A stretch of 64,000 nt of DNA from a virus, in IMG/VR virus record IMGVR_UViG_3300031578_000010, positions 1-64,000 of that record. One strand, given 5' to 3'. The position numbers were made by a program, and so were the translations under genes. Positions 1-64,000 of the stretch are shown piece after piece. How positions within the stretch are numbered: position 1 is the first letter of the stretch; the number at the start of each line of letters is the position of its first letter. The notes below the pieces were generated by a model. The model worked only from the letters and a program-made list of their open reading frames with translations. It had not been told where the DNA came from and made no database searches.

Positions 1-2198
1 GCCTTCCCTAAAGCATCTATCGCAGGGATAAGAGGTTGGACAGCCGCTTCTATCTCTTGAATAATTATAGTAATAACAGCTCCTAATATCGTCTCCACCT
101 TCGCTATAAAATCAAAAGCAATCCGCAAAGGGAGCATAACGAACTTCATGAGGCCAACAAATAGCTTATGAATAGCTGATCCTCCGCCTTCCAATGAACT
201 AAATATCATGCCAATCGGCTTAAATATAGACCAAATGGCATCCTTCATTTGAATGAAAGCAGTTTTTACTCCGCCAATATTTTGTTTCCAAGCCACAGAG
301 AACATTTTTGCAAAGAATATTATCGGAGCAAGCATAGGAGACATAGCATATATTAATAATCCGTAAAATGCCTGTGCTGCGCCTTTGGCGTTCCAGAAAG
401 CTTTCGCCAACTTATAAAATACAACAGCGGCGATAACGATAATGCCTATTAAAAGAAGTATCGGGTGGGCGGCCATAACAGCAAAAAGACCTTTTATAGA
501 CCCCATTAAAATCCCTGATGCCCCGGCGGCGCCTCGCATCGCCAAACTCGACCCCACCATTGCCCTGGCAGATGCTATATTTGCCTTAATACCTCTCCAG
601 GTTAACATCGTGCCTATTCTTCTAATAATATTTTGTGCAAGCAAAACCGCATTATTTCCTATTGTAGATATCCTTTCCGCCCACGCTGCGGAAACAGCAG
701 CATAAGTCACTGACGTTCTTCTTGATATCCCTATTCCTAATATTTTCTCTAATATAATTCTTACCTTCATCTTCATATTCGTTATATCAGTTACAGTTAA
801 ATGTAATTGTTCTGCTATAGCCAATCCAAGGATTTGAGTTCTTCTTAATCCATCCATGCCGAATATTAATTTGGACATAATCAGGTAGGCGTATTTTGCT
901 TTTGTAATTAAAGCATATCTTATTTGAAGCGCCCAAAGAGCAGAAGTTAATAAAAGAATTCCTCCCGCCATCATGCTCAGGAACCCAACTATTGCAACTA
1001 ACCGAACTATTAAAGAAGTTGTTCTTGGAAATAATTGTGTCAAGGCTATTACTGTATTTAATAACTTATAGAAGAAACTAACAGCCATTTTCAAAGGGGA
1101 TAAAAGAGGAGACCCTAACTGTGTCGCCAAAGTCTGAACGGATCCCCAAACTAAAACGAGCCGGCCTTTTAATGGCTCCAAAACTTTCTTTCTAAATACT
1201 TCAGCCGTGCCAGCAGAATGTTTTAATTGGCTTTCTAATTCTGAAAATCTTTCTGCCCCCATTGCAACTACGGCATTATATGAGTTCATACCACGAGCGC
1301 CGAATATTGTCATAAGCGCTAACATTCTTTCTTTTTCTGTGGCCTTTGTTAACCTATGTTCTAAGTTAAATATTATAGTAGCAAGATCATTAAAATTTCC
1401 TTGTGCATCCCAAATATTAACATTTAAACTTTCCATCACCTTTACCGATCTCGGTTGAATCATTTGTCTTAAAGCAGACCGCAAAGTAGTAGCAGCAACG
1501 GAAGCCTCTGCCCCTGTATTCCTTAGTGCTCCCAATATAGATACAGTATGTTCAAATTCTTGGCCAGCAGCCCGGGCATTGCCCGCAACTCTTGCCAGCA
1601 TTACCTGAAGATCTCTTGCCTGAATATTTGTTAATTGAGTAGATCTCAATAATATATCTACAACCTTAGCAGAATCTTTGGCAGCAAACCCAAATCCTCT
1701 AACAGCGGCAGCGGCGCCCATTGCCGCCTCGCCAACGCCTAACTGCCCTAAAGAGCCTGTTGCTAAATCCAAAACAGGAAGTAGAGTTTTAATAGATTCC
1801 TCAGCATTAAAACCAGCAGTAGCCAAATCCTTTAATCCCTCTGTTGCCTGACGAGGCGACCACTGTGTTTTAATTCCCGCCTCTATTGCCGAAGAAGTTA
1901 AATCCTGGAACTGCCGAGTAGTAGGTGCCAAAACAGCACCAACTCTTGCCATTCCTTCTTCGAAATCCGCAGCACTTTTAGTCACCAAACCAAAAGCAAC
2001 GGCCGCCCCAGCGCCTCCTATAAATAATCCCATACCTGCTTTAGTAATAGTTCCAAGCCGCATTTGCGCAACTGCCGCCCTATCAGTTGCGACTTCCAAG
2101 GTTTTTAATGAGGCACTGGCGGCGGCAGCAGGACCGGATAGCCGGTTCGCCATAGTTAAAACAACACCCAAACCAAGAGCTGCCCCTATCCCGATCAT
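1..2198 (-). CDS. Phage tail tape measure protein (C-terminus cut by window edge)
   Basis: The frame is open from an ATG at 2198 to the window edge: about 732 residues are visible and the stop is missing. The N-terminal third is alanine/glycine-rich and fits the TP901/PhageMin_Tail tape-measure family (for example the SSAIEAG, TEGLKDLATAGF and LGQLGVGEAAMGAAAAV segments). The central and distal parts have several hydrophobic stretches typical of tape measures that insert in the host membrane. The protein sets tail length inside the tube and is ejected ahead of the DNA. The start overlaps the preceding stop (TAATG), and the gene directly follows the frameshifted chaperone pair, the canonical position. 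The family call is confident; the full length is unknown. Confidence 0.93.
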   Translation of the reverse strand, partial: MIGIGAALGLGVVLTMANRLSGPAAAASASLKTLEVATDRAAVAQMRLGTITKAGMGLFIGGAGAAVAFGLVTKSAADFEEGMARVGAVLAPTTRQFQDLTSSAIEAGIKTQWSPRQATEGLKDLATAGFNAEESIKTLLPVLDLATGSLGQLGVGEAAMGAAAAVRGFGFAAKDSAKVVDILLRSTQLTNIQARDLQVMLARVAGNARAAGQEFEHTVSILGALRNTGAEASVAATTLRSALRQMIQPRSVKVMESLNVNIWDAQGNFNDLATIIFNLEHRLTKATEKERMLALMTIFGARGMNSYNAVVAMGAERFSELESQLKHSAGTAEVFRKKVLEPLKGRLVLVWGSVQTLATQLGSPLLSPLKMAVSFFYKLLNTVIALTQLFPRTTSLIVRLVAIVGFLSMMAGGILLLTSALWALQIRYALITKAKYAYLIMSKLIFGMDGLRRTQILGLAIAEQLHLTVTDITNMKMKVRIILEKILGIGISRRTSVTYAAVSAAWAERISTIGNNAVLLAQNIIRRIGTMLTWRGIKANIASARAMVGSSLAMRGAAGASGILMGSIKGLFAVMAAHPILLLIGIIVIAAVVFYKLAKAFWNAKGAAQAFYGLLIYAMSPMLAPIIFFAKMFSVAWKQNIGGVKTAFIQMKDAIWSIFKPIGMIFSSLEGGGSAIHKLFVGLMKFVMLPLRIAFDFIAKVETILGAVITIIIQEIEAAVQPLIPAIDALGK

Positions 2199-2383
2199 TA
2201 TTTCCCCTTTTTCATTTCATCATTAATTTTCTGATTCCAATCATTGGCAAAATTAATCCAATATTCACGCTCCTCGTCAGTCATATCCCATAATTCACGA
2301 TAAGACCACCCCTTGTAAATCATTCCTAATGACCCTATTTCCCTCCACGTTTCGAGGAGCGCCTCCGGCCGACAGAGGGAAGT
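2198..2383 (-). CDS. Tail assembly chaperone, -1 frameshift extension (61 aa)
   Basis: The frame is open from 2398 and lies in the -1 frame of the chaperone gene at 2335-3165. Entered by slippage at 2383-2389, it adds 61 residues, replacing the last 15 zero-frame residues and giving a fusion of about 322 aa. It is rich in Trp, Glu and Asp (GWSYRELWDM, EYWINFANDW) and ends at a TAA that overlaps the tape-measure ATG. This is the arrangement of lambda gpG/gpGT and of the Mu-type chaperone pairs. An in-frame ATG at 2323 could alternatively allow separate initiation of a 41-aa protein, but the slippery site makes frameshifting the better explanation. Confidence 0.8.
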   Translation of the reverse strand, partial: TSLCRPEALLETWREIGSLGMIYKGWSYRELWDMTDEEREYWINFANDWNQKINDEMKKGK

Positions 2384-3165
2384 AAAAAATCCGAAGGATC
2401 AACAGCGTAATCAAAACCCCTATTACACTCTGAACATTTAGCCCGAAGTTGCACCTTTGGTCCAGGCTGATTGGCGATGAAAGCCTCTGTTATTTCATCT
2501 ACCAAATCGACATCCTGGAACTCGTAGAAATCGGGTTCGATAGGCTGCCCGTCGAAGTCCTTTGTGCAATATCCTAATATTAAATTAGAGGATTCGTTAA
2601 TATTCCGAATCTGTTCCATCGTCAGGGCTTCTTCCGTGAACCCTCTCGAAAGGCGCAGACGAATTAAATGGCCGTGACTGTTTACTTCCAGAAAGAAGTC
2701 CTCCTCCGACTTTTTATATTCCGTATCTTCCAATTTAACGTTCCCTATTTCATCGGGAGAGGTTTCTATCTGAATTTCCCCTCCGCACCACGGACATTCC
2801 GTTCTCTGAATAATAGGTTTATCGCCTTTTGTTGCCTTCCTTATAGATAGGACAACTGCCGCTCTATCCGCTGAGAACATAGCTCTCGCCTGAAGTCTCT
2901 TTTCAGACGGGGCCATCTTTTCCATATGCGGATATTCAGCCATTTCCGCAAGAGCGGTTGTAATTAACCTTCCAGGATGGTTGAGGATAGCCGGTTTACC
3001 GAGGTTTTTTCTTACTGTTCCAGAAAGGCGCCCATGTCTTATGGTTTTATAGAACTGATTATCGTATCCAAAGGATCCGACAGGCAATTCTATTTCAACC
3101 TTGGAATCGCTTATATCCGGAACAGCGATATTGCCGGAACTCAAATCCGCTTCCTCTACGTCCAT
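2335..3165 (-). CDS. Tail assembly chaperone with zinc-binding Cys pairs (gpG-like position)
   Basis: This 276-aa protein lies between the tail tube gene and the tape measure. It has two CxxC pairs, CPWC near the middle and CSEC near the C-terminus, which suggests a split zinc ribbon. The C-terminal end is basic (RRRSSKRGGK). The ATG at 3165 is chosen because GAGGAG sits 6 bases upstream; an in-frame start at 3195 lacks such a site. It probably binds the tape measure before tube polymerisation, by analogy with gpG/gpGT pairs. The assignment rests on position and the frameshift signal more than on sequence recognition. A baseplate-hub assembly role like T4 gp26/gp51 is an alternative. Confidence 0.7.
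   Translation of the reverse strand: MDVEEADLSSGNIAVPDISDSKVEIELPVGSFGYDNQFYKTIRHGRLSGTVRKNLGKPAILNHPGRLITTALAEMAEYPHMEKMAPSEKRLQARAMFSADRAAVVLSIRKATKGDKPIIQRTECPWCGGEIQIETSPDEIGNVKLEDTEYKKSEEDFFLEVNSHGHLIRLRLSRGFTEEALTMEQIRNINESSNLILGYCTKDFDGQPIEPDFYEFQDVDLVDEITEAFIANQPGPKVQLRAKCSECNRGFDYAVDPSDFLLPSVGRRRSSKRGGK
2383..2389 (-). promoter_or_regulatory. Programmed -1 ribosomal frameshift site (T TTT TTA)
   Basis: In the zero frame of the tail chaperone the codons GAT TTT TTA contain the heptamer T TTT TTA in the canonical X XXY YYZ phase. The zero frame ends 46 bases further on, while the -1 frame continues to the tape-measure start. The same heptamer drives retroviral -1 frameshifting. GC-rich sequence just downstream (GGCCGGAGGC) could form a stimulatory structure, but this was not folded. 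Confidence 0.75.
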
Positions 3166-3216
3166 TTTATTCTCCTCTAACAACAGAACTTCCAAACTTG
3201 GTCGGTTAGTTTCCTG

Positions 3217-3732
3217 TTAGATGGGGCGCAAATCCATCGGATCGGGCAAGCCGCCCTCGTTCTGGATTGTCGCGCTTTCTGTCCAGACCTCGGAGGATCC
3301 TGCGTCGAGAGAGCCGTTCGTCAACTTACTGGGCCAGGTTTCGAAATAGGTCCAGCCCTTTAGCCGGCTCTGGAAATCGTCCATGGCCTGAATCTTCAGA
3401 ATTCTCCGGAACAGGGACGAGGGATACTGCCCTTTTTTCTGCACGAGTTCGACTTCTGCCCGCCATATCTGAAGATCGTTGGAACGGCTTTTCCCTCTGG
3501 ATATAACCAATTCTGCCGTCTTCGATGTGCCGGGAAGTTTCCTCGCGACCCGGTCCGTTCCCTCCCTGTATTCGATCACCTCGTTTTCGTCTTCGATTCC
3601 CTCGACTGACTTGAAACCTGCTCTCCAAGAGCGATTTCCTACAGCCAGGACCCGGAATCGAAACCCTACATAGGGGTCAATTCTCTGCCCAGCCTTTTGA
3701 CCTGTGCCCGGCAGCGTTGCAACATGGGGCAT
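3217..3732 (-). CDS. Tail tube protein (T4 gp19-like)
   Basis: This 171-aa protein has the features of the phage T4-like tail tube family: DPYVGFRF near the N-terminus, GFKSVEGIEDE, EYREG, and a KLPGT...ELVISRG segment in the middle. The family forms stacked hexamers as the inner tube of contractile tails. Length is typical (T4 gp19 is 163 aa). It follows the sheath gene at 34 bp and has a strong AAAGGAGGAATAAA ribosome site. Codons are markedly GC-richer than in the neighbouring connector genes, as expected for an abundant virion protein. Confidence 0.92.
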   Translation of the reverse strand: MPHVATLPGTGQKAGQRIDPYVGFRFRVLAVGNRSWRAGFKSVEGIEDENEVIEYREGTDRVARKLPGTSKTAELVISRGKSRSNDLQIWRAEVELVQKKGQYPSSLFRRILKIQAMDDFQSRLKGWTYFETWPSKLTNGSLDAGSSEVWTESATIQNEGGLPDPMDLRPI

Positions 3733-3765
3733 TTTATTCCTCCTTTAAAACGGCTCGATTGTTTA

Positions 3766-6063
3766 TTACTCCTCGATGGACTTGTTTCCTCTGTTGTTCG
3801 TCACGATGAAAATGACCTTTTCTGCCGTGCCTACCACGTTAAATCCGAACTTGCATTTGAAAAGTCCGGCTTCTCTCTGAACTGCGGGATTTATTCCATC
3901 TCCCGCATAAACGTAGTAGGCTTGTTCTGAATTATCCTCTGGCACGAAGACCCCACCTTTCCATAATTCGTAAAGGAAAGCGTCGATCATGGAAACGACA
4001 TCGTCGCTGAGGTCTTCATTGTTAGTTTCGAACGCTATCCACAAAGATTCTGCAAGAACACTTTGTTCGATGAAAATGGTTGTCCGTACTACGTGGATGA
4101 ACTGCTGTGGGCGGCTCTCTTTCAGGAGAGTTCTTTCGCCAAATATCCTTATTCCATATCCAGGAAAATCCCTGATTATATTTATTCCTCTTGGATTGAG
4201 CAGCAAGGAAGCATCGTCCCAATCCGTTGCCTGATCCTGAGTGACTAAACCTGCAATTCCTTTGATCCTTTCGTTCGCGGGTGCCTTGTGCGTTCCTCTA
4301 TCCGCTGCAACCCTGCTCCAGACGCCCATAACCCAACCTTCCGGCGAAACCTCGGCGAGCAGCGTGTAGTCGGATTCGGGATCGTAGATTAACAACCACG
4401 GGAAATACATCGCCGCCCTCATAGAAGAAATGTTCATCGTGTAATCCCTGTGATCTATCGCTTCCTCTACGGTATCCACCGACTGAGGCACGGCACAGAC
4501 ATACATAGCGTTCAAATAAAGATCACAGAAATTAATTCCGTTCTCTACAACCAAGCTTCCCGTTTCTCCTGGCGTTGCGATCATGGAAATTTCTTTGATT
4601 CCTTTAAACCTATAGATCCCGCTTTCTGATCCGGGCGTTTCGATGCCCATATAGTCGGCGTCGGCTGGCGTTTCTCCATCCAGGCCGAAATCCAAAGCGG
4701 CCAAAGAAACGGGATAAGGTGTGTCGAGATAGGCGGGCGTGTTGCCAGGAGTTTCATCCAGGACTTCGAGGAATTCACTTTGATTTGCTTTCCCCGAAAG
4801 GCGGTAGTTCATATAGTTGAGTTTATTTGCTGACACCATGGACAGCTGAGGATGGTTCTCGAAATTCCCCAATTCATCCTCAACATACAAAGAGAATTCG
4901 AAAGATGTGGCCGGCGAGTTTGCCGCGATAGGGGCGGCCAACGCTACAGGTGCGAAATAGATCGTATTTCCCGAAATCGCAGTTACAAGAACTTCGACTT
5001 CGGTCGTACCATCCGTGAAATAAACCAGAGATCCAACCCTCGCCCCTATTGCATTATTGAGAGTTATTTGATTCGCCTCGTCCACGAGATCGGTCGTTAT
5101 CGTGCTCGCCAAGGCGTGTACGCTGGCAGTCATGACTGTCGCTCCCGCAGCATAACCATTTAATGCCTTGGAAACGAATGTCAGTTTCTTGTTTGCGCTG
5201 TCGACCTGCCAGACAACGAAATAATCGGAATTCGTTCCGTCTGTCAAGATGACCAGGTCGCCCACTTCGAAATCCCTGACAGAAGTCAAGGTAATCTCTG
5301 TGTTTGCTCCGCCCGTAATTATTACCGTAGTTGTCGTCGTTGCCTTCAGCGTGGTGTACCGAAGAGAATTTCCCCAGGCGCCAGCATTGTGAGCGGAGGC
5401 TTTTATAGAAAACGCGCCCTGAAGAGAATCATATGCCAACGAATCAGAAGTAGAAGGCCCCGCTCCGCTTGCCAATGGCGTTGCAGCCACAGCAGAAACT
5501 AAGGCTGTTCCATCGGAGCCAACGCCCAAACCTGCAACAACTATTTTATAGGCATCGAGCGCAGCATTCACGGCGGCAATTACATCGTTCGCCGTGGAAA
5601 TGATAGCCGGAACCGCACTTGTGGCAAGGCGGACATCAACGTCGTAGCCCGTCGCCGTTTTCGTTACTGTAACGAGGATTGAAAGCGGCCCGGAGCCTGG
5701 ATCTGTCAGAGAAATCCGAATATTATTGCTATCCGCTCCTGGATGCTTTGCCGTCCAGAGAATAGCAAAATTCCCTGTTCCTGTAGCAAGGCTTGCAAGG
5801 ACCTCCGGTTTTAAGACTCTGGAAATCCACAGAGCCCTTCCCTCGTTCACGAAAAAGCCCCGAACATGTTTTGGGCCAACGAAGCCCCCGTAATATCCGC
5901 CACATTTCCTTTCGAATTCCTCCCACGAGGTAACGTAGAGAGCCTTGGCGTCGCCTTTCTTTGTCCGGACGATCATTCCGCCCACGGATACAGGCACTCC
6001 CTCGATTGTCGGAGGATTCTGAAACTGTTCTTCAAGATTCAGACCGACATGATACTCGGGCAT
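3766..6063 (-). CDS. Contractile tail sheath protein
   Basis: This 765-aa protein matches the phage tail sheath family. The N-terminus has the usual PTIEGVPVSVGGMIV start, and the C-terminal domain has NPRGINIIRDFPGYGIRIFGERT followed by the helical handshake region with VSMIDAFLYELWKGGVF and KCKFGFNVVGTAEKV. The middle (about residues 130-400) is Thr/Ala/Val-rich insertion sequence of the kind seen on sheath surfaces. It polymerises around the tube and contracts on infection. The gene is preceded by AAAGGGAATAAA and by a probable weak terminator at 6098-6124. Confidence 0.95.
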   Translation of the reverse strand: MPEYHVGLNLEEQFQNPPTIEGVPVSVGGMIVRTKKGDAKALYVTSWEEFERKCGGYYGGFVGPKHVRGFFVNEGRALWISRVLKPEVLASLATGTGNFAILWTAKHPGADSNNIRISLTDPGSGPLSILVTVTKTATGYDVDVRLATSAVPAIISTANDVIAAVNAALDAYKIVVAGLGVGSDGTALVSAVAATPLASGAGPSTSDSLAYDSLQGAFSIKASAHNAGAWGNSLRYTTLKATTTTTVIITGGANTEITLTSVRDFEVGDLVILTDGTNSDYFVVWQVDSANKKLTFVSKALNGYAAGATVMTASVHALASTITTDLVDEANQITLNNAIGARVGSLVYFTDGTTEVEVLVTAISGNTIYFAPVALAAPIAANSPATSFEFSLYVEDELGNFENHPQLSMVSANKLNYMNYRLSGKANQSEFLEVLDETPGNTPAYLDTPYPVSLAALDFGLDGETPADADYMGIETPGSESGIYRFKGIKEISMIATPGETGSLVVENGINFCDLYLNAMYVCAVPQSVDTVEEAIDHRDYTMNISSMRAAMYFPWLLIYDPESDYTLLAEVSPEGWVMGVWSRVAADRGTHKAPANERIKGIAGLVTQDQATDWDDASLLLNPRGINIIRDFPGYGIRIFGERTLLKESRPQQFIHVVRTTIFIEQSVLAESLWIAFETNNEDLSDDVVSMIDAFLYELWKGGVFVPEDNSEQAYYVYAGDGINPAVQREAGLFKCKFGFNVVGTAEKVIFIVTNNRGNKSIEE

Positions 6064-6097
6064 TTTATTCCCTTTCAGCTACTTCCTTTAATTCAAG

Positions 6098-6124
6098 AAA
6101 AAAGGGCAAGCGTCTTTCGAGCCC
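6098..6124 (-). terminator. Possible weak intrinsic terminator upstream of the sheath gene
   Basis: On the minus strand GGGC at 6124-6121 pairs with GCCC at 6107-6104, with partial pairing inside, and six T residues follow. It sits in the gap before the sheath gene and could tune transcription of the abundant sheath and tube. The stem is short, so confidence is low. A second inverted repeat (AAACCTG/CAGGTTT, 6137-6143 and 6165-6171) surrounds the stop codon of the upstream gene. Confidence 0.35.
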
Positions 6125-6155
6125 AACAGAAATAATAAACCTGCTGGCTTTATCG

Positions 6156-6434
6156 TTAGTCCGACAGGTTTTTCTTTTTCTTTGTTGTTTTTGTTCTTGT
6201 TATTTCCAGAGGCACATCTTCGGAGTGCGTCCAGGTTTGCTTTATTTCAAGAACAACCTTTGGCGCATCCCGGAACGGCACAAGCCTTCTTTTCTTCAAT
6301 GCCTTGGCGAAATGAGCATCGGAAACTTCTCCTTCAGTCAGTTCTCTTGAAATTTCGCCAGAACTGAAATGAAGCGTATGGCCATCCAAAAAGGCCAGTG
6401 TTAAATCCCCCGGCGTGTTATTCCGGACTTTCAT
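6156..6434 (-). CDS. Small virion-cluster protein, unknown
   Basis: This 92-aa protein has a compact N-terminal half (GDLTLAFLDGHTLHFSSGEI) and a basic, threonine-rich tail (TRTKTTKKKKNLSD). The start codon overlaps the stop of the upstream gene (ATGA). It lies just before the sheath gene, where Mu-like phages carry a small gp38-type protein, but I see no sequence match strong enough to name it. Confidence 0.7.
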   Translation of the reverse strand: MKVRNNTPGDLTLAFLDGHTLHFSSGEISRELTEGEVSDAHFAKALKKRRLVPFRDAPKVVLEIKQTWTHSEDVPLEITRTKTTKKKKNLSD

Positions 6435-7705
6435 CTTCTTCCTCCTCTATCTGTTTCAAATTGGATTGTTTCTGCAAGAGGGACCTCCTCATAATTAGGA
6501 TCGAAATCCCGATAAATGAGTTCAAACACAAACTGTTTAACAGATAGCCCCTCCCTTGATATATTTTTATTCGCAAAATCAATAGTATTAACTATTTTCA
6601 GATATTCAGAAGTTGCAAGAGAAAGAATTCTATTATTTTTTAATAACCTAATAGCCGCCCTGTTCATCTGCTCGGACAACCTTTCATCCGATGAATAAGA
6701 TATTATAGTTATAGGCAGCCTATACGTAGAGGGAAAATTCCTAACTCGTGCTAAAAGTTTCGCTTTATTCTTTTCTATCTTTCTATCATCATTTTTAAAA
6801 TTACTATCCTCGTTATGATCTCCAAGTTCAAGAACGAATTGAGGCAAACTTGCTAAGACATAATCAGCTTTTGCCGGCGCGATACGAATATTTATTTTAA
6901 CTCTTAATCTGGCTATTATTTCACTATTAGCCGCTTGAGGGGTGAAATTAATTATTTGAGAATAAACCTCTTCTCCCGTTTCTTTAGTTTCGACCAATGT
7001 TTTAACTAATGATAAATATATATTATTTAAATGGCCAGGATCATCTGTCTCGCTCCAAACTCCTATAACTTCTAATATTTCGGCATCCATATTAGCTATT
7101 ATACTTCCTGTTATAGAGGCCAAAACCGCACCTATATCCGTTATAACCTTTAAATTTCCATCAAGATAAGTATAAACAGATCTAACAACATCTTCTTCAG
7201 GAATAAAATCAATTTCATAATGAATAGCGACTCCCCATAGACAAGGAGATGATAACCCATCTATATCAGGAGAAAGCAACGCCTTTATTTTAATCTGTTT
7301 ATAGCCTCCTGCAATAAATGATAAAGTCGATATATTATTCTGAATTTCTTCTTCTGTATTCCAATCGTTAACTCCCGCAACTGACCAGGCGGCGCCATTC
7401 CAATATAAGAAAGTTGTCCCATTATTATTAGATACTTGATATTTTATAGTTCCCAAATTTGCATCATCTTCATCCAAATTATAAAAAGAATGCTCCTCAA
7501 AACTCCACAATTCGGTCAAAGAATTAATTATTAAATTAGGAAATTCAATAGTAGCCTCAACCTGATATTTCCCTTCTTTACCAAAAGATATTTCATCATT
7601 GCCATCTGTAGGAAATAATGACGCAAATTTAGAAACGGCTATCTTTACCTCGTCATAAACAAGGGATTCTTTCTCTTCATCGATCATTAAATAACGAGTT
7701 GCCAT
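6431..7705 (-). CDS. Virion or tail-associated protein of unknown family
   Basis: This 424-aa protein lies between the tail-completion gene and the sheath. Around residues 90-120 there is a beta-rich segment with paired Trp residues (YWNGAAWSVAG), a pattern often seen in phage adhesion or jelly-roll domains. The C-terminal 150 residues look like a separate alpha/beta domain (YRLPITIISYSSDERL). Position suggests a tail terminator, neck fibre or whisker component. The start overlaps the previous stop as TAATG. Function is not recognised. Confidence 0.75.
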   Translation of the reverse strand: MATRYLMIDEEKESLVYDEVKIAVSKFASLFPTDGNDEISFGKEGKYQVEATIEFPNLIINSLTELWSFEEHSFYNLDEDDANLGTIKYQVSNNNGTTFLYWNGAAWSVAGVNDWNTEEEIQNNISTLSFIAGGYKQIKIKALLSPDIDGLSSPCLWGVAIHYEIDFIPEEDVVRSVYTYLDGNLKVITDIGAVLASITGSIIANMDAEILEVIGVWSETDDPGHLNNIYLSLVKTLVETKETGEEVYSQIINFTPQAANSEIIARLRVKINIRIAPAKADYVLASLPQFVLELGDHNEDSNFKNDDRKIEKNKAKLLARVRNFPSTYRLPITIISYSSDERLSEQMNRAAIRLLKNNRILSLATSEYLKIVNTIDFANKNISREGLSVKQFVFELIYRDFDPNYEEVPLAETIQFETDRGGRR

Positions 7706-8304
7706 TAAATTCCCTTTGTCAAAGAAAGAATCGCCGCCCTAAATCCTGCCTCATAGATAGCAAAAATTACTGCTTCACTCTCTTTTAAAGCCGGACCAAT
7801 AAAAGGCCGCGGCTGAATTCTGACAACCTTGAAAAGTACAAAATCCTCTCCCCTTATCAAGCCCGGATCTTTAGGGCGCACTCCCTTTTTTAATGGAACA
7901 AATAATGACTTGGCATTTTTAGGGAGAATAATAGTTTCATGTGGTTTGCCTATTTCTCCCCCTTCTAACACTCTGGCAATTAGTGCTAAAGAAGTCCCTG
8001 TTTCACTATCCGTCAAACCATTAGGGACCCCAACAAAAACATCCAGAGGTGATAGCTGTATTTTAGTAATGGAATTAAAAAGATCCCCATTGTCTATCAA
8101 AGGGCTTGAACTCCCTTTTCTCGCAATAGTAATAGGATGATTAGGAGGACTACTTATAGATCTTATTTTCTTTTTTATAGCCCTTACAAGTGTTAAACCC
8201 GCTCTATTTATAGCAACAGACATATATTTATTTGTAGCATTTACAAGTTTAGGAACGCTTAGGGTTCTCTCAAGCTTCTTCCAATCTCCAATTCTAACAA
8301 GCAT
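7705..8304 (-). CDS. Tail completion / virion morphogenesis protein (Mu gpG or HK97 gp10 type)
   Basis: This 199-aa protein carries the pattern of this family: a basic helical N-terminus (INRAGLTLVRAIKKKI), SPLIDNGDLFNSI (family form PLIDTGxLxxSI), and RIQPRPFIGPAL near the C-terminus. Such proteins cap the tail or join head to tail. The ATG at 8304 overlaps the previous stop as TGATG, so I prefer it to the TTG one codon upstream. Confidence 0.75.
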   Translation of the reverse strand: MLVRIGDWKKLERTLSVPKLVNATNKYMSVAINRAGLTLVRAIKKKIRSISSPPNHPITIARKGSSSPLIDNGDLFNSITKIQLSPLDVFVGVPNGLTDSETGTSLALIARVLEGGEIGKPHETIILPKNAKSLFVPLKKGVRPKDPGLIRGEDFVLFKVVRIQPRPFIGPALKESEAVIFAIYEAGFRAAILSLTKGI

Positions 8305-8738
8305 CAAGGCATTCCTAACAATTCCTTTGGCCTATCAAAGAAAATCATTACTAACCTTGCTTTATTTTTAAGAAAACCTGCGTTTCTAACCTCCGTTATG
8401 GCATAATTATTAACTACATCTCCCGCTATCTTTGTAATTAAATCTCCCTTTTGAGGCTTTATTGACAGATCATCGAAATCACTTCTTCGCATAGTTAAAT
8501 GGGCAGCGGTTTGAGGAGAATCTCCGATATTAGTTTCAACCTCATCTTCCTGCCTTTCAAAATATACTTGTGCCCTTAAATTTAAAATATTCCCAGTGTC
8601 AGGACCGTCCCAATTTTCCCGCCCTTTTGGCCTTTTATATACAGGATCCATTGCCGGCCTATTGCGACCAGTTACACGATCCTTTCTAAGAAGGAGTTTT
8701 ATTTCAACATCGACTAAATTTAATCTTTGAGGAATCAT
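8304..8738 (-). CDS. Probable head-tail joining (stopper/neck) protein
   Basis: This 144-aa protein lies between the adaptor-like gene and the tail-completion gene, the usual place for a head-closure protein. The C-terminal half (KPQKGDLITKIAGDVVNNYAI, then LVMIFFDRP) has the small beta-barrel look of stopper proteins, in which a position is defined by rules such as 'GDxI'. No diagnostic motif is present, so the role is mainly from context. Confidence 0.55.
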   Translation of the reverse strand: MIPQRLNLVDVEIKLLLRKDRVTGRNRPAMDPVYKRPKGRENWDGPDTGNILNLRAQVYFERQEDEVETNIGDSPQTAAHLTMRRSDFDDLSIKPQKGDLITKIAGDVVNNYAITEVRNAGFLKNKARLVMIFFDRPKELLGMP

Positions 8739-8740
8739 AA

Positions 8741-9682
8741 TCAGACTAAATCAACATGATGAGGTTCTGCAAATTTAGATAACTGACTATCAACCATAGG
8801 ATCGCCAGTAATGCCCACGCCCCCACCATCTTTATCCCCGAACAAGGTATAAGAATATCTATCCGTTTTCTCGCTTTTCAATTTAGTTGCCCCGACTGCC
8901 TCATCATAATCATCAGAATATATTTCTGGCATTAATTTCTTTACTAATAATATAGTTGCCCTTTCTATTAATCTTGGAACTGCACCAAAAGAAAGGACTC
9001 GACTTGCCACAGGAACGTCTGCCCCATTAATAGTCTCAATAGCATCAAATTCAACAGTTTTTGTCGCCCTATCAATAGTGTGTATTATAGCCGTTCCTAA
9101 GACCTCGCGAGTGCTATCAGCCTTTTCAAATATAATAACATCCCGCACTTTTAAACCATCAGTTGATACAAGAACAACCTCCTCGTCCGTATCCTCTATT
9201 AAAGTTCCTGTTGTGGTAAGAACAGAAGGAACCGCATAATTTCGAGATGATTTTCCAAACCAATCCATATAACCAGTATAGCAATCAACAACAACATTAC
9301 CTCTTCCAGCAAATAAATTACTAAATAATAATTCAATATACCTCCCTCTGATAACGAATTCGTCCGGATTATATACTGTCCTATCAGCATTTCCTAATAA
9401 TATATCTATTCGGGAGGGGAGTTCCTCTCCCGAAACAGAAGCTGTAAATTCCAGCCCGAATTCCAAAACTTCAAGGAACGGAATCCTATTAGAAAAATAG
9501 ATGATAGAAGAGCCGCCCCCGTCGAGCCTTTTTTTATCTCGCACAGGGACAAACCATTGACCAAGCAGGTCAGAAAGATATTCCGAAGCCTCTTGAATTT
9601 TTAACTTGGCATCCGCATTAGACAAAGAGGCTATGGGAAACCCTTCCTGCCTTAGCCGATAAATGGTGGTGTATTCTAACAT
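8741..9682 (-). CDS. Head-tail adaptor/connector protein
   Basis: This 313-aa protein starts with a helical segment (IYRLRQEGFPIASLSNADAK, then QEASEYLSDLLGQWFVPV) typical of HK97 gp6/SPP1 gp15-like adaptors that form the ring under the portal. The rest is beta-rich and longer than usual for the family. It follows the capsid genes and precedes the stopper-like gene. Start at 9682 has an AAAGGTG site 8 bases upstream. Confidence 0.6.
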   Translation of the reverse strand: MLEYTTIYRLRQEGFPIASLSNADAKLKIQEASEYLSDLLGQWFVPVRDKKRLDGGGSSIIYFSNRIPFLEVLEFGLEFTASVSGEELPSRIDILLGNADRTVYNPDEFVIRGRYIELLFSNLFAGRGNVVVDCYTGYMDWFGKSSRNYAVPSVLTTTGTLIEDTDEEVVLVSTDGLKVRDVIIFEKADSTREVLGTAIIHTIDRATKTVEFDAIETINGADVPVASRVLSFGAVPRLIERATILLVKKLMPEIYSDDYDEAVGATKLKSEKTDRYSYTLFGDKDGGGVGITGDPMVDSQLSKFAEPHHVDLV

Positions 9683-9694
9683 CTGTTTTCACCT

Positions 9695-10120
9695 TTACAG
9701 ATCTTCGTCGTTCCAGGCATCTTCCTCGGGCTCTGATTCCCTTTTCTTCTTTTTCTTTCCCTTTTTCTTTGGTTTATCCGAAGTCATAACCTCGGATTTT
9801 TCTCCAACCTCGTTAACCGTTTCTGAGGCAGGAGGCATCCCACGAAGGTCTGGCGGTTCGGTTTTGGAGTAACTAAGCGGCTTTGCTATTCCACTTCCGG
9901 AACTCTTCAGGGCGGTTCCGCCCGCGCTGCACTCGATTAAATCGGTCTTTGACCGAAATAATTCTAAGTCGCACGGCAACGTAACTTTTGCCGGCACTTT
10001 CTTCGAGAAAGCATACCGATGGCCAAGAGTTCCCAAAAAGGCATAGCTTTCCGCAAATCGCGGAACGAAATAAGCCGCCTCTTCCTCCTTCCCCCTCTGT
10101 CCGAGATCCTTGTCCGCCAT
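9695..10120 (-). CDS. Small head-region protein with a lysine-rich tail, unknown
   Basis: This 141-aa protein has a folded-looking N-terminal 60 residues (AAYFVPRFAESYAFLG, YAFSKKVPAKVTLPC) and a disordered C-terminal part with a run of lysines (KPKKKGKKKKKRE) ending in acidic residues. It lies between the His-pair repeat protein and the adaptor, so a capsid or neck role is likely. AAAGGAG precedes the start. Family not recognised. Confidence 0.7.
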   Translation of the reverse strand: MADKDLGQRGKEEEAAYFVPRFAESYAFLGTLGHRYAFSKKVPAKVTLPCDLELFRSKTDLIECSAGGTALKSSGSGIAKPLSYSKTEPPDLRGMPPASETVNEVGEKSEVMTSDKPKKKGKKKKKRESEPEEDAWNDEDL

Positions 10121-10150
10121 TTGAATTCTCCTTTAAAAGTTGAAAGCGGG

Positions 10151-11212
10151 TTAGACGCCAATTCCCAGGCGCTTGTCCAGGCCGTCAGCAGCCGTTGTTC
10201 CGATTGTCACGGCGCCACCTGTTCCAAGGGCGGTGCCTGCGTGAGCAGAATCCGCCTTTGAATGTACGGAGGAGATTATTCGGTGCGCCTCGTATTGCGC
10301 CCGAATATCGACGACCAGAGGAACGACATCCTCATAGCCCGTCGCACCTGCCACAGTAACGCTAGAAACCGAATCGGCATCGAGGTGCGCGCCAGCGTTA
10401 GCGAAATGAATGTTCAGCGTTGCCTTGAGGGCATTGGCGAGCGCAAAGCATGTGGCCTCATCCGACATGTTGGCCGTTCCTTCTGCGGCGCCAGGATTAG
10501 GATGTACGCCCAAGTCGGCCGTGTGCAGGTTATAGAGCGTTTTGATTCCGTTCAGTTCGGTCGTCAGGATCGCGAGTTCCGTTCCTGCATCTGCCGCAGT
10601 TACAGTATTCGGATCCCCGGCGCCGGCATGGCAGGAACCAACGACGTAGACGTGGTGGAGATTGTATTCCGCCTTGATGTCGTTGGCGAGCGTAATCACG
10701 CTGTCCCAATCGGTCGAAGGCGGAGCCGAAAGGGCGTTCGCCGCATCAGCGCCACCGTGTACGGCGGGCGCACCAGATACGTCGACGCGATGCGCCTCGT
10801 ACTGGATAGCCAAATCGTTCACCAGAGCGACCGCTTCGGCTTCATCCGTTGCGGGATACGTTGCTGTCACGGCATTGGTATCCACGGAACCATGGCAGGT
10901 GGTGACGTTGAGCCTGTGCGCAAGGTATTGAACGTGCAAGTCGTTCACCAGCGCCAGGATATCCACCGTCGGATCGGTTGCGGCAGGGGCAGTGATCGGG
11001 TTTGCAGAATCTGCCTCAACGTGAACTCCCGATGCCGCCCGATGCAGATTGTATTGTGCTATGAACGCATCGAGCGCAGTCTGCACCGCCGCAACCCGAG
11101 TATTCAGCGCGCCCAAATCTCCCACGATGGACCGCAAGGCTCGCGCCACGCCTGCGTCCAGGTAACTCCCTCCATCGCCAAGATTCTGAGGGATCTCGAA
11201 TTCAGCGGTCAT
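10151..11212 (-). CDS. Virion protein built of seven His-pair repeats (possible capsid decoration or fibre)
   Basis: This 353-aa protein consists of about seven repeats of 40-50 residues. Each has a conserved core Y-x-x-H followed 6-9 residues later by another His: YNLHRAASGVH, YLAHRLNVTTCH, YEAHRVDVSGAPAVH, YNLHHVYVVGSCH, YNLHTADLGVH, LNIHFANAGAH, YEAHRIISSVH. Between cores are Asp/Ala/Thr/Pro-rich linkers and helices such as LVNDLHVQ and LANDIKAE. The His pairs could bind metal at each repeat. Immediately downstream of the major capsid gene, a decoration or head-fibre role fits. GC-rich codons suggest high expression. Confidence 0.8.
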   Translation of the reverse strand: MTAEFEIPQNLGDGGSYLDAGVARALRSIVGDLGALNTRVAAVQTALDAFIAQYNLHRAASGVHVEADSANPITAPAATDPTVDILALVNDLHVQYLAHRLNVTTCHGSVDTNAVTATYPATDEAEAVALVNDLAIQYEAHRVDVSGAPAVHGGADAANALSAPPSTDWDSVITLANDIKAEYNLHHVYVVGSCHAGAGDPNTVTAADAGTELAILTTELNGIKTLYNLHTADLGVHPNPGAAEGTANMSDEATCFALANALKATLNIHFANAGAHLDADSVSSVTVAGATGYEDVVPLVVDIRAQYEAHRIISSVHSKADSAHAGTALGTGGAVTIGTTAADGLDKRLGIGV

Positions 11213-11247
11213 CTTATTTCCTCCAGTTCAAATCGGTTTAACGAAAT

Positions 11248-11273
11248 GGCCTACTAATTACTATTAGTAGGGC
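11248..11273 (-). promoter_or_regulatory. Hairpin at the 3' end of the major capsid gene
   Basis: The plus strand reads GGC, CTACTAAT, TACT, ATTAGTAG, G, GCC: a perfect 8-bp stem with a 4-base loop, extended by GGC/GCC across a one-base bulge. It includes the capsid stop codon. No T-run follows on the minus strand, so it is more likely an mRNA-stabilising or processing structure than an intrinsic terminator. Confidence 0.4.
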
Positions 11274-12550
11274 CGGCGACGGATATTGATCGCCTTCACG
11301 ACCTTATCCAGGCTTTCGACCTGGCTATCCGTCTCGTTGATTACGACCGTCTCCCAACGGGCATAATCCTTATTCCATTCCGTGTAAACCTCTGTTTTGT
11401 CCAGGTTGCCCCAAATGAAATTGAGCGGATTTGCAAGCCACGCGATGCAGCCGTCGTTCAGCGTTCCTGCGCCTCCCGCGTCGGTCCCGACATAGGCGGC
11501 GACTGCAACTCCCAGCGTTGCCCACCCGTTTCCTGCGCCGATAGTCAGCGTTGCGCCCGAACCCGACGTCGGGTGCTGGAGATAGAGATGGCCGAAACCG
11601 TCATCCTGTGCGATGAGAGTTTCGAGTCCGGTTGCTGCCTTCAGGAGCGCGGCGACCTCATGGGCAGAGAAAACGCCCTGCGGCAGCGTGCAAGTTACGG
11701 CGCCTGCTCCGAGGTTAACGACGAGCGTGTCGTTCGTTCCTGTCACGACGTTCCACGGCCCCTGCGTCGTTCCGAGAATATGCCCTGCCGTCGCCACCGT
11801 GACATTGATGGACTTGCGTGAAGGCATGAGAGGAATCGAAATGATCGGAACACCGAAAGGCGCCTCGACGTTCCCCTTGTACGCCCTCTCACCGATCGCG
11901 TCGATTCTTTCCGAGTTGATTTCGACCCAATCGATCTGAAGAGACCGCGGCACGAAGAACCGAAGACCCGTATCGTCCTGATACGAATCCGGGAGCCTCC
12001 TGATCATGTTCGCGAAGAGAGTTTTTGAAATGAACTGGGCGACATGGTCGAGGATATGGGCGCCGTCCGTGATCTTGTCCAACCCGTCGTTGATCAGGAG
12101 CAGGTTAGCGATTGGCGTACCTGCGCTGATGGTATCGTCGCCGTTGATGTGCAGGTTTTCCATATCGGTCGCGATCTGAGCCATCATCGCTTCCGAAACC
12201 TGCTGCACAAGGCGCTCGCGGGAAACGTTCCGGCGAATTGCGCGGCGGGTGATGTGGTAACTGGAAACCATTTCCGCCGTTTCGAGGGAAACGTTGTTGA
12301 TCAGCGGCGTCCCGGTTTCCGAAATGAGAGAGTTGTCCGTCAGCCCGACGGTGATCGGCTCACCCACGTGGAGCTTCGGAATTTCAACGCGAGGGTTATC
12401 CATGATTTCCGTCCGGCAGAGGGGGATAAGCTTCGTGAAACGCCGAACGTAACTCAGGAAAACATCGCGCTGCTTCGCGTTCAGGAGCCCGCCGTTCAGG
12501 AAGGAACTTCCTGTAACAGCTTTGTGGATCATCTGGTCGTTTCCGTCCAT
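11264..12550 (-). CDS. Major capsid protein (HK97 fold) with an inserted domain
   Basis: This 428-aa protein follows the scaffold gene. Its N-terminal two thirds resemble P2 gpN/HK97-type capsid proteins, with E-loop-like PRVEIPKLHVGEPI and LRFFVPRSLQIDW, GVPIISIPLMP and the C-terminal VVKAINIRRRPY strand. Residues about 262-358 form an insertion that looks like a flagellin/hook IN-motif domain (TLVVNLGAGAVTCTLPQG, then ALLKAATG, LYLQHP, LTIGAGNGWATLG). That insertion may project from the capsomer. ATG at 12550 is chosen because AAGGAGAT lies just upstream; the longer start at 12577 lacks it. GC-rich codons agree with very high expression. Confidence 0.85.
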   Translation of the reverse strand: MDGNDQMIHKAVTGSSFLNGGLLNAKQRDVFLSYVRRFTKLIPLCRTEIMDNPRVEIPKLHVGEPITVGLTDNSLISETGTPLINNVSLETAEMVSSYHITRRAIRRNVSRERLVQQVSEAMMAQIATDMENLHINGDDTISAGTPIANLLLINDGLDKITDGAHILDHVAQFISKTLFANMIRRLPDSYQDDTGLRFFVPRSLQIDWVEINSERIDAIGERAYKGNVEAPFGVPIISIPLMPSRKSINVTVATAGHILGTTQGPWNVVTGTNDTLVVNLGAGAVTCTLPQGVFSAHEVAALLKAATGLETLIAQDDGFGHLYLQHPTSGSGATLTIGAGNGWATLGVAVAAYVGTDAGGAGTLNDGCIAWLANPLNFIWGNLDKTEVYTEWNKDYARWETVVINETDSQVESLDKVVKAINIRRRPY

Positions 12551-12616
12551 TTTTAATCTCCTTCTATTTGGAAACACTTTTTTTACAGATAAAGAGGTTC
12601 CGCTTTTCTTTGCGGA

Positions 12617-13519
12617 TTAGAAATCCTTGACAGTGTTGAAGATCGAGAAGAAGGGATTCTCCTCGTTCGTCACATCGGCATCCACCTCTTCGTGCCCGTA
12701 ATTCCTCTCATACGGCTTCTCATCGCCGCCCTTCTTTTCCTTGTTGCCCGTTTCGGCTCCGCCCAGAGCCTTTTCGATGGTCTCGACCCGCTTGAAAACG
12801 CCACCGAACTCCTCTTTGGCTGCTTCCTGGAAGAGTTTCACGAGCTCCTTGGCCCGATCGTCCAGCGCCTTCGTCAGCTCCTCCTTGATCTCCTTTGCGA
12901 TCTCCTCCTTTGCGACGTCCAACGTCTTTTTCAGTTCTTCTTTCTCCACGGCACCTTCCTCCTTTTTTTCCTCCGCGCCGCCTTTGGGCTCGTCTTTCTT
13001 CCGCATCTCGGCTACGGCTGCGGAAATATCCTTCAATTCCTTGGCCATTTCCTCGAATTTTTTCATGACTTTTTCCTCGTCCTTCGCCAGCTTATCGTCG
13101 CCGGCAGTCGCTTCGCCCTTTTGGGCTGCGGAAGGATAACTGGAGAGGATGCCTTCGAGGATTTGAATGATCGCCCGATACTCTCCGGCGACCGCTTTCG
13201 GGAGGGGCGCCTTGTCCGCCTTTTCGACGCCCTCTTCTCCTGCCTGCTCGCCCTTCTTCTGCATTCCTTCCAGGTTAGAAGCGAGGGAAATCAGGCGTTC
13301 AATTGCCGACTGCGTCTTCTTCAACACAGCCGCAAGAACCGGAGCGGGAATATCCTGTTTTTCGATTCCCGTTCCTTCCTCGTTTGTACCACCCATGGCT
13401 TTTCCTCCATCGCGTTTCACGATAGCGAACCGTTTTTTGTTCGCGGGAATATCCACCAAGGATACCTCGCGAGGATCTATGTCCTTTAGATCCCACTTAT
13501 ATCCCTCGTCCGTCGCCAT
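12617..13519 (-). CDS. Prohead scaffold protein (coiled coil)
   Basis: This 300-aa protein is dominated by Lys/Glu-rich coiled-coil segments (about residues 150-250). It has the REVSLVDIPAN motif near residues 17-27, commonly found next to XkdF/prohead protease domains in PBSX-like phages. It lies between the protease-bearing fusion gene and the major capsid gene, as expected for an internal scaffold that is later degraded. Strong AAAGGAGGCAAGAA ribosome site. The long opposite-strand Leu/Phe-rich ORF here is a shadow of this coiled coil. Confidence 0.8.
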   Translation of the reverse strand: MATDEGYKWDLKDIDPREVSLVDIPANKKRFAIVKRDGGKAMGGTNEEGTGIEKQDIPAPVLAAVLKKTQSAIERLISLASNLEGMQKKGEQAGEEGVEKADKAPLPKAVAGEYRAIIQILEGILSSYPSAAQKGEATAGDDKLAKDEEKVMKKFEEMAKELKDISAAVAEMRKKDEPKGGAEEKKEEGAVEKEELKKTLDVAKEEIAKEIKEELTKALDDRAKELVKLFQEAAKEEFGGVFKRVETIEKALGGAETGNKEKKGGDEKPYERNYGHEEVDADVTNEENPFFSIFNTVKDF

Positions 13520-13533
13520 TTCTTGCCTCCTTT

Positions 13534-16500
13534 CTAAGTTTTGCGCCGGACTCGCGTTCCAAAACCTCCAATTGAATAGCCCGTTACTTTCCCATCCTTT
13601 ATTTCTTTCCAGACATCATCCGAAATAACACGAGTTCCAAGTATCCAACTTCCTTTTTTAACCGTTTGAGTCCCTAATAAAAACTCTGTCGGTGCAATAT
13701 AGCATTCCATTATTCTAAATTTCTTTTTAAAATCCTCATGTTGATATCCGATCTTCTGATGAAACTCCATAAAGCGATGGCAAGCCTTCGCTATTTCTTC
13801 TTCACTACAAACATCCCCTTGAGCATCAACAGTATTGGGTTCTAATACCACCCCATATACAGTTTTTTGGTCTTTATTAACCTTGAATATAGGCGAAAAT
13901 ATTTCAAACTTTTCCAACTCCTTTGTAACAACAGGCTCGCCATAAGATGTGCGCTCAACATGATCAACAGTATCAGGTTTATTCACCTTATTTAATGCCG
14001 TGATAATAGGAATAAACCAAGCAACATGTGTCTTGCCATCCTTATCATCAACAAATATTTCCGAAGCTGTTATAGTAACTATATCCCCTAACTTGCCTTG
14101 AAAATTAGTATTGAATGTCTGACCTATTACTACATATAATTTTCCACCAAACTCCTTAACTTCAGTATATTTATCCTTATCGGCCATAGGAATAGGACCG
14201 ATTCCACCTGTAAAATTCCAAGTTTTATCGCTTCCTGCAACTTTGTGTTTATCAAGAATAATAGCGTTGATAATTCGTGGTATTTTATATTTTGCCCAAG
14301 ATGATGTTCTGCCTCCTAAAGTATAAGTTGAATTCCAGAGTTTAAGAACCGCCCCTTCAGATCCCGGAAGTAACTTTGCCTTTTCTATCGCATCCCGCAA
14401 CTCTTTTTCATTATTCGTTGTCCAATACTGAGTCGGCTCGAGATGCTTGAATCCCTTTATTTCTTTTTCGACTTCCTGTGCAACTTCATAATATGGTTTC
14501 CTTAGCCAATCCTCATTATCCCAATATAATATCCCAAAAACCCGACAAACTAAATTTGAATCATCCAAAGGTTTATCAGTCGCTGCCCATCTAACGAGCA
14601 TTTTCCTATTAACGATATCATTCCTCTTATCATTTGTGTATTCTATTAATTCTGAATCAAGTATAAAATCTCCTTTTATTCCTTTTACTTCTTCTGAAAT
14701 AGCCGGCATAGCAAAAGCCCTATCTTCCTGCTTATCTTCAAAGAATATTATTAACTTTGCATCCTTGCCATCCCCTTTCTTTTCAATTATGGTTCTATAT
14801 CCATTCCATTTAGGATTGACTATAACCTTCCCTTTGCCATTAAATATGGTTTTTGCCCATTTTTCAACTAACACATCAACATCAAAAAACTCTCCAATAT
14901 TAAATCCCCCTTTAGGCTTCAAAGGAATAAATTTAACAAAGGGCGCAAACTTGGCCTTCATAGAAGGGAATATTTCTTCTTCGCTGACTGCCTTAGCCTG
15001 CGGAGATTTTTCCTTTTGATATTTTAATTTCCAGAATTTAGAACCAGTCTCCTCCTGCTCCATTGTCCACAAACCTTTTATATGCTTTAAATCAACCTGA
15101 AATTTAATGAACCCCTCAGAATCCTCAAATATTGTCGCTTTGCCTTCATCGATCGTTTTTATCCACGAATACGTATTTTTTGTGCTATTTCCTAAAGTTC
15201 CAGGTTTAACTTCTCCATCAAGACCCAAGTATTTTTTATCCCTTATCTCCCTTACAGCAATTGATTCTATATTCTTTGTTGGGTCCTCCTCCATAACAAA
15301 AGAATCAAGTCCGCCTTTATCTTTAAGTTTAAAATAAAACGTCCACTCTTCCCTTGATGGCCCCACTCGAACAGTTGTTTGTCCCTTCCACATCTGATAT
15401 TGAAAACTAAAATCCACCTCCTTTTTCCTAATATCTCTAACAGATAACATTATCTTTTTCTTCTCGACTCTCTTATATTCATTATTTATTATCTCTATGT
15501 TCTCTTCAGTAAAATATTTCTCAGAAACTAAGGCATCTCGGATTTCCATTGCCTTAGCCCCCTTGCTTTCCCAAAAACGAAACTCCTTTGGCGTTTGTTG
15601 CATTAAAGACAATGGCATAGCAGAAACGCCATTTGGAGGCATACTTTTAGTTTTAACTGATCTTTTATTAATGACGGATGGCAAAAAAGTCTTAGAAATA
15701 AACCCACGCCAAAACGTAGGGTTCTTTCCTGCTCTTTCATATCCTTCAGTTGATAATAACCTTAAATGTAGAGAACCGTTAAAATATTTCCCATTCGTAA
15801 GAAAATATTCATGATAATACGGCTTCTGAATTCCCCACTCTACACAATATTTTTTAGGATCCTCAATTATAACGAATATTCCAGGCTCATTAGCCGTCGC
15901 CCCAACTTCTCCGGGTTTCACAACTCCCTCGACGGCAATCCAATCAATAGGCTCCGGTTTCTTTGGCGTACACTGTAAACCTTTAGGAGCAAGAATAGGT
16001 TTTAAAAATTCGTTTCCGTTTCCCATATCATAATTAGCAATTATCTTTCTGCCATCTGCAACAGTATTAATATCTTTAATCTTGCCGGGATATTGAAAGA
16101 ATAAGGTCCAACCTATTAATTCCTTTGTGCCAATATCCATCCTTAAATCAGCATGAACAGTATCGCCTCGAAAATGTAGCTGGACTACTGCGCGTCTTTT
16201 TCCTGTTTCTTTAGGATAAAACATTAATTCCGATTGCTTAATTATTCGATCATATATTTCAATATATAGAGGGTCTTCCTGTAACCCCTCTTCTGTTTCA
16301 ATATAATCATTATCGTTAAATGATTCTCCCATTTTCACAACAGATAAATCATTATTAACCTGGAATAATAAATCACCCAAAGGTATATTATTAGTAAAGG
16401 GACCGTCGAAATCGTCAGACATTACGCTAATTCTTTTGCTTAATTCCTTCGGCAGCATCCTTCCAAGTCTAAACTCTACAACTTTCAACATCCCTGCTGG

Positions 16501-16959
16501 AATATCCCCTTTAACTAAAAAATCAATATCTCCTTCGGTTTCGCCATTATTAACCAACCCTCCCGTTAAATAAACAAAAGGCTGCCTTATCTTAAAAGAT
16601 TTCAAGAGGGGCAGGACTTCGGATAGTTGTATTTTAGCCCCTATTTTATTTCCAGAAGAACTGATAGGCGCTAACTCTATAACCTCCTTTTTTATTTCCT
16701 CTTCCTCTGCCTTCTTCTGCGGTAATTTTCCAGGAAGAGAAGAGGCGTGTTTAAATCCTCGCGCTTTCATTTCGGCAACAACTAATTCATGGGCATTCCA
16801 GATATCCTCCAAGGAATAGACTAAATCCTTAGGCGACTTCCTTTTTAATGTCCAAAGGCTATGAAGGTGGCGATGTAGGTTGAGCAGAGCAGAGTCCTTT
16901 TCTTCCTTCAAGGACTTCACATTTATTTCAGCTATACTAAGTTTAATTAATGGTTCCAT
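13534..16959 (-). CDS. Giant fusion: nucleotidyltransferase-like, two LigD phosphoesterase-like, DNA-ligase-like and XkdF prohead protease domains
   Basis: This uninterrupted 1141-aa frame reads as five modules. Residues 1-90 are helical. Residues 110-200 resemble a nucleotidyltransferase fold (LTGGL at 131-135, GDIDF at 143-147). Residues 255-400 resemble the LigD 3'-phosphoesterase domain (VVQLHF, H269, D271, R273, EGVVKPGEVG). Residues 515-650 look like a second, degenerate copy (DGEVKPGTLG) that lacks the His/Asp/Arg set. Residues 700-990 follow ATP-dependent DNA ligase order: PKWNGYR at 716-722 (K717; KxNG instead of the usual KxDG), FILDSELIE at 765-773, EGAVLK at 868-873, SWAKYK at 887-892, then an OB-like region. 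Residues 1030-1137 match XkdF-type prohead protease (YGVVLEPNTVDAQGD, QHED with H1074, GYSIGG with S1129). The gene lies between a portal-side HxH gene and the scaffold, the normal protease position. Ligase activity is uncertain because of the Asp-to-Asn change in motif I. Confidence 0.8.
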   Translation of the reverse strand: MEPLIKLSIAEINVKSLKEEKDSALLNLHRHLHSLWTLKRKSPKDLVYSLEDIWNAHELVVAEMKARGFKHASSLPGKLPQKKAEEEEIKKEVIELAPISSSGNKIGAKIQLSEVLPLLKSFKIRQPFVYLTGGLVNNGETEGDIDFLVKGDIPAGMLKVVEFRLGRMLPKELSKRISVMSDDFDGPFTNNIPLGDLLFQVNNDLSVVKMGESFNDNDYIETEEGLQEDPLYIEIYDRIIKQSELMFYPKETGKRRAVVQLHFRGDTVHADLRMDIGTKELIGWTLFFQYPGKIKDINTVADGRKIIANYDMGNGNEFLKPILAPKGLQCTPKKPEPIDWIAVEGVVKPGEVGATANEPGIFVIIEDPKKYCVEWGIQKPYYHEYFLTNGKYFNGSLHLRLLSTEGYERAGKNPTFWRGFISKTFLPSVINKRSVKTKSMPPNGVSAMPLSLMQQTPKEFRFWESKGAKAMEIRDALVSEKYFTEENIEIINNEYKRVEKKKIMLSVRDIRKKEVDFSFQYQMWKGQTTVRVGPSREEWTFYFKLKDKGGLDSFVMEEDPTKNIESIAVREIRDKKYLGLDGEVKPGTLGNSTKNTYSWIKTIDEGKATIFEDSEGFIKFQVDLKHIKGLWTMEQEETGSKFWKLKYQKEKSPQAKAVSEEEIFPSMKAKFAPFVKFIPLKPKGGFNIGEFFDVDVLVEKWAKTIFNGKGKVIVNPKWNGYRTIIEKKGDGKDAKLIIFFEDKQEDRAFAMPAISEEVKGIKGDFILDSELIEYTNDKRNDIVNRKMLVRWAATDKPLDDSNLVCRVFGILYWDNEDWLRKPYYEVAQEVEKEIKGFKHLEPTQYWTTNNEKELRDAIEKAKLLPGSEGAVLKLWNSTYTLGGRTSSWAKYKIPRIINAIILDKHKVAGSDKTWNFTGGIGPIPMADKDKYTEVKEFGGKLYVVIGQTFNTNFQGKLGDIVTITASEIFVDDKDGKTHVAWFIPIITALNKVNKPDTVDHVERTSYGEPVVTKELEKFEIFSPIFKVNKDQKTVYGVVLEPNTVDAQGDVCSEEEIAKACHRFMEFHQKIGYQHEDFKKKFRIMECYIAPTEFLLGTQTVKKGSWILGTRVISDDVWKEIKDGKVTGYSIGGFGTRVRRKT

Positions 16960-16965
16960 TTTTAA

Positions 16966-17280
16966 TTATTCCTTCGGAGCGGCCTTCTTCGGAACGAGAT
17001 CCTTGACCCTAAAATTAATTCGATGCTTATGGCTTTCATCCGAAGAAGTGAAGCCCAAGATATCCCCGCCCACGACAGGAAGATCGACTTTGTGAACATG
17101 CCCGTTAACCCGCTCCGTTCTTCCTGTTATTTTCTCCTTGGAAATGATGAGAGAAATCCTGTGCTGATGGCCAGCCATGATATTGGAAAAGAACTCCGCT
17201 CGCGGCGCCTTTTTCTCGATGCCGCAGAAATCGTCCATTTCCTCTCTTGAAGCGTTCAACCTTTTCGCGATGGGTTCCAT
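16966..17280 (-). CDS. Small HxH-motif protein in the head cluster
   Basis: This 104-aa protein contains three HxH motifs at regular spacing (GHQHRI, GHVHKV, SHKHRI), each followed by a hydrophobic strand. Repeated HxH in phage proteins can coordinate metal ions along trimeric needles or beta structures, as in T4 gp37 tips. It lies between the gp7-like gene and the protease fusion. The related protein at 28846-29526 has the same motif type. A structural or internal-head role is inferred. GAGGAAG precedes the ATG. Confidence 0.75.
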   Translation of the reverse strand: MEPIAKRLNASREEMDDFCGIEKKAPRAEFFSNIMAGHQHRISLIISKEKITGRTERVNGHVHKVDLPVVGGDILGFTSSDESHKHRINFRVKDLVPKKAAPKE

Positions 17281-17323
17281 TTCTTCCTCCTCGGTTTACA
17301 GTCCTGCAAACTAATTTTAATAT

Positions 17324-18520
17324 TTAAACCCCTTGGGCCTCTTCCCAATCTTGTATTTTGACATCTTCTTCTGAAATAACGACTGAAGACCTGCAATGCG
17401 CGTGAAAAGGAGGCAGCGCCGGAGGATTTCCTCCTCGCGGGGCCGTCTCAACCACTTCCTGAGATGTTATTTTCTTTGCAGGTTTAAACCCCTTATCCGT
17501 TGCCTTAAATGTTGAATTAGGAAGATATATTTTTTCGCCTTTAGGCCCTCCATAGAACAAGGCGGGTTTCCCTTGCTCGGCTCTTACAGAATCAAAATTT
17601 AACCAAGGACGCAAAGCCTTAAAGGCATTTATATCACTATCAGATCTTGAATCCGGAATGCCATTTTCTTGGATATCTTTGACTATTTTCCTAGCCAATT
17701 CAACTTCAAAAACCATCCCATCCATTGCTTCGCATATCTCACTCGTTCTTTCGTCCATCACTGCTATAATTTCATATTTTCTAATTCTTGCCTCTTCAAA
17801 TGCTGTAACCTGAGCAAAATTTCTTGCTCTATTGATAACATCGCTTGCTAATATGCTTAAATAAGTATTTCCTCTCTGTGCAAGAACAGAAGGAAGTTCT
17901 TCTCGCATCAAAGAAGCTAAAGCGCTTTTTGGCAAATTCTCTTGAACTATCCGAGACGCCAAAGTATTAACAGAGCCTATTAAAGTTTTATCGTATATTC
18001 CACTTATAAAAAAGTTATTATTATTGTTTAAAATGTTTATTACGGCCTTATCTTGTTGAGTCAATCCCGCCTTTATAGATCGTTTTAATTTCTTAGCAGC
18101 AAGGGCTACAACCTTTTTGGTTGCCACTATCTGGTTTTTTAAAGCCTGTTTAATAGACTTTGTTGCCTGCAAAGCAACAGATGGGCCAAGTTCCTTTTTC
18201 AATGTATTATGTAATTTGTTGAGGGCTTTCTCATTTATCCTATAATTTCCAGGTTTGCCAGATATTCCATTCTTAATAAAGGAAGCAATAGCCGATCCAC
18301 TTTTGACTTTAGTTTTTATTTTAAAAGCAAAAGCGCTTCGCATAGCCTTAAATGCTTTTAATTCATTTACACCCGGATGATCCGGGCCGGTGCCTATTGT
18401 TATCCCGAATCCTTGTTTCCTTACTCCGCCCAGCCTGATAATTATTTCCTGAACTATCTTCTGACTTCTTATCAGGTTTTCAAGCGAAGTATTCTTAAAT
18501 ATTTTATATTTCAAGGTCAT
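17324..18520 (-). CDS. Head morphogenesis protein (Mu gpF / SPP1 gp7-like)
   Basis: This protein of about 398 aa ends with the diagnostic segment of the phage Mu F-like family: RARNFAQVTAFEEARI, MDERTSEICEAMDG and PPFHAHCRSSVV. The Cys and His residues of that segment (C of SEIC, HAHC) are present. Family members act early in head assembly or as minor capsid proteins bound to the portal. ATG at 18520 is preferred because GGGGAGAG lies upstream; this gives a 17-base overlap with the portal gene. The N-terminal 200 residues are basic and helical. Confidence 0.88.
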   Translation of the reverse strand: MTLKYKIFKNTSLENLIRSQKIVQEIIIRLGGVRKQGFGITIGTGPDHPGVNELKAFKAMRSAFAFKIKTKVKSGSAIASFIKNGISGKPGNYRINEKALNKLHNTLKKELGPSVALQATKSIKQALKNQIVATKKVVALAAKKLKRSIKAGLTQQDKAVINILNNNNNFFISGIYDKTLIGSVNTLASRIVQENLPKSALASLMREELPSVLAQRGNTYLSILASDVINRARNFAQVTAFEEARIRKYEIIAVMDERTSEICEAMDGMVFEVELARKIVKDIQENGIPDSRSDSDINAFKALRPWLNFDSVRAEQGKPALFYGGPKGEKIYLPNSTFKATDKGFKPAKKITSQEVVETAPRGGNPPALPPFHAHCRSSVVISEEDVKIQDWEEAQGV

Positions 18521-20060
18521 AGAGACTCTCCCCAATATCCTGCCTTTCGCCGATAGCCTTTTCAAGAGTATTGTTTAAACTCATGAGGGAATCTATTATA
18601 GAAGAATCCTTTGCTCTATCCGCAGGAACTTTCATTCCTTGCATAACCAGAGGCAACGGCATATCCGCCCAATTTTCTGTAAATCTTGGCTTGCCTAAAT
18701 AATCTCGGATATCGTTAGGAGTTATCCCTCCTGTCCTTTCCATTTTCTTATATATCGTAGCCAATCCTTCGAAGTCTGTTTTCTTCGGTCGAACCAATTT
18801 AAGCCATAATATTTTAATTCCCATAGCCCTCATCAGTGTTTTATTTAATATAAATTCTATTTCAGCAATATCCGGTTCAAAAGTCTGGTCATTCGTTATT
18901 GATCTTCCTACGCTTCCTCCTGCCCGCGTGATATCAGAAGCAAAGAAAACAGGATGTAACCCGAATACCTCCGATATTTCCCCATCATTTCTATCCTGAT
19001 ACTTTAAATAACCTGCATCCTCAGCAATGCCAACAGTAAGTTTATGGAACTCTATTTTGACATCTTCTTTTTCTGTCATTGACCCTTCGCGGGTTCCCGC
19101 CTGAATAATCATTATTCTGCCGGTATTTTTTGTTCCCTTTCCTTTTCGTTCCAGGAATTCTTTTATATCTTCTCGGCTTTCCTTCGATAGCCTATATGGA
19201 CCGCTCACCACTATTGCAATTCTTGGAGTTGCATCATTCTCAAAGAATGTAGAATTTCTTTCTCCCGCAAATCTGCTGCCCGCAATAGCTGGCGCAGTTG
19301 ATAGATGTCTCGGAATTCCATAAGATGATTCCCTATATCCTGCAACTTTAAAATGTATTAATTCCCGGGCTATTAGTTCTGGCTTAGTTAATCCCGAGGT
19401 TTTAATTCCTGTATTTTTATCTACAACATCTTTATCGCCCCAATCCTTAAAATGAGTTACCTTCCTATTTTTATCTATTGCAACAAACCCGCCTTTCTTC
19501 TTTATCCTGACCGTTTGTCCGACAATTCGTTCAAGACCAATAGGAAGATAGTCGCCATCCTTTGTTGTTTTAGTTAAAGACCTATGAACAGCGAGATAGC
19601 CATTTCCTATAACTTCTCGATCGCCGATTACTTCTTTAAGAATAACTGAAAAAGGCATAGTAGGATGAGGATCATCAAGGAAATCTTCTATTAACTGTGA
19701 CTCATCCTCGATATTCCGTTTAAGTTCTTCCAGTTGTTTCTTTTCATCCTCCGTCATTTCTTTTCTTGAACGTTCTATAATCCTTTTATATCTCTTTTTT
19801 GGTTCTAATTCATAACCAAGGCCAGCAGCATTAGTTGCACGTATTTGAACACAAGCAGCCAACCTTGTGGATATTTCAGGAGCAATAGCCCAATCATCTA
19901 TTGAGAAGGGCGGTTTCTCTAATTCCATTCCGCCCAACGAATAGAAGGTAACTGAAACAGAATTCCCGCCATCAAGGCGCTTTCCAAGCGGCGCGCCTTT
20001 CTGCAAAGGCTCGTCAATAAAAACATCCACTTCGATAGGGCTTTGTTTTTTCTTTACCAT
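18504..20060 (-). CDS. Portal protein (PBSX/Mu-like family)
   Basis: This 518-aa protein has portal family features: an N-terminal ISTRLAACVQIRATNAAGLGY region, VIGNGYLAVHRS, IGLERIVGQTVRI, HFKVAGYRESSYGIPRHL and GLHPVFFASDITRAGG. It forms the dodecameric gate for DNA packaging at one capsid vertex. Unusually, the terminase genes are not adjacent but lie 24 kb away. It is followed by the gp7-like gene. Confidence 0.9.
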   Translation of the reverse strand: MVKKKQSPIEVDVFIDEPLQKGAPLGKRLDGGNSVSVTFYSLGGMELEKPPFSIDDWAIAPEISTRLAACVQIRATNAAGLGYELEPKKRYKRIIERSRKEMTEDEKKQLEELKRNIEDESQLIEDFLDDPHPTMPFSVILKEVIGDREVIGNGYLAVHRSLTKTTKDGDYLPIGLERIVGQTVRIKKKGGFVAIDKNRKVTHFKDWGDKDVVDKNTGIKTSGLTKPELIARELIHFKVAGYRESSYGIPRHLSTAPAIAGSRFAGERNSTFFENDATPRIAIVVSGPYRLSKESREDIKEFLERKGKGTKNTGRIMIIQAGTREGSMTEKEDVKIEFHKLTVGIAEDAGYLKYQDRNDGEISEVFGLHPVFFASDITRAGGSVGRSITNDQTFEPDIAEIEFILNKTLMRAMGIKILWLKLVRPKKTDFEGLATIYKKMERTGGITPNDIRDYLGKPRFTENWADMPLPLVMQGMKVPADRAKDSSIIDSLMSLNNTLEKAIGERQDIGESLYDLEI

Positions 20061-20061
20061 G

Positions 20062-20508
20062 TTATCCGCCAGAAAGCTTTTTAGAAAATCGTTCTAACAG
20101 ATCAGAAGGTTTATTATCCTGTTTTATTTTCTTAACAAAAGAAGGTTCCTGAGCAACCTCTTTATCGGCCTTGCCAAGCCTTTCACGATATTTCTGTATT
20201 TTATTCTTAAATGTTGGATTAGGCGGGGCAGGAAGGAATATTTCTTCTCTGGCTTCCTCCTGTTCCTTCTTCATAGGTTTTTCATTCCCCACTTCTTCTA
20301 TTAGTGCCTCTTTTATATCGTCTTCAGATAAATCAGGAATCCAATCATCAAGCCGTCTCACCATTGGATTCTGAACTTCATTTGTTCCAGAACCTGCCCG
20401 TCTTTGCATAAAAGCAAGTTCAAAAGGATCTGCTTCACTAACAGGTTTATCCACCTGTTTTTCTTGATCCTTTTTAATATTCTTTCCTTTATTCCTTTTC
20501 TTTCCCAT
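20062..20508 (-). CDS. Charged small protein upstream of the portal, unknown
   Basis: This 148-aa, mostly hydrophilic protein has a basic N-terminus (KKRNKGKNIKK) and Glu/Lys-rich remainder with little predicted core. It starts within a GGAGGATGAAATGG context that overlaps the previous gene's end and stops 2 bases before the portal start. It could be an internal or scaffold-like factor. Family not recognised. Confidence 0.65.
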   Translation of the reverse strand: MGKKRNKGKNIKKDQEKQVDKPVSEADPFELAFMQRRAGSGTNEVQNPMVRRLDDWIPDLSEDDIKEALIEEVGNEKPMKKEQEEAREEIFLPAPPNPTFKNKIQKYRERLGKADKEVAQEPSFVKKIKQDNKPSDLLERFSKKLSGG

Positions 20509-20509
20509 T

Positions 20510-20743
20510 TCATCCTCCGAATTGTTCTTTGATTGAAACGGTCGCCGCTTTATGGGGTTTTCCCGTTAATACTTCATAGAAATCCGCAAGCGATATATTA
20601 TCCGGCACCTCCTCGCACTTCATAACCACAGCTATCCAAAATGCAAGGGAGCCATAGGAGATCTCGAAGTTGCCCGATTCTTCTAACTTATCGAGAACTT
20701 CCTTGGCATTATTTAAATTATACTCGAAATTAGGATTATCCAC
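20510..20743 (-). CDS. Small protein, unknown (GTG start)
   Basis: This 77-aa, mostly acidic helical protein starts at GTG, overlapping the TAG stop of the upstream zinc-ribbon gene (TAGTG). Sequence such as KEVLDKLEESGNFEISYGSLAFWIAVVMKCEE suggests a helical fold in the size range of tail or head chaperones. No known family is recognised. Confidence 0.6.
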   Translation of the reverse strand: MDNPNFEYNLNNAKEVLDKLEESGNFEISYGSLAFWIAVVMKCEEVPDNISLADFYEVLTGKPHKAATVSIKEQFGG

Positions 20744-20862
20744 TATTTTATCCTCAGCTTTTCTTTACAACTTGGACATTCAATCCATTTTGCCTTATCG
20801 GGAATAAAGCCATGAAACTCCGTCCCGCATTTCTTACATAGAAATTTCTCGACATGTGCCAT
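20743..20862 (-). CDS. Zinc-ribbon microprotein (39 aa)
   Basis: The protein has CxxC...CxxC (LCKKCGTEF and ECPSCKEKL), a single zinc ribbon and little else. The ATG at 20862 has AAAGGATTG just upstream. A longer reading to a TTG at 20928 adds a hydrophobic stretch without a ribosome site and is rejected. The function cannot be told; such ribbons in phage head clusters are common. Confidence 0.6.
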   Translation of the reverse strand: MAHVEKFLCKKCGTEFHGFIPDKAKWIECPSCKEKLRIK

Positions 20863-20954
20863 AATACAATCCTTTCCAAACATCAAAATAAAGCAACTTA
20901 GAAATTCACCAAAGGAATAGCCAGACAATGATAGCGCCGGGTTCGTGCCGATAT

Positions 20955-22022
20955 TTAAGCCAACTTCATAATATGAACCCTTGTACTTTCCAAACCAGTG
21001 TTTATTGCTTTTGCCCCGCCTGTATTTTGGTAGCCGTAAATATAAACCACTTCATCTACTGGTAAATAAAGTATTGCAGTGACCATCGGATTAATTATTT
21101 CCTGATTAGTCCCAATATCTGCCGCGTACCCAATTCCCTGCCCGACATTATATCCATCGACATTAATTGCGATACTATAAAGAACGTCGGGCGCAACATC
21201 GCTTATTCTAAAAGCAGCGCTCACCAAATAATAACCCGCCTTTGTTACGGTGAAACCGCTGGTGCCTGTATCAAATTCTCCTTGAATATCAAATACTTCC
21301 GTATCAAAAGGAATTTTAGTCCAGCTGGCGTTAGGCATATCCCATGCTGCGTTCCTGTAGGCAGAACACCCGCTTTGCTTCGGGAAATCTACAATTCCCC
21401 CATCATATATTTTCATTACCTGAGTTCCGCCGTCTTGGACATCCACGCTATCAGCGGCGGCAGTTTGATTTACTGTGAGCTTCTTAAAAGCAGGTGAATC
21501 CGTCCCGACTAATCCCGTCCCGCTTCGCTTCAGGATATCGCCGTCCGCGACTGCCCCGACCAGTAGGTCGGTGGGACCCGTAGTCGTCCTCAGTCTTTTT
21601 GCAACCGCTTCCAAGAGATCAGTCGAAGCAAAGGGGTCGGTTCCTCCGCTCTTGTGCGAATCCTTATGCGCCAATGGGGTTCTCGACGATCCTTGATCGT
21701 CAAGCGTTGCGTTGGAAACTAAAGCATTTAATTCAGCCAGTGTCGCCGACGAATGGTCAGACCCACCAAGAGCATGGGGGGAGAGAGAAAATCCACCGAG
21801 CGCTGAATCTATTCCGCCAAGGTGGTCATCGACAATCTGATTCCCGCCCCCGCCAAGTATATAATTGATGGGCGAGTGTGTCGTGCGCCCGTACTGCCCC
21901 ACGTTGAGCCTCGAACCGCCAGTCAACGCTTCAATCAGGGTGGCGAGAAGGCTCCCGTCCGCGTCTGCGGCATTACAGTTCATTAGGGAGCCGTCTTTAA
22001 TTTTGACAAGAGCCTCAGCCAT
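20955..22022 (-). CDS. Fibre/adhesin protein with C-terminal C1q-like domain
   Basis: This 355-aa protein has a fibre-like N-terminal two thirds, rich in Gly, Ser, His and Asp (LGGIDSALGGFSLSPHALGG, HKDSHKSGGTDPF). About 130 C-terminal residues resemble C1q/TNF-like jelly rolls: FTVTKAGYYLVSAAFRIS, IAINVDGYNV and VVYIYGYQNTGG. The C1q type often forms trimeric receptor-binding tips. ATG at 22022 is preferred (AAGAGGAATAAG upstream) over the longer reading at 22073. The tip resembles the C-terminus of the fibre at 27007-27951. Confidence 0.75.
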   Translation of the reverse strand: MAEALVKIKDGSLMNCNAADADGSLLATLIEALTGGSRLNVGQYGRTTHSPINYILGGGGNQIVDDHLGGIDSALGGFSLSPHALGGSDHSSATLAELNALVSNATLDDQGSSRTPLAHKDSHKSGGTDPFASTDLLEAVAKRLRTTTGPTDLLVGAVADGDILKRSGTGLVGTDSPAFKKLTVNQTAAADSVDVQDGGTQVMKIYDGGIVDFPKQSGCSAYRNAAWDMPNASWTKIPFDTEVFDIQGEFDTGTSGFTVTKAGYYLVSAAFRISDVAPDVLYSIAINVDGYNVGQGIGYAADIGTNQEIINPMVTAILYLPVDEVVYIYGYQNTGGAKAINTGLESTRVHIMKLA

Positions 22023-22464
22023 TCTTATTCCTCTTTCTGGCTGTGCCCTTTGGTGCCACGAACATGCGCCCACCTTCGATCAGAACTTCCTCGTCCTCGC
22101 CAACGCCCAACCGCTGAAGAAGAATCCTATTCTCGCGGAACAAATCCTGCTCCTCGCGAGTCACCACGATCTCCTTCAAGTCGGCGGTCTCGCGTCTTAG
22201 CACGAGGATTTCCTCGTCCTTGCGGGCTACTACTCGCTTGAGCATGACGATATTTTTCTTTTCGCCGATCAGTTCCTCTTGCAGCAGCGCAAACTTATAC
22301 TGGAGGGCCTGTATTGAATCCAGAGGCCGCACCGTCGGCGACGGCTCCCGTTTAGGGACGTTGGCCTCCTCCTTCACGATTGTTGGAGGATAAGAAAGAG
22401 AAGCATCAGATAATACCTTTTCCGCTGGCTTCTTCTCGCCTCTACGTGTTCTCTTTGTTCCCAT
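22015..22464 (-). CDS. Coiled-coil protein in the fibre cluster
   Basis: This 149-aa protein has a basic N-terminus (TKRTRRGEKK), a proline-rich linker and a heptad-like coiled coil over residues 50-115 (ALLQEELIGEKKNIVMLKRV, LRRETADLKEIV). Its end overlaps the start of the downstream C1q-tipped fibre gene by 8 bases. It could be a fibre chaperone or a hinge/connector. Family not recognised. Confidence 0.65.
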   Translation of the reverse strand: MGTKRTRRGEKKPAEKVLSDASLSYPPTIVKEEANVPKREPSPTVRPLDSIQALQYKFALLQEELIGEKKNIVMLKRVVARKDEEILVLRRETADLKEIVVTREEQDLFRENRILLQRLGVGEDEEVLIEGGRMFVAPKGTARKRNKNG

Positions 22465-22493
22465 GGAAAACTCCTTACCAAGGTCAAGTCCCC

Positions 22494-24848
22494 TTACGCT
22501 TCGAAAGCGTACTCCTTGTTCGCGAATAGAATAACCTTCGCGTTGACCCCGATCCCGTCCGCTGTCCCCTTAAACACCTTCCCGGTAGTAGGGACCGCGG
22601 TAGTCCACTTATGCTCATTGGGATCGGCGTTGCAAAGGAAAACCTCCTCTCCGTAGACGGTAGGTTCCTCGGCGGCAACCCACACAACAGATAGAATTCC
22701 CATCGGGGAGAAGTACCCGGTTGCAGTCGCGGCTCCGGTAGTAGTCGCGATCCCCGCGAACCCATCGCTCGCCGCTGCGCGTCGAACCAGTTGGCCAGAC
22801 CCGTCAAACTTCACGGCATCCTTAGCGGTTATCCCTCCTGTGCCGATAGTCTTCGCGAATTGCGGGCCACCGTAGAGACCGTCCATTATGAACACGTCAG
22901 CGATCAGCTCGCCGTTGATATGCTGATCCCCACTGAAGATGTTGTCTGCGGCCCTGAAACTACTATGGTCGTCAGAGTCGTGCCGGGTTTCGTTGAGGTA
23001 CTGAGTGTGATCGTCATCGGCGAGGCCGTTCAGGGCGAGGCCGTGGTCTATCTTCCCACCGACCCCACTGCCGGCCGACTGGTGAGTGTGGTCCTTTACC
23101 TTCTGGAGGTCAGCCAGCTCGCCGCTCAAACTGGCAACACTGATCTCGTCGGCTCCACTATTCTCGTGACGGCCCGAGTGATCGGCATAGGGATCGTCTG
23201 TGAGATCAGCGAAAGCAAGAACCTCCTGAATCCAGCCGGCGGCGAGTTTCCCTGCCCCGTCTGCGATGGGGATCTTGCTCGCAGTGGGCGTGGCCGTGGC
23301 GTTCGCGGGGTCCTTAATCACCTTCAAACTTGCATTTAATCCAGCATACCCACTGGCCGCCTCGCGTTCGGACTCCTTCTGGTAAACCGTGTGCGGATCG
23401 GCTGCCCCAACGTGATCGAAAGCCCAATCTGAAGTCGGAGCCTTCGTTGTTTCACCGTCGGTGGGAGTTCCAGTCAGGTGGTCGGTGATTGAAGCGGGTT
23501 GCTGCACGACCTTGGAGCTGGCATCAAGGGATGCGTATCCGCTCGCAGCCGCTTTGTTTCCGGTGTGTTCTATGGTGTTAGCCCCGGCACCATGGACGCC
23601 AGTCGTAAGACCTTTATGGGTCGCAAGCGTAGATGGCTCCCCATCCAGGCCAGCAAGACTCATCTCATCCCCGCCAGCGTTTTCATGCGTAGCTTTATGG
23701 AGTTTGGGATCTTGAGACCCGCGGCTCGAAGCGTCCAGACCCATGTAGCCACTCGCAGAACCCTTCTCAGATTCCTTCTGATACTCGGGATGCTGATCTG
23801 CATCATTCTCGTGGTCGTATGCCCAGTTGGAACTAATCGGCGCAGTCGTCGCAGCATTCACCGGCGTATCGTCAACATCAAGCTGGCCGAGAAGAGTATC
23901 ATCGGAAATCTTGGCGCTGAATTCCGCTTTCGTACAAATGCCGTGGACAGACGCATCAAGGTCATGGTCGCGGGCATGGTGATCATCGATGGATATATCA
24001 TTCAAATCATCGTGGCTCATAGTTCCTGGACCGAATTTCACAAAGGTCTGTGAATCAGTCCCGATAGTATCCACCTCAGCGGTTAGTACCCACTGCTCGT
24101 CCCCGTTGAGCGTCCCCTCATCAATGAAAAGCATCATTCCAGCGTTCACCTCGGCGGCCTCGTCGGAATCAATCACGCGAGTGAACACGAAAGGATTTCC
24201 GACGTCCCCAAGGGCCGTTACCTTGTAAATTCCGTTCTGAAGCGCAGCAGCTTGGTTCTTCACAAGAATGCGATCATCGACGGCCATGCTGACGCCATCC
24301 TGCGCCGGGAGCGCGCCGTTGGCATTGGCGGTGAGAGTAGCTCCCACTCCGAGCGTACCATTGTCATAGGTGCAAGCTGGGAGGGCAGCAGTAGTCGATA
24401 CCCGAGCGGACGGCTTGGACTGTAGCCCAGTTCCGACGCTATCTACATATGCTTTAGTCGCAAGATGAGTTCCTTCCGTCGGAGCTATACCGGCGACCAC
24501 GCCTGAAAACGCCCGTGTACCATCGGCCTTGGTGTAAAGGGGATGGTCGTCATCGCCCCTTCCGGTCAACGCTCCGTGGTCGACCGTTCCAGCTTCAGCG
24601 CCGGCAGATGCGTGGGTGTGATCGCCGATTGCCGAATGCTGCGCCCTGGCCGTCCCTTCATCGTGGGTGTCATAGTCAGTCTTCAACTGCGCCACGTCCA
24701 CGCTATCCACGGTGCCGGTTACTGAGATGTTGCCGGTCACCTCTAAGCCGTTGGAAACCTTCAACTTTGGAATAGTCCCGTAATTAGCCGTGTTCGGAAC
24801 CCCAAGGTTGCCAGTGGCAAGCACGACCGCTAATTTGTAGTCCGCCAT
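22494..24848 (-). CDS. Large tail fibre protein with repeated modules
   Basis: This 784-aa fibre contains many short modules typical of tail fibres: HGALTGRGDDDHPLY, LADDDHTQYLNETRH, and several copies of a GYxxLDAxxxVxQxP module (GYMGLDASSRGSQDPKLH, GYASLDASSKVVQQP, GYAGLNASLKVIKDP). The N-terminus (ATKAYVDSVGTGLQSKPSARV) matches a fibre segment widespread in phages. The C-terminal about 130 residues (from AKTIGTGGITAKDAVKFDGSG) form a small capping domain. Codons are GC-rich. Modules are shared with the proteins at 26424 and 20955. Confidence 0.85.
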   Translation of the reverse strand: MADYKLAVVLATGNLGVPNTANYGTIPKLKVSNGLEVTGNISVTGTVDSVDVAQLKTDYDTHDEGTARAQHSAIGDHTHASAGAEAGTVDHGALTGRGDDDHPLYTKADGTRAFSGVVAGIAPTEGTHLATKAYVDSVGTGLQSKPSARVSTTAALPACTYDNGTLGVGATLTANANGALPAQDGVSMAVDDRILVKNQAAALQNGIYKVTALGDVGNPFVFTRVIDSDEAAEVNAGMMLFIDEGTLNGDEQWVLTAEVDTIGTDSQTFVKFGPGTMSHDDLNDISIDDHHARDHDLDASVHGICTKAEFSAKISDDTLLGQLDVDDTPVNAATTAPISSNWAYDHENDADQHPEYQKESEKGSASGYMGLDASSRGSQDPKLHKATHENAGGDEMSLAGLDGEPSTLATHKGLTTGVHGAGANTIEHTGNKAAASGYASLDASSKVVQQPASITDHLTGTPTDGETTKAPTSDWAFDHVGAADPHTVYQKESEREAASGYAGLNASLKVIKDPANATATPTASKIPIADGAGKLAAGWIQEVLAFADLTDDPYADHSGRHENSGADEISVASLSGELADLQKVKDHTHQSAGSGVGGKIDHGLALNGLADDDHTQYLNETRHDSDDHSSFRAADNIFSGDQHINGELIADVFIMDGLYGGPQFAKTIGTGGITAKDAVKFDGSGQLVRRAAASDGFAGIATTTGAATATGYFSPMGILSVVWVAAEEPTVYGEEVFLCNADPNEHKWTTAVPTTGKVFKGTADGIGVNAKVILFANKEYAFEA

Positions 24849-24887
24849 CTCACATTCCTCCGCAATTGTAGAATTGACTCGGTTGTC

Positions 24888-25511
24888 TTATTCTATTTCA
24901 ACCACGCAGTTGGGTGCAACGATCACCTCAGTGGTATTTTTCGCTATTCCCAATCTTTGGATAATTTTATATAATGGTGGCATAGGATCAAAAATCGGGT
25001 TAACTATATGTTCCCCAGCTATTGTACTTAAGAAAAGGCGATCTTGTGCTGCGAGGCCACTAAAACCATCCACCCTTCCAAGCAACCTAACCTTAGCAAT
25101 CGTAGAAATCGGCTTTACCACAACAATTCCAATAGCCTCCAGGACTTTATCTGTCGCAGATGCAAGAATTACAGTATCATTCTCGCCCTGAGCAACCCAA
25201 TTATTAACGCTAACTTCAGCGGCACAGTTATACAATACGTCAACCGACGACCCTCCGCCTCCGCCGCTCCCCCCGTAAAACTGGGTCCACTCAAAGCCAT
25301 CCCAATATTCATAACATTCTTCGTCCGTGTTCCAACCAACAGGATGAGGTACTCCGACGCTTGGGGTCGGACGAGTCGCATCATCCCATGTTCCGCCAAT
25401 TCGTTCTGTTAACCCTTCTATTTGATCGTCAGGATTATTGAACAAATCTTCATGAAGTGGGGTCGTCGAAACAACCTTTAACTTCGGATAAGGATATTTA
25501 ATCTCACCCAT
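24888..25511 (-). CDS. Fibre-associated protein with glycine hinge
   Basis: This 207-aa protein has an N-terminal domain with WDGFEWTQFYGG, a glycine hinge (GGSGGGGGSS), then a beta-rich domain of about 115 residues (GIVVVKPISTIAKVRLLGRV, DRLFLSTIAGEHIV). The hinge suggests two domains held flexibly, as in a fibre base plus cap. Upstream is AGGACGTGATATGCA. No precise family. Confidence 0.65.
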   Translation of the reverse strand: MGEIKYPYPKLKVVSTTPLHEDLFNNPDDQIEGLTERIGGTWDDATRPTPSVGVPHPVGWNTDEECYEYWDGFEWTQFYGGSGGGGGSSVDVLYNCAAEVSVNNWVAQGENDTVILASATDKVLEAIGIVVVKPISTIAKVRLLGRVDGFSGLAAQDRLFLSTIAGEHIVNPIFDPMPPLYKIIQRLGIAKNTTEVIVAPNCVVEIE

Positions 25512-25544
25512 TGCATATCACGTCCTACTTCCGCAATCGAACTA

Positions 25545-25952
25545 CTATGACGTAATTTCACTGAGCGTCGTAAATCCTTTCTTTATTCCGATCATTATAC
25601 AAAGAAACATTTCACCTCCGGTCCCCTTTGCGAATGCCCAATCCCCATCCTCTGACAAACTGGACAAGTCGGATAATATAGGAGTAGTTCCGGCGAGTAA
25701 AATTTGAGCCTTTCCGGTAGAATGGGGAACGGGCTCTCCGAGATGGGCCCCAACAAGGCCATTTAATGTAGTTTCATCCGGAGCAGATAAGACTCCAGAA
25801 AATACAACCTTACAGTCCCCGTTTATCTCGTCTATTCTTTCAAGCGTGGCGGATGAGATTGAACTCTGATTTATCTCGACGGTAAAAACCGAGGTATCCA
25901 CCTTATGGTTGGGAAAGTTGTCGTTGATTGAATACGTATAAGTTTCGGACAT
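25545..25952 (-). CDS. Small fibre-cluster protein, unknown
   Basis: This protein of about 135 residues starts at the ATG at 25952, which overlaps the previous stop (TAATG) and has GGAGGG upstream; a longer start at 25967 lacks support. The sequence is beta-prone (TYTYSIND, SVFTVEINQSSI, CKVVFSGVLSAPDETTL). A role as a fibre or tail accessory is likely by position only. Confidence 0.65.
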   Translation of the reverse strand: MSETYTYSINDNFPNHKVDTSVFTVEINQSSISSATLERIDEINGDCKVVFSGVLSAPDETTLNGLVGAHLGEPVPHSTGKAQILLAGTTPILSDLSSLSEDGDWAFAKGTGGEMFLCIMIGIKKGFTTLSEITS

Positions 25953-26413
25953 TATGCCACCCTCCAAATTTCAATTCTTGCATCTGCGATTCCCTGAGCA
26001 GTTCCGCCTATGAAATCAGCGAATTGGATTTTTAATGTTTTGGCAGCCCCTGTGAAAATTATCTCTGCAAATCCGCCTATACTGGTTCTATCATTGTCCG
26101 TTTTGATTTTTCGTATCTCTTCCTGAATTACGACAGCGTTGGTGGAATTATAAAGCCTAAATTTTCCTTGATCGTCGGTGTTATCTACAGTTGCCATCCA
26201 GCCAACTCGATAAGTTCCAGTTAGTGCCGGAGTGGTAAGAGTTACCTTATCCTGATAAACGGCCGACGTTGTCGTTTGTCGTGCAAGGGAGACGGCTGTC
26301 TGATAATTCTTGCCGAAAACCGCAGCGGTTGCAGAGCCCAAGCAGCTGCACATCTGAGTACAGCTAACCTTATCGACTTGCATGACCCCATCGATCAAAC
26401 CTTCTTTTGCCAT
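25952..26413 (-). CDS. Small virion/fibre-cluster protein, unknown
   Basis: This 153-aa protein has an N-terminal CxxxCxC cluster (CTQMCSC) and a beta-sandwich-like remainder (TGTYRVGWMATVDNT, FRLYNSTNAVVIQEE, LKIQFADFIGG). The stop overlaps the next start by one base (TAATG), so the two genes are translationally coupled. Jelly-roll-like fibre cap or adaptor is plausible. Confidence 0.65.
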   Translation of the reverse strand: MAKEGLIDGVMQVDKVSCTQMCSCLGSATAAVFGKNYQTAVSLARQTTTSAVYQDKVTLTTPALTGTYRVGWMATVDNTDDQGKFRLYNSTNAVVIQEEIRKIKTDNDRTSIGGFAEIIFTGAAKTLKIQFADFIGGTAQGIADARIEIWRVA

Positions 26414-26423
26414 CTATCTATCC

Positions 26424-26999
26424 TCAAGCCTGTAGACGAGTAACGGCAATACGAGCTTCCCATTTAATTGTCGTAGCTGCAACGCCAGTAACCCGAACGT
26501 CCACCGTCTGGTTTGTGGTATCGGCTTCCAAATTTACATCATATGCCGAGGTCGATCTACGTATAAATAAAGAAGCAGTATTGCCCTGTTGTGTGACATT
26601 CCCCGCTGTATTGCGATAAAATACTCCCTCCAGATGATAGATAGCACGTTGGGTGCCATCCGACTTCCTGGCTACAACAATAACCTCGGCATCAACCACT
26701 TCTTCCTCAGCAACAGTAATAGCTTCCAAATCAACCGGAGTTGCGTCCAAGGTCGTAATGGTCTTTGTGTATCGTTCCGTCGTCAAACCAGTTTTCAACT
26801 TTCCCACGTTGATATCGTCTAAATTGGAAAAGGCATCATCGCCCCCTATAATATGGGCGCTATGATGTAACTTCGGAGATTGAACCACACGTATCAAGGC
26901 ATCAAGACCAGGGTAACCATTCGCGATGCCTTTCTCAGCCTGGTCCTGGATTACATTGTCGGCAATTTCTTGTTCGACAAGATTTTTCTCGTTTGCCAT
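26424..26999 (-). CDS. Short fibre protein sharing the GYxxLDA module
   Basis: This 191-aa protein starts with a GYPGLDALIRVVQSPKLHH module nearly identical in pattern to modules in the large fibre at 22494, followed by HIIGGDDAF. The C-terminal 110 residues form a beta-rich domain (LEAITVAEEEVVDAEVIVVA, ASLFIRRSTSAYDVNLEA) like the cap in the neighbouring gene. It probably forms part of the fibre or baseplate spike complex. Confidence 0.7.
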   Translation of the reverse strand: MANEKNLVEQEIADNVIQDQAEKGIANGYPGLDALIRVVQSPKLHHSAHIIGGDDAFSNLDDINVGKLKTGLTTERYTKTITTLDATPVDLEAITVAEEEVVDAEVIVVARKSDGTQRAIYHLEGVFYRNTAGNVTQQGNTASLFIRRSTSAYDVNLEADTTNQTVDVRVTGVAATTIKWEARIAVTRLQA

Positions 27000-27006
27000 C
27001 TCTCTA

Positions 27007-27951
27007 TCATCCCCTCTGTCTAACTAGCTGAAGATACGTCCATGTCGCACCGGCGATGATATTCAGCACCCCTCCGGAGGTCTGATAGCCATGCATCTCG
27101 ACGTAATCGCCCGCAACAAGATTTAAGACCTTTACATCAAGTACGATCGTCGTGAAAATTCCCACCGGATTTACATAACCGGCAGAGATCAATGCCCCGT
27201 TAACATGTATTGTCGTGGAGCGAACACCATTTGCGTTTCCCGTCCACGTAATTTTCGCGATCGCAAGGTATTTTCCGGCCTCTCCCGCTGGTACTGTAAT
27301 CCTCGAAGGATTCACGCCGGGATCGTGCATGACGTCGGTGTCCCACGTCTCCGCGTCGAACGCGATTGGAGTCAACGTAGAGTCGTTAATGGCTTGGCCC
27401 GTTGACCGATAAACTGAACATGAAACATCGGCGCAAATTCCGCCAAGCGTATCGAGAGCGTCCTTGACCGTGACCCCAGCAACGCCGGAATCATTATCAA
27501 CCTGAGAAGCGTCATAATCACTGGCCGCTGCTGCTACCGCTCCTGTTCTACCGAATACCGAAATAACAAAATCCGTATGATCTGCCTTTTCCCAAATGGT
27601 CCCATTATGAACAACCCAATCGCTTGGCGAAAAGGCTATCGGGCCTGAACCAAGATCCTGAGTCCCAGCAATTGAAACCACATAATAATGTCCCTTGATT
27701 CCAGTCGCGTCCGATAAAGTAGGACTATTTGTACTTGCATTCCACGTTCCTTGATAGTTGATTGCTCCAACAACCCCGGTAAAATCCTGCCATGAAGATC
27801 CGTTCCAAATATAGGCCTTCTTCGTATCAGAAACCGCACGAACGTCATCTACGGTATTTCCAGCAGATGGAAGCGCCGTTATAGTAGCAACTGGATCTTT
27901 CCATCTTGGCGAACCAAATGGAGATTCAGGGCGTGTCACATTGCCTGACAT
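27007..27951 (-). CDS. Tail fibre protein with C1q-like tip
   Basis: This 314-aa fibre has widely seen tail fibre segments (YIWNGSSWQDFTG, HYYVVSIAGTQDLG, VFGRTGAVAAAASDYDASQV, VTVKDALDTLGG) and a C-terminal jelly-roll-like domain (ITVPAGEAGKYLAIAKITW, IHVNGALI, GDYVEMHGYQTSGG). The tip shares pattern with that of 20955-22022. Probably a receptor-binding protein. Ribosome site CAGGAGGTAATA. Confidence 0.8.
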   Translation of the reverse strand: MSGNVTRPESPFGSPRWKDPVATITALPSAGNTVDDVRAVSDTKKAYIWNGSSWQDFTGVVGAINYQGTWNASTNSPTLSDATGIKGHYYVVSIAGTQDLGSGPIAFSPSDWVVHNGTIWEKADHTDFVISVFGRTGAVAAAASDYDASQVDNDSGVAGVTVKDALDTLGGICADVSCSVYRSTGQAINDSTLTPIAFDAETWDTDVMHDPGVNPSRITVPAGEAGKYLAIAKITWTGNANGVRSTTIHVNGALISAGYVNPVGIFTTIVLDVKVLNLVAGDYVEMHGYQTSGGVLNIIAGATWTYLQLVRQRG

Positions 27952-27953
27952 TA

Positions 27954-28400
27954 TTACCTCCTGGCACTGGCGACGAGCATTGCAATGAAAGTTCCTAACG
28001 CTCCCCCTATCGGTTTAATAGCAAGCCAGATAAATCCCCGTTTATCGCCGGTTTCCTGCGTCACAAACGGAATAGGAATAAGCGATTTATCATGCGGAGT
28101 AATAGCGCCGAGCGCTTCGTACACAATATGTAAAAGAGTTCCAGCCTCTTTATCTCGAACCTCGACATCGAACGATGTAGAATCCCCTCCGATTTGTAGA
28201 ACAACAACCCGTTCAAGAGTCGCAGCCTCAAGTCGTCCTTCATTTCCTCTGTCCCATGTGAGCATTTTTTCTGTCCAGGCGCCAGTAGCGATCCCTGAGA
28301 ATTCTGTGCCTTCCGCCCGGGCAACTACGATCCTGCCTTTATTTGCAAGACCATCATATTCAAGATCCTGCAAAGGTTTGTGATAATCGTTAAGATCCAT
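27954..28400 (-). CDS. Fibre-cluster protein with a hydrophobic C-terminus, unknown
   Basis: This 148-aa protein is beta-prone (KGRIVVARAEGTEFSG, TLERVVVLQIGGDSTSFDVEVRD) and ends with a hydrophobic stretch (KPIGGALGTFIAMLVASARR). It ends three bases before the C1q-tipped fibre gene and overlaps the upstream gene by 11 bases. The hydrophobic end could be a core strand or membrane contact. Family unknown. Confidence 0.6.
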   Translation of the reverse strand: MDLNDYHKPLQDLEYDGLANKGRIVVARAEGTEFSGIATGAWTEKMLTWDRGNEGRLEAATLERVVVLQIGGDSTSFDVEVRDKEAGTLLHIVYEALGAITPHDKSLIPIPFVTQETGDKRGFIWLAIKPIGGALGTFIAMLVASARR

Positions 28401-28800
28401 CTTTTACTTCCTCCTCTGCCTTTTCCTTTTCGGCCAAAGCGGTTTTAATTTTCTCCGCGAACCGAGTAGCAAGCCTAATTAAATTAAATCCTCGCAAAGG
28501 ATCGTCCTTATACTTATCGACTATCCTAAGAATTTCATTATAAAATTCTTCGATGTCGTCTGGGACAGGAGTAATAGAAACGGTATCTGTTCCCGGCTCA
28601 CTTGCAAATCGTAATATCTTATTCATAGTAGATAATTTAAAAAATGTAATAATAGTGTCGAGAGACAACCTCCTATCATTAAAATAAAAACTCCTTGTTC
28701 CAGGAGCCCACCGAATCGAAACCTCTTCCCCTTTTGAATCCTTAGCAAACCTCGCAGGAAGAATTAGCGCACTCTTTTTACTTTTCCTTTTCCCTACCAT
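28390..28800 (-). CDS. Small protein, unknown
   Basis: This 136-aa protein has a basic start (GKRKSKKSALILPARF) and a helical, charged C-terminus (ALAEKEKAEEEVKDGS). ATG at 28800 is chosen because GGTGGG is correctly spaced; the TTG at 28815 is less likely. It lies in the fibre cluster. Function not recognised. Confidence 0.65.
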   Translation of the reverse strand: MVGKRKSKKSALILPARFAKDSKGEEVSIRWAPGTRSFYFNDRRLSLDTIITFFKLSTMNKILRFASEPGTDTVSITPVPDDIEEFYNEILRIVDKYKDDPLRGFNLIRLATRFAEKIKTALAEKEKAEEEVKDGS

Positions 28801-28845
28801 TTTAATACCCACCAAAATGGCTTACTATTTAGGCTTTTATTCCTG

Positions 28846-29526
28846 TTACTTGTCAGGCGTGTTAGAAAAAGAAGACGACCGCAGGTTTAATATATCGATC
28901 GGGTGAGAATGCTCGCCGAACAGATCAGTCGAACCATAGACCTTGTCGTCCATCATGTTCGATAACTTGACAGCGAATTTGTGCGAATGTGCTCCTAATG
29001 TTGCATCGACCGCCCTTGTAAAATCGCTGGAAACCTTTTTATCCTGCGTCAGTTTCCAGAATGTGGCATTATCCTCTGTCTGACCCTCGAAGTATTTTAC
29101 GAACTTATCTCCTTCCTTTTTGGAGATAATATTGCCGACGGCCTGATGAATGTGGCCCGCGCCATCCCCGACGACGAAACGGATCTGTTTTTTATTGACA
29201 TGAACCTTTGCCTTTTTCTGATTAAGGTTGTCTAAAGTTATTTCATCCCCTATCTTGAAATCCATTTCTTTTTGCAGTTGTGCCATGGCGTCTTTGACAT
29301 CCGTATATATGAACCGTTTGGTCATATACCTGAAGTTTTTCTTGTCACCTTCTCCGAATTCAACATCCAAGTTGACGGAAACGACAAAACCATTTTCAGC
29401 GCCTTCAAGATAGATTGTTTTAGACATTAGGCGGCCTTTGCCGCCCAGTTTGAATATCTCGATGGCTTCCTGATCCAATTGCGCATCTCCTGCCAGTCGT
29501 CCTTCAAACTTTTTCAGGATCTCCAT
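28846..29526 (-). CDS. HxH-motif virion protein
   Basis: This 226-aa protein has three HxH motifs (GAGHIHQAV, LGAHSHKFAV, FGEHSHPIDI) in its second half, with a beta-rich N-terminus (TIYLEGAENGFVVSVNLDVEF). The motif style is shared with the 104-aa protein at 16966. The spacing suggests metal-binding turns in a fibre or capsid structure. It is the first gene after the terminator at 29539-29562, with GAGGAG just before the ATG. Confidence 0.7.
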   Translation of the reverse strand: MEILKKFEGRLAGDAQLDQEAIEIFKLGGKGRLMSKTIYLEGAENGFVVSVNLDVEFGEGDKKNFRYMTKRFIYTDVKDAMAQLQKEMDFKIGDEITLDNLNQKKAKVHVNKKQIRFVVGDGAGHIHQAVGNIISKKEGDKFVKYFEGQTEDNATFWKLTQDKKVSSDFTRAVDATLGAHSHKFAVKLSNMMDDKVYGSTDLFGEHSHPIDILNLRSSSFSNTPDK

Positions 29527-29538
29527 TTTGCGCTCCTC

Positions 29539-29562
29539 AAAAAAAGGCCAGCGAGGCCGGCC
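29539..29562 (-). terminator. Intrinsic terminator after the GroES-like gene
   Basis: On the minus strand GGCCGGC at 29562-29556 pairs with GCTGGCC at 29552-29546 (one G-U pair) around a CTC loop, followed directly by seven T residues. This is a textbook rho-independent terminator. It lies between the GroES-like gene and the HxH gene, so downstream virion genes need readthrough, antitermination or a separate promoter. Confidence 0.85.
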
Positions 29563-29581
29563 AAGGTTATCAATTTCTAAG

Positions 29582-29887
29582 CTACCGAACGATGAAGAAA
29601 ATATCGCTTAAAGAAATTACGGTATATGCGTCGTTCCCTATTTTTACCTCCACGCCTCCGCCAGGAAAGAAGAAAATGTGTTCATTTACTTTAAGAGCCA
29701 TATCGGGCTCTTTTTCTTTAGGAATCGACCCCATCGCCATTATAGTTCCTTCAGATAATCTTTTCTTTGAAGCATCGGGAAGAAATATTCCTCCAGGAGT
29801 TTTCTCTTCCGTCTTTAATTTTATGAGAACCCGTTCCGGCATCATAGTTACGTTCAGTTTTTCCTCACCGAAAGATGTAGTTTCCAT
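29582..29887 (-). CDS. groES: GroES-like co-chaperonin
   Basis: This 101-aa protein has the GroES pattern: PERVLIKLKTEEKTPGGIFLPD, GTIMAMG, KVNEHIFFFPGGGVEV and a C-terminal SLSDIFFIVR. The mobile-loop segment is present. GroES forms a heptameric lid for GroEL, and phage versions (T4 gp31) serve capsid folding. Ribosome site AGAAGGAGGTAGCAG. A GroEL is not seen, so the host chaperonin is presumably used. Confidence 0.85.
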   Translation of the reverse strand: METTSFGEEKLNVTMMPERVLIKLKTEEKTPGGIFLPDASKKRLSEGTIMAMGSIPKEKEPDMALKVNEHIFFFPGGGVEVKIGNDAYTVISLSDIFFIVR

Positions 29888-29918
29888 CTGCTACCTCCTT
29901 CTGCAAACTTGCGGAGAA

Positions 29919-30128
29919 TTACTGAATAAAATCCTCAGACCTCTTTAGGCCCTCTATTTCTTTTCCAATTTCGATAGGAATAAGCCCTTCCCGTATTCTC
30001 TGATTTATCCAGGATAACCCAAACGACAAAACAATAGTTTCACCATCTTCTGTCTGGGCGCCAATAGCTACAGCGTCTTCTCCATATTGAATATCAATTT
30101 GAATATCAATAATTCTAACTAATTCCAT
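29919..30128 (-). CDS. Small acidic protein, unknown
   Basis: This 69-aa protein starts inside the 3' end of the upstream zinc-ribbon gene (14-base overlap, with GGGAAGATAAAG upstream). It is beta then helix (IDIQIDIQYGEDAVAIGAQT, GLSWINQRIREGL). Its tight overlap suggests coupled translation. Function unknown. Confidence 0.6.
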   Translation of the reverse strand: MELVRIIDIQIDIQYGEDAVAIGAQTEDGETIVLSFGLSWINQRIREGLIPIEIGKEIEGLKRSEDFIQ

Positions 30129-30384
30129 CTTTATCTTCCCGATAAGCCAAAGCTATTAAATCCCATCCCATCAATTTAATAAAATCCTTAAACTCGCAAT
30201 CAGGATGACCACAAATAAAAAGAACCTTAGTTCTGCCATCATCCCTTAATTCCAAAGAACAGACAGAAGATAACCTTCCACAACCTGGACAAGTAACTAA
30301 AGCCCTTGGCGTTCCATCCAGATTTATCCCTGCCTCCCAAGAAGGAAAATCATAATCCGTATTGCCTTTGTTAATATTTCTCAT
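30115..30384 (-). CDS. Zinc-ribbon small protein
   Basis: This 89-aa protein has VTCPGCGRLSSVC and FICGHPDC, a four-Cys zinc ribbon with a His. Its ATG overlaps the upstream stop as ATGA. It may bind nucleic acid or a host protein. Family not recognised. Confidence 0.65.
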   Translation of the reverse strand: MRNINKGNTDYDFPSWEAGINLDGTPRALVTCPGCGRLSSVCSLELRDDGRTKVLFICGHPDCEFKDFIKLMGWDLIALAYREDKDGIS

Positions 30385-30611
30385 ATAAAGTCATCCTCTT
30401 GCGGCTCCTCGTTCTCTCCATAGTTATTATCTTCAAGATATCGCACTATTTTATCATATAGGTCCTTAAATTTGTCCTTGTATAATTTTGCCGTCTCAAG
30501 CCAACCGATCAAAGAATCGAGGTGGTCCAGAGATACCTCGCTGAACTTCTTTCCCTTTAAGGATCCAATGGATATAACGGTTTGGCCTAAATCTGATTCG
30601 TTGGCTTCCAT
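30381..30611 (-). CDS. Small acidic protein, unknown
   Basis: This 76-aa protein has a VISIGSLKGKKFSEVSLDHLDSL segment, followed by helices and an acidic tail (NYGENEEPQEDDFI). The pattern resembles short proteins related to exonuclease-X C-terminal (DUF3820-like, 'GKhkGkxxxxvpxxYLxWL') regions, but the match is weak. Ribosome site AGGAGAACAAAAAA. Confidence 0.55.
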   Translation of the reverse strand: MEANESDLGQTVISIGSLKGKKFSEVSLDHLDSLIGWLETAKLYKDKFKDLYDKIVRYLEDNNYGENEEPQEDDFI

Positions 30612-30645
30612 TTTTTTGTTCTCCTAATAATTATCTTATTAGATA

Positions 30646-30936
30646 CTAATATACAGAACCACAATTGGGGCAAACAGCAGAAACTTTGTCAACTTTTTCT
30701 CCCCTTAGTTTCCTCTCCGCCCTATCAAAAGTATCTATTATCTTTTCAAAGATTTCTCCCGCTATCTTCTCCGCCTCACCAAAAGTTATCTGTTCTGGTA
30801 GATTAACCCAAAGAAAGGCATTTATTTTTTCCTTTAATTCGTCGACTTGTGTATCTCTAAATTTCTCGAAGTCCTCTATTATTGTAGCATAGCTTTTAAT
30901 ATGAGAACCGCCCGATATTTCTTCTTCACAGTACAT
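30646..30936 (-). CDS. Small helical protein with C-terminal CxxC
   Basis: This 96-aa protein is mostly helical, with Glu/Lys-rich segments (EKIAGEIFEKIIDTF) and a terminal CPNCGSVY. Ribosome site AGAAGGAGGAAGAA is strong. No known family. Confidence 0.6.
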   Translation of the reverse strand: MYCEEEISGGSHIKSYATIIEDFEKFRDTQVDELKEKINAFLWVNLPEQITFGEAEKIAGEIFEKIIDTFDRAERKLRGEKVDKVSAVCPNCGSVY

Positions 30937-30964
30937 TTCTTCCTCCTTCTGGCCTCTGCCGGAG

Positions 30965-31453
30965 TTAACGCCATCCCTTGATATAATCCTTATCTTTTAA
31001 TTTCCCAACGATCGCCACCTGCCTTGCCAATATATTAACCGGCCACTCTAATTTAATTCCCGCCTGCTTTAAAGTAGCCGTGACATCTATTCCCATAGCC
31101 TCGGGGCAAAAAGAAGCAGCATAATCTTTCCCCATTTTTAATAATAATCTATTGACCTTTTCCTGAAGTTTCTTTCTCGCCCCGTTCTGCCAATATAGAC
31201 AACAATTCAACTGTCTCAAAGTCCAAAGAGGATGTTTTGCTTTTAACTTATTCCTATGCCTTTCTAAATTAAACTCATTTATAGCCGCAAAGAAAGGCTT
31301 CCTCATTAAAAATATATCTTCAAAGAATGGGGCAGAAGGCGGACAACCCTCTTTAATATTATAATTCGGACACCCATCAGGATGTCCCGGATACGCCCTT
31401 TTGCAGAGCCTTCTAACTTTATGTCTAATAACAGGATTTATTCTAATTATCAT
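30965..31453 (-). CDS. Cys-rich metal-binding protein (DUF2284-like)
   Basis: This 162-aa protein has CPNYNIKEGCPPSAPFF near the N-terminus, the CxxY...G.CPP pattern of DUF2284-type predicted metal-binding proteins, plus Cys residues at CCLYW and SFCPEAMG. It probably carries an iron-sulfur or zinc site. Phage role unknown. AGAAAGGTAAGG precedes the ATG. Confidence 0.65.
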   Translation of the reverse strand: MIIRINPVIRHKVRRLCKRAYPGHPDGCPNYNIKEGCPPSAPFFEDIFLMRKPFFAAINEFNLERHRNKLKAKHPLWTLRQLNCCLYWQNGARKKLQEKVNRLLLKMGKDYAASFCPEAMGIDVTATLKQAGIKLEWPVNILARQVAIVGKLKDKDYIKGWR

Positions 31454-31460
31454 TTTTACC

Positions 31461-31589
31461 TTACCTTTCTAATATCTCTTTATCTCCTTCCTGATATTCC
31501 AAAAGGGCACAGAAAGGAGATATCTTTATTTGCCCTATTAAAAGGGCTCTGAGGGAGTTCATCCCCGCATAATATAACGGCGACTTCAC
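31461..31589 (-). CDS. Small protein, 42 aa (GTG start), unknown
   Basis: This frame starts at GTG overlapping the TGA stop of the upstream membrane-protein gene and ends at TAA just before the next gene. The sequence is protein-like (YYAGMNSLRALLIGQIKI, LLEYQEGDKEILER). GAGG lies 7 bases upstream. Overlap at both ends supports a real coupled gene that is below usual size cut-offs. Confidence 0.5.
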   Translation of the reverse strand: MKSPLYYAGMNSLRALLIGQIKISPFCALLEYQEGDKEILER

Positions 31590-31804
31590 GCCATGCCTCG
31601 CATCGAGGCCCTAACAGTTAAAGAAACCCCGATGTATAGAATGGTAAAGGCCAAACATGCCATCCCGCCCTGGCACAAAAGACTCGCCAGAACGGTCCAA
31701 CATAGAAGACCTCCTGGACCGCCGTTAACGTCCAGAAGATCCCCAAAACCATTGGCACAGAAAATAATATTAATAAAATCATTAGTATCCATCCCTTTTA
31801 CCAA
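31586..31804 (-). CDS. Small putative membrane protein
   Basis: This 72-aa frame contains a continuous hydrophobic region of about 30 residues (LLCWTVLASLLCQGG, LAFTILYIGVSLTV), enough for one or two membrane helices, and a basic end (RASMRGMA). The start may be TTG at 31804 or ATG at 31792; neither has an ideal ribosome site. Size and hydrophobicity would suit a holin or membrane accessory, but nothing else supports that. Confidence 0.45.
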   Translation of the reverse strand: MVKGMDTNDFINIIFCANGFGDLLDVNGGPGGLLCWTVLASLLCQGGMACLAFTILYIGVSLTVRASMRGMA

Positions 31805-31807
31805 ATA

Positions 31808-32293
31808 TCACAAAACCCCTACAGTTGCCTTGACTTTCCCCGAATGAGCAAACACCCTAACAAATATCCCTACTTCCTTATCCACGGGCAACCTTCTCAT
31901 AGCAGAAACTAACAACCCTATTTCCCGCCTTTGTGAAAGATCCGTCATCTCTTGAAAATCAGCCTGCCTAATCTCTTCAATCCTCCCTTTCTTATTTATA
32001 TATAAAAGCCCCCATTTATCCGGCAATTCCTTTTCTTTAATAAGTCCAACAGGGCACAAATAATAACGATATCTCCCCAACCCATTTATCTGATATCTTC
32101 TAAAATGCTTCTTATTATCTGCAAGGAAATCTCCCCTTGAAACCTTACACTCAATTAAATAAGATATACCAGAAGACCTAAAACCCACAGCATCCGGTAT
32201 TTCTCCTGGCGCTATTATTCCTGTAAGGACAACCGGGCACCCACTTCTATGAAGCCACTTAGACGCAGATCTAATTAATTTCCTATGTATCAT
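31808..32293 (-). CDS. PD-(D/E)XK-type nuclease-like protein
   Basis: This 161-aa protein carries IPDAVGFRSSGISYLIECKVSRGDFLADNKK, the core of a PD-(D/E)xK fold: D at IPD and E-C-K as the ExK motif. Similar small proteins include MmcB-like and VRR-NUC-like restriction-fold nucleases. It probably cuts or processes DNA. Its start codon lies in the downstream copy of a 23-bp tandem duplication, so an eight-codon leader overlaps its ATG. Confidence 0.7.
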   Translation of the reverse strand: MIHRKLIRSASKWLHRSGCPVVLTGIIAPGEIPDAVGFRSSGISYLIECKVSRGDFLADNKKHFRRYQINGLGRYRYYLCPVGLIKEKELPDKWGLLYINKKGRIEEIRQADFQEMTDLSQRREIGLLVSAMRRLPVDKEVGIFVRVFAHSGKVKATVGVL

Positions 32294-32316
32294 CTAATTA
32301 ATTTCCTATGTATCAT
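32271..32316 (-). repeat. Perfect 23-bp tandem duplication around the nuclease start codon
   Basis: The 23-base unit ctaattaatttcctatgtat + cat occurs twice in tandem (32271-32293 and 32294-32316). On the minus strand each copy begins with ATG. The upstream copy reads MIHRKLIR and then stops at TGA, which overlaps the ATG of the nuclease gene (ATGA). The upstream copy also supplies the AGGAAA ribosome site of the real gene. Confidence 0.9.
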
Positions 32317-32418
32317 TAAATCTCTTTCCCCACAACCCCTTTTCTATGGCCCCCACAACCTCACGATATCCCCCATGCCACGCCCTCGTAGACCCCTTGC
32401 CATGAAACTTGCATGAAC

Positions 32419-32451
32419 AAGGGAGTTACCTCCTTTTTAGGTAAGCCCCTT
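32419..32451 (-). promoter_or_regulatory. Strong hairpin in the leader of the leftward operon
   Basis: The plus strand has AAGGG (32419-32423), AG, TTACCT (32426-32431), a 7-base loop, AGGTAA (32439-32444), GC, CCCTT (32447-32451). Two perfect stems of 5 and 6 bp are separated by a 2x2 internal loop. It is upstream of the first gene of the leftward virion block. No T-run follows, so leader regulation or protein binding is likelier than termination. Confidence 0.5.
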
Positions 32452-32598
32452 TGGAATATTCAGAGGAAGTATATAAAAAACGTATATAATCCGTTAATAA
32501 ACTCCCTGTATTTCATATATTCCAGAAGGTTTTAAGTATATCTAATTAATTACCTCTTCTGATCCAAGGGGATTTCCAAGGAGATATTTATCTTAGTT

Positions 32599-32646
32599 TC
32601 TTTAATTCTTTAATTCTTTAATTCCTTAATTCTTTAATTCTCTAAT
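32599..32646. repeat. Six tandem copies of an 8-bp unit (TCTTTAAT)
   Basis: Six consecutive 8-base units read TCTTTAAT, TCTTTAAT, TCTTTAAT, TCCTTAAT, TCTTTAAT, TCTCTAAT. Phased short repeats in an AT-rich tract are typical of DNA-unwinding elements or protein-binding arrays near origins. There is no spacer pattern of CRISPR type. Confidence 0.85.
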
Positions 32647-33077
32647 TATCCATGGCCAAGGACTTCACAGGAAGATAATATCTTTTAATTTCTTGGACTT
32701 CATAGTGGACCTCACAGTATTTCCTATATCTGTGCAGAATATTAATATTTCTCTGATATATCTTATATATCTTATATCTCTTAATCTCCCTGTTTTCCTG
32801 TATATCTCTTAATATCCATTATTAATTATTCTATCACGCCATGCTCTAAAAATGGGTTATATATTCGTAAAATCTGTGGCTATTTGTGATTACCTAAATA
32901 AGAGATATGTAAAAATATATAACCTTTTTCCTTAAACTTAATTTTTTTATTCTCCCCCCCCTATTCCTTATATATATACTTTATTTGGGTTGTCTGGCCA
33001 GAGGTTTTATATCTCTTTGTTTATCTATATATAGGCTCCTGCCTTTAATTATTTATTCTTATATATATGGCCAAGGA

Positions 33078-33259
33078 TATATAGGCCTTCTTTATATAGG
33101 CTGTCCAATTCATAAGCCTTGTATATATGGCCAAGATTATAAAAGGCTTTGCTTATTTAATATATTATATTCTCCATATATATAGACTGCCCAGAGAGAA
33201 TGTTGTCTCAATTTAATTATATTCATATACACGTCCTATATATAGGCCTTCTTTATATA
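33078..33259. repeat. 21-bp direct repeat pair (TATATAGGCCTTCTTTATATA)
   Basis: The 21-base sequence TATATAGGCCTTCTTTATAT + A occurs at 33078-33098 and 33239-33259, 161 bases apart. Nearby, TATATATGGCCAAGGAT (33062-33078) and TATATATGGCCAAGATT (from 33122) form a second repeated pair. They may be protein-binding sites. Confidence 0.75.
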
Positions 33260-33403
33260 TACAATTATTTGTCGCCAGTGTTACGTCTGTGCAAGTTATA
33301 TATATAGGTTGAAAGAATAGATAAAACATAACAGTTTTATACGTCTTTTATGTATATTAAACCAGTATGTAGCAATCGTTATTTGAATAGGGGAAAGGGA
33401 GAG

Positions 33404-34053
33404 TTAGGTATATCAATGTCAATGGAAACTCCAACGCCATAGAATGCAAGTTTAACTTTATTAGGTATATCAAAGGATCCTGCTTATGTATTTACAGGGT
33501 TGTCCATTATATATCACAGGGTTGTTCATTATTATATATCAAAGGATAACTATAGTATCTATATAATCTACACACTACTATGTAAGCGAATACTATCCTA
33601 TATATATGTCTAATCTTTAATACTCTATATAGCTTTGATTCAACTTTATTCCTTCTTGAATTGTCCCTATATATATTAACTCTATTAGAGGAGAGTTAGG
33701 TATATCAAAGGATAATAGATATATAGGATAACACCTCCTATTATATACAAGAAGATACAGACATACACGTTCCTTCCCTACATATAACATATATAACTTT
33801 TACTTAAAATAAGTTCGGCTCTTTTCTTTTATCAAGCTTGAGTATATTAAGGGAAAGAGAACTAAGTATATATAAGAAGATAGTTAAGTATAATAAGGGG
33901 ATAATTTAATAATTTAATAGGATAACGCCCTTAGGTATTTAATAGATATATATAAGAGGATATATATATACCATATAGTTATGTTGTATATAGTCTTTAG
34001 TTATATATCTATTCTTTCTTTCTTATCTTCTCTTTAAGTATATCAAAGGATGA
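33404..34053. repeat. Dispersed motif TTAGGTATATCAAAGGATAA, about five copies
   Basis: Copies of TTA(A/G)GTATATCAAAGGAT with small changes occur at about 33404-33416 (partial), 33461-33478, 33535-33550 (partial), 33696-33715 and 34035-34053. Weaker variants lie at 33840-33905 (for example TTAAGTATAATAAGGGGATAA). All are in the same orientation. This looks like an iteron-like or promoter-like family. Confidence 0.65.
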
Positions 34054-34108
34054 TCCGGTCCGCATATATGAGAAGATCATCCAGTCTTCCTTGCTGCTCA
34101 ATCGTCAT
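34043..34108 (-). CDS. Possible 21-aa peptide with strong ribosome site
   Basis: An ATG at 34108 is preceded by GAGGAGGAAAGTACAG. The frame reads MTIEQQGRLDDLLIYADRII + L and stops in the TATATCAAAGGAT repeat. The ribosome site is among the strongest in the area, but the product is short. Confidence 0.4.
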   Translation of the reverse strand: MTIEQQGRLDDLLIYADRIIL

Positions 34109-34153
34109 CTGTACTTTCCTCCTCTTTTGGTAGCAGATTAGATATATATGAGG

Positions 34154-34375
34154 TTAAACTACCTTATGTTCGAGCAAAACATCCAATACATTTTTCCGTC
34201 CGCAGAAGAACGAGAACCCTTCCGGCCAACGACTGAGACAGCAAAGCCCACCCCTTTGCTCAAAAGTGCTCATGATTTCTTCGGCTTTTTCTTTACTGTA
34301 ACCCAGACACATGATATCGTCAATTATACTCGCCTTGCTCATGGCTGCCCGTCCACCTTCTAACTGTATCATCAT
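34154..34375 (-). CDS. Small protein, unknown
   Basis: This 73-aa protein has a helical first half (SIIDDIMCLGYSKEKAEEIMSTF) like a UBA/three-helix fold, and an aromatic/Cys-rich second half (GGLCCLSRWPEGFSFFCG). AAGGAGGAAATAAA precedes the ATG, which makes it a convincing gene. Function unknown. Confidence 0.65.
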   Translation of the reverse strand: MMIQLEGGRAAMSKASIIDDIMCLGYSKEKAEEIMSTFEQRGGLCCLSRWPEGFSFFCGRKNVLDVLLEHKVV

Positions 34376-34413
34376 TTTATTTCCTCCTTATTCTTGCCGT
34401 ATTTCAAAGGCAT

Positions 34414-34725
34414 CTAGATCAATGGTTCGTTATTCAGAAGACCTTTCGGTTCGGTGTCGTTCCTATGTTCTGTTGGGTCAACGATCTCTTCCGCAAACCT
34501 TAATAAAAAGGATCTTGCAGCTGATATCATCGCCCTTGCCTGAATCTGAGTTTCAAACGGCAATATATCCAGCTTCCCTTTGTCATTGTATTCGCAGATC
34601 TTAAGTATTGTCAGGGGCTTCTTGAATAGGTCAGGCGATAGGTCAGCCATGAATATATCCCATTCCTCTTCATCCCATTCGTTCCATCGTTTGCCGAACC
34701 TGGATTCCCCTTCCTGGAATGTCAT
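34414..34725 (-). CDS. Small acidic protein, unknown
   Basis: This 103-aa protein has a Trp/Glu-rich start (RWNEWDEEEWDIFMADL) and a helical centre (RAMISAARSFLLRFAEEI). Ribosome site AGAAGGAGAATATT. No family recognised. Confidence 0.65.
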   Translation of the reverse strand: MTFQEGESRFGKRWNEWDEEEWDIFMADLSPDLFKKPLTILKICEYNDKGKLDILPFETQIQARAMISAARSFLLRFAEEIVDPTEHRNDTEPKGLLNNEPLI

Positions 34726-34737
34726 AATATTCTCCTT

Positions 34738-35007
34738 CTATATCCCTTGTTTACCACGATAGTTATTCCATTGCTCTACCGCTAATTTTTTGGAGATTGT
34801 ATGGGTCGATCCTGCCCCACAAGTAGAGCAGGATATAATATGATACCCTTTCAGGAATTTATATTCTGGAATCTTATTACATCTGCGACAATATAGTATC
34901 ACTATTGGATCGTCTGGTATTCCGCATATTCTATCCATCTTTGCCTTCTGCTCTAAAGCATCAAGGGCAAGAAAGAAAAAGTCCTTTTCTTTACCGAAGC
35001 GACTCAT
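34738..35007 (-). CDS. Lar-like zinc-ribbon protein (restriction-alleviation family pattern)
   Basis: This 89-aa protein has YCRRCNKIPEY, then ISCSTCGAGSTHT and a terminal AVEQWNN. The pattern C..C - aromatic strand - C..CGA - helix with A..xWN is that of Lar/phage zinc-ribbon proteins. In lambdoid phages Lar modulates host type I restriction. Pattern similarity only; other small zinc ribbons look alike. Confidence 0.55.
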   Translation of the reverse strand: MSRFGKEKDFFFLALDALEQKAKMDRICGIPDDPIVILYCRRCNKIPEYKFLKGYHIISCSTCGAGSTHTISKKLAVEQWNNYRGKQGI

Positions 35008-35072
35008 ATATTCTCCTTATGTTCTGGCCTCGGTCAACGAGGCAGCCCCATTTCGGTCAAACAGCGGCATGT

Positions 35073-35342
35073 TCAATCCTTTCCTTGCGTTTCCAACTTA
35101 TAACTGTCTATCATGGACGCGCATTCGTCAGCTACGTCGCGGAGCCAATTCACGTTTTCGTCCCAGAGGCGAATAAACCCCTCTCGATCTTTGGATCTCA
35201 CGCGATCTATTCCCATAAACTCGAATCCCGTGTGGCCATACCACTTGCTCATCAGGTCTTTCTGGGCCCGGCTACACATGTCGGCTCCGATACATTCGCA
35301 TAGAAGGCATTGGCGGCGAATAACATTGAATACTCGCCCCAT
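35073..35342 (-). CDS. Small Cys-cluster protein, unknown
   Basis: This 89-aa protein has CLLCECIGADMC near the N-terminus, a compact four-Cys cluster that may bind zinc or an iron-sulfur centre. The remainder is charged and helical (FIRLWDENVNWLRDVADEC). The best ribosome site nearby (AAGGAGGATATATG) belongs to an overlapping frame that starts at 35383. Confidence 0.6.
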   Translation of the reverse strand: MGRVFNVIRRQCLLCECIGADMCSRAQKDLMSKWYGHTGFEFMGIDRVRSKDREGFIRLWDENVNWLRDVADECASMIDSYKLETQGKD

Positions 35343-35383
35343 CCCAACCTTGGTATCTCTGCCCCTAAATGATTAACTGGCAT
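35252..35383 (-). CDS. Possible 43-aa overlapping ORF with strong ribosome site
   Basis: ATG at 35383 has AAGGAGGATAT directly upstream. The frame reads MPVNHLGAEIPRLGWGEYSM and runs 43 residues, overlapping the start of the Cys-cluster gene in another frame. It may be a leader that couples translation to that gene, or the start of a -1 frameshift product; no slippery site is evident. Confidence 0.35.
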   Translation of the reverse strand: MPVNHLGAEIPRLGWGEYSMLFAANAFYANVSEPTCVAGPRKT

Positions 35384-35392
35384 ATATCCTCC

Positions 35393-35488
35393 TTATTTTC
35401 TTCGCTTAAGCCATAGCGATATTAATATACATATCACTATGACTATCGCTGATATAACGATCTCGAACGGAGTTCTACTCGAGAACAT
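35393..35488 (-). CDS. 31-aa single-span membrane miniprotein
   Basis: ATG at 35488 follows AAAGGAGGATAT. The peptide is a single hydrophobic span (FEIVISAIVIVICILISLWL) with a basic end (KRRK), so it should insert with its C-terminus in the cytoplasm. Only a short linker separates it from its neighbours. It could be a toxin-like, host-membrane or lysis-regulating peptide; nothing decides among these. Confidence 0.6.
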   Translation of the reverse strand: MFSSRTPFEIVISAIVIVICILISLWLKRRK

Positions 35489-35498
35489 ATATCCTCCT

Positions 35499-35735
35499 TT
35501 ATTTAATGGCCCGATCTTTTAGATATCTCGAATAGATACCCAACAAAATAAAGCCCAGTCTTGCAGTTATTTTAATATCGCCAGAATCGCCGTTCATGGT
35601 TCTTAAAGCAATGTCTATTTCATTATCCATTTTTTCTATATCGATTAGATCTAATGAAGCCCCCATTTTTTCATAATAAACTAACATCCTCTCCGCTTCT
35701 TTTAATATATTCTCCTTATTCATCTTCTTAGGCAT
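35499..35735 (-). CDS. Small helical protein, unknown
   Basis: This 78-aa helical protein (ENILKEAERMLVYYEKMGAS, ITARLGFILLGIYSRYL) has a clear AAAGGAGAGAAAT ribosome site. It resembles small phage proteins that bind partner proteins. No family recognised. Confidence 0.65.
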   Translation of the reverse strand: MPKKMNKENILKEAERMLVYYEKMGASLDLIDIEKMDNEIDIALRTMNGDSGDIKITARLGFILLGIYSRYLKDRAIK

Positions 35736-35755
35736 ATTTCTCTCCTTTATTTAAT

Positions 35756-35935
35756 TTAAAAATCAAGTATCCGGCCATTATATGTTATTGCATATCCCGT
35801 CTCGCCCTTGACTATATGTTTATATTTCTTAGCATGTTCGTAAGCTTCTTTTTGTGCAGTAAGATAATTCTCCCATTTCCTATCACAATTTGTGCAATGA
35901 AATATCGCGTGAACTATTCCTTTAGTTGTCTTCAT
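35756..35935 (-). CDS. 59-aa CxxC protein, unknown
   Basis: ATG at 35935 has AAATAAAGGAGAAAT upstream. The 59-aa product has HCTNCDRKW near residue 13 and a basic helical segment (AQKEAYEHAKKYKHIV). A single CxxC/CxxH-type site could bind zinc. It falls just under common length cut-offs. Confidence 0.65.
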   Translation of the reverse strand: MKTTKGIVHAIFHCTNCDRKWENYLTAQKEAYEHAKKYKHIVKGETGYAITYNGRILDF

Positions 35936-35944
35936 ATTTCTCCT

Positions 35945-36196
35945 TTATTTATCCGCCAGACAATCGCCGTCAGTATTATATTCGTCAAAAGCAAATCGGC
36001 ATATATGTTTATCTTTACAATTATTACAGGTATAAAAAGCATCCACTCTATTCCATTTTCCTTGTCTTTCCAATTGTTTGAACTGAATATAAAAACCAAA
36101 ACAAGGAACAGGGAATATATAAAGCCTACGTCTTCCTCTGTTCCAATAAGCTCCAATCCAGAGATCAAACCAGGCGAATATCGGCCTTATTCGCAT
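35945..36196 (-). CDS. 83-aa protein with C-terminal Cys cluster, unknown
   Basis: This frame, not the overlapping hydrophobic frame at 35932-36168, is chosen because its ATG at 36196 is preceded by AAAGGAGAGATAAA. The N-terminus is Trp-rich (FAWFDLWIGAYW), the C-terminus has YTCNNCKDKHIC and a final Cys (TDGDC). Probably zinc-binding. Function unknown. Confidence 0.6.
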   Translation of the reverse strand: MRIRPIFAWFDLWIGAYWNRGRRRLYIFPVPCFGFYIQFKQLERQGKWNRVDAFYTCNNCKDKHICRFAFDEYNTDGDCLADK

Positions 36197-36197
36197 T

Positions 36198-36527
36198 TTA
36201 TCTCTCCTTTATAGGCCTCAATCCGATTATCTTTGTACCATCAGGCAATGTTTCTTTCTTAACTATTTCAAAATAATATATCTCTTTTCCTAAAATATCC
36301 ATAGCCTCTTTAACTATTGTTATTTCTCTTCTGTTCTTTTTTTTAATTTCAGGCATATACTCTCCAGGATGATTCTCCCACCACTTCTTATTATCCTGCC
36401 TCGCCGGCCATGGACAGTTCTGTTGATTGCAGGGCATATTAAACGGGATCTCTTTGGTTTTCTTATGCCTACATATTCTTTCCTTTTCTCCCTCTATATC
36501 CACAGCATATTTACAAATTCTTGGCAT
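36198..36527 (-). CDS. Cys-cluster small protein, unknown
   Basis: This 109-aa protein has Cys residues at RICKYAV, RICRHKK, NMPCNQQNCPWP, suggesting one metal site in the N-terminal half, and a basic C-terminal half (EITIVKEAMDIL, TKIIGLRPIKER). AGGAGGAAAC precedes the ATG. Confidence 0.65.
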   Translation of the reverse strand: MPRICKYAVDIEGEKERICRHKKTKEIPFNMPCNQQNCPWPARQDNKKWWENHPGEYMPEIKKKNRREITIVKEAMDILGKEIYYFEIVKKETLPDGTKIIGLRPIKER

Positions 36528-36756
36528 GTTTCCTCCTATATACTTCTTCTCGGACTTTCTCCTCGTATGCGCGAATTTTTAATATTTCATCAAACTTCCT
36601 ACTTAATTCTGCTATAATATCTCCCAAATCTGTCTGCTCCGTAACATCCATTAAATCTATTAATAATTGTCTAATTTCAGCAGTTTGGTCCGTTTCGTTT
36701 AATGGCATTATTCCATCACAAAATATTCGTCTTCCTGCATCCGATTTCGTTTCCAT
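36511..36756 (-). CDS. Small helical acidic protein, unknown
   Basis: This 81-aa helical protein (AEIRQLLIDLMDVTEQTD, AELSRKFDEILKIRAYEEKV) starts in a TAATG overlap with the preceding gene and ends 17 bases inside the next. The tight overlap at both ends supports expression as part of an operon. Confidence 0.6.
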   Translation of the reverse strand: METKSDAGRRIFCDGIMPLNETDQTAEIRQLLIDLMDVTEQTDLGDIIAELSRKFDEILKIRAYEEKVREEVYRRKHAKNL

Positions 36757-36971
36757 TATTCATCCATTCCAAATTGAGCAATAAAATTTCTATATTGACC
36801 TTTAGAATCAAGATACCACCAATGTAAAAAATATGTATTTTCCTTTGTTTTAAATACCTCTATTGCGGGCATTCCCTTTATTTGAAAGCCAAAGTTAAAA
36901 AATAATTTGGCCTGATGCTGTTCAATATAGGCAGTAAGTTCTTTAGGTGTTAGGATTAATATTCCCTTCAT
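36756..36971 (-). CDS. Small protein, YFLHW family member A
   Basis: This 71-aa protein (ATG at 36971, AAGGAGAAATAAG upstream) has PAIEVFKTKENTYFLHWWYLDSKG. The same pattern, P.IEV.KT...YFLHW..-D..G, occurs in the protein at 37249-37458, so the two are paralogues within 500 bases. Function unknown. Confidence 0.65.
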   Translation of the reverse strand: MKGILILTPKELTAYIEQHQAKLFFNFGFQIKGMPAIEVFKTKENTYFLHWWYLDSKGQYRNFIAQFGMDE

Positions 36972-36982
36972 CTTATTTCTCC

Positions 36983-37225
36983 TTATATCTGTTCCGGCAT
37001 AGGCTCTCCAGTTCTTAAACACATCCCTTCATCGTTGCATATTTTATTATCAAAAGAACAAATGCCACAATATATCGGAATTTCCTTTTCTTCCATAACA
37101 GTATCTATATGTCTTGAACAAATCCCCGGTGAGTCAGCAAATCCTTGGCGCCCTTTGTTGCAGCAGGTTAGGCCCAACTCCGAGCATTTGGGACAAATGT
37201 AGGTTTTTATCGTCGTTTTAAACAT
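36983..37225 (-). CDS. Cys-rich small protein (probable zinc binding)
   Basis: This 80-aa protein has nine Cys residues (YICPKCSELGLTCC, GICSRH, IYCGICSFDNKICNDEGMC), enough for two zinc or iron-sulfur sites. Ribosome site ATAAGGAGGAAGCC. It separates the two YFLHW paralogues. Function unknown. Confidence 0.65.
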   Translation of the reverse strand: MFKTTIKTYICPKCSELGLTCCNKGRQGFADSPGICSRHIDTVMEEKEIPIYCGICSFDNKICNDEGMCLRTGEPMPEQI

Positions 37226-37248
37226 GGCTTCCTCCTTATATCTGCCGT

Positions 37249-37458
37249 TTATTCCAACGTAAGAACCATATAAGAAAAGGAACCGTCCTGATCTTTTCTA
37301 ATCCAATGCAAAAAATACTTCCCATCTTGGGTTTTATATACTTCTATGACAGGGCAGAGTGATGGGGCCGAAACTGTGAAACCGCTTATAATCCGGGCGC
37401 CTTTTTCTTTAATAAAGCTTAAAAACTGGTCATAGGGATAGAACAATATCTCAGGCAT
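37249..37458 (-). CDS. Small protein, YFLHW family member B
   Basis: This 69-aa protein has PVIEVYKTQDGKYFLHWIRKDQDG, the same core as the gene at 36756-36971. The N-terminus (YDQFLSFIKEKGARI) aligns with the corresponding helix of the paralogue. Ribosome site AAGGAGAGGAAAAT. Function unknown. Confidence 0.65.
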   Translation of the reverse strand: MPEILFYPYDQFLSFIKEKGARIISGFTVSAPSLCPVIEVYKTQDGKYFLHWIRKDQDGSFSYMVLTLE

Positions 37459-37639
37459 ATTTTCCTCTCCTTATCCTTTTAATAACTCCGCCTTTTCTAT
37501 GCACCCACTGCCTAAATTCCGATATCTCTACTCTCTTATTCTCCGCCCATTTCGCTATTGGCGGCGCAACAACTATCTTCTTATTTTTAGTAATTATTCC
37601 AAAACAAGCGTATTTTAAATCAATATAATAAAGCGCCAT
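37451..37639 (-). CDS. Small basic protein, unknown
   Basis: This 62-aa basic protein (KNKKIVVAPPIAKWAENKRVEI, HRKGGVIKRIRRGKYA) starts in a TAATG overlap at 37639, which I prefer to the ATG 12 bases upstream. The basic C-terminus could contact nucleic acid. Confidence 0.6.
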   Translation of the reverse strand: MALYYIDLKYACFGIITKNKKIVVAPPIAKWAENKRVEISEFRQWVHRKGGVIKRIRRGKYA

Positions 37640-37878
37640 TAATCCATCCACCCTAACAACCTGTTGTATTCCTTTATTATATCTGAAATATCCACAGAAC
37701 TGAATTCTCCCATTCCTATATCATCCATCGCCTGCCACAATATATCTCTAATAGGCCTCATTACATCAAATAGCATTTGTCGCATTCTATTATCATCTTT
37801 GTCCAGGTTAATAATATAAGGTTTCAAAGAGGTAACGGTTTTCTCTATCAAATTTAATAATTCAATATTATTCTTCAT
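37639..37878 (-). CDS. Small helical protein, unknown
   Basis: This 79-aa protein is helical and acidic (LLNLIEKTVTSLKPYI, MLFDVMRPIRDILWQAMDDI). It overlaps both neighbours by a few bases, typical for this operon. No family recognised. Confidence 0.6.
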   Translation of the reverse strand: MKNNIELLNLIEKTVTSLKPYIINLDKDDNRMRQMLFDVMRPIRDILWQAMDDIGMGEFSSVDISDIIKEYNRLLGWMD

Positions 37879-38152
37879 GTCTTTCTCTAAATCTTATTTC
37901 GCCTGTTCTATTTAAGCGCCCAATTTCAACCCCAAATTGAACCAATAATAATCTTATATTAGTAACAAGGCCTAAAAAATCGGAAGCAATATTATTATGA
38001 TATAGTGTTCTTTCCCTGTTATTTTCAAGAAGAGGGTTTTGGGAATAAATACCTTTTCGTATTTCTTGAATTTTCTTTAGAGACTCCGCCAAGAAAATAG
38101 CGAACCTTTCCCGCAAAAGAGCATCTTCCTCCCATCTCTCATTTACAGACAT
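37868..38152 (-). CDS. Small helical protein, unknown
   Basis: This 94-aa helical protein (EEDALLRERFAIFLAESLKKI, DFLGLVTNIRLLLVQF) overlaps the next gene by 11 bases and the previous by 10. No recognisable motif. Confidence 0.6.
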   Translation of the reverse strand: MSVNERWEEDALLRERFAIFLAESLKKIQEIRKGIYSQNPLLENNRERTLYHNNIASDFLGLVTNIRLLLVQFGVEIGRLNRTGEIRFRERHEE

Positions 38153-38364
38153 GGCGGTCTCCTATATACAATTTTTCCACGGCGGTCTCTTATTTCTACA
38201 ATTTCGCCATTAAATATCCGCATTATATCCTCGGCAAAGGTATTCCTAAAATCCAAATTAGGGCTAAGAAAAGCCCTATCATTAGGCCCATCTTTCACGA
38301 TCACAGAAAAATCTTTATAATGAACATTACCATTGGAATCAATGTATTCCAATTCTTGTGGCAT
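38143..38364 (-). CDS. Small beta-rich protein, unknown
   Basis: This 73-aa protein (IDSNGNVHYKDFSVIVKDGPN, FNGEIVEIRDRRGKIVYRR) overlaps both neighbours. The basic end may bind nucleic acid. No family recognised. Confidence 0.6.
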   Translation of the reverse strand: MPQELEYIDSNGNVHYKDFSVIVKDGPNDRAFLSPNLDFRNTFAEDIMRIFNGEIVEIRDRRGKIVYRRPPCL

Positions 38365-38599
38365 CCTGTGCTCCCTTCAATATTTCGTTCGAAATATCTA
38401 TCTCAACCTTCACAAGAAGATTGAGAAGGCCATCTATCTCTTTTAATTTACATTTTTTAATATCACCGGCCTTTCTCTCTATTCGTTTCCCTATAGCAGA
38501 ATGTAGATCAATTATTGCATCTTTAGACCATATATCAAAATCTCCCTTAAATACCTTGCTCCCCTCTTGCGCTAGAAGAACCGTTACTGACCTTTTCAT
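38339..38599 (-). CDS. Small protein, unknown
   Basis: This 86-aa protein (RSVTVLLAQEGSKVFKGDFD, LLNLLVKVEIDISNEIL) overlaps the upstream zinc-finger gene by 53 bases and the downstream gene by 26 bases. These long overlaps make the start uncertain. No family recognised. Confidence 0.5.
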   Translation of the reverse strand: MKRSVTVLLAQEGSKVFKGDFDIWSKDAIIDLHSAIGKRIERKAGDIKKCKLKEIDGLLNLLVKVEIDISNEILKGAQDATRIGIH

Positions 38600-38795
38600 T
38601 CGCTTTCTCCTTTGCTACGTATTTCGGCCTTCCTTTCTCGTCTTTAGTTAATTTCCAACCTAATGCTTCCATTCTTTTATTATATTTATCTATTGCAAAA
38701 TCCATACAAGTATCACAAAAAGTAGATAGCATTTTTTGCCGTTGGTGACCACATATAGAGCAAATGGGCGCACCATTTTTAGACCGAGGTTCCAT
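38547..38795 (-). CDS. Small zinc-finger protein
   Basis: This protein of 82 residues has PICSICGHQRQKMLSTFCDTC, a CxxC...CxxC ribbon. ATG at 38795 has AAAGGAGATCCTG upstream; the longer start at 38843 is not supported. The rest is basic and helical. Confidence 0.6.
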   Translation of the reverse strand: MEPRSKNGAPICSICGHQRQKMLSTFCDTCMDFAIDKYNKRMEALGWKLTKDEKGRPKYVAKEKANEKVSNGSSSARGEQGI

Positions 38796-38893
38796 CAGGA
38801 TCTCCTTTAATATTTTATCGGGCGGGGCGCCTCCGGGCAGCAAACCCCACCCATGGTCTGAATAGAGCGCAAATATTCACGTTTTAACTTGAT

Positions 38894-39037
38894 TTACACG
38901 CCTTCCTCCGCCCAAGTATCGGAGTCTAACGGCGCATATTCCACCTCCTTTTCTTTCCATTTCAAAGGCCAAAAGAAGTGTGTTAAAGGCAGGTTGTTGC
39001 TTGGATCCTTTAAAGCAATCTCTCGCGGTCCAGGCAA
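38894..39037 (-). CDS. Possible 47-aa protein (TTG start)
   Basis: A frame from TTG at 39037 to TAA at 38894 reads like real protein: PGPREIALKDPSNNLPL, THFFWPLKWKEKEVEYAPLD, SDTWAEEG. AAGGCAGG lies 10-12 bases upstream. The same bases form a 10-bp inverted repeat with an inner hairpin, so it may be a structured RNA, a remnant gene, or both. Confidence 0.4.
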   Translation of the reverse strand: MPGPREIALKDPSNNLPLTHFFWPLKWKEKEVEYAPLDSDTWAEEGV

Positions 39038-39054
39038 CGAATGAAACCTGCCTT
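38986..39054 (-). other. Nested inverted repeats, possible structured RNA
   Basis: Minus strand: AAGGCAGGTT (39054-39045) pairs perfectly with AACCTGCCTT (38995-38986). Inside it TTGCTT (39018-39013) pairs with AAGCAA (39002-38997). Ten perfect base pairs in a span of 69 bases, with a nested stem, are unlikely by chance in this composition. A riboregulator or a processed RNA is possible; no known class is recognised. Confidence 0.45.
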
Positions 39055-39087
39055 ACACCTAAATGTTATAGTATTCGATAAATTATA

Positions 39088-39396
39088 TTAAATCCAAGGA
39101 TTGCTACTACCTTCAACTTTCCAAGGATATCTGGAGAATTCTGTTTTCGGCCGTGCATTTAGATCATATATCTTTATTTCTATAGCGTCAGGATATGTGT
39201 TCATTATATCTTCCATGGCATCCTGGGCAGTAAATGTATCTCCAAAGAAATTATAAACATCTGTAACGAGATATCCCCAATTAAAAACAACAGTTGCCCG
39301 AAGTCGGGCAAAACTCCTATCGTCCATTTTAATAACATCTTCGAATTCGAATTTGATCCCGTGATCGTTACAGTACTCCTTTTGAACGGAGCCCAT
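39088..39396 (-). CDS. Small protein, unknown
   Basis: This 102-aa protein has a helix-strand pattern (FARLRATVVFNWGYLVTDVYNFF, QDAMEDIMNTYPDAIEIKIYD) with the look of a small alpha/beta fold. Ribosome site TAGGAGGTTAAA. No family recognised. Confidence 0.65.
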   Translation of the reverse strand: MGSVQKEYCNDHGIKFEFEDVIKMDDRSFARLRATVVFNWGYLVTDVYNFFGDTFTAQDAMEDIMNTYPDAIEIKIYDLNARPKTEFSRYPWKVEGSSNPWI

Positions 39397-39405
39397 TTTA
39401 ACCTC

Positions 39406-39822
39406 CTATAATATTTTACCAACTTGCGGCCTTTTCTTTTCTCTTTTCAATGGTTCAATTATTGTTCGCCCATCCGCAAGCAAATCAAAAGGGGAAATAT
39501 AATAATAACCTAATTTATAATCAGCATATCTTACCTTTCTTTTCTGCCAATAAACCTTAACTCCCGCTTCACAAATAGTTCTAAATTCAATATAATAAGC
39601 TTTATATGATTCTTTTCTCCATTCGCAAGTTACAGGCAATCTTAAATGATCTTTTCTAATATTGGTATCTTTAAATTCTATATAAGGACCGCGCTCGCCA
39701 ACAACAATTCTTGTATATCCTGCGGCAACTAATAACCCGTCCCTTGTTCTAAATTCGATATTATGCCAAGTATCATTAGGCACAATAGGAATTTTAAGCC
39801 GCTTTTCATAATTCGTTGCCAT
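39406..39822 (-). CDS. Conserved-looking phage protein, unknown
   Basis: This 138-aa protein has a beta-rich pattern (DTWHNIEFRTRDGLLVAAGY, IVVGERGPYIEF, KAYYIEFRTICEAGVKVYW). The WHNIEFRT...GERGPYIEF style is familiar from phage hypothetical proteins, but no function is known to me. Ribosome site ATGGAGAAAAGAT. Confidence 0.65.
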   Translation of the reverse strand: MATNYEKRLKIPIVPNDTWHNIEFRTRDGLLVAAGYTRIVVGERGPYIEFKDTNIRKDHLRLPVTCEWRKESYKAYYIEFRTICEAGVKVYWQKRKVRYADYKLGYYYISPFDLLADGRTIIEPLKREKKRPQVGKIL

Positions 39823-39840
39823 ATCTTTTCTCCATTATTT

Positions 39841-39877
39841 CAACGGGTTTCCAGACCTATTATCCAGAAACCCATTG
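39841..39877 (-). promoter_or_regulatory. Long-stem hairpin between the tmRNA and the next gene
   Basis: CAACGGGTTTC (39841-39851) pairs with GAAACCCATTG (39867-39877): an 11-bp stem with one G-U pair and a 15-base loop. No T-run follows on the minus strand, so it could be an RNA-processing or protective hairpin between the tmRNA unit and the downstream gene (ATG at 39822). Confidence 0.5.
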
Positions 39878-39896
39878 TTCCAACACGCACGATATC

Positions 39897-40049
39897 TTAT
39901 AAATAAGCGAGTTTCCGAGGCCCGCGAGACAGTTCATCGTACATTGATAGCGCCTGCCCCGCTTTCCTAAGGCAGTAGGCGAACGATTTGTAGGCGACCT
40001 TCTGCCCTGTCGCCTTTTGTCGTCCCTCAACAAAACCTCGGCTTCGCAT
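39897..40049 (-). CDS. Possible 50-aa protein downstream of the tmRNA
   Basis: ATG at 40049 to TAA at 39897 reads a basic peptide with plausible composition (GRQKATGQKVAYKSFAYCLR, KAGQALSMYDELSRGPRKLA). There is no good ribosome site; a TTG two codons upstream is an alternative start. It lies between the tmRNA and the hairpin at 39841. Confidence 0.35.
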   Translation of the reverse strand: MRSRGFVEGRQKATGQKVAYKSFAYCLRKAGQALSMYDELSRGPRKLAYL

Positions 40050-40179
40050 TTCCAATTTTTTTTACATAGGCGGTCACGAGTTTACGGCTTCCGCTATCGC
40101 CGCCAAGTTATCTCTTGGTCAGATTTAGGGCCAGGCCCGAGGGTTACTCGATTTTATTTCCACAGGCGCAGCAATTTAG

Positions 40180-40563
40180 TGGAGGCGGCGGGAATCGAAC
40201 CCGCGTCCCGTCCGAGCATTCCCGCTCCGTCTACAATCATGTTCCTTTGTTCTGTATTCGGCACAAAGGAAAAGGCCTCTCCGGAACTTTCTCCGGATAA
40301 GTCAGCACCTATTTCTCGCATAATATCCGGCGCGAATACTATGCCAGTCTGAATCGCGGCGTTACTTCACAGAACTCAGACAATTCCATGAGCAACGGAA
40401 TGATCGTCAAGCAACCATTCTGGCGGCCATCTCGCTCCTGAAATTCAGCGGCGAGGCGACCTTCTTATTCTTGTTGGCACTTAGTTTTTTTGTGCTCCGT
40501 ATCGTGGTAGCATACGGATTGCAGGAAACGCTTCAACCCGCCGGTCGAGCCCTTTACGCCCCC
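40180..40563 (-). ncRNA. ssrA: Phage-encoded transfer-messenger RNA (tmRNA)
   Basis: The minus strand starts GGGGGCGTAAAGGGCTCGAC at 40563, the tmRNA 5' tRNA-like half with the D-loop-type CTCGACCGG. It ends at 40180 with the T arm GCGGGTTCGATTCCCGC and acceptor strand CGCCTCC plus discriminator A. Acceptor pairing GGGGGCG/CGCCUCC is complete with one G-U pair; CCA is not encoded. Total length 384 nt is typical. Between the halves lies the reading frame at 40407-40478, preceded by AGT as in known tmRNAs, and later GC-rich pseudoknot-like repeats. tmRNA rescues stalled ribosomes and tags nascent proteins. It starts 11 bases after the upstream gene, suggesting release by RNase P. Confidence 0.95.
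40407..40478 (-). other. tmRNA tag-peptide reading frame (23 aa)
   Basis: From resume codon GCC at 40478 the frame reads ANKNKKVASPLN, then FRSEMAARMVA and TGA at 40407. The resume codon context AAGT-GCC agrees with known tmRNAs. The start ANK is typical, but the end RMVA differs from the usual LAA/VAA degron. The tag is long and basic. Confidence 0.85.
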
Positions 40564-40573
40564 AAATTATCAA

Positions 40574-40867
40574 CTACCAAATATCAGCATCTTTATGAAC
40601 TATTCTTGACCCCTTCTTGTTAAATATTTCACTTTGTTTTATTTCAAAAGTATCAGAATGTATAACCCCATCATCCAGCAAATAATCCAGGAAAAGTAAT
40701 TCTACAATCTGTTCTCTTTCCTGTATTGCCCTTAAATATCTTTCTTCTAAATGATTTCCCGCCGGATCCTTCCTAATCTCTTCTTCTAACTGGTATACCT
40801 CCGCAGTTAATTGCCTTACTCTTTTTGTTCGCCTTTTAATAATTGCTTCTGCTATTTCGTTCTTCAT
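40574..40867 (-). CDS. Small helical protein, unknown
   Basis: This 97-aa protein (ATG at 40867 with AAAAGGAGGAAAG) is largely coiled-coil-like (RRTKRVRQLTAEVYQLEEEI, YLRAIQEREQIVELLF). A longer reading from 40930 lacks a ribosome site. It ends 11 bases before the tmRNA, so its mRNA probably carries the tmRNA precursor. Confidence 0.65.
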   Translation of the reverse strand: MKNEIAEAIIKRRTKRVRQLTAEVYQLEEEIRKDPAGNHLEERYLRAIQEREQIVELLFLDYLLDDGVIHSDTFEIKQSEIFNKKGSRIVHKDADIW

Positions 40868-41246
40868 CTTTCCTCCTTTTATACTTCTTGACCCGTATTT
40901 TATCCATTTCCTTATATATTCTGCCTTCATATTCCTTTAACGATTCTCCCTTAAACAATGCCTCTCGTCTATCAGGCGATAACTCCCAAAATCTTTTAGA
41001 AGTAATAAAACCTTTATTATTTATTTCCTGTTTGGGTATATCTTTTATATTCTCCGCTAACTTGCCTCCCGCCTTCTTAAATATCAAAAACCTGCAACGA
41101 TTACAAGCCCGCCAATGAAAATGTATTCTATCTCCCACTAACTCCATATACCACACAATATCGTTCTTTTTGCCGTGCCCGCACAAGGAACAGCCCGATT
41201 CATTTTTTCCAAGGCGATATTTAATAAACCTTACTTTTGGTTTCAT
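40836..41246 (-). CDS. Zinc-finger protein, unknown
   Basis: This 136-aa protein has GCSLCGHGKK, HFHWRACNRCRF, giving a CxxC...CxxC zinc site, and a basic, charged C-terminal half (YKEMDKIRVKKYKRRKDEE). It overlaps the next gene's start by 32 bases. DNA or RNA binding is plausible. Confidence 0.65.
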   Translation of the reverse strand: MKPKVRFIKYRLGKNESGCSLCGHGKKNDIVWYMELVGDRIHFHWRACNRCRFLIFKKAGGKLAENIKDIPKQEINNKGFITSKRFWELSPDRREALFKGESLKEYEGRIYKEMDKIRVKKYKRRKDEERNSRSNY

Positions 41247-41314
41247 ATCTTTTCCTTTATTTTATTGGCGGGCGCCCCGCCCGCCGTATGAAGAGGAGCA
41301 ACACCATGTCTCAG

Positions 41315-41542
41315 TTAGGCTTGACGACCTTTCCATATATCTTCTACCGATCTCCCTTTATGTTTTTCCACTATTTCTTCAATTTCTTTTATTTCTATTC
41401 CATAACAAGTAATAACAACCTTTATATCGTGCCAGGCATAAAGGATTTTTAACCCTAAAGCATTTATAAAATCCGCCGCATCCAGTACAGAAGAAAAAAT
41501 AAAGGCCCTGGAATATTCTCGAAAAGGCGTATACTTTGTCAT
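41315..41542 (-). CDS. Small protein, unknown
   Basis: This 75-aa alpha/beta-looking protein (AFIFSSVLDAADFINALGL, HDIKVVITCYGIEIKEIEEI) has CGGAGGAGGACAGGA upstream. No family recognised. Confidence 0.65.
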   Translation of the reverse strand: MTKYTPFREYSRAFIFSSVLDAADFINALGLKILYAWHDIKVVITCYGIEIKEIEEIVEKHKGRSVEDIWKGRQA

Positions 41543-41650
41543 TCCTGTCCTCCTCCGATATTTCTTACCATGGGGTTATTTCTTGTGTACCTTTTACCGT
41601 AGGTCAAAATTTCGATTTCAAATATAAACTGTTAATCAAAGATTCTTGCC

Positions 41651-42535
41651 CTAACCCGGCGCAATAAATACAAGAGCATATTCATGTGTCCTGATAAGAT
41701 ATCTATTGCCTTTTCTCGCTGTACTAAAGCGAACCGAAACTCCGTTCATTTTTTTAGATAAAACAATTTCCTCTTTTAATTTAAATCCGATCTTTTTATG
41801 AAGCCGAGTTATATCGTGATTTAAACAAATAAGATCATTATCTTCTCTTAGCATTCCCACAACCCAGCACGAAACGGCGCCTGGCTTTAATATCCTGAGG
41901 CTTTCTTTTATAACTTTAAATATTCCTTTTAAAAATTCTTTATATGAAGTTGCCATAGATAAATCTTTTTCCCCTCCGCAATATTTCTCAAGGCCCCAAT
42001 ATGGCGGACAGGTAATAAGAAAATCCGCCGAATTAGTTTTAATATTCTTACAAATTGTAGCGTCTTGACATAAAATAGAAACTCTATCTTCTACTTCGCT
42101 CTTTATGGCCAATTTCCTTATCGCTTTACATTCTATTTCTCTTAATTCCAGGCCAACATATTTTAATCCATGTTTTGCGGCCATTATCGCCCGAGTTCCT
42201 CCTCCGGCGAAAGGATCGATACAGATACCTTTTTTCGGAGCATATATATTAAGTAGCCAATAAGCCACCGCAGGATTAAAAATACTTGGAACTATTCTCC
42301 GCGTCTTATCGCCAGTCTTTTCCTTCATCCAAGCTGATTTTCCGCCATGTTTTCTTTCATGAGGAAAGGCTGAATGACCGCCAATACGAGCAAAACCTAT
42401 ATCTCCAATTTCTTTTTTTAATTTCATTACAAAAGGATCGTTATAATTACAATCCCAAACAGATATAGGCCAAATCGGATACCAAAATTGTCCTGTTTTA
42501 AATTTGCCAACTTGTTTACCAAATAAGTCCTTCAT
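41651..42535 (-). CDS. DNA methyltransferase-like protein, paralogue 1
   Basis: This 294-aa protein has SAM-binding motif I DPFAGGGT (residues 107-114) and catalytic motif IV TCPPYW (175-180), in the order of phage N6-adenine/N4-cytosine methyltransferases with CPPY rather than the common N/D/SPPY. It shares an N-terminal DLFGxxVGxFKT block and the FNPAVAYWLLNIYAPKKGI block with the genes at 57783 and 58646. Target sequence unknown. It is 15 kb from the other two copies. Confidence 0.85.
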   Translation of the reverse strand: MKDLFGKQVGKFKTGQFWYPIWPISVWDCNYNDPFVMKLKKEIGDIGFARIGGHSAFPHERKHGGKSAWMKEKTGDKTRRIVPSIFNPAVAYWLLNIYAPKKGICIDPFAGGGTRAIMAAKHGLKYVGLELREIECKAIRKLAIKSEVEDRVSILCQDATICKNIKTNSADFLITCPPYWGLEKYCGGEKDLSMATSYKEFLKGIFKVIKESLRILKPGAVSCWVVGMLREDNDLICLNHDITRLHKKIGFKLKEEIVLSKKMNGVSVRFSTARKGNRYLIRTHEYALVFIAPG

Positions 42536-42570
42536 ATTTCTTCCTTTATTATCTTATATCATTAATGAGC

Positions 42571-43068
42571 CTATTTAAAAGCAGAAACGAGGTCGCCATA
42601 TATTTCCTTTTTAATTCTGGCTATTTCAACTAATGTTTCTTCTCGTTTTTTAGCAGCAGCCTTTATCTTATCTTCCGTTTTAAATACCTTTTTAGATTCG
42701 TCCGTTTTCTTTATTTGTTCCTGCAATTTTTTTAGATATCTCTTTAGTCTTGTGAATTCAGAGTTTCTCTTTATTTCGTTTCGGGGTTGTTCTTTTTCTT
42801 TCCGTATATTTTCAGCAATTCTTAATAAATTCTTTTCTATTTCCTTTTTTATTTCTTGAAAATCTTGCTCTATTTCTGCCGCGCACTTATTATTCAAATG
42901 TTTCTCACAATAGAAAGTTCCGGCCAATGCACGGCAACTACAACTGGGCTTGATACAGTAACGAGAAGAATGCTTTGAGAATGTCTTCCAGAATTCCTTT
43001 AAAGTACAAGTAGCAAAAAACGCTCTTATTCTTGCTGGCCGCCATGAAGCCTTCGGTATCTCTGACAT
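42571..43068 (-). CDS. Zinc-site and coiled-coil protein near the terminase
   Basis: This 165-aa protein has a Cys/His site at CIKPSCSCRALAGTFYCEKHL, like the zinc site of HGG-type small terminases, followed by a Lys/Glu coiled coil (IEKNLLRIAENIRKEKE). It may be a DNA-binding partner of packaging or a diverged terminase relative. Ribosome site AAAGGAGGATAAA. Confidence 0.6.
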   Translation of the reverse strand: MSEIPKASWRPARIRAFFATCTLKEFWKTFSKHSSRYCIKPSCSCRALAGTFYCEKHLNNKCAAEIEQDFQEIKKEIEKNLLRIAENIRKEKEQPRNEIKRNSEFTRLKRYLKKLQEQIKKTDESKKVFKTEDKIKAAAKKREETLVEIARIKKEIYGDLVSAFK

Positions 43069-43079
43069 TTTATCCTCCT

Positions 43080-43322
43080 TTATGTATTTTCGGGAAATGT
43101 GACTCTTACGTTCATTATATTAAGAAAAGAAACTTCCTGTAAATTAACAACAGAAAACTCTCTATCGATATATTTCTGCATCATTTCAGGATCATCTAAT
43201 AAACGAATAAGGGCTTTATTGTCAGAACAAAGAATAAACTCCTCTAACTTTCCCTGCAATGTCGCGCCTGTTCGAAAATGAATAGTAACACTCGCCCCAA
43301 TATGATATTCTTTATTTCTCAT
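43080..43322 (-). CDS. Small beta-barrel-like protein, unknown
   Basis: This 80-aa protein (ATG at 43322; a TTG 12 bases upstream is the alternative) looks like an Sm/SH3-type barrel: YHIGASVTIHFRTGATLQGKL, LIRLLDDPEM, VNLQEVSFLNIMNVRVTF. The start lies just after the stop of the radical-SAM gene. Function unknown. Confidence 0.55.
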   Translation of the reverse strand: MRNKEYHIGASVTIHFRTGATLQGKLEEFILCSDNKALIRLLDDPEMMQKYIDREFSVVNLQEVSFLNIMNVRVTFPENT

Positions 43323-43326
43323 TTGA

Positions 43327-44244
43327 TCACACAAGAGTTTTCTTAACTAATAAACCCCTTTGTAATCTTGAACCAAATTTATCTAAGTATTCTTCGAAAG
43401 TAATGCTATTTCTAAAAACAGACCCGGTTGCAGAATAAAACCTAACCAAAGGCGTTATTACACGTCTATCCCAGCCTTTCGGAATATATTCTCCTAACTT
43501 CTCAATATTCAAAGGGCGATATCTCATAGGAAATGGCAATACGCCAAATTTCCTCAATAATTCAAGTCTATACAAAGTTTCTTCTAATGTATCTTTATAA
43601 CCAAATAAAACATATACTCGAATATCTCGTGCCTTCCATCCCGCTCTTATAGCTATTTTTATTGCATTTATTACCTGGTCTTCCTCTTTAATAGAATCAA
43701 AAGCGAACCTCAATATACATTTAATTTCTGCAAATTTGCTGGCTATTGTTTTCGTAAACCTACAGGCATCTAAGCCTTGATTAAAATCAACTAAATTAAA
43801 TCTCTTGCACGAATCTATAACTTTCCAAATATGCTTTTTAGATGCTGCAAGTAAATTATTATCACAAATTATTGGCGCGGGCTTAAATTTTATGATTTCT
43901 TTTATGTCTCCTTCCAATCTTGGGACCGCACAAAATCCACAGCTATTCGGGCAACCCCTTGTTGTAAATGTTGCATTTGGATTATATAAATTTAAAGGTG
44001 AAACACCCCTTGGCGCATCCTCTTCTACATTTGCAAGGCCTTCGAACTTCTGTCGAGCCAAAACAGCTCCAGGACCGCCAACAATTATTTTTTTAGGAGG
44101 AAAAAAAGACCCCAACGAAGCTTTTATTTTTCTTATCGTCTTTTTTACAAGCCAAGTAAAAGGAACAGAAATATATAAAGAATCTTTTTGCTCCCAACTT
44201 ATCGGCCCAAGCTTCCATTTATTTTCGCGTTTTAGATTATTCAT
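43327..44244 (-). CDS. Radical-SAM protein of unknown substrate
   Basis: This 305-aa protein has TTRGCPNSCGFCAVP, the CxxxCxxC [4Fe-4S] motif of radical-SAM enzymes, at about residues 93-107. The following barrel-like sequence (IICDNNLLAASKKHIWKVID, CILRFAFDSIKEEDQV) fits the family. It directly follows the large terminase (start at its stop). Substrate unknown; queuosine-type, tRNA or nucleobase modifications are possible classes. Confidence 0.8.
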   Translation of the reverse strand: MNNLKRENKWKLGPISWEQKDSLYISVPFTWLVKKTIRKIKASLGSFFPPKKIIVGGPGAVLARQKFEGLANVEEDAPRGVSPLNLYNPNATFTTRGCPNSCGFCAVPRLEGDIKEIIKFKPAPIICDNNLLAASKKHIWKVIDSCKRFNLVDFNQGLDACRFTKTIASKFAEIKCILRFAFDSIKEEDQVINAIKIAIRAGWKARDIRVYVLFGYKDTLEETLYRLELLRKFGVLPFPMRYRPLNIEKLGEYIPKGWDRRVITPLVRFYSATGSVFRNSITFEEYLDKFGSRLQRGLLVKKTLV

Positions 44245-45911
44245 TAAAATACCATTACTTCGGCGTCGTTATCTTCCGCCTGTTGTTTTAATTGAGCATC
44301 TGCGGCGGCCCTTGCAATTTCTCTTCCAAAATGAATAAAGAAATCAAATCGCAATGCCGCGAGCATTAAGGAATCTGGTCCGTGATCTTCTGCCTTAATT
44401 GGTTTGCCAAATTCGTCTTTCTTATAATTAACTAATTGCCGATATAATATTCTATTAGACCGCACATTTAAAATCCTTAATCTACTCGAATTAATATATC
44501 TTTCCAGGTTTTGAATTCCTGTTTCTTTATATTTATTAAATGCAACGCTTTCGACAGTAAATCCAGACTTTCTTAAATACATTATCCCATAACTTTGTTC
44601 ACTATCCCCGTATACAAGAAAATCGCCAAAACGAATTCTTATTGCCTTTAATGTACTAACAATATAATCTAAATCCCTTCCGACTGAAAAATCAGAAAAA
44701 GGAACTATTAAAGCGTTGCTCCCTTTTATTGCCAAAGTAATAGCGCACTGTTTTGATGTTCCAAAATCAATCCCAACCGATCTTTTCGTATCCTGCAAGT
44801 TAGGAATTATAACTCTATCAACTAAACTTCTTCTTAATTTCTTTGTATTATAAACTTTTGATTGTGTTTCAGGGCGACAACATTCAAATTCAACCTTCCA
44901 GTTTTGCCCTTTTATTTCCGCCTTTTTCTTTATCTTCAAAGCCTGTTCGAAACTAAGCCAGCCATCGGTTTTTCTGGCTATTCCATCGCATCCAAAATAT
45001 CTTACTTTAATTATGTTCCCTTCCGAATCTTTTTTAATTTTCTTACGAGTGAAAACACATTTCTTACAATCAATATCCCTTTCACATTTGGCGAAACAGG
45101 AAAAAATATTCCATTTAACTCGAACAAAATCTAACGCCTCTGCTTGATCCCACGTATCCGCAAAATGCCCAACCGGCAAATGAAATGTCGACAAATATAG
45201 AATAACGAAATCTTCTTGTGTTATTACTGAATTTGTCGCCTGCAAAATATTATCATCTTTATATCTTTCTTTCTGGCAAACCTCATCGGCAACGAATCCT
45301 TCCGGATGTTTCCCTCTCGTTGCATTTTGTGAATTAGGAATAACTTTTAAATTTACACCATTTTTTAAATTAGTCCTGTGCATTAAAGGTTCGCCATCAA
45401 GCAGCCTTTCTTTTAATGATGGCAAACATTCCCAAAATGCTGTAATATAACTATAAATTTCTAATGCTTGTTCTTGCGATCCTGCAAGGTCTGAAAAAGA
45501 AAGTTTTCTCCAAACCATACAAATGAAAATAAGAACGGCGGCTATAAGCGATTTCCCTCCGCCTCTATTTGCCCAAACAATTATCGCCTGAACAGTATTT
45601 CCCTTCTTATCTTTTCTTGCAAAAAATAAATCCGCCAAAACCTTTAAATGTTTCTTAATAAGTTTAATTGTTTGTTTCTCACCTCGTTTTATAAACCACA
45701 AATTATTTTCAACAAAATCCTTTATCGCGTTTTCTTGCCTTCTATAAAAAACCTTTCTTGTTTCTTCCGGATTCCTTTTTAAATTAAAATCATAAAATTC
45801 AATATTAGGGTCTAAGTTCCGATTCTGCTTGAGCTGTTCCCACTGTTCCACTATTTGGCCCAAGACCGTATTCGGCGAGTTTTCTGAAAATTCGTTCCTT
45901 AATTTTTTCAT
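44244..45911 (-). CDS. Terminase large subunit
   Basis: This protein of 555 residues has an ATPase domain (ANRGGGKS Walker A; GFVADE Walker B) and a C-terminal RNase H-like nuclease (GIDFGTS, LVYGDSEQ, HGPDSLMLAA). Between them is a Cys cluster SCFAKCERDIDCKKC, an uncommon insertion for the family. It packages DNA into the prohead. ATG at 45911 is preferred (AAGAGATTAATA) over 45938; either way it overlaps the small terminase by more than 100 bases. Confidence 0.92.
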   Translation of the reverse strand: MKKLRNEFSENSPNTVLGQIVEQWEQLKQNRNLDPNIEFYDFNLKRNPEETRKVFYRRQENAIKDFVENNLWFIKRGEKQTIKLIKKHLKVLADLFFARKDKKGNTVQAIIVWANRGGGKSLIAAVLIFICMVWRKLSFSDLAGSQEQALEIYSYITAFWECLPSLKERLLDGEPLMHRTNLKNGVNLKVIPNSQNATRGKHPEGFVADEVCQKERYKDDNILQATNSVITQEDFVILYLSTFHLPVGHFADTWDQAEALDFVRVKWNIFSCFAKCERDIDCKKCVFTRKKIKKDSEGNIIKVRYFGCDGIARKTDGWLSFEQALKIKKKAEIKGQNWKVEFECCRPETQSKVYNTKKLRRSLVDRVIIPNLQDTKRSVGIDFGTSKQCAITLAIKGSNALIVPFSDFSVGRDLDYIVSTLKAIRIRFGDFLVYGDSEQSYGIMYLRKSGFTVESVAFNKYKETGIQNLERYINSSRLRILNVRSNRILYRQLVNYKKDEFGKPIKAEDHGPDSLMLAALRFDFFIHFGREIARAAADAQLKQQAEDNDAEVMVF

Positions 45912-46359
45912 TATTAATCTCTTGATCCAAAACCCCAATAATTACAGAAACAGTTTGTTGAAGAACATGAATAGAAATAGTATGTTTAACGCCATGCTCT
46001 AATTTATCCAGCCTTTCGATATCCTGCGAAATAGAATTTAATAATTGGGAAGCATTATTTATTGTTGCAATATTTAATCGTTTTTTCTCTGCCGATCGCC
46101 TTGCAAATAACTCATCCAGCAATGCCCGTTTTAATGCAATATTCACGCGCAAATTGCAAAGGTTTTCATTACCTAAATATTTCGCAACTCTTTTAGCGAG
46201 TTTTTTGCGCAAAACCTTAGAATGTAGCCCCGTTTTTATAGGGCGCCCACCAGGATGTTTTTTGGAGCCGGCGCCATGGACTTGGCAAACGGAGAAACCT
46301 TCAACGGCGCGACGTCTGCATTGTTGGCCTGTCGCCTTACATTTTGCGTGGCATTGCAT
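45805..46359 (-). CDS. Terminase small subunit
   Basis: This 184-aa protein starts with a Cys/His zinc site CHAKCKATGQQCRRRAVEG, then CQVHGAG, GGRPIKTGLHSKV, as in many phage small terminases, then helices. It recognises phage DNA for packaging and overlaps the start of the large subunit by 107 bases. Ribosome site AAGGGAGCG. Confidence 0.85.
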   Translation of the reverse strand: MQCHAKCKATGQQCRRRAVEGFSVCQVHGAGSKKHPGGRPIKTGLHSKVLRKKLAKRVAKYLGNENLCNLRVNIALKRALLDELFARRSAEKKRLNIATINNASQLLNSISQDIERLDKLEHGVKHTISIHVLQQTVSVIIGVLDQEINNEKIKERIFRKLAEYGLGPNSGTVGTAQAESELRP

Positions 46360-46534
46360 ATCGTTCGCTCCCTTATAGCGCCCTTCCCTACCTCTATATA
46401 CTATCTTTAAGACTTTAATACTTTAAATAACTTATGCCTCCGCAAACATTATAATTATATTTTAACCTAACTCATTAAAGCGTAAGGGGTTATGGAAAGA
46501 CTGAATATCCCCCCTACATTTTTCGCTTTGTAAA
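46360..46534 (-). promoter_or_regulatory. Intergenic region with tandem TATAAT boxes upstream of the terminase genes
   Basis: The 175-bp gap holds TATAATTATAAT on the minus strand (46459-46448), two overlapping perfect -10 boxes. No clear TTGACA-type -35 element is found at the right distance. It may hold a promoter for the terminase operon, possibly with a phage-specific activator. Confidence 0.3.
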
Positions 46535-46927
46535 CTAATCTCCATCCGCCATCGCAGTCGCCCTTACTATTAATGATTCCATACGAAAACCGTAATAAAA
46601 TGAATCCATCCCTTGTTCAATTTTAGCATGAAAAATAATACTATCTAAAATATTTCCTTCTGTATCTAATCTGCGAATTTCTGCTATTTTTTCATTTTTA
46701 AAATTGTGCAATATTTTATTGATATTTTGCGGTTTAAACGCTGCCGCCTTCGGACCGAATCCTCGAAAAACCCGAACGGCATTTGCCCCATAAGAACGGA
46801 TAATGGATACCGGAACGTCCTTCCCTCCTAAAATTAATTGAAAAATAGAATATTCTGGTCTTCCTGCAAAAGAAGAAAAGAAGATCATTCCCTGTTCAAA
46901 TCTTTGTCTTATCGTTTTATCTTCCAT
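46535..46927 (-). CDS. Small protein, unknown
   Basis: This 130-aa protein has a compact core (GMIFFSSFAGRPEYSIFQLIL, VSIIRSYGANAVRVFRGFG, FYYGFRMESLIVRATA). It lies between the 5'-exonuclease and the terminase operon. No family recognised. Confidence 0.65.
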   Translation of the reverse strand: MEDKTIRQRFEQGMIFFSSFAGRPEYSIFQLILGGKDVPVSIIRSYGANAVRVFRGFGPKAAAFKPQNINKILHNFKNEKIAEIRRLDTEGNILDSIIFHAKIEQGMDSFYYGFRMESLIVRATAMADGD

Positions 46928-46930
46928 TTT

Positions 46931-47845
46931 CTAATCCGCCAATATTATAGACAAAACTTTAGCCAAGCCCTGAAAATTCCTGTGCTTCATTTCAAACTTT
47001 CTAACCTGTTTCATCATAGCTTCTATATCACAGAACCGAACCCCTTTTAATCTTTTATATATTTTCGAGAATTCCTGTTCATATTCTATTCCGAGTTCCC
47101 GACCATAGCGGCAAATCTTGACAAGTTTATAAGCAAGATTCACAACAGGCAAATTATCTTGAACCTTTTTTATAAATGGTTTCGGATCATTATCCTTTTG
47201 TAGATCCTTTAAAGTAGGATATTTTTTAACAATTTCTAAAGCCCGTTTTTCCCCAATCCCCATAACTCCAGGAACGTTATCGCCAGTATCCCCCATCAAA
47301 GATTTGACCTTGATAAAGTCTTTTGGCATTATTCCATATTGTTTTTTGAATTCTTTAAGATCTATCATTTCCTTTTGCGTTGGTCTAAAAACGCTTATTT
47401 TTTCATCTATTAATTGAAGGAGATCTTTATCGGCACTCGCAATAATTACATTAAGACCGTCTCCAGCATATAAACGAGACATAATGCCCATGATATCATC
47501 GCCTTCTACTCCTCGAATTGAAACCTGCCTAACATTTAAAACCTTAAAGAACTTCTTTGCCATTTTGATCTGTTTAAACAAAGGTTCTAATTTCTCGCGA
47601 GATTCTTTTCTATTCGCTTTATATTCTGGAAAAATTCCCTGCCTTAAAGCCGATCCGCCTTTCCCATCCCAGCAAATAATTAAACGATCATAGCTTAGGT
47701 CGGCATACATTTTCTTTAACATTTGAAGAATGCCAGAAATAACAGATGTAGGAACTCCTTTAGAAGTTTCTAAATTTCTGGTCATGTAGGCCCGGAAAGC
47801 GAATAAATTGCCATCAAGTATTAGAATCTTCTTATTATTCTTCAT
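46931..47845 (-). CDS. 5'-3' exonuclease (FEN/T4 RNase H type)
   Basis: This 304-aa protein has the 5'-nuclease motifs: LILDGNLFAFRAY, FPEYKANRKES, GVEGDDIMG, IASADKDLLQL, LMGDTGDNVPGVMGIGEKRA with the helix-hairpin-helix. The acidic residues of both metal sites are present. It likely removes RNA primers or trims flaps. ATG at 47845 overlaps the NYN gene by 11 bases and is chosen because the fold starts there; longer in-frame ATGs lie in low-complexity Lys-rich sequence. Confidence 0.9.
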   Translation of the reverse strand: MKNNKKILILDGNLFAFRAYMTRNLETSKGVPTSVISGILQMLKKMYADLSYDRLIICWDGKGGSALRQGIFPEYKANRKESREKLEPLFKQIKMAKKFFKVLNVRQVSIRGVEGDDIMGIMSRLYAGDGLNVIIASADKDLLQLIDEKISVFRPTQKEMIDLKEFKKQYGIMPKDFIKVKSLMGDTGDNVPGVMGIGEKRALEIVKKYPTLKDLQKDNDPKPFIKKVQDNLPVVNLAYKLVKICRYGRELGIEYEQEFSKIYKRLKGVRFCDIEAMMKQVRKFEMKHRNFQGLAKVLSIILAD

Positions 47846-48431
47846 CGCCTTCTTCATCCTCTTCATCTTCATCTTCTTCTTCCTTTTTCTTAGATGGGGG
47901 CTCTTCCTTCCGAATATAAGCCGGCATAACCCGCTCAATTAATTTCCTTATTTCAGCAAGATCGATAAATTTATCAACAGAATTCACCAAATCGATAGCA
48001 GCAGATTCGAACTTGGAAGAAACCGCTATTATTCTTTTCCCGTGCAACCTCAGATATTCTATTACAGGAACGAAATCTCCATCCCCAGTGACTAACACCG
48101 CTATATCGAAATTTCTTTTGGTCAACATCATATCCATGGCCATTATAATATCTGTGTCTCCCTTTACTGCAACCTCTCGCCCTGATTTCTGAATTCTTTG
48201 CTGCTCCCTCCTTCTTACAGTAAACCCATTGTTCAGTAAAAAGATGGCGAAGTTTCTCTTTTTCGTATCTTCCTCCCATGAAGTATAATAAAAGCAATTA
48301 TATATGGCGCAATCTGCCGCTAACAATTCCCTCAATTTTGTGAAATCAACCTGCCATCCAAGATAACTGAGGGTTCCGTAGAGATTGTCGCCATCGATGA
48401 ACAAAGCAATTCTTTCCTTAGAATTTAACAT
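47835..48431 (-). CDS. NYN/LabA-like domain protein (PIN-like nuclease fold)
   Basis: This 198-aa protein has FIDGDNLY, KGDTDIIMAMDM, VLVTGDGDFVP and IAVSSKFES in the order of NYN/DUF88 proteins, including four acidic residues for metal binding. A Lys/Glu/Asp-rich tail follows. NYN proteins are RNases or DNases in RNA processing and defence. It is overlapped by the resolvase gene upstream and the FEN gene downstream. Confidence 0.85.
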   Translation of the reverse strand: MLNSKERIALFIDGDNLYGTLSYLGWQVDFTKLRELLAADCAIYNCFYYTSWEEDTKKRNFAIFLLNNGFTVRRREQQRIQKSGREVAVKGDTDIIMAMDMMLTKRNFDIAVLVTGDGDFVPVIEYLRLHGKRIIAVSSKFESAAIDLVNSVDKFIDLAEIRKLIERVMPAYIRKEEPPSKKKEEEDEDEEDEEGDEE

Positions 48432-48925
48432 ATCTCCTCCTCAATTCGTCTTCTATTCCTTCTTCCATATTCTGCCAGGCAGAAAGCATCGACTACATTG
48501 TCGCGAACTGCTAATGGCACGCCAGGGAAAGAGCAACCCGATATCTTTTTTGCGGCAGTAAACATCATCCCCTTCGATGCATGGCCATATCCTGCTATCT
48601 GTTTCTTTAAAGTAGTCGGATTAACTATTTTGATTTTAATATTTCTTATAAATAATCCTCTGCGAATACACCACCCTAACTCCCCAATATTAAAAACCAT
48701 TCCGCCCCCTCTGCTTTTCTGATAGGCGTATCCTTCAACAATTCCCAAAGAAGGCTTGAATTTCTTTAAGATCTCTTTTATTTCTTTCTCTATAAAATAA
48801 AGACGTGGATCTCCTCTTAACTTTCCGGGGCGAATAACGCCATACTCTTTTATTTCGCCCTTCTCTAAAAATGCCCAACCTGTCGCAACATGACTGGGAT
48901 CAATTCCTAATATTCTTTTATACAT
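48425..48925 (-). CDS. RuvC-like Holliday junction resolvase
   Basis: This 166-aa protein has LGIDPSHVATGWA (Asp near residue 9), SLGIVEGYAYQ (Glu) and DNVVDAFCLAEY (C-terminal Asp pair), the RuvC/RNase H-like active site set. Length agrees with RuvC. It could resolve recombination intermediates before packaging. It lies directly downstream of SbcC/SbcD-like genes. Confidence 0.85.
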   Translation of the reverse strand: MYKRILGIDPSHVATGWAFLEKGEIKEYGVIRPGKLRGDPRLYFIEKEIKEILKKFKPSLGIVEGYAYQKSRGGGMVFNIGELGWCIRRGLFIRNIKIKIVNPTTLKKQIAGYGHASKGMMFTAAKKISGCSFPGVPLAVRDNVVDAFCLAEYGRRNRRRIEEEIC

Positions 48926-50951
48926 TTTGTTTTATTACACTCCTTCTTTCGATTCTTTTAACCACTGCAACATCCGGCAGCTGGCTTCTTAATTCCTTCA
49001 AATGGGATATTACAATAACAGAACTAAAATTATTCCTCAAAGAATATAATAGATTAACCAACCGCTTCCTTGCCTTATCATCTAAGGAAGAGAAAACCTC
49101 ATCTAAAAATAATAAATCACAATTCATACTCGAACTCTTGGCGGCTAATTCTGATAACCCTAAACCGATAGCAAGAATTATAGACTGTTTCTCGCCTCCA
49201 GAATACGATTCGAAATCGGCTATGCCTTCAGGAGATATTATGAATATATCCAATTTCTCTTTATAATTCCCCGATTTAGTTTTTGCGCCTGTTGTGAATT
49301 CTGCACTTATTCCCTCATCAGAGAGTATATCAAGATATTTATTTACTTTCTCATTTAAGACAGGCAGCACATTTTCTATTATTATTTGTCTTACACCTCC
49401 TGTTTTAGAAAACATTTCTACTACAAATTCTTGATTTCTTGTTTTCTTAACTAATTCCTCCCGTTCTTTATCTAATACGTTCGCGGCCTTTATCTCCGCC
49501 TGCATTCGTTCTATTTCACGATTAGCTCCTGCAAGTTTAGTCTGATGCTCTGCAACCGTACCTTTTGTTTTAAGAAGCCCTTTCCTTAATCTCTCTAACC
49601 TGTCAGCAGAATAATCCTCCGCTTTTATATCTTCTAAAATAATTGTAGCCCTATTCCTTGCCGCTTCTTTTCGTTTGGTTTCGACTTCTATTTCTTCAAT
49701 TTCGCTATCAACCTTCAGGAGCTTTTGTGTTTCACGAATCCTGTCCTGTAAATCTTCAGCAGTTGGCAAAGAAATAATCTTCTCTCTTTTCCTTTCCAAA
49801 GTATCGAGCCTTTTAGTAATTTCTCCTATCTGTTTCTTTAACGCCTGGTATTTATTCCCTGCTATCGTTAAAACTTCCTTTTCATGATCCATTAATTTAG
49901 TTTTTACTTCTTCCGTATATTCGCGCTGGCACTCCGAACATATTTTCTTTTTCTGAATATAATTAATCTTATCCTTTGCATTCTTTGCTTGCAACTTGGA
50001 AGAGATTTTTCCTTCCGTCTTTTCTTTTAATATAGTATTTCTTTCTGCAATTTCTGCCTCTATCTCTTTTAATCCTCCTCTTACAATTTGAACATTATCT
50101 AATTGAAGTTCAAGATCTTTTATTTTTTCAGCGCTATCGCCTGATATCTCTTTCAGTTGGTCTTTTCTTCGATTCAAAGAATTTAATTCTTTGGCAGTAT
50201 TTTTTAAAGTATTCCTTGCAGAAGTATCAGCGGCCTCAAGGCGCTGTAATTTCTTCACTAACTCGTTTAAATTACTATATTTCTCTTCTGCTTCCTGTAA
50301 AGTCTCTTTATAGACCTGGACCACTTCTTGTAAACTTTTTAATTCCTTTTTTAATCTGACCCTATTTCGCAATTCAAGTTCAGTATCAATCATTTTTATC
50401 CTATCTTTTGAAATAAATAGTTTCGCCCGGGATATGTCCGAACATTTATTTAATATTAAAAGGCCAAGAAAATTTGTTAAAAGTTCGTATCTCTCAGATG
50501 ATCTCAGAGAAACAATCTTTGCAAGATCTCCTTGTCCAAATAAAACAGAATTTCTAAATGCTTCAAAATCAAATCCAATTAAATTTACAATTTCCTTATC
50601 AGTATCCTTCAGCCCCTTCCCGAACACCTCCCCCGTAGTCAAACAAGTAAAGCGAACTGCCCCATGATTGCCAGGATCTCGGCTTCTAATTACTTCATAA
50701 TTATTTCCATTATGTTCAAATTCAAATGCCGCAGAACCAGAATTGGCCCCACGTCTTAATATCTGGGCCTTTGTAACGCCCCATCTTGTTGTCTGCCCGA
50801 ATAAAGCGAAAGTAATAGCCTCGAAAATTGAAGACTTCCCTGCGCCGTTCGGGCCTACTATTAAAGAGAGCTGCTCAGAATAAAAATTGAATATATTAGT
50901 TTTCGTTCCATATTTAAACAAATTATTTATTTCGATTTTTATCGGCTTCAT
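48918..50951 (-). CDS. SbcC/Rad50-like (T4 gp46-like) recombination nuclease subunit
   Basis: This 677-aa protein has Walker A GPNGAGKS (33-40), long coiled coils, the zinc-hook CxxC at C338/C341 (CSECQ), the signature YSGGEKQ (583-589) and Walker B LLFLDE (613-618). With the SbcD-like partner it resects DNA ends for recombination. The two genes overlap by 29 bases. Confidence 0.92.
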   Translation of the reverse strand: MKPIKIEINNLFKYGTKTNIFNFYSEQLSLIVGPNGAGKSSIFEAITFALFGQTTRWGVTKAQILRRGANSGSAAFEFEHNGNNYEVIRSRDPGNHGAVRFTCLTTGEVFGKGLKDTDKEIVNLIGFDFEAFRNSVLFGQGDLAKIVSLRSSERYELLTNFLGLLILNKCSDISRAKLFISKDRIKMIDTELELRNRVRLKKELKSLQEVVQVYKETLQEAEEKYSNLNELVKKLQRLEAADTSARNTLKNTAKELNSLNRRKDQLKEISGDSAEKIKDLELQLDNVQIVRGGLKEIEAEIAERNTILKEKTEGKISSKLQAKNAKDKINYIQKKKICSECQREYTEEVKTKLMDHEKEVLTIAGNKYQALKKQIGEITKRLDTLERKREKIISLPTAEDLQDRIRETQKLLKVDSEIEEIEVETKRKEAARNRATIILEDIKAEDYSADRLERLRKGLLKTKGTVAEHQTKLAGANREIERMQAEIKAANVLDKEREELVKKTRNQEFVVEMFSKTGGVRQIIIENVLPVLNEKVNKYLDILSDEGISAEFTTGAKTKSGNYKEKLDIFIISPEGIADFESYSGGEKQSIILAIGLGLSELAAKSSSMNCDLLFLDEVFSSLDDKARKRLVNLLYSLRNNFSSVIVISHLKELRSQLPDVAVVKRIERRSVIKQNV

Positions 50952-51957
50952 AAAGGATCTCCTTAGTTATATCCGTGATTTCCTGCCTATTCTTTTCCTT
51001 TGCAAACCTGTTAATATATCTCTTCAGATTCCCTTTCAATGACCCGTTGTTATTTATAGTTTCATCTTGACGCCGGCCTTTCGATTTAATTTTCCAGGTA
51101 ACTTTATTCACAACAGATCCTTTCTTCTTTATTTTTTCTATAACTTCTTTTATAGGGATGTCCTTTATATCTTTCTTCCTACAATTAACCACAATTTTAT
51201 AAATTGCATTAGGTATCAAATGCCCTTTTACTCCTTCCTTATTCACAATTATCTGAACTAAAGATTTATTTTCAATGGGAATGCTATGTAATTTCCCATT
51301 ATTATAATATAAAAATCTTTTCTCATCTTCCCGCTCCCCGAAATCCAAATAATCGGGGCTGCCACAATAATAGAAATTATCCAAATTTTGTGGTTTATGT
51401 AAATGGCCAAGGATAAAATATTTGGCCTCAAAGTATTTATTAAACCCTTCTCTATTTATTCCACTTAATAACGCAAAGTTAGAAGCGCCAACGGTTGCCC
51501 CATTAATTAATAAATGGGCAAAGACACACTCATAACTCCCTTGGAATTCTTTACAGATTTGTTTTATATATTTATTATCCTGTTCCATTTGAAGTTTGAA
51601 AGGCAATATAAGGAATCTTTTCCCATCCCTTGTAAACCTGGACGGTTCCATTACAACCCGCAACCTCTTGTCCCGGAAAGGGACAAGAGGCGCGAGCGTC
51701 GTTGTTCTGACCCCTACATCATGATTGCCGGGAAACAGCACTACTTCGAAATAATTTGTGTATTCCTTTATTAATTGATTAAATTTTGCCCTCAGACTAT
51801 TGGATATCATCAGATGCTCATATATGTCTCCAGCGACTATTAAGAATTGGGCTTCTTTCCTTTTCGCATAGTTAAAGATCTGATGTAGAATTTTAAACCG
51901 ATCCAGCCCGGGAATTTCCTCGCCAATATGTAAGTCGGCCGTGCAAACAAACCGCAT
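50923..51957 (-). CDS. SbcD/Mre11-like (T4 gp47-like) nuclease subunit
   Basis: This 344-aa calcineurin-like phosphoesterase has DLHIG (D8, H10), GDIYE, FPGNHDVG, HLL, GHLHKPQ and YCGSPDYLDFGE, the full set for Mre11/SbcD. It acts with the adjacent SbcC-like protein. The C-terminal region is basic, as for DNA-binding or partner-binding parts of the family. Confidence 0.92.
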   Translation of the reverse strand: MRFVCTADLHIGEEIPGLDRFKILHQIFNYAKRKEAQFLIVAGDIYEHLMISNSLRAKFNQLIKEYTNYFEVVLFPGNHDVGVRTTTLAPLVPFRDKRLRVVMEPSRFTRDGKRFLILPFKLQMEQDNKYIKQICKEFQGSYECVFAHLLINGATVGASNFALLSGINREGFNKYFEAKYFILGHLHKPQNLDNFYYCGSPDYLDFGEREDEKRFLYYNNGKLHSIPIENKSLVQIIVNKEGVKGHLIPNAIYKIVVNCRKKDIKDIPIKEVIEKIKKKGSVVNKVTWKIKSKGRRQDETINNNGSLKGNLKRYINRFAKEKNRQEITDITKEILYEADKNRNK

Positions 51958-51996
51958 AATTTCATCCTTTCATTATCGACTTCCTTCTTTGTTTGG

Positions 51997-53046
51997 TTAT
52001 GCGGTTTCTAAAAGCAGGCCGGCAAGGCTTTCCATTTCAGTCCTTTTTATATTATCCGTTATTTTTCCTGCAACAAATGCAAAGGCGAAAGCAGCGCCGA
52101 GAAGCGTCGGCTCCTCGTTCTTATACCTTTCAAGAACTCCTTCCTCGAATTTCTTCGAGAACTTATATTTTATCCGAATCTTCTCTAACCAAGCCGGGAA
52201 TTTATCCACAGGAAGTGCTCTCTTTCTGGCCTTTTCTGCCATGGTTGATACTCCGCCCATTGCGCCCTCCAATTTAACGCAAAGCGCGTCTTCCATTTCA
52301 ATTTGTAGCCTGGACGCGGGCGCCTCGTCCTTCCCCAATTTATCAAAGCGCGCCCTAAAATAGCGCTTTAATGAATTTCCCAACATAATCCGCGGCAGAA
52401 TATAAGATGAAGGACTCTCGCGATATATCGCCAAGTCAAGTTTCGGCGAATGAAGGGCAAATTCAGAATTAGAGGCGATTATTCCTGCAAAATTCCCTCC
52501 CAAATTTTCGAACCCCTTCGTGAAAACTCGATTTGGCAGGATAACCCGGATGATCATTTCGTTATCCTGGAAAGCGGAAGATTCGATAATGATCTCTTCT
52601 TTCAAGACTGTTATGAAAACGCCAAGAAATAACTCGTGTGTGAAACGGATATCCTTGCCGAAAATAAATCCCCGAACGAATTTGCCCAGCATGTCTATTC
52701 CCCACTTCTCTTCCTTCGGCAAGGAAGCGAGGAACCAATTAAAGATATCCGCTCGGATATCAGGCGACAATGCCTTATAGAAATCCTCCGGAATTTTGAA
52801 TCTTTTAATCAACTGGCTGAAGGCCAGAGGAGATATCTTACATATCTCGGGGCTCTTTTTCCCAATGATGAAATCAGGATAAACTAAATTATTGGACGGA
52901 GATACACGGAGGTTAGAGGCTTTCCCGCTTACCTCCTTAATTCCTTTGTGCGCAGCCTGAAGAAGATTTCTTATTTCCGCGAACTCTTTCTTGTTGTCCA
53001 CCTTCTTTGCTTCCTGCTCCTTTGTTACCGTTGTTTCTTCCGACAT
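51997..53046 (-). CDS. DUF932-like phage protein
   Basis: This protein of 349 residues has a helix-rich middle (KISPLAFSQLIKRFKIPEDFYKAL, DIRADIFNWFLASLPK, RFVRG-type FVRGFIFGKDIRFT) with the pattern of DUF932/TIGR03299 phage-plasmid proteins. Function is unknown. Codons are clearly GC-richer than in flanking genes. ATG at 53046 follows AGGAAGGAGCACACC; the in-frame start at 53085 is less likely. Confidence 0.6.
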   Translation of the reverse strand: MSEETTVTKEQEAKKVDNKKEFAEIRNLLQAAHKGIKEVSGKASNLRVSPSNNLVYPDFIIGKKSPEICKISPLAFSQLIKRFKIPEDFYKALSPDIRADIFNWFLASLPKEEKWGIDMLGKFVRGFIFGKDIRFTHELFLGVFITVLKEEIIIESSAFQDNEMIIRVILPNRVFTKGFENLGGNFAGIIASNSEFALHSPKLDLAIYRESPSSYILPRIMLGNSLKRYFRARFDKLGKDEAPASRLQIEMEDALCVKLEGAMGGVSTMAEKARKRALPVDKFPAWLEKIRIKYKFSKKFEEGVLERYKNEEPTLLGAAFAFAFVAGKITDNIKRTEMESLAGLLLETA

Positions 53047-53059
53047 GGTGTGCTCCTTC

Positions 53060-54052
53060 CTAAAAGCGTGACTGAATATAGTCACTCGTTATTTTTAAAA
53101 ACCTTTTTCTTGTATTCTTTTTAGAAAGCAAAACTTCCAGAAACTTCTTCTGGCTTCTTTCAGTAATATCCTCGAATACAAACTTGCCCTTTTTCTTCCT
53201 TAGAATTTTTCCTTCCCTGGCCCAAAGAAATAATTCCTTCGCTTTATCTATTCCTTTATCAAAAGTAATGTAGAAACGTCCTACTCTAAAAGGCGGACAA
53301 ATCTTAGATTTAACAACCTTAGCAAAAACAAAGTTTGAAGTTTCCTTTTGCCCTTCCTTTTCCGTTTTTACTCGTCTAATTTCAATCCGAACAGAAGCCC
53401 AAAACTTTAGCGCCCTTCCTCCCGGCGTCGTCTTCCCGCCACGAGAAAAGCCCCAGCCTATTTTATCCCTTTCTTGATTTAAGAATATAACGAGAACCTT
53501 TTTAATATCTGCCAATGCTGCTATTTTTCGAAGCGCCTTCCCCATCATTCTTGCCTGAAGCGCTACCGTTTCGTCATCCATTTCCCCTTCGAGTTCTTTC
53601 TTTGGAACTAAAGCGGCAACGCTATCAATAACAATCGTTTTTAGTTTGCCACCTTTTATTAATTCTCGAACAATTCCAAGAGCTTGTTCCCCGTAACTGG
53701 GCTGACTTAAATATAAATCCTCTATATTTACTCCTATTTTTTTGGCATAGGCAGGATCTAAAGCGTGCTCGGCATCTACTATTCCAGCAGGACCAAAAGT
53801 CTTTTGAGTATTGGCCAAAATTTTAAGAGCAAGAGAAGTCTTGCCGGCCGACTCCGGTCCATATAATTCTATTATTCTGCCAAAAGGAAGCCCTTTCCCG
53901 CCTAATGCCTTGTCAAGAGAAACCGATCCAGTTGATACACAAATGCCAGGATCAAGAGGTTTATCTCCAAGGCGCATGATCGAACCTTTTCCATATTTCT
54001 TCTCGATCAGCGCCATAGTTTTAACTATGGTATTCTTTTTCTTCTTTTTCAT
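53060..54052 (-). CDS. recA: RecA recombinase (bacterial type)
   Basis: This protein of 330 residues is a bacterial-type RecA: KKYGKGSIMRLGD, STGSVSLDKALGGKGLPFG, Walker A GPESAGKTS, AEHALDP, DSVAALVPKKELEGEM, FLNQERDKIG, TTPGGRALKFWASVRIEIRR. The C-terminal domain is present but differs from cellular RecA and lacks the long acidic tail. T4-like phages normally carry UvsX instead. The start ATG at 54052 overlaps the preceding gene region closely; a TTG at 54064 is the alternative. Confidence 0.92.
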   Translation of the reverse strand: MKKKKKNTIVKTMALIEKKYGKGSIMRLGDKPLDPGICVSTGSVSLDKALGGKGLPFGRIIELYGPESAGKTSLALKILANTQKTFGPAGIVDAEHALDPAYAKKIGVNIEDLYLSQPSYGEQALGIVRELIKGGKLKTIVIDSVAALVPKKELEGEMDDETVALQARMMGKALRKIAALADIKKVLVIFLNQERDKIGWGFSRGGKTTPGGRALKFWASVRIEIRRVKTEKEGQKETSNFVFAKVVKSKICPPFRVGRFYITFDKGIDKAKELFLWAREGKILRKKKGKFVFEDITERSQKKFLEVLLSKKNTRKRFLKITSDYIQSRF

Positions 54053-54057
54053 GTTAT

Positions 54058-54735
54058 CTACCAATTAAGCTCGTCCTCGTCGTCGTCGTCATCGTCTTCA
54101 CTTTTCTTGCCCTTTTTCTTTTTTCCGCCTTTCTTCCCTTTTTTGTTTTTCTTGCTCTTTTTCTTGTTTCTTTTCTTGGATTTCTTTTCCTCCTCCTCTT
54201 CCTCGTCGTCTTCATCCTCGTCGTCGTCGTCATCGTCGTCCTCTTCCTCGTCGTCGTCATCGTCGTCGTCTTCATCTTCTTCTTCCTCGTCGTCATCCCC
54301 ATCTTCGTCATCGTCGTCATCGTCAGTTTCTTCCGGCTCCTCGCGATCCTTCTTTCCCTTTTTCAAAGAAAAGACCTCGTCGACTTTACACTTCGGTGTG
54401 CCATCGTCGTTCACGCTATCCGTATGAACGATTGAAATTCGGACCTTTTTCCCTTGCAGAATAGAAATGTCGAACTTCCCTGTTTTGAATTTCATCCCGC
54501 CAAGAAGCCGTTTGAGCCACCTGCCCGTTTTATTTTTTGGGCGGGCATCGAAAGGAGACCATGCTCGCATTTCTACTCCCTTGTGTTTCCCTTTCAGTAT
54601 TTTAAAAGACCATTTTAATTGAATACCGTACTTTCCATCCTCCTTTTCTATCTTGGTTATTTGGGCAAGATAGATATCCTCCGGAATTGAAAACCCGGCG
54701 CTTTTCGGTGACATAGGAATTCTGAGGCGCTTCAT
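54058..54735 (-). CDS. Probable ssDNA-binding protein with acidic and basic low-complexity tail
   Basis: This 225-aa protein has a globular N-terminal 125 residues with a DUF669-like pattern (EDIYLAQITKIEKEDGKYGIQLKWSFKIL, WLKRLLGGM, GKKVRISIVHT) that suggests an OB-type DNA-binding domain. Then comes a run of about 55 Asp/Glu residues, a Lys-rich block and a final acidic patch. Acidic C-terminal tails are typical of phage and bacterial SSBs. It sits between RecA and the clamp loader, consistent with replication and recombination. The opposite-strand Ser-rich and Thr/Met-rich frames here are shadows of the GAC/GAT repeats. Confidence 0.65.
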   Translation of the reverse strand: MKRLRIPMSPKSAGFSIPEDIYLAQITKIEKEDGKYGIQLKWSFKILKGKHKGVEMRAWSPFDARPKNKTGRWLKRLLGGMKFKTGKFDISILQGKKVRISIVHTDSVNDDGTPKCKVDEVFSLKKGKKDREEPEETDDDDDDEDGDDDEEEEDEDDDDDDDEEEDDDDDDDEDEDDEEEEEEKKSKKRNKKKSKKNKKGKKGGKKKKGKKSEDDDDDDEDELNW

Positions 54736-55016
54736 TTCTTGCTCCTTTTCTTCTCTTTCCTTGCCTTGATTTCCTTTATATAGTCAGCAATGTCCTCCTG
54801 GACTTGCTTCCGACATTCTGCTATTAATCTCTTCGATACAAGTCTTATTTTCTTTTTATTCTTTAACTTATCATTCGTCAAAACAATAGTTTGTTCATAG
54901 AAAGCATAAAAACGTGTCGTATGAAAACCGCTAATAAGCAAATTCTCTTCGAAAGCCCTCCTAACAACAAATATTTTTTTAGTTAATCTTTCTAAAGAAT
55001 TTAATATATTTGGCAT
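54732..55016 (-). CDS. Small basic protein in the replication cluster, unknown
   Basis: This 94-aa protein is helical and Lys/Arg-rich (LERLTKKIFVVRRAFEENLL, LKNKKKIRLVSKRLIAECRK). It overlaps the clamp loader by one base and the SSB-like gene by four. It may be a replication accessory. Family not recognised. Confidence 0.65.
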   Translation of the reverse strand: MPNILNSLERLTKKIFVVRRAFEENLLISGFHTTRFYAFYEQTIVLTNDKLKNKKKIRLVSKRLIAECRKQVQEDIADYIKEIKARKEKKRSKK

Positions 55017-55876
55017 TACTTCCTCCTCTGATTTTTCTTTATCTTTATAAATGCAGAAATTAATTGCAACGATTTGACACAGCCCAGTCGCATCCTCATA
55101 TCACATTCAGCAAGATTTAAAACGGCAACCATATTTCTATTTTCTATCGCTTCATCTGTCATTACTTTAAAAAGATATTCGGGCTCCATCTTATAAGCGT
55201 AATTTGCAAACTCACCTATATTTAAAGAGAAAACATCCTCGATTATTTCATCATTTAAATCGGCGCCATTTTTCTTTGCTTCTAATAAATGCAATAAACG
55301 TCGGGCATCTCCATTAGATTCCATAATTATCAATTTAAATTGGTTTTTCTTTATCTTAATATTCTCCACTTGAATAACTCGTTTTGCTAAGACCTCCATA
55401 TCCTTTTTATCAATCTTTTTAAAATGACAAATAGAGCAACGGGAAATGATCGGCTCTATAACCTTGTTTATATAATTACAAGATAAAATAAAACGGCAAT
55501 TATCGGAATATATCTCCATCATCCTTCTAAGAGCATGTTGGGCATCCTTTGTTATTTCGCTGGCTTCATCCAAAAATACTATTTTATATTTTCCAAAACC
55601 TTTAGTCCTGGCAAATTCCTTTACCTTCCCTCTAATAACATCAATTCCGCGTTCTGAACTCGCGTTTAATTCCAGAAGAGAATTCTTCCAATCTGCTCCG
55701 AATATTTCTCTTGCAATTATTATCGCCACAGATGTTTTGCCCGTTCCAGCATCTCCTGAGAATAAAAGGTTGGGGATAATATGTTCTTTTTCAATAAACT
55801 TTTTTATTACTTTTATAATAGAGTCCTGGCCTATAACTTCATCAAATTTATTTGGTCTATATTTCTCTATAAACAT
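55016..55876 (-). CDS. Clamp loader ATPase (RFC small subunit / T4 gp44-like)
   Basis: This 286-aa protein reads like archaeal RFC small subunits and T4 gp44: [16 protein letters not shown], Walker [10 protein letters not shown] (41-49), [15 protein letters not shown], Walker B IVFLDE (99-104), [23 protein letters not shown], and the SRC motif (145-147). It loads the clamp onto primed DNA. Bacterial DnaX/HolB features are absent, unlike the polymerase, which is bacterial DnaE. It sits with the collar-only partner at 57226. Confidence 0.92.
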
Positions 55877-55887
55877 CTCAACCTCGT

Positions 55888-56340
55888 TTAAATTAAGGAA
55901 CGATCAGGTTTTTTTATCAGTATAACTCCTTTAGTTTTCTTCCCCCATACAACCTTTTGCCCAGTTAAATTAAAGCCGAATTTCTCAAAAAACCTAATCG
56001 ATCTTTTGTTCTTTGCCATGGCCTCCGTCCATATTACTTTATCTCGATAAATAATAAGGAACTTTTTTAAAACCCTCCCAGCGTTTCCATCCCCCGGCAT
56101 CTTAGTAACAATTTCAGATATATGGCAATCCCCACAATGACGCTTAACACCATGAAACCTTGTATTTACTTTATATATTCGATAAATTATTACAACATTA
56201 TCTTGAAAAATTACTTGATTCCTTTTTATCGGATCCTCTAATTTTGCAGCATAATATCTCTTTATATACGGAAATATATTATCATATTTCAGAAATATTT
56301 TCTTTATCTTATCTAAATCATTAATAGTTGCGAATTTCAT
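55888..56340 (-). CDS. GNAT-family N-acetyltransferase
   Basis: This 150-aa protein has GNAT features: [13 protein letters not shown] as motif A region and [17 protein letters not shown] as motif B. An HCGDCH segment adds possible metal binding. ATG at 56340 has AGGGGT correctly spaced. It is downstream of and nearly overlapping a PLP enzyme. Mom-like DNA modification is a possible role but not shown. Confidence 0.75.
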
Positions 56341-56342
56341 CG

Positions 56343-57236
56343 TCAACCCCTAATGATATTGGCGTTGCCAACTACCCAAAAACAAACCTTGTCCTTCTTC
56401 TTGTCAATCAATTTCTCTCTAATCATAAAATCATAGGCCTTAGATTCATATATATTATCCAATTCAAATCCAACATTTATATGTAAAGCCTTAGAATAGG
56501 AATATTTTCCACTATAATATTTAAACTTATAACAAAATCTTGGCAAACCAATTCCAGAATATATAACAGGCCTTCTATCATGACCGAAAGGTTGAATGGC
56601 TATTATCTTCTTTAATTTAAGCTTATATCTTAGAACACCCGACATAATTCCTGAAAATGTTAATCCGCTCCCTACAATAACAACCATCGTATCTATAAAC
56701 TCAGGGATATTTTTAACTTGGTGCGCTGTTACATCGATTATTGACTTCCGATCCGAAGATACGTTCATCCCAAAAGCAACCAAAAACATAGGGCGCTCTT
56801 TAGCAAGAGTTTTTAACCTGCTATATAGAACATTATTAAACCCATAATGTTCAGATACAACCTTTATCTCAGAGCCCAACTTCTTAGCAATACGAATAGT
56901 CCGATAATTCGATAAAGCCTTTTCAACCGTTGTCCCTCCAATTCCAATAATAGACTTAAAACCTAACTCCTTCGCAACCCTCGAAACTATTGTTCCTTGT
57001 GGCGAAGATACCGAAGTTGCTGTTGCTACCGTTCTATTAAAAGAAGAAATTATCTGTTTCCTATTAGATAGTAGCAAGGTGAGACACTGGCGAACTTTCC
57101 CGCCGTTTATTTGGTTATATAATTTGTGACAAGATCTAAATCGCCCAAACGGCTTAAATAGATCATCTCGCTTAAAATAAATTCCATCATATTCCTCAAC
57201 AGGAGTTAAATCATATATTCCGTATTTATTTTTCAT
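56343..57236 (-). CDS. PLP-dependent enzyme, fold type II
   Basis: This 297-aa protein has features of fold-type II PLP enzymes (cysteine synthase/ACC deaminase group): LTPVEEYDGIYFKRDDLF, NGGKVRQ with probable PLP lysine at K47, SSPQGTIVSRVAKELGF, IIGIGG, and the phosphate-loop-like VVIVGSGLTFSGIM. Substrate unknown. It lies between a clamp-loader collar protein and the GNAT gene, so nucleotide or DNA modification is plausible. Confidence 0.8.
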   Translation of the reverse strand: MKNKYGIYDLTPVEEYDGIYFKRDDLFKPFGRFRSCHKLYNQINGGKVRQCLTLLLSNRKQIISSFNRTVATATSVSSPQGTIVSRVAKELGFKSIIGIGGTTVEKALSNYRTIRIAKKLGSEIKVVSEHYGFNNVLYSRLKTLAKERPMFLVAFGMNVSSDRKSIIDVTAHQVKNIPEFIDTMVVIVGSGLTFSGIMSGVLRYKLKLKKIIAIQPFGHDRRPVIYSGIGLPRFCYKFKYYSGKYSYSKALHINVGFELDNIYESKAYDFMIREKLIDKKKDKVCFWVVGNANIIRG

Positions 57237-57783
57237 TTTGACCCCTTGTAGGAAAACTATAATAAAACCTCATAAAGGGGCTATATTTCGGATTAAAACA
57301 AGACAATAAAAAATGTACTATCCTTCTTTCAGTATAATATAATAACTGATCTATTCTATTTATTAAATTAATATTCTCTAAATCGTTTTCATCCAGGTTA
57401 CTTATAATCCACTTCAATAAAACCTCCAACGGAGGTTTCTCTCTTTCTAAGGAATTAAAAACCTGTTTTCTATTCTTATTTGAAAAGATCAAAGAGAGTG
57501 TATGGAAAATATTGCTTCCTTCTGTCTTTCCATAATAAAGAACTTTATTAACCAAATGTTTGACTTTTTGGATTCTATCTTCTTTCGCTGTTCTTAGATC
57601 AATATCACAGGAACTTCTTTTTATTATAGAATTTAATTTCCTTATATCTAATCTCCCAGCATCCAAATCTATTATTATCTTAGATTTAATTAACTGTTTT
57701 GCCAACATCTTATTTAGAGTAATTTTGTCTAAAGATATTGCATCTTTAAAGATCTCTTTATCGCAAACAAGCAACCTAATCAT
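57226..57783 (-). CDS. Probable clamp loader collar-only subunit (gp62/RFC-large C-terminal-like)
   Basis: This 185-aa protein lacks an ATPase domain. Residues about 85-165 follow the RFC collar pattern: SNIFHTLSLIFSNKNRKQVF, PPLEVLLKWIISNLDENDLE, INRIDQLLYYTERRIVHFLL. T4 clamp loader has gp44 plus the ATPase-less gp62 (187 aa), and this fits that layout with the RFC-small-like gene at 55016. Its ATG overlaps the preceding methyltransferase stop. Assignment is by pattern, not by strong similarity. Confidence 0.55.
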   Translation of the reverse strand: MIRLLVCDKEIFKDAISLDKITLNKMLAKQLIKSKIIIDLDAGRLDIRKLNSIIKRSSCDIDLRTAKEDRIQKVKHLVNKVLYYGKTEGSNIFHTLSLIFSNKNRKQVFNSLEREKPPLEVLLKWIISNLDENDLENINLINRIDQLLYYTERRIVHFLLSCFNPKYSPFMRFYYSFPTRGQNEK

Positions 57784-58646
57784 TATATTCTCTGAAATAT
57801 TTGAGCATATTCGTGGACTCGAACTAAATTATGATTTCCTTTTGTGAACATCCCGATTCGCTGTATAGCCGGCGTTCCCCTAAAAATAATAGGAATCTCT
57901 TCCAACATTTTAAAACCTGTTCGGTGCATTCTTGCAGTGTCATGATTCATTCCCTGTAAATATCCATCCAAATCTCTAACCAAACCAATAACCCAAACTG
58001 AAATAGCCCCTTTCTTTAATATTCTATAACTCTCGTTTATTGATTTCTGAATTCCTTTATTAAACTCATCGTATGTTCCTAACATTGATAAATCTTTCTT
58101 TCCTCCTCGATAGTGTTCCACATTCCAATAAGGCGGGCAAGTAATAAGAAAGTCTGCAATTTCATCCTCAACCATTGGAACAGATCTTGAATCGCCACAT
58201 ATTATCTTAACTTTTTTAGATACCTTATTTCTTTTCGCCCTCCGCAAAATTGCCTCACATTCGTTCTTTCTAATTTCAATTCCAATATAATCCATTCCAT
58301 GGCGGGCCGCCATAATTGCCCTTGTCCCTCCCCCAGCGAAAGGATCGTAACATATCCCCTTCTTGGGAGCGTATCTATTAAAAATCCAATACGCTGTCGC
58401 TGGATTAAAAACACTTTGAGAATTCCTATAACAAGATTTCTTAGATTGATTTTCTGGCTGAAGGCAAGCCGCTCTTTCGGATCCAAAATAGGCGGAATCC
58501 CCAATATGCCTTTTCTGCCTTCTAACCTCTGGATCAGATAAATATGACTCCCAAACTGTAAATGGCGGAGCCGGCAATCTGCCCACAGATGTTTTAAAAT
58601 CGCCAACTATCTGGCCAAATAGGTCTTTAACTTGTTTTCTTGACAT
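57783..58646 (-). CDS. DNA methyltransferase-like protein, paralogue 2
   Basis: This 287-aa protein has DPFAGGGTRAIMAARHG (motif I) and DFLITCPPYW (motif IV), as in the genes at 41651 and 58646. N-terminal DLFGQIVGDFKT and SVFNPATAYWIFNRYAPKKGI blocks are shared. It directly follows paralogue 3 in the operon. Sequence differences in the distal third could give each copy its own target. Confidence 0.85.
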   Translation of the reverse strand: MSRKQVKDLFGQIVGDFKTSVGRLPAPPFTVWESYLSDPEVRRQKRHIGDSAYFGSERAACLQPENQSKKSCYRNSQSVFNPATAYWIFNRYAPKKGICYDPFAGGGTRAIMAARHGMDYIGIEIRKNECEAILRRAKRNKVSKKVKIICGDSRSVPMVEDEIADFLITCPPYWNVEHYRGGKKDLSMLGTYDEFNKGIQKSINESYRILKKGAISVWVIGLVRDLDGYLQGMNHDTARMHRTGFKMLEEIPIIFRGTPAIQRIGMFTKGNHNLVRVHEYAQIFQRI

Positions 58647-59560
58647 TATTTCTTCTCCGGTTTTTTAAATATAAGAACATATTCATGAGAACGAATAAGA
58701 AACTTCCTGCCTTTATCAAAATTCCCCACTCGCCTTAAAGATCCGGTGTTCTTAATATGTAGAATAATTTCTTCTTTAATTAAAAATCCAGCTTTCCGAT
58801 GCATTGATGTCACATCATGGTTCAAACAAATAAGACTTCCATTTTTATGTCTATGTAATCCTACAACCCAGCAAGATATTGATCCAGGTTTCAAAATTCT
58901 AAAAGTTTCGCGAACAACTTTAAATAAATCTCCTTTGAATTCACTATATGATTCTTTCATAGATAAATCAGTAACTCCGCCCTCATATTTTTCAAGGTTC
59001 CAATAAGGAGGGCAAGTTATAAGAAAATCTGCTTTAGAATTTGTGACCTTCCGAGGATATCTTGCATCGCCATGAATTATTTTAACCCGATCAGAAAAAC
59101 CCGCATTATCCACTCTTTTTTCGACCGCTATACATTCTTCTTTTCTTATTTCATATCCTATATATTTTAATCCATGCCGAGCCGCCATTATAGCCCTTGT
59201 ACCTCCGCCAGCGAAGGGGTCAAAACATATCCCCTTTTTAGGAGCATATAAATTTAATAACCAATAAGCAATTGCTGGATTAAATACACTCGCGCCATAT
59301 TGATAACCAAATGTTCCATCAACCGTTTCATGCCGGGCTCGTTTCTCTGCCTCTTTAAAACTAAATTTATATCTACTGGTATTCGTGCCCTGCGATCTCG
59401 ACTTAGCATCTTTAACTGCCCCGATATCCCCCACCATCTTTTTAAATTTGCGGACCTGAGGATCACTCATATCGCAATCCCAAACGGTGATAGGCCAGAT
59501 ACCATATCTCTGGCGCATCGTTTTAAATTCGCCAACGGCTTCACCAAATAAATCTTTCAC
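58646..59560 (-). CDS. DNA methyltransferase-like protein, paralogue 3
   Basis: This 304-aa protein has the same motifs (DPFAGGGTRAI, DFLITCPPYWNLEKY) and the DLFGEAVGEFKT N-terminal block. The ATG overlaps the sliding-clamp stop (ATGA). Together with paralogue 2 it is in the replication operon. Confidence 0.85.
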   Translation of the reverse strand: MKDLFGEAVGEFKTMRQRYGIWPITVWDCDMSDPQVRKFKKMVGDIGAVKDAKSRSQGTNTSRYKFSFKEAEKRARHETVDGTFGYQYGASVFNPAIAYWLLNLYAPKKGICFDPFAGGGTRAIMAARHGLKYIGYEIRKEECIAVEKRVDNAGFSDRVKIIHGDARYPRKVTNSKADFLITCPPYWNLEKYEGGVTDLSMKESYSEFKGDLFKVVRETFRILKPGSISCWVVGLHRHKNGSLICLNHDVTSMHRKAGFLIKEEIILHIKNTGSLRRVGNFDKGRKFLIRSHEYVLIFKKPEKK

Positions 59561-60303
59561 TTTCCCTCCTCCTCTTTCGTCATGAGCAAATAAAGAGAAG
59601 AATATTTATCGCCAAACCTAATCAACATAGGAGGGTCTTTCTCCAAGAATATTTTAACCTTTCCTTCCAAGGATTTAAAGATCTCTTTTATACCATGCCC
59701 AAAACAAACTGACATCTCTTTCTTTAATACAGGTTTTTTTATTTGAAGGTTTGTCGTTATTGAATTTTTTCCTCTTTTTACTTTTGCTTTTACTCCCGCC
59801 TTATCAATTAAGATATAATATGTATGCTCATCGAGAATATCAGCATCCCCTACTAATTCTTTTAATTGTTCCGCCCTCACAATAAAATTATTTGTTTTAT
59901 ATACGACCTTTAAGGCAGGAGTTTTAATGGAGTTCTTCTCGAATTTGATGGCATCCACGTTAGCAAAACTCTCTATATTTTTCAAGGGAGTCACTTCGAA
60001 ACGACCTATTTTCCTCTTCTGTTTTATAATCAGCTGCTTTTCATCGGCAGAAATGGAAACAGTATCAGAAAAGCGAGTCAATATTTTCATGAACTGAGCA
60101 ATATCCCCAATAGTAAATATTCCATGTTTCTGAATTTGGGCTTCTGTGCTTACTCGAAAGAAAATTGCCCTCGATGTATCCGTTCCTTTCGTTGTTAACT
60201 GCCCATTCTTAGCGGATATAACGCAATCCAGCACCAACCCATCAAGATGAGCTTGTGAAAGGAAACTGATAAAGCTGCCATTATCTATTTCGAAAAGCGC
60301 CAT
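59557..60303 (-). CDS. Sliding clamp (PCNA / T4 gp45-like)
   Basis: This 248-aa protein has PCNA pattern: N-terminal FEIDNGSFISFLSQAHLDGLV, IFTIGDIAQFMKILTRF, and a C-terminal VKIFLEKDPPMLIRFGDKYSSLYLLMT that resembles the PCNA end (PL.I.F......YLLAP). Length suits a two-domain trimeric clamp rather than three-domain bacterial DnaN (about 366 aa). It sits upstream of the methyltransferases and two genes after the DnaE-type polymerase. Confidence 0.8.
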   Translation of the reverse strand: MALFEIDNGSFISFLSQAHLDGLVLDCVISAKNGQLTTKGTDTSRAIFFRVSTEAQIQKHGIFTIGDIAQFMKILTRFSDTVSISADEKQLIIKQKRKIGRFEVTPLKNIESFANVDAIKFEKNSIKTPALKVVYKTNNFIVRAEQLKELVGDADILDEHTYYILIDKAGVKAKVKRGKNSITTNLQIKKPVLKKEMSVCFGHGIKEIFKSLEGKVKIFLEKDPPMLIRFGDKYSSLYLLMTKEEEGK

Positions 60304-60794
60304 TACTTTGTCCTCCTATATTCGCTATCCAAACTCCGGATAGCGTTCTCCAAAGCGTCCAAAAGCTTGTTCGTCCGGTGCATTACGTTAGTGTAAATTG
60401 AAACTTTTTCAATTCCTTTTGCTTCCTCTGCCCTAAGTTTCTTACTTCGTCTTTCTGCTTCATTAGTACATATACTATCAGTTACCTTATCGACCCCATC
60501 AACGCCTTCTGTTTTCGCGTTCATGAAAAAGGCTGCTGATTTTGTTTTTCTAATTCCGTATATTTTATTTTGCTCCCCCTCTGCCTTCCCAGCATATACC
60601 GCAAGAAAAACGTTGAGGGCGGATAGGTTTATTTGATCTCGTATCAGCTTATCTTTTTTATATCTTGAAACCATTTCCGCGATGCCTATTCCAGCATATT
60701 TATCGACTATTTTGAGTATCTTCCTTAAGAACTCATACTCCTGTGGGTCATTCTGAAAGGTCGAAAAATCTATAATAACATTCCGCTCTTGCAT
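60303..60794 (-). CDS. Small helical replication/recombination protein, unknown
   Basis: This 163-aa, helix-rich, basic protein lies between the polymerase and the clamp genes and overlaps both ends. Weak resemblance to UvsY-type recombination mediators in length, in INLSALNVFLAVYAGKAEGE and in the final helix TNKLLDALENAIRSLDSEYRR. That is a guess only. Confidence 0.55.
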   Translation of the reverse strand: MQERNVIIDFSTFQNDPQEYEFLRKILKIVDKYAGIGIAEMVSRYKKDKLIRDQINLSALNVFLAVYAGKAEGEQNKIYGIRKTKSAAFFMNAKTEGVDGVDKVTDSICTNEAERRSKKLRAEEAKGIEKVSIYTNVMHRTNKLLDALENAIRSLDSEYRRTK

Positions 60795-63700
60795 TCCTCT
60801 ATCTCCAAAAAGGATTGAATTTTCTCTGTTATATTAAAGACCTTATCCTTATCCCCATAGCAAAGAACCCTATTCCCGCCCATGAGCCGCCCATCTACAA
60901 AAACGATATTAAAAGGTTTCAATACAGATTTAAAATGTTGCATCCCTGCTTTATCTAAATATATATAAATATCCCCCCTATGATCTTCCATTTTAACTAC
61001 AGCGGCAGATTTCCCCGTCATCTTTTCCTGAATTTCTAAAATAATACCACAAACCCTAACCCTCTCCCACCTATTATATTGACTTAGTTGCAGAGACGAA
61101 GAACAATATCTTTTTAATAAGAAATCTTTAACAGGTTCAAAAAAGAAAGGATGCAATAAAATAAATCCAAAGGCATCCACAGAATCTTCAAGGAACGTTT
61201 TATTAGTATCTAATACCTTTTCCTTCCGGATTGAATTAAAACGGCCTTTAACGGCCTGTCTTTCCATTAAAGAATCAAAACATCCTGCCTGTATTAATTT
61301 AATTATCTTTCCTTTGTGGACCTTTCCACTTATTTTTTCAATAAAATCATCGAAGGATTTAAATGGCCTCTTTTCTATAATCTCTTCCGCAGATGTTTTA
61401 ATTTCCTTTATTTTAGATAATCCAAATCTTATCCCATCCTTTTCTATCGTAAACCCCATCCCCGATTTATTAATATCCGGGCCGTATACATTAATATTAA
61501 ATCGCCTTGCTTCATTTATATATTTATATAGTTTGTTTTTCTCCGAACCTTTTTTTCTATCCTTTGTTATTCCTACGTCAGTATTGCTAAGCAAACTGGC
61601 AAAGAATTGACGAGGATAATAATTCTTTAAATACAGCACCTGAAAAAATAAATAAGTGTATGAGATTGCATGGGACGCGTTGAAAGAATAACTTGTAAAT
61701 TCCTTTATTACATTCCAAAGTTTTATCGCGTCGTTGTTCCCAATAGTCTTCCTACAATGTTCAAAGAATTCCTTTTTAAATTTCTTTATCTCCTTTGTAT
61801 TAAATTCTTTCTTCGCAGCCAATTTCCGAATATTATTTGCTTCTGCTAAAGAAAATCCTGCCACCCTATGTAATAGCTGCATAACCTGTTCTTGATATAC
61901 TAAAACACCTCGTGTTCCTTTCAATGTTTTTTTAACCTCTTTATTATCAATTCCTATCCCTTCATAATTAATAAACCTTTCTATTGCCCCGCTCGCTAAA
62001 GGTCCGGGCCTATTTATAGCATTTAAAGCGGCAATCTCGCCAAAGTTTTTAGGTTTAACATCCATCAATAAGCGCGTTGCTGATTCGGTTTCAAATTGGA
62101 ACGCCCCTATCGTATTCCCTTTATTCGCTTCTTCGATTAACTTTTTATCTTTAATATCTAATTTCCAAATACTATCACTTAGATCCTTTTTCTCAGTTTC
62201 CTTTACCAAATCTATCGCGTCAGAAATAATAGAACAAGTATTTAACCCTAATATATCAAATTTAATTAATCCCACGGCAGATAAATCCCTCCCTCGGTTT
62301 CCTTCAGAATATGCAGAAACCAATTCCCCTTTTATTTTTTGCAATGGGCAATATTTATAGACAGGATTTGGAGCAATAACAACCCCGCAAGGATGAACTC
62401 CTGAATTCCTAATTAAACTTGACGCCCTTTTGGCAAGGTTAAAGGCAACTTTATTTTCTTTTACAAAATCTTTCAATATTCCAGACAAATTATTAAATGC
62501 TTTCTTTATATTCCCTGCCCTATATATTTCTCCCGTTATTTCATTTATTGACCGAATAGGGAGTTTAAATATTCTGCCTACATCCCGTAATGCTCCGACT
62601 TCCCCGAAGGTATTAAATGTTATAATTCTTGCTACTTTATTTTGGCCATGCCTATCGTTCAAATAAGAAAAAACCAAATCCCTTTTATTAGCCTGAAAAT
62701 CGAGGTCGATATCCGGCGCGTCAGACCGAGACTTATCAAGAAAGCGTTCAAATAATAAACCGTATTTAAGCGGATCTATCTTCGTGATATTCAGAATAAA
62801 CGCAACTAAAGATCCTGCAACAGAACCTCTTGCCGGTCCCACAAATATCCTGTTTTCTCGGCACCAATTAGTTAAATCCCGAACGATCAAAAAATAGTCC
62901 TGAAATTTCAATTTTTGAATTACATCCAATTCCCTCTTCATTCTTTTCTTATATTTTTCTTTATCTTTAAAATCAAATCGCCTGAATTCCCGCATAGTCA
63001 TTTTTCTAAATTCGGAAACATCCATCCCCATATCTGGAATATGTATTTTCCCCATCGGGATCTTTATATCGCAGCCCGACGCCAAATCTGCCGTGCAGTC
63101 AGTATATCTTTTAAATTCTTTCTTTGTTATATTATGGCCAAATTTCCTGGCCATAGAAAAGAGTTCTTTCCCATCAACCAAATGCAAAGAACGAGCATTA
63201 TAAACAACCTTTTTTCTATCGTCTATCGTTTTATGTTCTCTGACCATCAATACAAAATCTTGTAATTCAACATCCCTTTTCTCTGCATAATGAGAATCAA
63301 GAGCGACTATCAAAGGAATATGTAATCTGTTGGCAATTTTCTTCAATCTTTCATTTGTATATTTTTGTGTTACAACTTCATTTAATTGTAGTTCTATAAC
63401 GAAATTATCCCCAAATGCATCCCTCCACCTTAAAGCCTCCTGTAAAGCCATTTTATCATTTGGCAATTTCGCCAATATCCCGCCCATGCAAGCAGTTGAC
63501 GCTATAATATCTTTATTATGATTAAATATAATTTCAGATGTCGTTCTTGGTCTATAATAATATCCATTAATATTTGCCTCAGAAACTATATATAAAAGAT
63601 TCAAATAACCTACATAACTTTTCGCCAATAAAATAACGTGCCTATACTCCCCTTTTCTCCCTGGCGAATCATCAACGTACATCTCAACGCCAATTATCGG

Positions 63701-63886
63701 ATTAATTCCAGCCTTTCTACATTCTAAATAAAATTCCAAGCCTCCCGCCATTGTTCCGTGGTCGGTTATTGCAAGAGAAGGCATATTTAAATCGGCAGCC
63801 TTTTTCACCAAAGAAGTAATTGTAGCAACGCCATCCAAGATGGAAAAATGGCTGTGAGAATGAAGATTTATTAAATTAAACTTCAT
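60770..63886 (-). CDS. dnaE: DNA polymerase III alpha subunit (DnaE type)
   Basis: This 1038-aa replicative polymerase has an N-terminal PHP domain (LHSHSHFSILDG; H9, H11, H13; AITDHG), palm catalytic DIDLDF at 392-397, PARGSVAGS at 351-359 and KFDILGL at 542-548. A HhH/thumb region and a C-terminal OB-fold (WERVRVCGIILEIQEKMTGK) follow. It is shorter than E. coli DnaE (1160 aa) and ends soon after the OB region, so the tau-binding domain is missing or short. It must use the unusual PCNA-like clamp encoded next to it. Start has AAAGGTTAATAAT. Confidence 0.95.
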   Translation of the reverse strand: MKFNLINLHSHSHFSILDGVATITSLVKKAADLNMPSLAITDHGTMAGGLEFYLECRKAGINPIIGVEMYVDDSPGRKGEYRHVILLAKSYVGYLNLLYIVSEANINGYYYRPRTTSEIIFNHNKDIIASTACMGGILAKLPNDKMALQEALRWRDAFGDNFVIELQLNEVVTQKYTNERLKKIANRLHIPLIVALDSHYAEKRDVELQDFVLMVREHKTIDDRKKVVYNARSLHLVDGKELFSMARKFGHNITKKEFKRYTDCTADLASGCDIKIPMGKIHIPDMGMDVSEFRKMTMREFRRFDFKDKEKYKKRMKRELDVIQKLKFQDYFLIVRDLTNWCRENRIFVGPARGSVAGSLVAFILNITKIDPLKYGLLFERFLDKSRSDAPDIDLDFQANKRDLVFSYLNDRHGQNKVARIITFNTFGEVGALRDVGRIFKLPIRSINEITGEIYRAGNIKKAFNNLSGILKDFVKENKVAFNLAKRASSLIRNSGVHPCGVVIAPNPVYKYCPLQKIKGELVSAYSEGNRGRDLSAVGLIKFDILGLNTCSIISDAIDLVKETEKKDLSDSIWKLDIKDKKLIEEANKGNTIGAFQFETESATRLLMDVKPKNFGEIAALNAINRPGPLASGAIERFINYEGIGIDNKEVKKTLKGTRGVLVYQEQVMQLLHRVAGFSLAEANNIRKLAAKKEFNTKEIKKFKKEFFEHCRKTIGNNDAIKLWNVIKEFTSYSFNASHAISYTYLFFQVLYLKNYYPRQFFASLLSNTDVGITKDRKKGSEKNKLYKYINEARRFNINVYGPDINKSGMGFTIEKDGIRFGLSKIKEIKTSAEEIIEKRPFKSFDDFIEKISGKVHKGKIIKLIQAGCFDSLMERQAVKGRFNSIRKEKVLDTNKTFLEDSVDAFGFILLHPFFFEPVKDFLLKRYCSSSLQLSQYNRWERVRVCGIILEIQEKMTGKSAAVVKMEDHRGDIYIYLDKAGMQHFKSVLKPFNIVFVDGRLMGGNRVLCYGDKDKVFNITEKIQSFLEIEECKSGMLL

Positions 63887-63890
63887 ATTA

Positions 63891-64000
63891 TTAACCTTTA
63901 ATCTTTTCCAGATTAGAACAAAGAGAAGAGAAGTCCTTCCAATATTCTTTTCTTAAAATTGCAATGTAGCAATATTCGGAAGAAGAATAATGAGAAATTA
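63891..64000 (-). CDS. C-terminal end of an unknown protein (cut by window edge)
   Basis: An open frame enters from the right edge and stops at TAA (63891). The last 35 or so residues (SEYCYIAILRKEYWKDFSSL, CSNLEKIKG) look like true coding sequence. It is the gene immediately upstream of the DnaE-type polymerase. Function unknown. Confidence 0.5.
   Translation of the reverse strand, partial: ISHYSSSEYCYIAILRKEYWKDFSSLCSNLEKIKG

What the first reader, a model, noticed from the sequence alone, without database searches (positions are those of the whole stretch)
13534..16959. Prohead protease fused to nucleotidyltransferase-, phosphoesterase- and DNA-ligase-like domains
A single 1141-residue frame combines a nucleotidyltransferase-like domain, two copies of the LigD phosphoesterase fold (the second apparently inactive), a complete-looking ATP-dependent ligase module with motif order I, III, IV, V and an OB region, and an XkdF-type capsid protease at the C-terminus. 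Seen directly: order of motifs and no stop codons. Known: XkdF normally is a small protease by itself. Inference: the repair domains may be carried into the prohead and cut free there, giving an end-repair enzyme that is packaged with, or ejected alongside, DNA. The ligase lysine motif is KWNG, so the usual Asp is Asn and activity may be altered.
Basis: partly seen in the sequence, partly recalled or inferred. Interest (0 to 1): 0.92.

Follow-up and report, generated by a model that had tools for sequence, protein, structure and literature searches.

The report
Virus capsid protease fused to DNA-repair enzymes
A tailed virus makes one long protein that joins a DNA-end-repair kit (nucleotidyltransferase, LigD-type phosphoesterase, DNA ligase) to the protease that matures its capsid, and the same kit recurs in head-gene clusters of about a hundred uncultivated viruses, so the repair enzymes may travel inside the virus particle.

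Summary
The finding is real. Window 13534-16959 on the MINUS strand is one 1141-aa frame with five modules: a Pol-beta-type nucleotidyltransferase (NT), an active-looking LigD-type phosphoesterase (PE1), a degenerate PE copy (PE2), an ATP-dependent DNA ligase (LIG) and an XkdF capsid protease (XKD). It is not an assembly join: overlapping contigs agree, and other loci have the same module order. The PE model (pLDDT 91) matches only LigD-type phosphoesterases in the PDB. The repair modules belong to a large, apparently undescribed virus family (106 distinct loci; only named relative found: ANMV-1 virus), lying between portal/MuF-type genes and capsid genes, in two orders: NT-LIG-PE-PE, or NT-PE-PE-LIG-XKD as here. 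XKD was fused in at least two separate clades and is the next gene in others. All 15 ligases of the NT-PE-PE-LIG clade have Asn in motif I (KxNG) where the others have KxDG; some members of that clade have lost the ligase core. No Ku and no separate second ligase was found in this virus or 21 relatives. Best explanation, partly inferred: a polyvalent protein drawn into the prohead by its protease, cut there, and ejected with the DNA to mend its ends or nicks. Packaging and enzyme activity are untested.

The parts
13534..16959 (-). whole ORF, 1141 aa, NT-PE1-PE2-LIG-XKD fusion
16762..16920 (-). N-terminal helical hairpin (about aa 14-66), recurs in front of the NT in relatives; function unknown
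   Evidence: AF2 helices 14-18, 22-41, 50-66; BLAST matches in L006, L008, L009/L010
16327..16650 (-). NT: Pol-beta-type nucleotidyltransferase (aa 104-211), G133, D144, D146
   Evidence: invariant 72/72; fold match to MNT-type NTases weak
15520..16212 (-). PE1: LigD-type phosphoesterase (aa 250-480), H262, H269, D271, R273
15019..15417 (-). PE2: second, degenerate phosphoesterase fold (aa 515-647), metal ligands lost
13996..14940 (-). LIG: ATP-dependent DNA ligase core and OB region (aa 674-988)
   Evidence: PF01068 E 6.7e-17; motif census
14800..14811 (-). ligase motif I KWNG (aa 717-720), Asn in place of Asp
13549..13911 (-). XKD: XkdF-type capsid maturation protease (aa 1017-1137), D1045, H1074, S1129
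   Evidence: PF14550 E 7.9e-33; invariant 49/49
18504..20060 (-). portal protein, upstream
   Evidence: PF04860 E 1e-24, phrog_12
17324..18565 (-). MuF-type minor head protein, upstream
   Evidence: PF04233 E 2.1e-5, below cut-off; phrog_115 minor head protein E 2.4e-12
16966..17280 (-). 104-aa gene of unknown function directly upstream
   Evidence: no convincing match
12617..13519 (-). downstream gene, possible scaffold (inference from position)
   Evidence: weak phrog_13975 and phrog_3017 matches
11264..12577 (-). virion structural protein, probable major capsid protein (inference)
   Evidence: phrog_1623 virion structural protein E 1.2e-47

Best explanation
This is a virion-directed polyvalent DNA-repair protein. 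It is made from the head-gene cluster (shown). Its C-terminal XkdF protease, which works inside proheads in known phages, carries the attached NT-PE1-PE2-LIG chain into the prohead (inferred) and cuts itself free (inferred). The repair chain stays with the packaged DNA and is ejected with it (inferred). In the new host PE1 removes blocking 3' groups (fold and metal ligands shown, activity inferred), PE2 serves as a non-catalytic binding or scaffolding copy (inferred), NT adds or modifies nucleotides at the end (substrate inferred), and LIG seals nicks or joined ends (motifs shown; the KxNG change may alter the adenylate-transfer step). The target would be the virus's own entering linear DNA: nicks, damaged ends or circularisation. 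No Ku of its own was found.
For: Modules. Gene position: of 78 upstream neighbours scanned, 33 match portal phrog_2662 and 32 phrog_12 (sets overlap), others terminase or minor head proteins; downstream neighbours match several different major-head-protein families and head maturation proteases. XKD is fused in two separate clades of the PE1 tree, the order-B clade (100/97) and an order-A clade of 14 rows (100/99), plus L078; in others it is the next gene. Protease residues D1045/H1074/S1129 are invariant in 49/49, PE1 metal ligands in 48-49/49. Relatives carry further DNA-acting cargo: D12 adenine methyltransferase in 9 of 29, pyrimidine-dimer glycosylase 1, PNK 3'-phosphatase 1. The head ligase is the only DNA ligase found in G000; in the 21 sampled relatives no NAD-dependent ligase and no second ATP-dependent ligase gene was found (one record has two ligase matches in one frame). 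Precedents: polyvalent proteins lie beside virion genes and are predicted to be packaged and injected (PMC5512222); giant-phage and T4 internal proteins are trimmed by the prohead protease and some are ejected (PMC5694885).
Against: No virion proteomics or cleavage data. No Ku in G000 or 21 relatives. In the order-B clade the ligase has Asn in motif I, one member has lost the catalytic lysine (L029 EWNG), and L016, L017, L020, L021, L024 and L026 lack the ligase core, so sealing cannot be essential there. PE1 lacks the His84/Tyr88 pair that P. aeruginosa LigD needs (E336/W340 here, PMC8656161). Many members, ANMV-1 among them, have no fused protease. Late expression alone could explain the gene position.
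Confidence: 0.5

Rival explanations
1. The repair enzymes act in the producing cell, not in the virion. The fusion only couples late expression; the protease frees them, and they mend nicks or ends of replicating or concatemeric DNA before packaging.
For: It is the only DNA ligase found in this virus, which encodes its own Pol III alpha, RecA, SbcC/SbcD-like proteins and 5'-3' exonuclease. ANMV-1 and others have the enzyme without a fused protease.
Against: The replication genes seen in this window lie in another cluster (about 46.9-63.9 kb), while this gene lies among head genes, as in many other lineages. A need for late DNA repair does not explain repeated fusion to a protease that works inside the prohead.
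Confidence: 0.25
2. Virion-borne RNA-repair or anti-defence kit: NT, PE, 2H phosphoesterase and ligase mend tRNAs or other RNA cut by host defence nucleases just after entry.
For: 2H (2'-5' RNA ligase-like) domains in L008 and in 2 of 29 full-length members; a PNK 3'-phosphatase in one; the NT fold resembles minimal MNT-type NTases, weakly; Asn at this motif I position also occurs in some RNA ligases (own knowledge).
Against: The ligase matches DNA-ligase models (E down to 1.1e-40) and RNA_ligase only at E 0.038 in L010; other cargo is DNA-directed (adenine methyltransferase, pyrimidine-dimer glycosylase).
Confidence: 0.15
3. In the order-B clade, to which this protein belongs, the repair part is decaying into a structural or scaffold segment of the protease, with little or no catalysis.
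For: Asn in motif I of all 15 order-B ligases, lysine lost in L029, ligase core lost in several; His84/Tyr88 equivalents missing in PE1.
Against: Outside motif I the ligase residues are kept (E770, E868, K890 in 77/77), as are PE1 metal ligands and NT aspartates, which is not what decay predicts. The window ligase itself is full-length. The missing H84/Y88 pair is family-wide, not special to this clade.
Confidence: 0.1

Closest known systems
AJP62006 'ATP-dependent DNA ligase' of ANMV-1 virus (KP703175)
   Same: NT, LIG, PE1 and PE2 all homologous (about 27-38% identity by segment); gene directly follows the portal gene
   Different: Order NT-LIG-PE1-PE2, motif I KFDG, no XkdF; annotated only as a ligase
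Bacterial LigD (NHEJ ligase: polymerase, phosphoesterase, ligase)
   Same: One chain with a PE of the same fold, an ATP-dependent ligase and a nucleotidyl-transferring domain
   Different: No AEP-type polymerase domain found; a Pol-beta-type NTase instead, a second dead PE, no Ku, H84/Y88 replaced, viral head-gene location, capsid protease attached
XkdF / Peptidase_S78_2 head maturation proteases
   Same: Domain match over the curated cut-off, conserved Asp/His/Ser, same place in the head cluster
   Different: XkdF in the two cultivated-phage records opened here is a small protein (157 and 211 aa); here it carries about 1000 aa of enzyme modules
Polyvalent proteins of phages and conjugative elements (Iyer et al. 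2017, PMC5512222)
   Same: Several enzymatic domains in one chain, encoded beside virion genes, sometimes with a protease
   Different: The passages found in that paper show no LigD-type PE-ligase module and no XkdF fusion; packaging of this protein is untested

Membership tests
XkdF (PF14550) capsid protease | Domain match above curated cut-off | tested here: met
   E 7.9e-33, 113.6 bits against 24
XkdF (PF14550) capsid protease | Conserved catalytic-type His and Ser | tested here: met
   D1045, H1074, S1129 in 49/49; catalytic role itself inferred
LigD | 3'-phosphoesterase domain with metal triad H42/H48/D50 and R52 | tested here: met
   H262 48/49, H269, D271, R273 49/49; fold hits all LigD-type PE
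LigD | Phosphate-binding H84 and Y88 | tested here: not met
   register by eye: E336 (E or Q in 47/49) and W340 (49/49); requirement from PMC8656161
LigD | ATP-dependent ligase with motif I KxDG | tested here: not met
   KWNG; KxNG in 14 of 15 order-B ligases and ExNG in the other
LigD | AEP-type polymerase domain | tested here: not met
   no primase/polymerase family match in P0001; a Pol-beta-type NTase is present instead
LigD | Ku partner | tested here: not met
   no Ku in G000 or 21 relatives; a host Ku cannot be excluded
Pol-beta superfamily nucleotidyltransferase | hG[GS]-x9-DxD motif | tested here: met
   G133, D144, D146 in 72/72
Pol-beta superfamily nucleotidyltransferase | Fold and third acidic residue | tested here: inconclusive
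   MNT-type hits E 0.46 at best; D196 in 45/72
Polyvalent proteins | Several distinct enzymatic domains, encoded among virion genes | tested here: met
Polyvalent proteins | Packaged in the particle and delivered to the new host | not testable with these tools
   needs virion proteomics and a transfer assay

The most novel reading that the evidence does not exclude
Many tailed viruses of bacteria and archaea carry inside the particle a self-contained, Ku-less end-repair machine, assembled independently of bacterial LigD (a Pol-beta-type NTase in place of the AEP polymerase), delivered to the prohead by fusion to the capsid protease and ejected with the genome to mend or circularise it.
Probability: 0.33. 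Interest if true: 0.92.

Novelty: new variant of a known kind. Interest (0 to 1): 0.8.

Why it matters
It points to DNA repair as virion cargo: a LigD-like kit in the head-gene clusters of about a hundred uncultivated viruses, visible in the annotated phage collection only as one 'ATP-dependent DNA ligase' label. It makes a direct question testable (is a ligase/phosphoesterase in the particle?) and offers a natural series of module orders, ligase losses and one fixed active-site change (Asp to Asn) for studying how ligases and polyproteins evolve.

Tried and rejected
Plus-strand reading of the coordinates: full of stops. Assembly chimera: rejected. Precedent by 'DNA methyltransferase/prohead protease' annotations in Pseudomonas and Rhizobium phages: opened two records; the proteins are 157 and 211 aa, about the size of XkdF alone, so these labels are no evidence of a methyltransferase fusion. 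NT by sequence profile against the PDB: only non-significant TdT matches; by fold: no significant hit. Ku and a second DNA ligase: none found. Literature: no paper found in the held library that describes this protein or an XkdF-ligase fusion.

Full report
OBSERVATION. The ORF lies on the minus strand (13534-16959, 1141 aa). The plus strand at these coordinates is full of stops. Pfam gives XkdF at aa 1024-1136 (E 7.9e-33) and DNA_ligase_A_M at aa 703-892 (E 6.7e-17), both above cut-off. Contigs L002 and L003 (5.3 kb each) are 100% identical to the window, and L003 crosses the LIG-XKD join. L001, 9.9 kb, differs by one substitution and a 1-nt deletion at codon 987 (ACGG to AGG), which splits the frame just there. 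Since homologues have the same fusion (below), L001 is more likely an error or a broken variant than the window.

FAMILY. The best match in the phage collection is ANMV-1 virus, AJP62006, an 'ATP-dependent DNA ligase' right after the portal gene. It shares NT, LIG, PE1 and PE2, but in the order NT-LIG-PE1-PE2 and without XkdF. Profiles of PE1 and NT then reached many viral contigs (147 confirmed for PE1, 80 kept; 54 for NT) and four loci in GTDB genomes: one Planctomycetota, two Archaeoglobales and one Thermoprotei MAG contig. After removal of duplicates 106 loci remain. The commonest full arrangements are NT-LIG-PE1-PE2 (23), NT-PE1-PE2-LIG-XKD (19), NT-LIG-PE1-PE2-XKD (7) and NT-LIG-PE1-PE2 followed by a separate XKD gene (5); in others the modules are divided over two or three neighbouring genes. 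The loci were found through PE1 or NT, so the presence of those two is by selection; LIG and XKD were not required by the search. Some loci are cut by contig ends.

MODULES. PE: the profile finds LigD-type phosphoesterases in the PDB (E 2.3e-8); Pfam LigD_N matches 15 of 50 members; the AF2 model of PE1+PE2 (pLDDT 91) has six hits with E <= 1e-3, all LigD-type PEs. PE1 keeps the metal ligands and Arg of LigD (H42, H48, D50, R52 correspond to H262, H269, D271, R273; 48-49 of 49), but in the register of H84 and Y88 (placed by eye on the HPLxY / EPxxW motifs) it has E336 and W340, the latter invariant, and a new invariant E384. Point mutants of H84 or Y88 are inactive in P. aeruginosa LigD (PMC8656161), so PE1 chemistry may differ. 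PE2 has V, E, T and Y in place of the four ligands in this protein (register taken from the HMMER alignment). NT: Gly133, Asp144 and Asp146 are invariant in 72 of 72; model pLDDT 85; the best NTase fold matches are MNT-type, not significant. LIG: motif I lysine 75/77, E770, E868 and K890 77/77. XKD: D1045, H1074 and S1129 49/49.

ORDER AND THE ASN. Order A means LIG before PE1, order B means LIG after PE2. On the PE1 tree the order-B proteins form one supported group with L044 (22 rows, 100/97), the window branching early. All 15 order-B ligases have Asn in motif I; every order-A ligase with that position aligned has Asp. L029 has also lost the lysine (EWNG). L016, L017, L020, L021, L024 and L026 lack the ligase core and keep at most its C-terminal part. 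In Chlorella virus ligase and T4 Rnl2 the mutants D29A and R55A leave undetectable or trace activity on adenylated substrate, whereas the equivalent human LigIV mutants are proficient, and T4 Rnl2 has His at the Asp position (PMC6035275). So KxNG does not by itself mean inactive, but ligation in this clade may be altered or dispensable.

CONTEXT. Upstream neighbours are portal, terminase and minor-head proteins; downstream neighbours are major head proteins of several families and head maturation proteases. In the window itself the order is portal, MuF-type protein, a 104-aa gene, this ORF, an unknown gene, a probable capsid protein. XkdF fusion occurs in at least two separate clades. Further cargo in relatives: D12 adenine methyltransferase 9 of 29, metallo-beta-lactamase fold 5, 2H 2, pyrimidine-dimer glycosylase 1, PNK 3'-phosphatase 1. 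The virus has a contractile-tail sheath protein, Pol III alpha, RecA, SbcC/SbcD-like proteins and a tmRNA. Neither it nor 21 relatives show Ku or an NAD-dependent ligase, and no second ATP-dependent ligase gene was found; one record (G008) has two ligase matches in one frame. These records may be incomplete.

MECHANISM. Shown: one chain, conserved catalytic-type residues in NT, PE1, LIG and XKD, head-cluster position, separate fusions to the protease. Inferred: entry into the prohead with the protease, self-cleavage, ejection, and repair of the entering DNA. Known precedents for the inferred steps are polyvalent proteins predicted to be injected (PMC5512222) and prohead-protease-trimmed ejection proteins (PMC5694885). 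Mycobacteriophages Omega and Corndog, which express Ku and employ host LigD, show that a phage can need end-joining for infection (Pitcher et al. 2006 as cited in PMC7719229). Rivals are repair in the producing cell, RNA repair, and decay to a structural role.

NOVELTY. No description was found in the held library, which lacks most subscription journals. I file it as a new variant of polyvalent virion-linked proteins, LigD-like in what it may do but not a member of LigD.

Noticed in passing
window 40177-40563, minus strand: The virus carries a complete tmRNA gene (Rfam RF00023, 105 bits; tag ANKNKKVASPLNFRSEMAARMVA), which suggests a bacterial host.
   Followed up: partly
L103 12263-17470, L092 2135-7081, L115 6053-12973: Intein-like insertions inside the ligase of relatives; in L103 the insertion lies directly behind motif I (KYDG|CFPYRT ... 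VSN|S)..
   Followed up: partly
L039, L040, L041, L045, L051, L065: In one clade the ligase is divided between two neighbouring genes, motif I in the first and motif IV in the second..
   Followed up: no
KP703175.1 1913-3193 (L005): The ANMV-1 gene labelled 'MutT-like phage hydrolase' is a portal protein (PF06381, E 3.2e-22).
   Followed up: yes
L144 3405-3875, L145 3474-4106: Proteins of 157 and 211 aa labelled methyltransferase/capsid or prohead protease in Pseudomonas and Rhizobium phages look like XkdF alone; the methyltransferase label is probably wrong.
   Followed up: partly
L008 8012-10492: A gene upstream of the LIG-PE1-PE2-XKD gene joins a 2H phosphoesterase to the NT module.
   Followed up: no
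window 16762-16920, minus strand: A helical hairpin in front of the NT recurs in relatives; no Pfam family was matched there.
   Followed up: no

Follow-up and report, generated by a model that had tools for sequence, protein, structure and literature searches.

A phage-encoded one-piece tmRNA with a predicted hairpin inside its long tag reading frame, a layout shared with Patescibacteria

The window analysed here, positions 1 to 64,000 of the 90,431-base IMG/VR record IMGVR_UViG_3300031578_000010, encodes a one-piece tmRNA with a 23-residue tag. A predicted hairpin in the middle of the tag frame accounts for its length, roughly double the usual. On balance, the anatomy makes it probable that this RNA is a functional phage tmRNA of a "hairpin-tag" type, which would use the SmpB and alanyl-tRNA synthetase of its host and whose layout matches that of long Patescibacteria tags. 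Feature coordinates are collected in Table 1.

A single tmRNA (40179-40563, minus strand) and no tRNA were called by ARAGORN in the window, and neither was called in the remainder of the record. The Rfam model RF00023 scored 105 bits (E 5.5e-40; cut-off 47) at 40177-40563, covering model positions 1-374, and this was the only tmRNA match in the record. The minimum free energy fold lies 4.7 standard deviations below that of dinucleotide shuffles, none of which (0/100) folded equally low. The first-pass annotation had recognised a phage-encoded tmRNA and named the Infernal/Rfam model and ARAGORN as checks; both support it and set the strand as minus. A permuted-tmRNA candidate at 40097-40204 was rejected at 24.9 bits, below the cut-off of 47. 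As in bacterial one-piece tmRNAs of RF00023, the match runs end to end, the tRNA-like domain carries G3.U70, the alanine identity pair, in its acceptor stem, the resume codon is GCC and the stop lies in helix 5. Unlike them, the phage RNA has a 35-base tag insertion that folds as a hairpin and a 23-residue tag, and it ends in ACTA, so that CCA is not encoded.

Table 1 Features of the tmRNA locus (window coordinates).
Feature	Position	Strand	Evidence or remark
One-piece tmRNA gene (ssrA)	40177..40563	-	ARAGORN; RF00023, 105 bits; fold z -4.7
T arm of the tRNA-like domain	40188..40204	-	Rfam alignment
Helix 5; last tag codons paired, loop holds UGA stop	40398..40420	-	MFE fold; fold of the L002 relative; Rfam alignment
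Tag frame including stop (ANKNKKVASPLNFRSEMAARMVA and stop)	40407..40478	-	ARAGORN, gene positions 86-157
37-nt hairpin inside tag frame, end of codon 6 to codon 18	40425..40461	-	Folds; Rfam insertion; resampling
118-residue ORF, stop 10 bases upstream of tmRNA	40574..40930	-	ORF list
Downstream gene, 138 residues	39406..39822	-	54% identical to gene downstream of L002 tmRNA

The surrounding genes are those of a phage and include tail sheath, portal, head protease, DnaE-type polymerase, clamp loader, SbcCD and a UvsX-like recombinase; the terminase match in the record is weak, and no SmpB gene was found across the 90-kb record. The 118-residue ORF, which is probably co-transcribed with the tmRNA, gave no Pfam match and is unlike the ORF directly upstream of the tmRNA in the relative L002, described below; the 138-residue downstream gene likewise gave no Pfam match. 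Downstream of the tmRNA, the stretch 39864-40177 is gene-poor and without a match in an Rfam search; it may be a further structured RNA or a module that was exchanged recently. Elsewhere in the window, two neighbouring phrog_12517 genes (DNA methyltransferase-like, 57783-59560) are apparently a duplication, and a 225-residue protein beside the UvsX-like gene (54058-54735), with a very long acidic, lysine-rich C-terminal tail, is perhaps a DNA-binding protein of replication.

The tag, ANKNKKVASPLNFRSEMAARMVA, carries a net charge of +4 and ends in ARMVA, which agrees with the earlier description of a basic, 23-residue tag that lacks a Leu-Ala-Ala or Val-Ala-Ala ending. The reading frame was compared with that of L002, an 88 kb contig found by a terminase search (68% identical in the alignment), whose tmRNA (RF00023, 92.7 bits) sits in the same neighbourhood; a profile built from the two terminases found no relative beyond L002. 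Its tag, ANEKRQVARPASFGEAMTARMVA, is equal in length, shares the ARMVA end and has a net charge of +2. Of the 72 bases in the tag frame, 27 differ between the two phages, 12 of these at third codon positions, and five codon changes are silent; 12 of the 23 residues are identical, ARMVA included, an agreement to which the helix 5 pairing of the last codons may contribute. Frame 0 alone stays open to the shared UGA stop in both phages, whereas frames +1 and +2 run into stops at positions that differ between them, which rules out a resume codon elsewhere that would encode a standard tag. A 14 kb record from a pattern scan, L009, has a tag identical to that of the window. Its tmRNA and about 300 downstream bases are 98% identical to the window, against 73-91% for the terminase pieces, which suggests from the alignments that the tmRNA and the flanking ~300 bases were exchanged recently. 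Only two independent tags represent the window lineage.

The excess length of the tag appears in the RF00023 alignment as a 35-base insertion relative to the consensus, and a 37-nt hairpin spanning codons 6-18 is predicted at this place in the folds of both the window and L002. The hairpin fold stands out from synonymous-codon resampling in the window (p 0.0075) and in L002 (p 0.043). Without the hairpin about 11 codons (10.7 in the window) are left, which is a normal tag length; this in-frame hairpin, as the cause of the length, is what the first reading overlooked. The five lowest pairs hold in both phages, one of them via a one-sided change, and the upper pairs form in each with a shifted register, so that either structure laid on the sequence of the other phage retains 8 of 14 pairs. 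Clean covariation is therefore unsupported, and the claim is limited to a hairpin at the same place.

Bacterial tags were taken from the best 28-30 RF00023 loci in 39-41 genomes for each of six groups, with names inferred from centre-genome titles: Planctomycetota, Bacillota, Pseudomonadota, Bacteroidota, a deltaproteobacterial phylum and Patescibacteria. The five groups other than Patescibacteria yielded 120 unique tags, with group medians of 9-11 residues, in line with the earlier remark that the phage tag is longer than most; 114 end in AA, and the three calls of at least 20 residues look like ARAGORN miscalls. In the initial Patescibacteria set, 16 of 24 unique tags had at least 20 residues. 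This set was enlarged to 153 loci by a search of 379 genomes (327 matching); one-piece calls were obtained from 126 loci and 27 were dropped, which left 121 unique tags. Their commonest length is 22, positive charge is found in 67 of the 79 with at least 18 residues, and 31 end in AA and 90 otherwise. The Patescibacteria tags (L266, L394-L422, L635-L757) are mostly long and basic, with VAA, ALA, AFA or AVA ends rather than LAA. Long tags are also a feature of Chlamydiota and Mollicutes tmRNAs.

Two T-arm scans of viral sequences gave at least 161 ARAGORN calls and at least 144 unique tags; among the matches listed, 124 of 144 end in AA and 23, some of them doubtful, have at least 20 residues. 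Since IMG/VR contigs may carry host flanks, these counts may exaggerate how often true phage tmRNAs have short tags. Thirteen loci in phage isolates gave 11 ARAGORN calls and 10 unique tags, five of which reach 20 residues or more, one (L270) being doubtful. A further viral scan that selected for MVA returned AREEYDNLVQFEQAEELEMVA, ANMNVVDSILNGVINLFSSREELAMVA and AKKNRRNGFGSAQAGFAMVA, whose ending reflects the scan design and whose length is notable. Three unrelated long viral tags ending in MVA are found at L454, L485, L496 and L497, with strong folds for L454 and L485. In Tunturiibacter phage Tunturi_4 (L005), a gene annotated as an RF-1 domain peptide chain release factor and a permuted tmRNA call form a slightly overlapping pair (2618-2965 / 2936-3470), which may give this phage two routes of ribosome rescue.

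The hairpin layout was scored across these sets by three criteria: the hairpin opens between nt 14 and 21, ends 3-12 nt short of the final three codons and contains at least 9 pairs. Expected values come from dinucleotide shuffles; the definition was written after the first folds, so the test was not blind. Reversed tags were discarded as a fold control because reversal preserves the hairpin, and dinucleotide shuffles were substituted. Both tags of the window lineage show the layout (2/2, 0.35 expected), as do 55 of 61 Patescibacteria tags of 20-26 residues (9.5 expected), including all 26 of those with 22 residues (4.2 expected). The commonest hairpin length in Patescibacteria, 37 nt (16/55), equals that of the window, and 9.7 codons lie outside the hairpin in 27 of 55, compared with 10.7 in the window. 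With the helix held fixed, 183 of 260 cells were paired in the 26 Patescibacteria tags of 22 residues, against a mean of 155 and a maximum of 171 for column shuffles and 96-139 for slid helices. Among the viral matches listed, the layout was seen in 3 of 24 other one-piece tags of 20-28 residues (3.98 expected) and in none of 8 permuted tags (1.43 expected).

These counts bear on a simpler account, in which the RNA is a plain phage tmRNA, the hairpin is a chance fold or local oddity without a Patescibacteria link, and long phage tags arise often. Long tags do recur in viruses, as the 23 of 144 above indicate, and the body of the L002 tmRNA shows no kinship with Patescibacteria among the matches listed. 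We nevertheless regard this account as rather unlikely, because both diverged phages have a hairpin of equal length at the same place, one that stands out from synonymous resampling, and the layout is not a feature of the other long viral tags listed. The tags of Cellulophaga phage Calle_1, Salinibacter phage SRUTV-1 and Gordonia phage Boopy are likewise phage-encoded, with 22-28 residues and non-AA ends, but they are acidic (net -3 to -7) and without the hairpin layout. One survey counted phage-encoded tmRNA in 402 of the 18,146 phage genomes it covered, as given in the accessible text of PMC9004378. According to the same text, the tmRNA of Methylophage Melnitz is also phage-encoded and proposed to serve the phage; that RNA is two-piece and riboswitch-linked, in contrast to the one-piece tmRNA of the window.

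The first-pass annotation had further suggested that the non-canonical tag lets phage-rescued proteins escape, or be redirected from, host proteolysis. The tag is indeed long, basic and without LAA or VAA, and several other phage tags, such as AQIEANMEAVNAILNLEVAVGV and ANFDVDAMAEDVAADLPVEGVRA, are long with unusual ends. Hydrophobic non-AA ends are nonetheless normal in Patescibacteria (90/121), and a scan of genome contigs for MVA-ending tags (23 stretches, with an ARAGORN tmRNA in three) yielded two bacterial tags with this end, one from a Planctomycetaceae and one from a Lachnospiraceae genome. The hairpin also accounts for the length. Selection for evasion is unsupported and appears improbable.

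Still less probable is a decoy that binds SmpB and blocks host trans-translation rather than serving it. The phage record lacks SmpB, and there is a precedent in print, the accessible text of PMC4131195 suggesting a decoy role for a tRNA-like fragment of mycobacteriophage DS6A; but the window tmRNA is full-length, its tag frame is open and conserved with a stop in helix 5, and a decoy would have no use for a tag. A programmed bypass, by which the ribosome skips the hairpin and adds a tag of about 11 residues, would bring the tag near the usual length, but it can be given hardly any credence, as the hairpin has no matching take-off and landing codons and conservation extends to some of the residues inside it (V, A, P, F, M).

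The reading preferred here, a functional hairpin-tag tmRNA, leads to the question of the host, for which Patescibacteria are a lead only. Tag layout, length and positive charge point in this direction: the long tags of Patescibacteria are likewise basic, with a hairpin of ~37 nt at the same place. The size of the record is no obstacle, as one survey, in the accessible text of PMC12911398, gives a mean of 69.5 kb for Patescibacteria phages of complete or high-quality status. The Patescibacteria tmRNAs differ in having no FAP-type residues, no common C-terminal motif and an unlike body, and CCA is mostly encoded (15 of the 23 one-piece calls counted), whereas it is absent from the window tmRNA. 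In an nhmmer search with the L002 tmRNA, among the best 80 matches listed, the body showed no closer similarity to Patescibacteria than to other phyla; the top matches listed outside its own lineage were an IMG/VR contig, a Salinibacter phage and a deltaproteobacterial group, and the best Patescibacteria match reached 15.5 bits. The ARMVA end occurs in none of the 121 Patescibacteria tags, and a terminase search of Patescibacteria genomes, run without a positive control, gave 0 of 379. A DNA search with 19.9 kb matched 232 of 379 Patescibacteria genomes, but the matches listed fall mostly on the low-complexity tail at 54058-54735 and a RecA-like stretch and so give no host evidence.

From general tmRNA biology and the anatomy described above, the following steps of processing, charging, SmpB binding and rescue can be proposed. 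The tmRNA would be cut out of a longer transcript, host enzymes would supply CCA and alanine, with alanylation via G3.U70, and host SmpB would bind the RNA. During infection it would then enter ribosomes that had stalled on broken mRNA and free them. Translation would resume at GCC, the ribosome would melt the hairpin and append the 23-residue tag, and the stop in helix 5 would end it, presenting the hydrophobic MVA end to a host AAA+ protease. The hairpin may accommodate the longer tag between pseudoknot 1 and helix 5 with no widening of the RNA ring. Since long tags in Patescibacteria generally have this layout, a host of this kind is the probable setting in which the tmRNA was shaped or from which it was acquired.

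More tentatively, hairpin-tag tmRNAs may possibly form a class, standard in Patescibacteria, in which a ~37-nt translated module is set into a tag of normal length; this phage lineage may carry it because it infects such bacteria and adds its own degradation tag in the format of the host. A search of the openly accessible literature found no description of in-tag hairpins or of Patescibacteria tags. Tag length has so far been treated as a property of sequence; here it stems from a structural module through which the ribosome would translate. The finding raises two questions: are hairpin tags directed to proteases other than ClpXP, and could tag layout serve as a clue to the hosts of uncultured phages?

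Follow-up and report, generated by a model that had tools for sequence, protein, structure and literature searches.

Methyltransferases, a PLP enzyme and a GNAT-fold protein in a phage replication operon: a candidate DNA modification module in which 5-hydroxymethyluracil machinery was not detected

Phage PLP enzymes are tied to thymidine hypermodification starting from 5-hydroxymethyluracil. The viral record IMGVR_UViG_3300031578_000010, whose positions 1 to 64,000 make up the window analyzed here (the whole stretch of 64,000 nucleotides), presents such an enzyme in other company: two methyltransferase (MTase) paralogues, the PLP enzyme and a GNAT-fold protein lie between the clamp and the clamp loader in one tight leftward replication operon. 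What could these genes be doing together, and do they belong to the known thymidine pathway? An earlier note on this DNA had read them as a candidate DNA modification pathway, and every gene that it placed in the operon was found again at the same position and on the minus strand. The genes, together with a third MTase paralogue farther along the window, are as follows.

59557..60303, minus strand: sliding clamp, given for context (phrog_947, E 1.6e-5)
58646..59560, minus strand: MT2, DNA methyltransferase of the N6_N4_Mtase family with permuted motif order (Pfam, PHROG, motifs)
57783..58646, minus strand: MT1, DNA methyltransferase (Pfam, PHROG; 49% identity with MT2)
57226..57783, minus strand: 185-aa protein, weakly similar to the RFC large subunit (NCBIfam E 0.0011, far below cut-off)
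56343..57236, minus strand: fold-type II PLP enzyme, phrog_3650 (PALP, PHROG, AlphaFold2 model)
55888..56346, minus strand: GNAT-fold protein, by its modeled fold; likely start ATG at 56340
55016..55876, minus strand: clamp loader ATPase, given for context (phrog_168, E 1.6e-56)
41651..42535, minus strand: MT3, third methyltransferase paralogue (N6_N4_Mtase match, paralogue identity)

With the first possible start codon assumed for each gene, 11 of the 12 junctions between the polymerase and the gene at 51997 overlap and the remaining one is an 11-base gap, so the genes form one operon-like run. The full phage record spans 90 kb and carries a terminal repeat of 221 bp, on account of which it is probably complete.

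All three MTases score well above the N6_N4_Mtase (PF01555) cut-off of 26.7 bits (MT1 54.2, MT2 76.0, MT3 69.9), and MT3 is 47 and 53% identical to the other two. MT2 carries the motif I sequence DPFAGGGTR followed by CPPY, a permuted order, and CPPY is present in all three proteins. With scores above the curated cut-off, a SAM motif I and a PPY motif, they belong to the N6_N4 DNA methyltransferases, consistent with the earlier description of two SAM-dependent DNA methyltransferase paralogues in the operon.

The PLP gene falls under the Pfam cut-off for PALP (31.7 bits, E 1.3e-7, against 35 bits) and matches phrog_3650 at E 4.3e-33, with tblastn matches to phage Cygsa01 (E 6e-20) and Vibrio phage 207E48.1 (2e-19). 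Its AlphaFold2 model (mean pLDDT 91.8) has the fold of D-cysteine desulfhydrase and ACC deaminase, with a best Z of 24.9 and an rmsd of 2.7 over 264 residues; together with the phrog_3650 match, this bears out the fold-type II assignment made before. K47, invariant across 32 viral relatives, is presumably the Schiff-base lysine, and by comparison with ACC deaminase we take S78-P79-Q80 and G189-S190 to be active-site loops; we likewise assume that the lysine and a carboxylate loop correspond to those of D-cysteine desulfhydrase and ACC deaminase. The listed chains of these two enzymes share the fold at only 15-22% identity, and the curated families score far below cut-off (TIGR01275, 19.5 vs 289.4 bits; NF010646, 18.7 vs 550). 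The family to which the window protein belongs is instead largely viral and rare in cellular genomes: in two scans covering one genome per species across about 85,000 species, relatives made up 0 of 64 and 1 of 55 pattern matches, and the sole bacterial relative found overlaps an MTase gene.

Among viral proteins, homologues of the PLP enzyme include those of the Ackermannviridae, which are hypermodified-thymidine phages, and that of phage Montesquieu; the Montesquieu PLP gene overlaps one annotated as aGPT-Pplase2, and a gene annotated as hydroxymethylase lies in the same region. A copy in SN1 sits within an M6-type cassette and falls in the same family tree, though the window protein gives no direct match to it. 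The closest relative (L093, 47% identity) lies in a 20.8-kb locus in which neither MTase profile matches. Used as the sole query, the window protein returned 0 relatives in the PLP scan; the scans were therefore run with small alignments, as a ten-sequence PLP alignment was too divergent for scanning.

By sequence, the GNAT gene reaches no Pfam cut-off (FR47, 15.9 vs 22.1; Acetyltransf_1, 14.7 vs 20.7); the acetyltransferase of the earlier note is recovered through its model. That model, built on an alignment of sequences with 13-16% identity, reaches a pLDDT of 73.9, matches GNAT enzymes at a best Foldseek E of 2.2e-6, and has 143 PDB matches at E<=0.001, of which the 50 listed are all acetyltransferases by title; as modeled, the protein has the GNAT fold. 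As sole query it found no relatives in viral contigs and none in phage genomes, where matches stood at E 0.1 or worse and those listed lay under tail sheath genes. A profile of GNAT-2OG-oxygenase fusions, applied to 3495 genes, picked out the window GNAT as its only non-member match (E 1.5e-4; 18.9 bits, against 6.9 bits for the best of 1000 shuffles). The resemblance is to the N-terminal domain of these fusions and is weak by sequence, at 13-16% identity and an hhalign probability of 58%. The fusion frequently, though not universally, adjoins PLP genes in the relatives; the window phage has the GNAT part only, with no 2OG oxygenase of the fusion type (Asp_Arg_Hydrox) found in the 90-kb record. 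Mu Mom is a DNA modification enzyme with a GNAT fold, which the window protein shares according to its model. Among the sequence and structural matches listed for the window GNAT, there was no Mom model or chain, and the structural matches listed are ordinary acetyltransferases, which neither show nor exclude a link to Mom.

Does the phage, then, encode the known 5-hmdU thymidine pathway? For five signature families, searches of the 90-kb record gave no match at E<=1: the thymidylate synthase-like hydroxymethylase (TS, PF00303), the 5-hmdU DNA kinase/aGPT-Pplase1 (HMUDK_hel, PF18723), the amino acid:DNA transferase (ADDT/aGPT-Pplase2, PF18724), the P-loop nucleotide kinase (Ploopntkinase3, PF18751) and, as an alternative entry, TET/JBP (Tet_JBP, PF12851). 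The PF00303 model found its target in 9 of 14 control genomes and also in SN1 and Montesquieu; PF18724 misses the Montesquieu copy as well, so that a very divergent ADDT could hide. Comparison of reference proteins with the ORFs of the window phage gave the same picture, with those for PLP and MTase matching and those for TS, aGPT, kinase and Nmad5 not. We therefore reject a canonical 5-hmdU pathway in this phage, as the five signature families searched for are absent from the record. Relative to the ViI-like (Ackermannviridae) and M6-like systems, represented by PP35 ORF169 and SN1_023, the window enzyme is of the same PLP family with conserved active-site motifs; unlike in those systems, no hydroxymethylase, 5-hmdU kinase, amino acid:DNA transferase or P-loop kinase was detected, and the PLP enzyme is accompanied by N6_N4-type MTases and a GNAT.

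This alternative company recurs. We define an MTase-linked PLP module as a CPPY-type N6_N4 MTase with a PLP-family gene no more than 2 kb away on the same strand and with no canonical genes, an arrangement that the window shows at 56343-59560. A scan with the MTase yielded a PLP ORF in 20 of 80 kept viral loci, always within 1.7 kb of the MTase and in 16 of the 20 directly overlapping it; after dereplication at 85%, PLP was present in 15 of 63 MTase clusters, with 11 PLP clusters. A scan with the GNAT-2OG-oxygenase fusion gave a PLP neighbor in 56 of 80 loci (23 of 30 clusters once dereplicated) and an MTase neighbor in 41 of 80. Canonical genes were found in 0/20 and 0/80 of these loci, which extended 6-10 kb from the match; canonical genes farther off would show up only in the 14 records searched whole. 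Neither ADDT nor TS occurred in any of 11 other records picked for having a PLP gene without canonical neighbors (0/11 each). Starting from PLP, enrichment was not significant, with MTases making up 7 of 335 genes near PLP vs 1 of 326 far genes (p 0.069). Of 47 dereplicated PLP loci, 10 were in neither context, although at least one of these (L149) is identical to the phiA8-29 protein.

The MTase-PLP pair is also repeated in three isolated phages, Pam4, AlanGrant and Mae-JY30, in whose sequenced genomes neither an amino acid:DNA transferase nor a thymidylate-synthase-like gene was found. In Pam4 the two are joined in one 829-aa protein, whose MTase is split in two by the inserted PLP domain. 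Given these neighborhood counts, the grouping of MTase, PLP and GNAT genes is not a matter of chance. In the PLP tree, whose reference rows were labeled manually, the MTase-linked label changes 6 times, at least 5 of the changes being forced by well-supported branches, which implies that a single PLP family is used in both contexts; the switch positions of AG2, L015 and Pam4 lie on long branches and are flagged as unsure. The window PLP falls outside a 42-row, mostly canonical clade, and the best reading is that it fits the second, MTase-linked context instead of the 5-hmdU pathway.

The MTases themselves say little about the chemistry. PLP-linked and unlinked MTases do not differ in motif I or motif IV, and CPPY and an Arg after motif I are common to both, meaning that MTase sequence offers no evidence for a non-methyl donor. 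Inspection by eye of the neighbors of unlinked MTases brought out no recurrent modification enzyme.

Two published phage systems invite comparison. In the CmoX/CmoY carboxymethylcytosine hypermodification of Synechococcus phage S-B43 (PMC12783734), a phage DNA MTase, in many cases close to ParB-domain proteins, first attaches a handle, which another enzyme then elaborates, a two-stage logic like that which we consider here. CmoX has an SPPC motif and works with CmoA-made carboxy-SAM and an AMP-forming ligase, whereas the window offers CPPY N6_N4-type MTases, a PLP enzyme and a GNAT. Phage ParB-MTase fusions are surveyed in a second report (PMC12704722), in whose main text the words "PLP" and "pyridoxal" never occur; AlanGrant, Pam4 and Mae-JY30 each have an MTase of the window's subfamily with a ParB-like region in front of it. 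These ParB-like regions were called from record annotation and mutual BLAST similarity, with no ParB domain found in them by Pfam, and the window MTases, unlike those of the three phages, are without such a region.

We consider it probable that the MTases, the PLP enzyme and the GNAT constitute a phage DNA-modification module without 5-hydroxymethyluracil machinery, in which the PLP enzyme acts on DNA. The module rests on homology, operon linkage, recurrence and the one-polypeptide fusion in a relative; from these we infer its reactions, the modified base and its biological purpose. In one unlikely alternative, the PLP enzyme would convert a free small molecule into a modified S-adenosylmethionine or comparable donor, whose altered group an MTase would then transfer to DNA. 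A donor-maker and its transferase would be in keeping with the close coupling of MTase and PLP genes and with their fusion in Pam4, and the abstract of Iyer et al. 2013 is said to mention modified SAM derivatives; CmoX, a phage DNA MTase using carboxy-SAM, supplies a precedent (PMC12783734). Such a role sits poorly with the best-known relatives of the PLP family, which belong to 5-hmdU pathways. There the PLP enzyme reportedly acts on DNA-tethered amino acids (Lee 2018 and 2021). CmoA, the maker of carboxy-SAM, was moreover not found in the window phage, where TIGR00740, which we take to be the CmoA model, gave 0 matches.

Quite improbable, in our estimate, is a chance sharing of the operon by independent genes, namely plain anti-restriction methylases, a metabolic PLP enzyme of the D-cysteine desulfhydrase/ACC deaminase type and an unrelated acetyltransferase. 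The fold of the PLP enzyme is what this would predict, and a PLP ORF is missing from 60 of the 80 MTase loci, so that the MTase can function on its own and may be no more than an ordinary methylase; yet different PLP clades are recurrently coupled with these MTases and with GNAT-oxygenase fusions, Pam4 carries its PLP insertion inside an MTase, the single cellular relative of this rare family is itself MTase-linked, and the NCBIfam score is far under the cellular-enzyme cut-off. Family membership is likewise the point in favor of a remnant or host-assisted 5-hmdU thymidine pathway, with upstream genes lost or supplied by the host or a co-infecting phage. We regard this as highly improbable, given five pathway families without a match in a probably complete record, the lack of ADDT and TS in all 11 other records searched and the position of the window PLP outside the mostly canonical clade.

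Taking the module, then, as one that modifies DNA directly, a CPPY-type MTase would first act on a base in DNA, by methylation or, more speculatively, by transferring the amino-acid part of SAM to it. The PLP enzyme could next act on the amino-acid group attached there, decarboxylation and elimination being two examples of what it might do; its relatives are part of pathways in which amino acids are modified once they are joined to phage DNA. The GNAT might then acylate the exposed amine, probably capping the amino-acid group. Co-expression with the clamp and clamp loader would bring these enzymes to phage DNA as it replicates, and their product would shield this DNA from nucleases. No MTase-linked PLP enzyme has a chemistry known to us, and the specific SAM-derived amino-acid route is possible but doubtful. 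Equally tentative is its extension to a second widespread phage route to amino-acid-derived DNA bases, in which a methyltransferase-fold enzyme would place the SAM aminocarboxypropyl group, in lieu of methyl, on an exocyclic base amine, and the DNA-tethered amino acid would be remodeled by the PLP enzyme, the GNAT and, in many relatives, a 2OG oxygenase, the PLP enzyme having been exchanged repeatedly with the 5-hmdU route.

The candidate DNA modification pathway of the earlier note is thus well founded in PLP homology to the Ackermannviridae and in the recurrence of PLP, MTase and GNAT-type genes, even as searches of the record did not turn up the established 5-hmdU pathway; the amino-acid-derived base and the evasion of restriction that it envisaged are conjectural. 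The open literature searched, a set apart from Iyer 2013 and Lee 2018/2021, describes no MTase-PLP link in the parts covered. Because the same PLP family recurs with N6_N4-type MTases and GNAT in phages where ADDT and TS were not detected, these data point to an unrecognized class of phage DNA modification, which could be a reason for the odd partners of some phage "methylases," explain some restriction resistance and yield new DNA-labeling enzymes.

Two further genes of the window were considered for a part in modification. The radical-SAM gene at 43327-44244 gave no match on comparison with the rSAM of the M6-type cassette. The 185-aa gene stands at the position where phage Montesquieu carries aGPT-Pplase2. 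It has no Pfam match and no tblastn match in phage records, and its candidacy as a divergent amino acid:DNA transferase found no support; its weak RFC-like match speaks for a role in replication, and it is probably a replication protein rather than a modification enzyme.

The fold-type II PLP enzyme of the window (56343-57236, minus strand) belongs to a family shared with the 5-hmdU thymidine hypermodification pathway of the ViI/M6 type, and it is encoded here close to DNA methyltransferases (MTases) without the canonical genes of that pathway. None of PF00303, PF18723, PF18724, PF18751 and PF12851 had a match at E<=1 anywhere in the 90,431-base virus record, whose first 64 kb form the window, and protein queries from the canonical phages SN1, Montesquieu and Cygsa01 found matches among the record's ORFs only with the Montesquieu and Cygsa01 PLP proteins. 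Searches for CmoA and Asp_Arg_Hydrox in the record were likewise negative. A 221-base direct repeat (220 identical) lies at both record ends (window 1-221 and the last 221 bases), and the record, for which the family search output holds no completeness estimate, is probably complete; the gene absences are therefore informative, though a divergent copy can escape detection. Whole-record searches of 14 records found ADDT (aGPT-Pplase2) in two, SN1 and the record of viral locus L109, and the TS-like hydroxymethylase (TS) in two, SN1 and Montesquieu; neither gene was found by such searches in the 11 records selected because their PLP gene lacks canonical neighbours.

The earlier note placed the MTases, PLP enzyme and GNAT among the clamp and clamp-loader genes of one leftward operon, and this arrangement is borne out: 11 of the 12 junctions in the run below overlap, with 11 bases at the remaining one (first possible start codons).

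Gene order of the replication operon, minus strand, 63886 to 51997
From 63886, DNA polymerase III alpha (Pfam)
163-aa gene
Clamp
Two MTases
185-aa gene
56343-57236, PLP enzyme
55888-56346, GNAT
Clamp loader
94-aa gene
54058-54735, charged-tail gene
RecA
362-aa gene, to 51997

The 185-aa gene matches only the RFC large subunit (E 0.0011, 17.8 bits where the cut-off is 280), and we therefore assign it cautiously to replication. The gene at 54058-54735, whose long tail is rich in D/E and in K, matches phrog_14876 (E 1.5e-4), and its product resembles a single-strand DNA-binding protein by eye. Elsewhere, a Uracil-DNA-glycosylase superfamily gene (record 73020-73763; L002:9020-9763) lies close to primase- and DnaB-like helicase genes, and ARAGORN placed a tmRNA with a 23-residue tag at window 40179-40563.

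The PLP protein is PALP-like, yet scores 31.7 bits against the Pfam cut-off of 35; it matches phrog_3650 (E 4.3e-33), and its confident AlphaFold2 model (91.8) has D-cysteine desulfhydrase and ACC deaminase as structural matches (1j0a, Z 24.9). Residues P12, K22-R23, G45, K47, R49, P79, Q173, G189, Y263-E264, K266, W287 and G290 are kept in a 32-member viral alignment, and Q80 is not conserved in loci L094, L101, L102 and L185. K47 and the SPQ loop presumably play the roles that ACC-deaminase chemistry assigns to them. By tblastn against 50,697 phage records, the protein matched 206 at E<=0.01, and three of the matches (207E48.1, phiA8-29 and Maynard) are Ackermannviridae by classification. 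In PMC6336734, the PLP enzyme ORF169 of phage PP35 is assigned to a 5-hmdU transformation that all Ackermannviridae conserve, along with a hydroxymethyltransferase, kinases and aGPT-Pplases; we infer that our matches, not matched by accession, are this same protein. The M6-type cassette also includes a PLP enzyme, according to PMC9476957. The SN1 copy gave no BLAST match with the window PLP protein as query and is linked to it via intermediate family members, and the Montesquieu homologue overlaps an annotated aGPT-Pplase2 gene. The family is largely viral, because two scans of GTDB species genomes, using patterns different from those of the viral scans, gave relatives in 0 of 64 and 1 of 55 pattern matches. 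The only relative from a bacterial genome, L268, lies on a contig of an Ignavibacteria MAG, where its gene overlaps that of an MTase and is followed by a second MTase-like gene. A 325-aa protein that lacks a convincing match to any family (L093:10850-11827) is encoded immediately downstream of the closest PLP relative and looks by eye like GNAT-type aminoacyltransferases.

Coupling of PLP and MTase genes recurs in other viruses. Our PLP scans yielded 91 PLP genes in 47 clusters, whose context within four genes was canonical in 31, MTase only in five, both in one and neither in ten, the canonical neighbours being identified as Tet_JBP plus ADDT and as Ploopntkinase3 (Pfam, one member per cluster). 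MTases were commoner near PLP genes without canonical genes (5/15 vs 1/32, Fisher p 0.009), and near-versus-far enrichment around PLP genes fell short of significance (7/335 vs 1/326, p 0.069). When loci were collected from the MTase side, 20 of the best 80 (of at least 572 relatives among at least 600 pattern matches) held a PLP-family ORF, in every case on the same strand and within 1.7 kb of the MTase, with direct overlap in 16 (stop-to-stop frames); TS, aGPT1, ADDT/TET and kinase genes were found in none of these 20 loci. Dereplication at 85% identity left a PLP ORF in 15 of 63 MTase clusters, the 20 ORFs forming 11 clusters. The coupling extends to fusion in the isolated Pseudanabaena phage Pam4 (L007:6789-9278), where a single 829-aa protein starts with a ParB-like region and continues with an MTase N-half (match at aa 323-388), the PLP domain and an MTase C-half (match at about aa 660-806). 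This PLP domain inside a circularly permuted N6_N4-type MTase makes the protein a candidate DNA-modifying enzyme. AlanGrant has a ParB-like-plus-MTase gene and then a PLP gene with overlapping ends, and Mae-JY30 has consecutive ParB-like, MTase and PLP genes; the ParB-like label in all three phages comes from record annotation and mutual BLAST similarity, Pfam finding no ParB domain in these regions.

The window GNAT scores under Pfam cut-offs, has a GNAT-like predicted structure and retains a G-D-G loop where acetyl-CoA normally binds. Directly upstream of PLP in L094, L095 and L102, relatives close to the window PLP, is a 370-400-aa protein that fuses a GNAT-like domain to an Asp_Arg_Hydrox 2OG oxygenase, the latter detected by Pfam in the copies of L095, L060 and L087; the proteins of L094, L102 and L071 can be aligned from end to end. 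The window GNAT lines up colinearly with the N-terminal part of the fusion (58% probability by hhalign, 18.9 bits by hmmsearch) and was the only match outside the fusion family when the fusion profile was run against 3495 genes (E 1.5e-4); 1000 shuffles reached at most 6.9 bits. With a query free of PLP sequence, the best 80 of 251 fusion relatives included 56 loci with a PLP gene, in two PLP clusters (39 and 17 loci), and 41 with an MTase-profile match within a few genes; none of the 80 held TS, aGPT1, ADDT/TET or kinase genes. Three of the 80 share their id with a locus of the PLP scans, and some further ones come from contigs already represented there. After dereplication, at least one member neighboured a PLP gene in 23 of 30 fusion clusters, and every member did in 19. 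The fusion gene (e.g. L095:8827-10026) often comes right behind SMC/SbcC-like and metallophosphatase genes (one example of each identified by Pfam).

In a tree of 73 PLP domains, the window PLP groups with L093 and close to L190, and it falls outside a clade of 42 rows, 36 of them canonical. MTase linkage requires six changes on this tree, at least five of them forced, with MTase-scan rows counted as MTase-linked and the ten reference rows labelled manually (canonical for Ackermannviridae, Cygsa01, SN1 and Montesquieu; MTase-linked for window, AlanGrant, Mae-JY30 and Pam4). Context seems to switch in both directions, AlanGrant falling within the canonical clade and SN1 with MTase-linked L015, though AlanGrant (row AG2), L015 and Pam4 are long branches of unsure placement.

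Family membership, gene coupling, the fusion in a relative and the missing canonical genes are observed; that the PLP enzyme acts on DNA, or on a donor for DNA, we infer. The 5-hmdU route is reported (Lee 2018 and 2021) to hand its PLP enzyme an amino acid attached to DNA; because the transferase for that is missing in the searched MTase-linked phages, the simplest new amino-acid source would be SAM itself, either by transfer of its aminocarboxypropyl group or in the form of a modified donor. Nothing found in the MTase sequences points to a non-methyl donor, CPPY and the Arg that follows motif I being common to MTases with and without a PLP partner, so plain methylation alongside a separate PLP enzyme may instead account for the module. 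Phage DNA hypermodification as such is already known, as are ParB-MTase fusions of phages (PMC12704722) and a phage MTase installing a handle from carboxy-SAM (PMC12783734). In the open-access papers searched, most of them by title and opening of the abstract, we found no description of an MTase-PLP(-GNAT) module that lacks the 5-hmdU genes.

The two MTases of the operon belong to the N6_N4_Mtase family (54.2 and 76.0 bits; Pfam cut-off 26.7) and share 49% identity, and a third paralogue at 41651-42535 is 47 and 53% identical to them. A radical-SAM gene (window 43327-44244; phrog_9298) lies 0.8 kb upstream of this third MTase and adjoins a gene at 44244-45938 that is terminase-like by eye.
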